Assembly (NCBI GenBank): GCA_003990745.1
Contig: RBNI01006508.1
Span: 1-11,257, forward strand
Reading direction: 5' to 3'
DNA: 11,257 nucleotides
From: Jimgerdemannia flammicorona
Lineage: Eukaryota > Mucoromycota > Endogonomycetes > Endogonales > Endogonaceae
The notes under the pieces were generated by a model. The model did no database searches. It was not told the DNA's origin and saw only the letters and a program-made list of their open reading frames with translations. A program made the position numbers and the translations under genes. Shown here one piece after another: positions 1 to 11,257 of this stretch (its first letter is position 1; every line of letters starts with the position of its first letter).

Positions 1-20
1 TTTTTATTTATTTATTTTTT
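1..20 (-). repeat. A-rich tail or A/T flank at the 3' end of copy A
   Basis: Read on the minus strand, this stretch follows the last LTR base as A6-T-A3-T-A3-T-A5. The first six A residues are also present after the 3' LTR of copy B, but not after either 5' LTR, so they may be a tail of the element. It could equally be a simple-repeat target. The window edge prevents a check for a target-site duplication. Confidence 0.45.
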
Positions 21-724
21 TATTATAAAATGAGTAGATAATAGAGGAATAGTTTAGAGTGAGATGTGATACTATTACAGCAGATATGAAAGTCAGTGGT
101 AAGAGGTCAAGTAGTAGAAATCAAAAGTCTTATGTGAATTTTCACAACAGAATAAAGTAAGCAGAATAAAGTGTTTTCTGAAGCAAGGTACAATAGATCT
201 GCAACCCGCCTATGGCACCATGATATGTGGTAGTCTTTATTCAAAAATGAGAACAAAGTTTGGGTAAACAAAGACATGGATCTAACCCCAGAATTCCAGA
301 AGTAGAATGGTGCATAAGTACCCAAGTCTTACCCCAATCCAAACAAGTGTCTGAATCGAGCTTCATCGATCTATATATGTGACAGGCCATTAAAAACCTG
401 ATATAGAAACAATCGAGAAAAGGTACTGGTCATGTGATCTAATGTTACACATATAATAAACAATGCTAAAAATGGAACTAGACCAATGATATGTCATATG
501 TCATCACGTGATTATTACTTATAGATTTTAAAAACCTAAAAATCATCAGTACCCGAAGATGCAAGCATCAGGCCTAGAGCCTCACAACCAGAGTAGAGTA
601 GAGCCTTGGCACTGGAGCGAGCAAAGTGAGTGGAGATAGATAGGTATCATAGAGCATAGATATATAGGCATCAGACCTAGAGTCTTACGCTGGAGGTTGT
701 CTAGTGATTTTTCACGTTTTTAAA
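21..724 (-). repeat. 3' LTR of copy A, complete (704 bp)
   Basis: This matches, without any length change, the LTRs at 6497-7200 and 10383-11086 in inverted orientation, and its 3' 515 bp match 5991-6505 in direct orientation. On the minus strand it begins TTTAAAAAC (724-716) and ends TATAATA (27-21). It carries an AATAAA polyadenylation signal on the minus strand (241-236), conserved in all four LTRs. A 72-codon open frame inside (325-107) is not conserved in copy B. Compared base by base with 5991-6330, positions 21-360 show 34 differences, all transitions and no gaps. Confidence 0.88.
236..241 (-). promoter_or_regulatory. AATAAA polyadenylation signal in LTR of copy A
   Basis: TTTATT on the plus strand is AATAAA on the coding strand of copy A. 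The equivalent hexamer is intact in the other three LTRs (6206-6211, 6980-6985 and 10866-10871), about 215 bp before each LTR end. Conservation amid 10 percent divergence is suggestive, but the use of the signal is inferred. Confidence 0.45.
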
Positions 725-1004
725 CATCACATGGTATATACAGGTGGTGCAGCCTTCAAGGAGGACTTAGAGTAAAGCTAGTATTTGAGATGGCATTAAG
801 AATAGTAAAACCATTCTTCTGGGTAATGATTGATCATCAGGCAGTTGCAGGGAAACCAAAATGAAGCAAAGTGGTATATAGAGTCTTGTCAGGCTGTTAA
901 TGTAGCCATTGGGCCATGTCGTATTGGACAACAAGTAATGGGAGAGGGAAAGTGGAGTGGGAAATGGGGGGGTGGGAAATAAGGGAAGGGGTGAGAAGTG
1001 AAGT
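725..1004 (-). other. 3' untranslated region of copy A with a purine-rich tract
   Basis: These 280 bp lie between the end of the reverse transcriptase and the 3' LTR. The length is identical to the equivalent stretch of copy B (10103-10382). On the plus strand 940-1003 is almost pure purine (G/A), so the coding strand is pyrimidine-rich. In copy A the usual stop codon of the reverse transcriptase reads CGA instead of TGA, leaving the frame open to 897, so part of this stretch might once have been coding. Nothing else recognisable is present. Confidence 0.55.
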
Positions 1005-1560
1005 TCGGACCTCAAGCCAATCAACCAAACTCAACTGAGTGATTACAACATCAACAGAGTATCCTTTCCTGTAAACCAGGAATTCAGCCAGAGACTGACA
1101 CTCATCAAGCCAATCATGGCAAGAAGAGCAGAGTAGTGATAGGTGGTGGGCCTCATTCACAATACATAGACAGAGTGTCTTCCTAAGATGATTACTCAAC
1201 CAGTCAACAAACTGAGTACTATGTGGGAACTTGACAAAGCAGCCTGTGTGGAATGGTGCAACCTGTATTTCTAAGTCCAGATAATGGCACAGTCTAGCGG
1301 ACAAGACTTCCCATTCGATATGATGGTGCAGGGGATAAACAGTACCAAAAATCACAGCCAAGTCCATAATCACAGGCATAAAGACAATAAGATCATCAAT
1401 ATACTGGTGGAACTTTAGCCTGGTGTCAATGGCTTAGCTAAGCGGATGGTCAGGCACTTGTAAGGTGCACAACTCATGAGTGAAACCAACAAGATTGGCA
1501 AGATCTGGAGCACAATTGGTACCCATAGCAATACCAGTCACAGAGCAGAAGGAACCGATG
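1005..1560 (-). pseudogene. Reverse transcriptase, C-terminal third, copy A (broken)
   Basis: This is the part of the copy A reverse transcriptase downstream of the insertion. It starts at the GSFCSVTG segment and includes the GIAMGTNCAP motif, the catalytic YIDD (Asp-Asp codons at 1397-1392) and the LDLEI segment that follows the catalytic site in Penelope-like RTs. It ends without a GIY-YIG endonuclease domain. A TAA at 1436-1434 replaces a CAA still present in copy B. At the position of the copy B stop, copy A has CGA (1007-1005), so its frame runs on to a stop at 897. Insertion plus duplication is 2,067 bp, a multiple of three, so the frame on both sides is nominally the same. Confidence 0.8.
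1556..1560. repeat. Left target-site duplication (CGATG)
   Basis: CGATG here and CGATG at 3623-3627 flank the insertion exactly. The uninterrupted equivalent in copy B, read on its minus strand, has one CGATG between the same flanks. This proves insertion with a 5-bp duplication, the usual size for LTR retrotransposons. Confidence 0.9.
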
Positions 1561-2236
1561 TATAAGAGGGTTGCTTTTTAGGGTAACCATTACATAGTTC
1601 TAGAAGGGTTTTCTGGAAGTTCTAGATATTCTGGAAGACCATTTTCTTATAGTCAATATCAATTTCATATGGAGTACATCCTCTACGCTTATTGATTTCA
1701 AGATCGGGTTGACGTCTCAACCAAAGTCCTTTCTCGGACTAGTTCTGGATGTTCAGGATTTTCCATATTTCAGGAAGTTCAAGAAACTAAGGCCAGCTTA
1801 GTTGAATTGGCATATCGCTGCAGACAATACCCAATTAGGAAATTTCGTGATGGGGTTAGGAGTAGGACCTAACGGGGAGCGGATTTACTTAAGAGTGGTT
1901 TGTGGGTTATTATATAGATTTATTCGCTATTCATGATATTGCTATACTAGGAGTAGTTGTGTGAGGGGATATTGTGGAAGTGCTCAGGAGTTGTGTTCGG
2001 ATTGTTCAGGTCTGAGATTCTGAGGTTTGGGGGAGGGGGTATTTATACTAGTGAGGGGCTATCTGGGCTATGCTAAATATGGGTATAGCACTAAGTGCTT
2101 TGCTGAGTCAGAATGCAGTTATGTAGTACAATAGTGATCTGATATATCAAGAGATCGTCTGACTGATGAGTCAGTTCACAGTCACGTCGTACAAGGCTAA
2201 TCTAACTATACTATGACTGCTAGGCTATTTATAGGT
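1561..2236. other. Non-coding 3' part of the insertion
   Basis: No open frame of note lies here on either strand. The outer end has closely spaced copies of TTCTGGAAG and TTCTAGA-like words (about 1599-1640). Two perfect TGAGTCA heptamers sit at 2104-2110 and 2167-2173. A TATTTATA-type A/T word is at about 2040-2049. The stretch is downstream of the minus-strand ORF and would hold its 3' untranslated region and terminator, neither of which can be pinned down. Confidence 0.4.
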
Positions 2237-3334
2237 TTAGGCGCTGTCTGGATAGTCTTCGATGACATCACTATCGATTGCATCATCTCTGAAGAAGTAG
2301 TCATCTAGGAAGAGTGGTTCGCGGATTACTTCTCCTTGTTCGCTGAGGTAATAATACATTGGAACTTCATCTCCATCCCACAGGATAGCATCATCTGTCT
2401 CATATGCTAGATAAGATATTGGTGGGCAATGGAGGGGTGTATTGTCTTCATTTTCATTGGATTCGCTGTCTGCATATCTTCTATAGGTTACAGCACTATG
2501 AGTCACAGGGTTGTAGTAAGCTGGCGGTTGTGGTTCATGTCACTCGTACTCAGGTAGTGGAGTTGTTAGTTCAGTCTCAAGGGTTGTCTGAAGGTACAGG
2601 TTGTGTTCTCCGGTCTCTTCATTATTGTTGAAGTAATCGGGGGTGAATGCAGGTTGGTATTCATGCCAGTGATCATTGTCCCAATAATTCTCGTATGTGG
2701 TTATGAACTGTTGTAAGTTCATTGGCAGAGTTGGCGGTGTGATCAGAGTTGGAAGAGATCCTTGGCTTGAGGTCATGTCAGCGTCGGAAGGATCATTGTC
2801 TTCTGCTTCGTCTTTGTCGAAGTTGATTATATCATAGATGTCCTTTATGGCATATCCAACTTAGGGCATTTGCAGGATGTGATCATTGGGGTGTGGGAAG
2901 GTTCTGTCTGTGGTTTCAACATACTCAAGGTACTTGTGGTTGAGTTCTTGTATCATGTCGTCGATTTGGCCATAGGACAAGGTAGTAACCATTTTGCTAG
3001 TAGTGACTCGAAGGCGGGGAATAAAGGTGCTGTACTCATAAAAGAGTTCTCGGTGTTTGCGGGTGATGAGTTTCTGGTGTTGAGACATCTGGGTAATGTC
3101 TGTATTGTAGTAGTGTTCAACCATGTCTTCCAGGAGGTGGCCGATCTGGTAGTAGCTTGAGATTTGTCCAATCCGGTGGGCCTCGTTAAGTATGTTCAGG
3201 GCATTCCATCAGGCTTCCACGAAGTAGAGAGGTGCTTGGCTGTAGATATTCATGAGAGGCAGAGGGGGTGTGGCTCAGTTGACAATGGCATTCCAAATGT
3301 CAACATGGATGTAGTTGTAGATCTCGGTGGTCAT
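2237..3334 (-). pseudogene. Decayed ORF of unknown function in the insertion
   Basis: One minus-strand frame runs from an ATG at 3334-3332 to TAA at 2239-2237, 366 codons, interrupted only by four stop codons: TGA (3277-3275), TGA (3211-3209), TAA (2863-2861) and TGA (2542-2540). All four can come from single C-to-T changes in CGA or CAA, matching the transition damage elsewhere, so I read it as one gene rather than three small ORFs. The N-terminal half is rich in Trp, Tyr, His and Ile and looks helical (WNALNILNEAHRIGQ, about residues 43-57). The C-terminal half is acidic, with Asp/Glu-rich blocks and an acidic end (DDAIDSDVIEDYPDSA). I see no protease, RT, integrase, transposase or zinc-knuckle motif. 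A capsid/gag-like role is possible but unproven. A TATA box and two TGACTCA sites lie just upstream. Confidence 0.6.
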
Positions 3335-3403
3335 GTTTGTATGTTTGGGAGTTATGGTTATTATTTGTTTTGGTTCTCTGTTTCAATGCATCTTGGGGCT
3401 GGG

Positions 3404-3414
3404 TATATATATAT
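3404..3414 (-). promoter_or_regulatory. TATA box of the insertion ORF
   Basis: An 11-bp alternating T/A run lies 70 bp upstream of the ATG at 3334 in the minus direction. That is a plausible distance for a TATA element plus a short 5' untranslated region. It is the only such run in the upstream region and is followed further upstream by paired TGACTCA sites. Promoter function is inferred. Confidence 0.5.
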
Positions 3415-3470
3415 TTGTTCTAGATTGGTAAGATCCTGTTTGTGTGAATCTTGTGTTCCATGACTTGGTA

Positions 3471-3513
3471 TTGACTCAGCTTTGTGCACTGTGACTTCTG
3501 TTTGACTCAGCTT
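3471..3513. promoter_or_regulatory. Paired TGACTCA (bZIP/Gcn4-type) sites
   Basis: The 12-mer TTGACTCAGCTT occurs twice, at 3471-3482 and 3502-3513, 31 bp apart, about three helical turns. TGACTCA is the canonical binding site of AP-1/Gcn4-class bZIP activators. The pair lies 57-110 bp upstream of the TATA box of the minus-strand ORF. Two further TGAGTCA copies are at the other end of the insertion. Binding has not been shown and is inferred from the motif only. Confidence 0.45.
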
Positions 3514-3622
3514 CATAATTTTGCAAGTGATTTCCAGATTTGTTCGAAGATCGTGTGTGATTTTGGTGGCTTGTTCAGAGGATAATGTGTGGTTTCTGTG
3601 ACTTGGAGGTTGTGCGCTTACA

Positions 3623-3627
3623 CGATG
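3623..3627. repeat. Right target-site duplication (CGATG)
   Basis: This is the second copy of the 5-bp duplication made by the insertion at 1561-3622. The flanking reverse transcriptase sequence continues directly from here (ending FTSAIV) and resumes with GSFCSV on the other side, matching the continuous reading in copy B. Confidence 0.9.
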
Positions 3628-4825
3628 GCAGATGTGAATATCATATGAGTCATAACTATGCGGACAAGGCCGAGAATGGCTTCAAGTGGCAAAGAGCCAG
3701 GGGGGAAGGCCACTATCGACAAAAAGGTGAGGTAGTCAATATACTCATCTAATCTGATCCTGGTGTAGAAGATGGCAAAATCCCCAGTAGTGATGTAGTT
3801 ACAATCTGACATATATAGGTAATCTGAACAAACCAATTGTAGCAGTTCAAGCATATCACATAGAAGTGAATAATGTGAGTAACCCACATTATGACGCAGA
3901 TGGGCTGACTACAGGTGGAGAAAGTGAGATAGGAAATGCGAAATCTTAGTCATGGGAGAGTTAAAAGCACTAACAATAGGGTGCCATGCCACACATGCCC
4001 CTTTGTGTACCTTGGGCAAAGCATGAAACATGGGTAGCTTACAATCGTTAGGCTCCATGAGGTGTTCCCAAATCGGCATACAATCCTTGTCGTTGATACA
4101 GAACTTGAGAAGACCAAGCAGGTCTAGCCTCACTGATTCCTTAATGTCATCAATCATAGAGAAATCAATCACATATATAGGATTATGAAGGAGGGACCAA
4201 AGACCATCTAGATATAGAGTATGTGGAATTACAGCGAACCTTAGATTTTTGTTAGTAAGACAGACTGTGAAGTCATCATGAGCACAGATGCCTTTGAGAA
4301 GGCAACAGAGCTTCTTCAGTACAAGTGTGCCAGACACGTTCATCGAGGGTTGGATGGCTTGATTCAGAGTAGTACTCATATAGAGCATAATTTGCATATT
4401 TTCCATACAATACAGCAGTTGCCATTTAGATGGCACCCAGGCAGAGATCTCTGGGACATCATCAGGATTACTCATAGAGGTCCAGAAAGTGGCAAGGTCG
4501 AGATGCCATTGGAACAATGACAATGAAATCGGATCAATAGTACTGTTCATCAAAGCCGATCCGGGGAGAACAAACTTAGGGCCAAAGTTCAGCATATATG
4601 TGAGCTTGGAGGTAAGCCAAGGCAGAGGTATATCAGTAACAAAGCCCTCCTTGGTAAACATCCAAAACTGAGGGATGAAAAACTGACTTAAGCAAGAACT
4701 GAGAAGAGAAGACATAAAGGCAAAATCCTCAATTGGTATTGAGGCTGCTACCCCATATGGAATGGGGACATCAGGGCCAAACCACACTGCCAGAAAGTCA
4801 TATGAGACTTCTAGGCTGGGGATCT

Positions 4826-4835
4826 CTAGTTTTTT
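4826..4835 (-). promoter_or_regulatory. -1 ribosomal frameshift site and ORF1 stop, copy A
   Basis: On the minus strand the sequence reads A-AAA-AAC (4835-4829) followed at once by TAG (4828-4826), in ORF1 phase tca-aaa-aac-tag. This matches the X XXY YYZ rule for -1 slippage. The reverse transcriptase frame is the -1 frame. The same ten bases are unchanged in copy B, although surrounding sequence has diverged. Confidence 0.75.
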
Positions 4836-5984
4836 GAAGCTAGAGGGCAGATGTTGCCAGCATTATACCAGACAATATAATGCTTGATGGTAGTACACTT
4901 GTTGCACTGCAGCACAAATACTCTGGTGGTACTCTTAGATGAGCGGCTTGAAGTCAACGAGCAGCTGGTTCTGGTAGAAGCAGAGGAAACAGATGGAGAA
5001 GGTGAAGCCTTATGTGCTTGCTTGACCCCTTTTACAGAACCCACTGTCTGGCATGGGCTAGGGGGCAAGGACCCTGGTGAGCCTTCATAGACACACCAAG
5101 GCATCCAGAATAGCTATGGCAGTTTGGCATGGCAGAGGCCAAAGTCATACTCATACCCTTGGCCTTTTCCACAGCCCCCGCAGGTACAGCAGTAGAGGGT
5201 AGGGAGTGGGGACACTCTTTTTTGGTCAGGCAGAACTGGTAGCAGCAGAGGCAAATGTGTATTTAGCATCCGGAGTAACAATCTCAGGATGTTTCTCAAG
5301 CTCCTCGACTATGGCTTTGCAGGCGATGGCAGAAATCCCATCTTGTAGGGAGGAGGATGCAGGGATAGTCAGGCAGACTGTAGCAGCAGTGGCTTTAGCA
5401 GCGGTGGCAGTGGCAAAATGGTGAGACTGACATATGATAACATCAAAACTACAGAGCAGAAACAAGTTTGTCTTGGCTTAGTTGGTGACAGCGAGGGTAG
5501 CAATATTCTTACTAACCCCTTAAGTGATATCAATGGATATTCCAAAGAAATTATGGGCATTGGAAGAACCACCCATGGCCTTATCGATTTTAGCATACTG
5601 GTCCTTAGTGTGTTGGGCAGTGGCATCTTGATCAGAGACAGCAGCCTCAATGGCAGCAGTGGTGCAGTGCTTAGCTTCTGCCGAAGCAGTAGTAAGGGCA
5701 GTGGTATGCTGTTCCTCTGAGAGGAGGGCAATCAAAGCAGCAATCTTCTTGGAAGGAGTAAACTTCCAATCAGCAACTTAGGCTCTCAAAAAGTCAGCAC
5801 AGCACTCATGTGCAGCAGCAACCTCAAGAGTATGGAGCACTCCGGTGCAAGCAGCATGGAAGCTAGCGGGGACCTTAATAAGTGAAGCAGTCAAGTAGAT
5901 GGCCAGGTTATTGAAGTTCGCCAAATCGGCAAACAAAGCTTTGGAGATGGTAGTATCGCCATCTACATTCATGTTATCTGTCAT
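4826..5984 (-). pseudogene. ORF1 (gag-like position), copy A (broken)
   Basis: The ATG at 5984-5982 lies only 6 bases after the LTR end. About 386 codons are expected before the TAG at 4828-4826. Copy A has nonsense codons at 5777-5775, 5522-5520 and 5480-5478 (each CAA in copy B) and at 5228-5226 (TGA against CAA, implying an original CGA). It also has two 1-bp deletions relative to copy B near 5205 and 5060. Composition is Ala/Thr/Ser-rich, with a helical, probably coiled-coil region (ALLSEEQHTTALTTASAEAK, about residues 85-105). Next come a Ser/Pro/Lys-rich basic tail and a Cys/His cluster C-x2-C-x4-H-x10-C near the C-terminus (CNKCTTIKH). A role as nucleic-acid-binding gag-like protein is inferred from position and composition. 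No family is recognised. Confidence 0.65.
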
Positions 5985-5990
5985 ATTATG

Positions 5991-6505
5991 TATTATAAAA
6001 CGAGTAGATAATAGAGAAATAGTTTAGAGCAAGATGTGATACTATTACAGTAGATATGAAAGTCGGCAGTAAGAGGTCAAGCAGTAGAAATCAAAAGTCT
6101 TATGTAAATTTTCACAACAGAACAAAGCAAGTGGAATAAAGTATTTTCTGAAGCAAGGTACAATAGATCTGCAACCCGCCTATGGTACCATGATATGTAG
6201 TGGTCTTTATTCAAAAATAAGAACAAAGTTCGGGTAAACAAAGACACAGATCTAACCCCAGAATTCCAGAAGTAGAATGATATATAAGTATCTGAGCCTT
6301 GCCCCGATTCAAACAAGTGTCTGAATTGGGCTTTGTCGATCTACATACATGACAGGCTATTAAAAACCTAATATAGAAACAATCAGAAAATGGTACTGGT
6401 CATGTGATATAATATTACACATACAATAAACAATGCTAAAAACAGAACTAAACCAATGATGTGTCATGTGTCATCATGTGATTATCACTTATAGGTTTTA
6501 AAAAC
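5991..6505 (-). repeat. 5' LTR of copy A, truncated (515 bp)
   Basis: It is a direct repeat of 21-535 and an inverted repeat of 6686-7200. It lacks the first 189 bp of the 704-bp LTR and ends at the central junction in TTTTAAAAAC, which also starts the LTR of copy B. AATAAA on the minus strand is at 6211-6206. Positions 5991-6330 differ from 21-360 by 34 transitions, no transversions and no gaps. Confidence 0.85.
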
Positions 6506-6534
6506 ACAAAAAATCACCAGACAATCTCTGGTGT

Positions 6535-6661
6535 GAGGCTCTAGGCCTGATACCTGCATACCTATGCTCTGTGATACCTGTCTACCTCTGCTTGCTTCGC
6601 TCGCTCTGGTGCCAAGGCTCTACTCTGCTCTGGTCACGAGGCTCTAGGCCTGATGCCTGCA
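6535..6661. repeat. Direct repeats with AGGCCT core in the LTR 5' block
   Basis: GAGGCTCTAGGCCTGA starts at 6535 and 6638, 103 bp apart, with a partial third unit AAGGCTCTACT between them. The same pair with the same spacing is in the 3' LTR of copy B (10421 and 10524), and copy A has it inverted at about 570-690. Position at the LTR start suggests promoter or RNA-structure function, which is unproven. Confidence 0.6.
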
Positions 6662-6979
6662 CCTTTGGGTGCCAACGATTTTTAGGGTTTTAAAACCTAT
6701 AAGTGACAATCACATGATGACACATGACACATCATTGGTCTAGTTCCATTTTTAGCATTGTTTATTGTGTGTGTAACATTAGATCACGTGACTGGTACCT
6801 TTTCCCAATTGTTTCTATATCAGGTTTTTAATGGCCTGTCACATGTATAGATCAACGAAGCCCAATTCGGACACTTGTTTGGATCAGAGCAAGGCTTGGG
6901 TATTTATGCACCATTCTACTTTCGGAATTCTGGGGTTAGATCTGTGTCTTTGTTTATCTGAACTTTGTTCTTATTTTTG

Positions 6980-6985
6980 AATAAA
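6980..6985 (+). promoter_or_regulatory. AATAAA polyadenylation signal, 5' LTR of copy B
   Basis: Intact AATAAA at LTR position 484-489, the same place as in the other LTRs. In a repeat-flanked element the 3' copy (10866-10871) would set transcript ends and this one would be bypassed or cause premature ends. Function is inferred. Confidence 0.4.
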
Positions 6986-7206
6986 GACTACTATATATCA
7001 TAGTGCAATAGGCAGGTTACAGATCTATTACACCTTGCTTCGGAAAACACTTTATTCCACTTACTTTGTTCCATCATGAAAATTCACATAAGACTTTTGA
7101 TTTCTACTGCTTGACCTCTTACTGCCAACTTTCATATCTGCCGTAACAGTATCACATCTTGCTCTAAACTATTTCTCTATTATCTACTCATTTTATAATA
7201 CACAAT

Positions 7207-8348
7207 ATGACAGATAACATAAATATAGATAGTGATACTACTATCCCCAAAGCTTCGTTTGCCAATTTGGTAAACTTCAATGACCTGGCCATCTACTTGA
7301 CTGCTTCGCTTATCGAGGTACTTGCACCGAAGTGCTCTGTACTCTCAAGGTTGCCACCACACATGAGTGCCATGCTGACTTTTTGAGAGCCCAAGTTGCC
7401 GATTGGAAGTTTACTCCTTCTAAGAAGGTCACTGCTTCAATTGCCCTCCTCTCAGAAGAACAGTGTGCCACTGCCCTTACTACTGCTTTGGCAGAAGCTA
7501 AGCACCATGCCACTGCTGCCATCAAGGCTGTCATCTCTGATCAAGATGCTGCTGCCCAGTATGCTAAGGACCAGCATGCTAAAATCAACAAGGCCATGGG
7601 TGGTTCTTCTAATGCCCATAATTTCTTTAGAATATCTGTTGATATCACTCAAGGGGTTAGTAAGAATATTGCTACCCTTGCTGCCACCGACCAAGCCAAG
7701 ACAAACTTGTTTCTGCTCTGTGGTTTTGACATTGTCATGCATCAGTCTCGCCATCTTGCCACCACCACCACTGCTAAAGTCACTGCCGCCACAGTCTGCC
7801 TGACCATCCCTGCATCCTCCTCTCTGCAAGATGGGATTTCTGCTGCTGCCCGCAAAGCTGTAGTCGAGGAGCTTGAGAAGCATCCCGAGATCGTTACTCC
7901 GGGTGCTAAATGCACATTTGCCTCTGCTGCTGCTGGTTCCGCCCAACCAAAAAAGAGTGTCCCCACCCCCTCACTCTCTACTGCTATGTCTGCAGGGGCT
8001 GCGAAAAAGGCTAAGGGTGTGAGCATAACTTCAGCCTCTGTCATGCTGAACTGCCGTAGCTGTTCTGGATGCCTTGGTGTGCCTACGAAGGCTCACTGGG
8101 ATCCTTGCCCCCTAGCCTCTACTATGACAGTGGGTTCTGTAAAAAAGGTCAAGCAAGCACGTAAGGCTTCACCTTCCCCATCCATTTCCTCTACTTCTAC
8201 TGGGACCAGCCACTTGTCAACTTCGAGCCACTTGTCTAAGAGCGCTACCAGAGCATTTGTGCTATAGTACAACAAGTATACTACTGCTAAGCATTATGTC
8301 ATCTGGCATAATACTGGTGATGTCTGCCCTCTAGCTTCAAAAAACTAG
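7207..8348 (+). pseudogene. ORF1 (gag-like position), copy B (broken)
   Basis: It starts MTDNINIDSDTT at the ATG six bases after the LTR. A 19-bp deletion near 7320, seen by comparison with copy A, shifts the frame. From 7332 the correct frame is open to a TAG at 8265-8267 (CAG in copy A) and then to the TAG at 8346-8348. The protein is Ala/Ser/Thr-rich with a helical central part (about 7430-7600) and a Lys/Ser/Pro-rich C-terminal third. A Cys-rich patch (CRSCSGC, about 8053-8073) is visible. The C-terminal Cys/His cluster of copy A has lost its first two cysteines to tyrosine here through G-to-A changes. No homologous family is recognised. Its place before a frameshifted RT argues for a gag-like nucleoprotein. 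Confidence 0.65.
8339..8348 (+). promoter_or_regulatory. -1 ribosomal frameshift site and ORF1 stop, copy B
   Basis: A-AAA-AAC (8339-8345) is followed directly by TAG (8346-8348). ORF1 codons are tca aaa aac tag (8337 onward, same phase as ORF1). Slipping one base back gives aaa aaa cta gag, which is exactly the reverse transcriptase frame. That frame is open only from 8321, just after a TGA, and its first ATG is far inside. This is a canonical eukaryotic -1 slippery heptamer in correct phase. Confidence 0.78.
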
Positions 8349-8357
8349 AGGTCCCCA

Positions 8358-8385
8358 GCCTGGAAGTCTCATATGACTTTCTGGC
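8358..8385 (+). ncRNA. Possible frameshift-stimulating hairpin
   Basis: GCC (8358-8360) pairs with GGC (8383-8385). After a U-U mismatch, GGAAGUC (8362-8368) pairs with GACUUUC (8375-8381), with one G-U pair and a 6-nt loop UCAUAU. It begins 12 nt after the slippery heptamer, slightly longer than the usual 5-9 nt spacing. Copy A keeps the fold with one A-C mismatch. It could be chance, and a pseudoknot was not resolved. Confidence 0.35.
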
Positions 8386-10102
8386 AGTGTGGTTTGGCCC
8401 TGATGTCCCCATTCTACATGGGGTAGCAGCCTCAATACTAATTGAGGATTTTGCCTTTGTGTCTTCTCTTTCTGGTTCTCACTTAAGTCAGTTTTTCATC
8501 CCTCGGTTTCGGATGTTTACTGAGGAGGGCTTTGTTACTGATATACCTCTATCTTGGCTTACCCCTGAGCTCACGTATATGCTGAACTTTGGCCCTAAGT
8601 TTGTTCTCTCTGGATCAGCTTCGATGAACAGTACCATTGATCTGATTTCATTGTCATCATTCCAACAACATCTCGACCTTACCACTTTCTGGACCTCTAT
8701 GGGTAATCCTGACAATATCCTGGAGATCTCCACCTGGGTGCCATCTAAATGGCAATCACTGCATTATATGGAAAATATGCAAATTATGCTCCATATGAGT
8801 GCCACTCTGAATTAAGCCATCCGACCCTCGATGAACATGTCTGGTATGCTTGTACTGAAGAAGTTCTATTGCCTTCTCAAAGGCATCCATGCTCATGATG
8901 ACTTCACAGTCTGTCTTACTGACAAAAATCTGGGATTCGCCATAATTCTGCGTGCTCTATATCTAGATGGTCTTCAGTCCCTTCTTCATGATCCTGCATA
9001 TGTGAATGATTTCTCTATGATTGATGACATTAAGGAATCAGTGAGGCTAGACCTGCTTGGTCTTCTTGAGTTCTGTATCGATGATAAGGATTATATACCG
9101 ATTTGGGAATACCTTATGGAGCCTAATGATTGTAAGCTACCCATATTTCACACTTTGCCCAAGGTACACAAAGGGGCACGCATGGCATTGTGCCCTATTA
9201 TTGGTGCTTTTAACTCTCCCATGACTGAGATTTCACATTTCCTATCTCACTTTCTCCACCTGTGGTCAGCCCATCTGTGCCATAATGTGGGTTACTTGTG
9301 TTATTCACCTCTATGTGATATGCTCGAACTGCTACAATTGGTTTGTTCAGATTACCTAGATGTATCAGATTGTAACTACATCATTACTGGGGATTTTGCC
9401 ACCTTCTATACTAGGATCACATTAAATGAGTGTATCAACTGTTTCATCTTTTTGTTGACGGTGGCCTTCCCCTCTGGCTCTTTGCTGCTTGAAGCCATTC
9501 TTGGCCTTGTCCGCATAGTCATGACTCGTACGACATTCACATCCACCATCGGTTCCTTCTGCTCTGTGACTGGTATTGCTATGGGCACTAATTGTGCTCC
9601 AGATCTTGCTAATCTTATTGGTTTTACTTATGAGTTGTGCACCTTATAAGTGCCCGACCATCTGCTTAGCCAAGCTGTTAATGCCAGGCTAAAGTTCTGC
9701 CAGTATATTGATGATCTTATTGTCTTTACACCTGTGATTATGGACTTGGCCGCAATTTTTGGTGCCGTTTATCTCCTGTACCATTGTATCAAATGGGAAG
9801 TCTTATCCACTGGACTGTGTCATTATCTGGACTTGGAAATCTGGGTTGCACTGTTCCACACAGGCCACTTTGCCAAGTTCCTGCATAGTATTTAGTTTGT
9901 TGACTGGTTGAGTAATCATTCTAGGAAGACACTCTATCTATGCATTGTGAATGAGGCCTACCACCTATCACTACTCTGCTCTTCTCACCATGATTGGCTT
10001 GATGAGTGTCAGTCTCTGGCCAAATTTCTGGTTCACAAGAAAGAATACCCTATTGATGTTGTAACTACTCAGTTGAGTTTGATTGATTGGCTTGAGGTCT
10101 GA

Positions 10103-10382
10103 ACTTCACTTCTCACCCCTCTCCTTATTTCCCACCCCCCCATTCCCCACTCCACTTTCCCTCCCCCATTGCTTGTCATCCAATACGACATGGCCTGATG
10201 GCTACATCAACAGCCTGACAAGACTCTATGTACTGCTTTACTTTGTTTTGGTTTCCCTGTGACCGCCTGATAACCAATCATCACCCGGAAGAATGGTTTT
10301 ACCATTCTTAACACCATTTCAAATACCAGCTTCGCTCTAAGTCCTCCTTGAAGGCCACACCACCTGTACATGCTGTGTGATG
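10103..10382 (+). other. 3' untranslated region of copy B with pyrimidine tract
   Basis: These 280 bp separate the RT stop from the 3' LTR and are collinear with 725-1004. 10104-10167 is pyrimidine-rich on the coding strand: 57 of 64 bases are C or T, seven are A and none is G. A classical LTR retrotransposon would show a polypurine tract on this strand, directly before the 3' LTR, so this is not a normal primer tract. The rest has no recognisable features. Confidence 0.55.
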
Positions 10383-11084
10383 TTTAAAAACATGAAAAAT
10401 TGCCAGACAACCTCCGGCGCGAGGCTCTAGGCCTGACGTCTATATACCTATGCTCTGTGATACCTGTCTACCTCTACTTGCTTCACTCACTCTGGTGCCG
10501 AGGCTCTACTCCACTCCAGTTGTGAGGCTCTAGGCCTGACATCTGCGCCTTCGGGTGCTGACGATTTTTAGGTTTTTAAAACCTATAAGTGACAATCATA
10601 TGATGATACATGACACATCATTGGTCTAGTTCCATTTTTAGCATTGTTTATTGTGTATATAACATTAGATCATGTGACCAGTACCTTTTCCCAATTGTTT
10701 CTATATCAGGTTTTTAATGGCCTGTCATGTGTGTAGATCAATGAAGCCCAATTCGGACACTTGTTTGGATCGAGGCAAGGCTTGGGTACTTATGCACCAT
10801 TCTACTTTCAGAATTCTGGGGTTAGATCTGTGTCTTTGTTTATCTGAACTTTGTTCTTATTTTTGAATAAAGACTACTACGTATTGTGGTGCTATGGGTG
10901 GGTTGCAGATCTATTGCACCTTGCTTCGAAAAACACTTTATTCCACTTGCTTTATTCCATTGTGAAAATTTACATAAGACTTTTGATTTCTACTGCTTGA
11001 CCTCTTACCACCGACTTTCATATCTGCCATAACAGTATCATATCTCACTTTAAACTATTCCTCTATTATCTACTCATTTTATAA

Positions 11085-11086
<2 letters not shown>
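10383..11086 (+). repeat. 3' LTR of copy B (704 bp)
   Basis: Direct repeat of 6497-7200 with no net length change and transition-type differences, and inverted repeat of 21-724. It starts TTTAAAAAC and ends TATAATA. It holds the AGGCCT-cored repeats at 10421 and 10524 and AATAAA at 10866-10871. It runs directly into eight A residues that are absent after the 5' LTR. Confidence 0.88.

Positions 11087-11116
<30 letters not shown>
11087..11116. repeat. A8 then (TA)11 simple repeat after copy B
   Basis: Eight A residues follow the LTR end and are succeeded by eleven TA units. The A-run may be the tail of the element. The TA array may be a pre-existing microsatellite target or an expanded tail. 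The 3' end of copy A also abuts an A/T simple sequence. Confidence 0.65.
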
Positions 11117-11118
<2 letters not shown>

Positions 11119-11199
11119 GAAAAAGATCTATCTCTTTACCAAATACCTCTTTAGAATAGAAAATATATAGGCAGATCTTCTTAGTTATATCTACTCAGA

Positions 11200-11235
<36 letters not shown>

Positions 11236-11257
11236 TTTATTTTTTTTTTTTTTTTTT
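11117..11257. other. Flanking A/T-rich DNA and poly(T) tract
   Basis: About 85 bp of unique-looking A/T-rich sequence (11117-11201) contains no recognisable gene. It is followed by a nearly pure T tract from about 11202 to the window end, broken by two A residues. The tract could be the reverse-strand poly(A) tail of another retrotransposon lying beyond the window, or a simple repeat. Confidence 0.5.

Follow-up and report, generated by a model that had tools for sequence, protein, structure and literature searches.

Penelope-like retroelements (PLEs) are thought to be related to telomerase. The initial annotation of the DNA described here held that they usually carry a single ORF; this stands for the endonuclease-bearing ones, but layouts with two ORFs are known in the endonuclease (EN)-lacking ones, as described in the available part of PMC6431247. 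According to the accessible portion of the Discussion of PMC3846280, EN-lacking elements are the only PLEs that fungi hold. Penelope elements with a GIY-YIG endonuclease occur as head-to-head copies, for which self-priming has been proposed, and the fungal and protist elements are said not to share this pLTR/inverted organisation (PMC3846280, available text). The Discussion of that paper, as far as its accessible portion goes, leaves template polarity, replication mode and frequent inversion open, and derives from the head-to-head copies the idea of an antisense template. The parts of PMC5408684 and PMC7943196 that were available make no mention of frameshift expression in Penelope-like elements, and in the available parts of PMC3846280, PMC5408684 and PMC6431247 the word 'frameshift' refers to mutations or to LTR elements. 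A literature search, covering work other than the primary accounts of Athena/Coprina, Terminons and permuted elements, returned no report of programmed frameshifting or of a slippery site in Penelope-like RT elements, and the novelty of a frameshift in these elements is provisional. Here we compare with these systems an 11,257-nt stretch of fungal DNA from Jimgerdemannia flammicorona, called the window throughout, and its relatives in the same genome.

Results

The window holds an inverted pair of element halves

The window is contig C6508 within a 134.8-Mb draft genome of 7754 contigs. With 51 matches to the fungal Zn_clus domain, compared with 0 in 14 control genomes, this genome is recognisably that of a fungus. 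It consists of one inverted pair, with half A on the minus strand and half B on the plus strand, and reads from left to right as poly(T), 3' repeat A, body A (minus), X2 (minus), X1, X2 (plus), body B, 3' repeat B and poly(A). The features are as follows.

15..724, minus strand: 3' repeat X1+X2 of half A with poly(A) at its end (poly(T) on the plus strand), from repeat comparison and end listing
725..5985, minus strand: body of half A, with the ORF1 ATG at 5984-5982 and then the RT, interrupted by a foreign insert
4829..4835, minus strand: heptamer A_AAA_AAC of half A, followed by TAG at 4828-4826
5986..6512, minus strand: X2, the 5' repeat of half A (inverted arm), from inverted-repeat comparison
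6513..6678, plus strand: X1, the single-copy loop at the dimer centre, bounded by inverted repeats, borders approximate
6679..7205, plus strand: X2, the 5' repeat of half B, with TATAAG near its start as read by eye
7207..8348, plus strand: ORF1 of half B, gag-like, with two zinc motifs; broken, the homologous open ORF1 being P0002
8321..10360, plus strand: RT frame of half B, at -1 relative to ORF1, its end estimated from the relative L020
8339..8345, plus strand: putative slippery heptamer A_AAA_AAC of half B, followed by TAG at 8346-8348, the ORF1 stop
8358..8385, plus strand: candidate stimulatory stem, beginning 12 nt past the heptamer; an outer helix may begin closer
10383..11092, plus strand: 3' repeat X1+X2 of half B with poly(A) at its end, from repeat comparison and end listing

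The inverted arms at 5872-6512 and 6679-7319 share 88% identity. A foreign insert splits the body of half A at about 1561-3622, and the RT frame of half B is interrupted by stops at 8813-8815, 9647-9649, 9893-9895 and 10100-10102.

ORF1 and the RT overlap at a canonical heptamer in F1

The initial annotation had placed a slippery heptamer directly before the ORF1 stop, with the RT in the -1 frame and no ATG near its start, and all three readings were confirmed. ORF1 ends in its own phase as TCA-AAA-AAC-TAG, which is AAAAAACTAG at 8339-8348 of the plus strand; the RT frame is open from 8321, behind the stop TGA at 8318-8320; and its first ATG, judged from the undisturbed relative L020, is residue 68. 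A canonical X_XXY_YYZ heptamer is therefore in phase at the overlap of ORF1 with a downstream frame at -1. Two further readings were kept in part. ORF1 runs into the heptamer in the phase that had been claimed for its tail, but copy B is itself broken, by a TAG at 8265-8267 and a loss of frame near 7320; in copy A the final 95 ORF1 codons run unbroken into the heptamer (ORF 4826-5113, minus strand). The same ten bases do stand in copy A, on the minus strand at 4835-4826, but identity between A and B is weak evidence.

In a genome search for the family of the window (F1), 119 candidate places came up; 40 of them, on 28 contigs, were scored, and 30 of these 40, on 21 contigs, were cut out as loci. 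The heptamer followed by TAG (AAAAAACTAG) was found in 28 of the 30 F1 halves, the exceptions being L002, which reads AAAAAATTAG, and L022, which is short of one A. ORF1 is open up to the heptamer, with the RT frame overlapping it at -1, in L003, L010, L020 and L023; in L020, ORF1 is open over 427-1644 and the RT frame over 1611-3647. The undisturbed RT relative P0001 comprises 679 aa. Two zinc-type motifs, CxxCSG.L and CxxC....VWH....C, lie in F1 ORF1, and the A-run comes after the second.

Conservation of the heptamer within F1 alone is weak evidence, because transitions and CG-type changes would rarely affect an A-run that has just one C. Between the halves of nine dimers, 2650 of 2730 differences are transitions (97%), and 1526 of 2730 (56%) fall in CG/TG/CA dinucleotides; a description of the variation as mostly CpG decay was replaced after this count. 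When the junction region was shuffled with dinucleotides preserved, an in-frame canonical heptamer appeared anywhere in the ORF overlap in 56 of 5000 shuffles (1.1%). The ORF1 of L020 contains exactly one in-frame heptamer, the one at the junction.

A second family keeps the offset and the heptamer

The two families that provide the frameshift evidence, F1 and F2, both belong to one genome. When this genome was searched with the remote relative P0004, 118 candidates came up, of which 40 were scored and 39 proved to be matches; among the 20 extracted as loci, two are F1 copies and nine were assigned to the distinct family F2. The F2 RT is 42% identical to the F1 RT over 684 aligned positions, the alignment starting at residue 22. 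ORF1 and the RT of F2 stand at the same -1 offset, and the junction reads TTC-AAA-AAA-AGT (A_AAA_AAA in the ORF1 phase) in eight of the nine loci; in the ninth, L081, the junction heptamer is absent from the stretch scanned. F2 ORF1 has both zinc-type motifs found in F1, again with the A-run after the second, and a CxxC..VWH..G.C motif ahead of the heptamer is common to the two families. In-frame canonical heptamers arose in the overlap in 279 of 5000 dinucleotide shuffles of F2 (5.6%). L078 has 249 ORF1 codons on the locus and exactly one in-frame heptamer among them, again that of the junction. The check suggested at the outset, that homologues should retain the heptamer and the -1 offset, was thus passed within one genome, with F2 keeping both at the matching place. 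The offset, the A-run heptamer and the zinc motif shared with so divergent a family support the gag-pol-style -1 expression proposed in the initial annotation, from which we infer the slippage itself.

A public protein search returned at least two relatives: P0003, which begins inside the RT, and the distant relative P0004, whose upstream region and RT read as one frame. The upstream region and RT of L063, a third and more distant element of the same genome, are likewise in one frame, so that the -1 arrangement is not general. Viral contigs searched for relatives gave no match, nor did plasmids searched by megablast; among prokaryote contigs there were 7 pattern matches, 0 of them confirmed.

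RNA structure past the heptamer

The usual spacer between a frameshift heptamer and its stimulatory structure is 5-9 nt. In F1 the candidate stem lies 12 nt from the heptamer with a z of about -3; over L020:1650-1700 it reached z -3.03, and 0 of 200 shuffles folded equally well. The 100 nt folded in the window gave z -2.81. In L020, 60 nt gave z -2.84 and 136 nt z -2.21, and two 100-nt stretches were unremarkable (z -1.69 and -1.23). Past the F2 heptamer no stable nested fold was found (z +0.70 and +1.55), and a pseudoknot candidate there was drawn by eye alone.

Expression of the RT

Taken together as sequence evidence, these data indicate that the site is probably a programmed -1 frameshift signal of an EN-lacking Penelope-like retroelement of the fungus, giving an ORF1-RT fusion. 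Most ribosomes would terminate the gag-like ORF1, with its two zinc motifs, at the TAG, and a minority, shifting to the -1 frame on A_AAA_AAC, would go on to make the ORF1-RT fusion.

It is unlikely, in our judgement, that the RT is instead a separate product, arising through a spliced mRNA, through internal or non-AUG initiation or through termination and reinitiation at the ORF1 stop, with the heptamer a chance A-run. A run of six A is in itself not rare, and a search with one fungal-type intron pattern produced one intron-like match joining the frames in F2. The same pattern produced 0 candidates joining ORF1 and the RT frame in F1, however, and the first ATG of the RT frame in L020 lies behind sequence that is conserved in F2 from residue 22 onward. 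In F2, too, a heptamer occupies the corresponding position, and neither of the ORF1 stretches read has another in phase. Since the RT lies outside the ORF1 frame, readthrough of the stop was discounted.

Protein content and family assignment

The RT contains the motifs DKN-G, LPKVHK, DF..FYT, GIAMGTNCAPDLAN, YIDD and NHP..T, which seem to fit those of the Penelope/telomerase clade. Pfam RVT_1 matched weakly and below cut-off, with E 0.0072 for the F1 RT P0001 and 0.013 for the F2 RT. The Penelope-like assignment draws partly on these motifs and is tentative. There was no Pfam match to a GIY-YIG endonuclease in P0001 or the F2 RT at E<=1, and two ORFs with an RT lacking an endonuclease match are the arrangement of EN-lacking PLEs (Athena/Coprina). 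No protease, RNase H or integrase was found either, the weak RVT_1 being all that the F1 and F2 proteins match in Pfam at E<=1; pieces of the window, searched at the same threshold, gave a few sub-cut-off chance families.

With NCBIfam the F1 RT had no match, the F2 RT and P0003 matched a retron RT weakly (E 0.13 and 0.053), and P0004 matched several RT models far below cut-off. A search of the PDB by sequence gave nothing significant (best E 0.09; a group II intron-like RT at E 0.24), and the structure predicted for P0003 from a 6-row alignment had a mean pLDDT of 40.6. No hammerhead ribozyme was found with Rfam in the window (E<=1) or in L020, L078, L083 and L037 (E<=5); for other RNA families Rfam returned a chance mir-204 match at E 2.4 and nothing more.

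The inserted unit is a head-to-head dimer

Minus-then-plus pairs of hits occur on 12 of the 28 F1 contigs. Their spacing is 4625-4701 nt in 10 of the 12, and the remaining two are the window (4577 nt) and C1623 (5072 nt). The centre X2'-X1-X2 was present in all nine paired contigs read, that is, eight and the window, with an extra stretch in C5590. Among the single-hit contigs, 10 of 16 were read, and eight of these 10 have the same centre followed by an inverted ORF1; C516 and C7500 run into other sequence that looks LINE-like by eye. Dimers were accordingly seen at 17 of the 19 centres read. What is inserted in F1 is a head-to-head dimer, bounded on both outer sides by poly(A), and the pair of copies is not a chance neighbourhood.

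The F1 centre joins the start of X1 (GTTTAAAAAC) to the complement of the X2 start. The crossing points there are slightly different in C1256 and C655, a variation which suggests that the junction is made anew. For F2, the centre of C1055 is the same as in F1, with arms of 1186 nt and a loop of 151 nt, and the matching loop lies between GGATTAAAAAACATCC and its complement; the centre of C168 is more complex. Terminal repeats with an adjacent inverted copy, a Penelope-like trait, are therefore present in the F1 window and dimers and in C1055 of F2. Both strands were hit on three of 35 F2 contigs among the matches listed (40 hits), and dimers may thus be less frequent in F2.

The element end, after TTTATAAT(A), carries an A-rich tail in 27 of the 28 F1 halves read; the exception, L018, is truncated, and L006 and L022 stand outside the count. 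The tails at the two ends are unequal in length in six of six dimers (28/18, 21/16, 8/23, 11/31, 33/20 and 7/12). The F2 loci printed end at a fixed point without poly(A). No target duplication beyond chance was detected in six dimers, the window not being counted among them, whose flanks had longest shared words of 8, 4, 5, 6, 4 and 5, against shuffle means of 6.2, 4.8, 5.6, 5.5, 4.8 and 5.1, and no telomere-like repeat was seen by eye in the 110 nt beside the tails of the six dimers flanked on both sides.

The halves of each dimer trace to one template

The two halves are sisters in nine of nine dimers in the CpG-masked tree, with support of 0.935-1, and also in nine of nine in the unmasked tree. 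The halves of C3019 and those of C7227 are separated by 0 transversions, versus 20 to the nearest other half. C5590 is an exception, with 35 transversions between its halves versus 25 to another half, and its plus half lies at a masked distance of 0.060 from another half versus 0.068 from its partner. Minority transversions shared with other dimers are absent in seven of the nine dimers and number three each in C1256 and C5590.

The repeats behave in the same way. In the full tree the X2 copies read from a dimer group as a single clade for nine of nine dimers, and in the CpG-masked tree for eight of nine. The 5' and 3' X2 are separated by 0 transversions in four dimers and by 0-2 in another three; the figure is 3-6 for C1256 and 6 for C5590. 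In these last two dimers the X2 copies are about as distant from one another (3-6 and 6) as from those of other dimers (4 and 5). The 5' and 3' X2 are thus alike within each dimer as LTRs are, in keeping with repeats of one insertion that are identical at birth, with C1256 and C5590 less clear. Read from the trees and counts, sister halves and grouped X2 copies point to one template per insertion, LTR-like renewal of the repeats and a hairpin-primed second strand.

A tentative replication cycle

We propose, tentatively, a cycle of five steps. Transcription would begin past the TATA box at the X2 start, and the RNA would finish with poly(A) where the 3' X2 ends. With a broken DNA end as primer, the ORF1-RT product would then start cDNA synthesis at the poly(A). 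At the 5' end of the RNA the cDNA would jump to the 3' repeat, copying the missing part of the repeat and X1. Its 3' end would fold back so that X1 and X2 pair at their starts, leaving X1 as the loop, and would prime the second half. The host would finally join the far end.

It is possible, though on balance doubtful, that two RNAs are used, both ends of a double-strand break priming cDNA at poly(A) and the two cDNAs annealing at X1/X2 and being filled in. The A-rich tails at both outer ends, their unequal lengths in all six dimers and the unusually different halves of C5590 fit such a route, but the halves and X2 repeats of each dimer trace to one template sequence, which would require the two RNAs to stem from the same source copy in nearly every case. 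Its product would be the same as that of the single-RNA cycle.

We consider it very unlikely that whole dimers are copied and that gene conversion keeps their arms alike. Conversion between long inverted arms is possible in general, but changes private to one half, namely 93-145 CpG-masked differences in seven dimers plus private transversions, argue against continuing conversion; X2 is homogenised at 5' and 3' as well, and the centre junction varies in C1256 and C655. An assembly artefact or segmental duplication of one dimer is hardly credible, since, prone as inverted repeats are to misassembly in a draft of this many contigs, the flanks beside the tails differ among the six dimers read on both sides and the halves carry private differences.

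Discussion

The fold-back cycle returns us to the replication questions that the earlier work on head-to-head copies raised. A sense, polyadenylated template is suggested by the poly(A) at the outer ends, and self-priming of the cDNA by the single template per dimer; together these observations make the replication question directly testable. A frameshift site kept in two families would show a second route to gag-pol-like stoichiometry. This Penelope-like branch may have reached -1 gag-pol expression separately from retroviruses, its hairpin cDNA dimers being captured at breaks without an endonuclease or integrase, a view that we hold tentatively.

Among described elements, Athena of rotifers and Coprina of fungi, as far as the available descriptions go, resemble the present family in the fungal host, an RT without a GIY-YIG match and two ORFs. 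They have been described as telomere-associated, whereas here we found LTR-like repeats, dimers, poly(A) and a putative -1 slip site. Pen1-6 of Adineta vaga share head-to-head inverted copies, pLTRs, junction palindromes and a proposed self-priming with our elements (PMC3846280, available text). They differ in having a single ORF with an endonuclease, where ours have two ORFs and no endonuclease match; in target duplications of 8-10 bp, present in some described cases and absent in others, where none was found here; and in variable, partial inverted copies, where the inverted halves here are whole.

The resemblance to retroviruses and Ty3/copia-like elements lies in expression and repeat renewal. 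Those elements have an upstream gag-like zinc protein, a -1 heptamer and 5' and 3' repeats that are renewed together, and all three features have counterparts here. Unlike them, our elements have no Pfam match to protease, RNase H or integrase and no U5, and they form an inverted dimer that ends in poly(A) on both sides. LINE twin priming, or 5' inversion, likewise joins opposite parts at their 5' ends and involves poly(A). In twin priming, however, poly(A) stands at one end and the inversion is partial and irregular, whereas the dimers described here have poly(A) at both ends and a centre that is near constant.

Probable decay of the F1 dimers

Transitions accounted for 2650 of the 2730 half-versus-half differences in nine dimers of F1, the Penelope-like family of the window (among loci L001–L030), and CG, TG and CA dinucleotides held more than half of the differences between the halves of these dimers. 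This transition bias and dinucleotide share point to methylation-linked or RIP-like decay, from which the age of the F1 insertions could be dated.

Insertions and flanking repeats

The 3' flank of L069, a copy of the second family F2 on contig C53, is F1 sequence (79.5%), which indicates that F1 is the target into which this F2 copy inserted. L069 therefore offers a known target for the study of F2 insertion. The minus-strand half of the window's dimer, half A, carries the following features:

1561–3622: foreign insert of 2.06 kb within half A
about 2237–3360, minus strand: decayed ORF inside the insert

The insert is apparently flanked by a 5-bp duplication, CGATG, as judged by eye, and its two ends resemble each other loosely. 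A Pfam search with two pieces of the insert returned no match above the cut-off. At the dimer on contig C2185, both flanks (L043 and L044) match one common repeat in identical orientation, possibly a large duplication or merely a dispersed repeat.

Additional lineage and F2 organization

The same genome holds an additional RT lineage, L063, in which one frame covers both the RT and the region upstream. In the F2 locus L078, visual inspection revealed a possible pseudoknot at 719–763, four bases 3' of the F2 slippery heptamer, with GAGG/CCUC and GGGGAAG/CUUCCCC pairings. In F2 loci including L078, the RT stop codon apparently marks, as judged by eye, the beginning of X1, the stretch that also forms the loop at the dimer centre. 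At the 3' end of L078 and other F2 loci, the F2 repeat, on the same visual reading, extends beyond an ATG, perhaps the start codon of ORF1; the terminal repeats (pLTRs) of animal Penelope elements likewise extend past the ATG.
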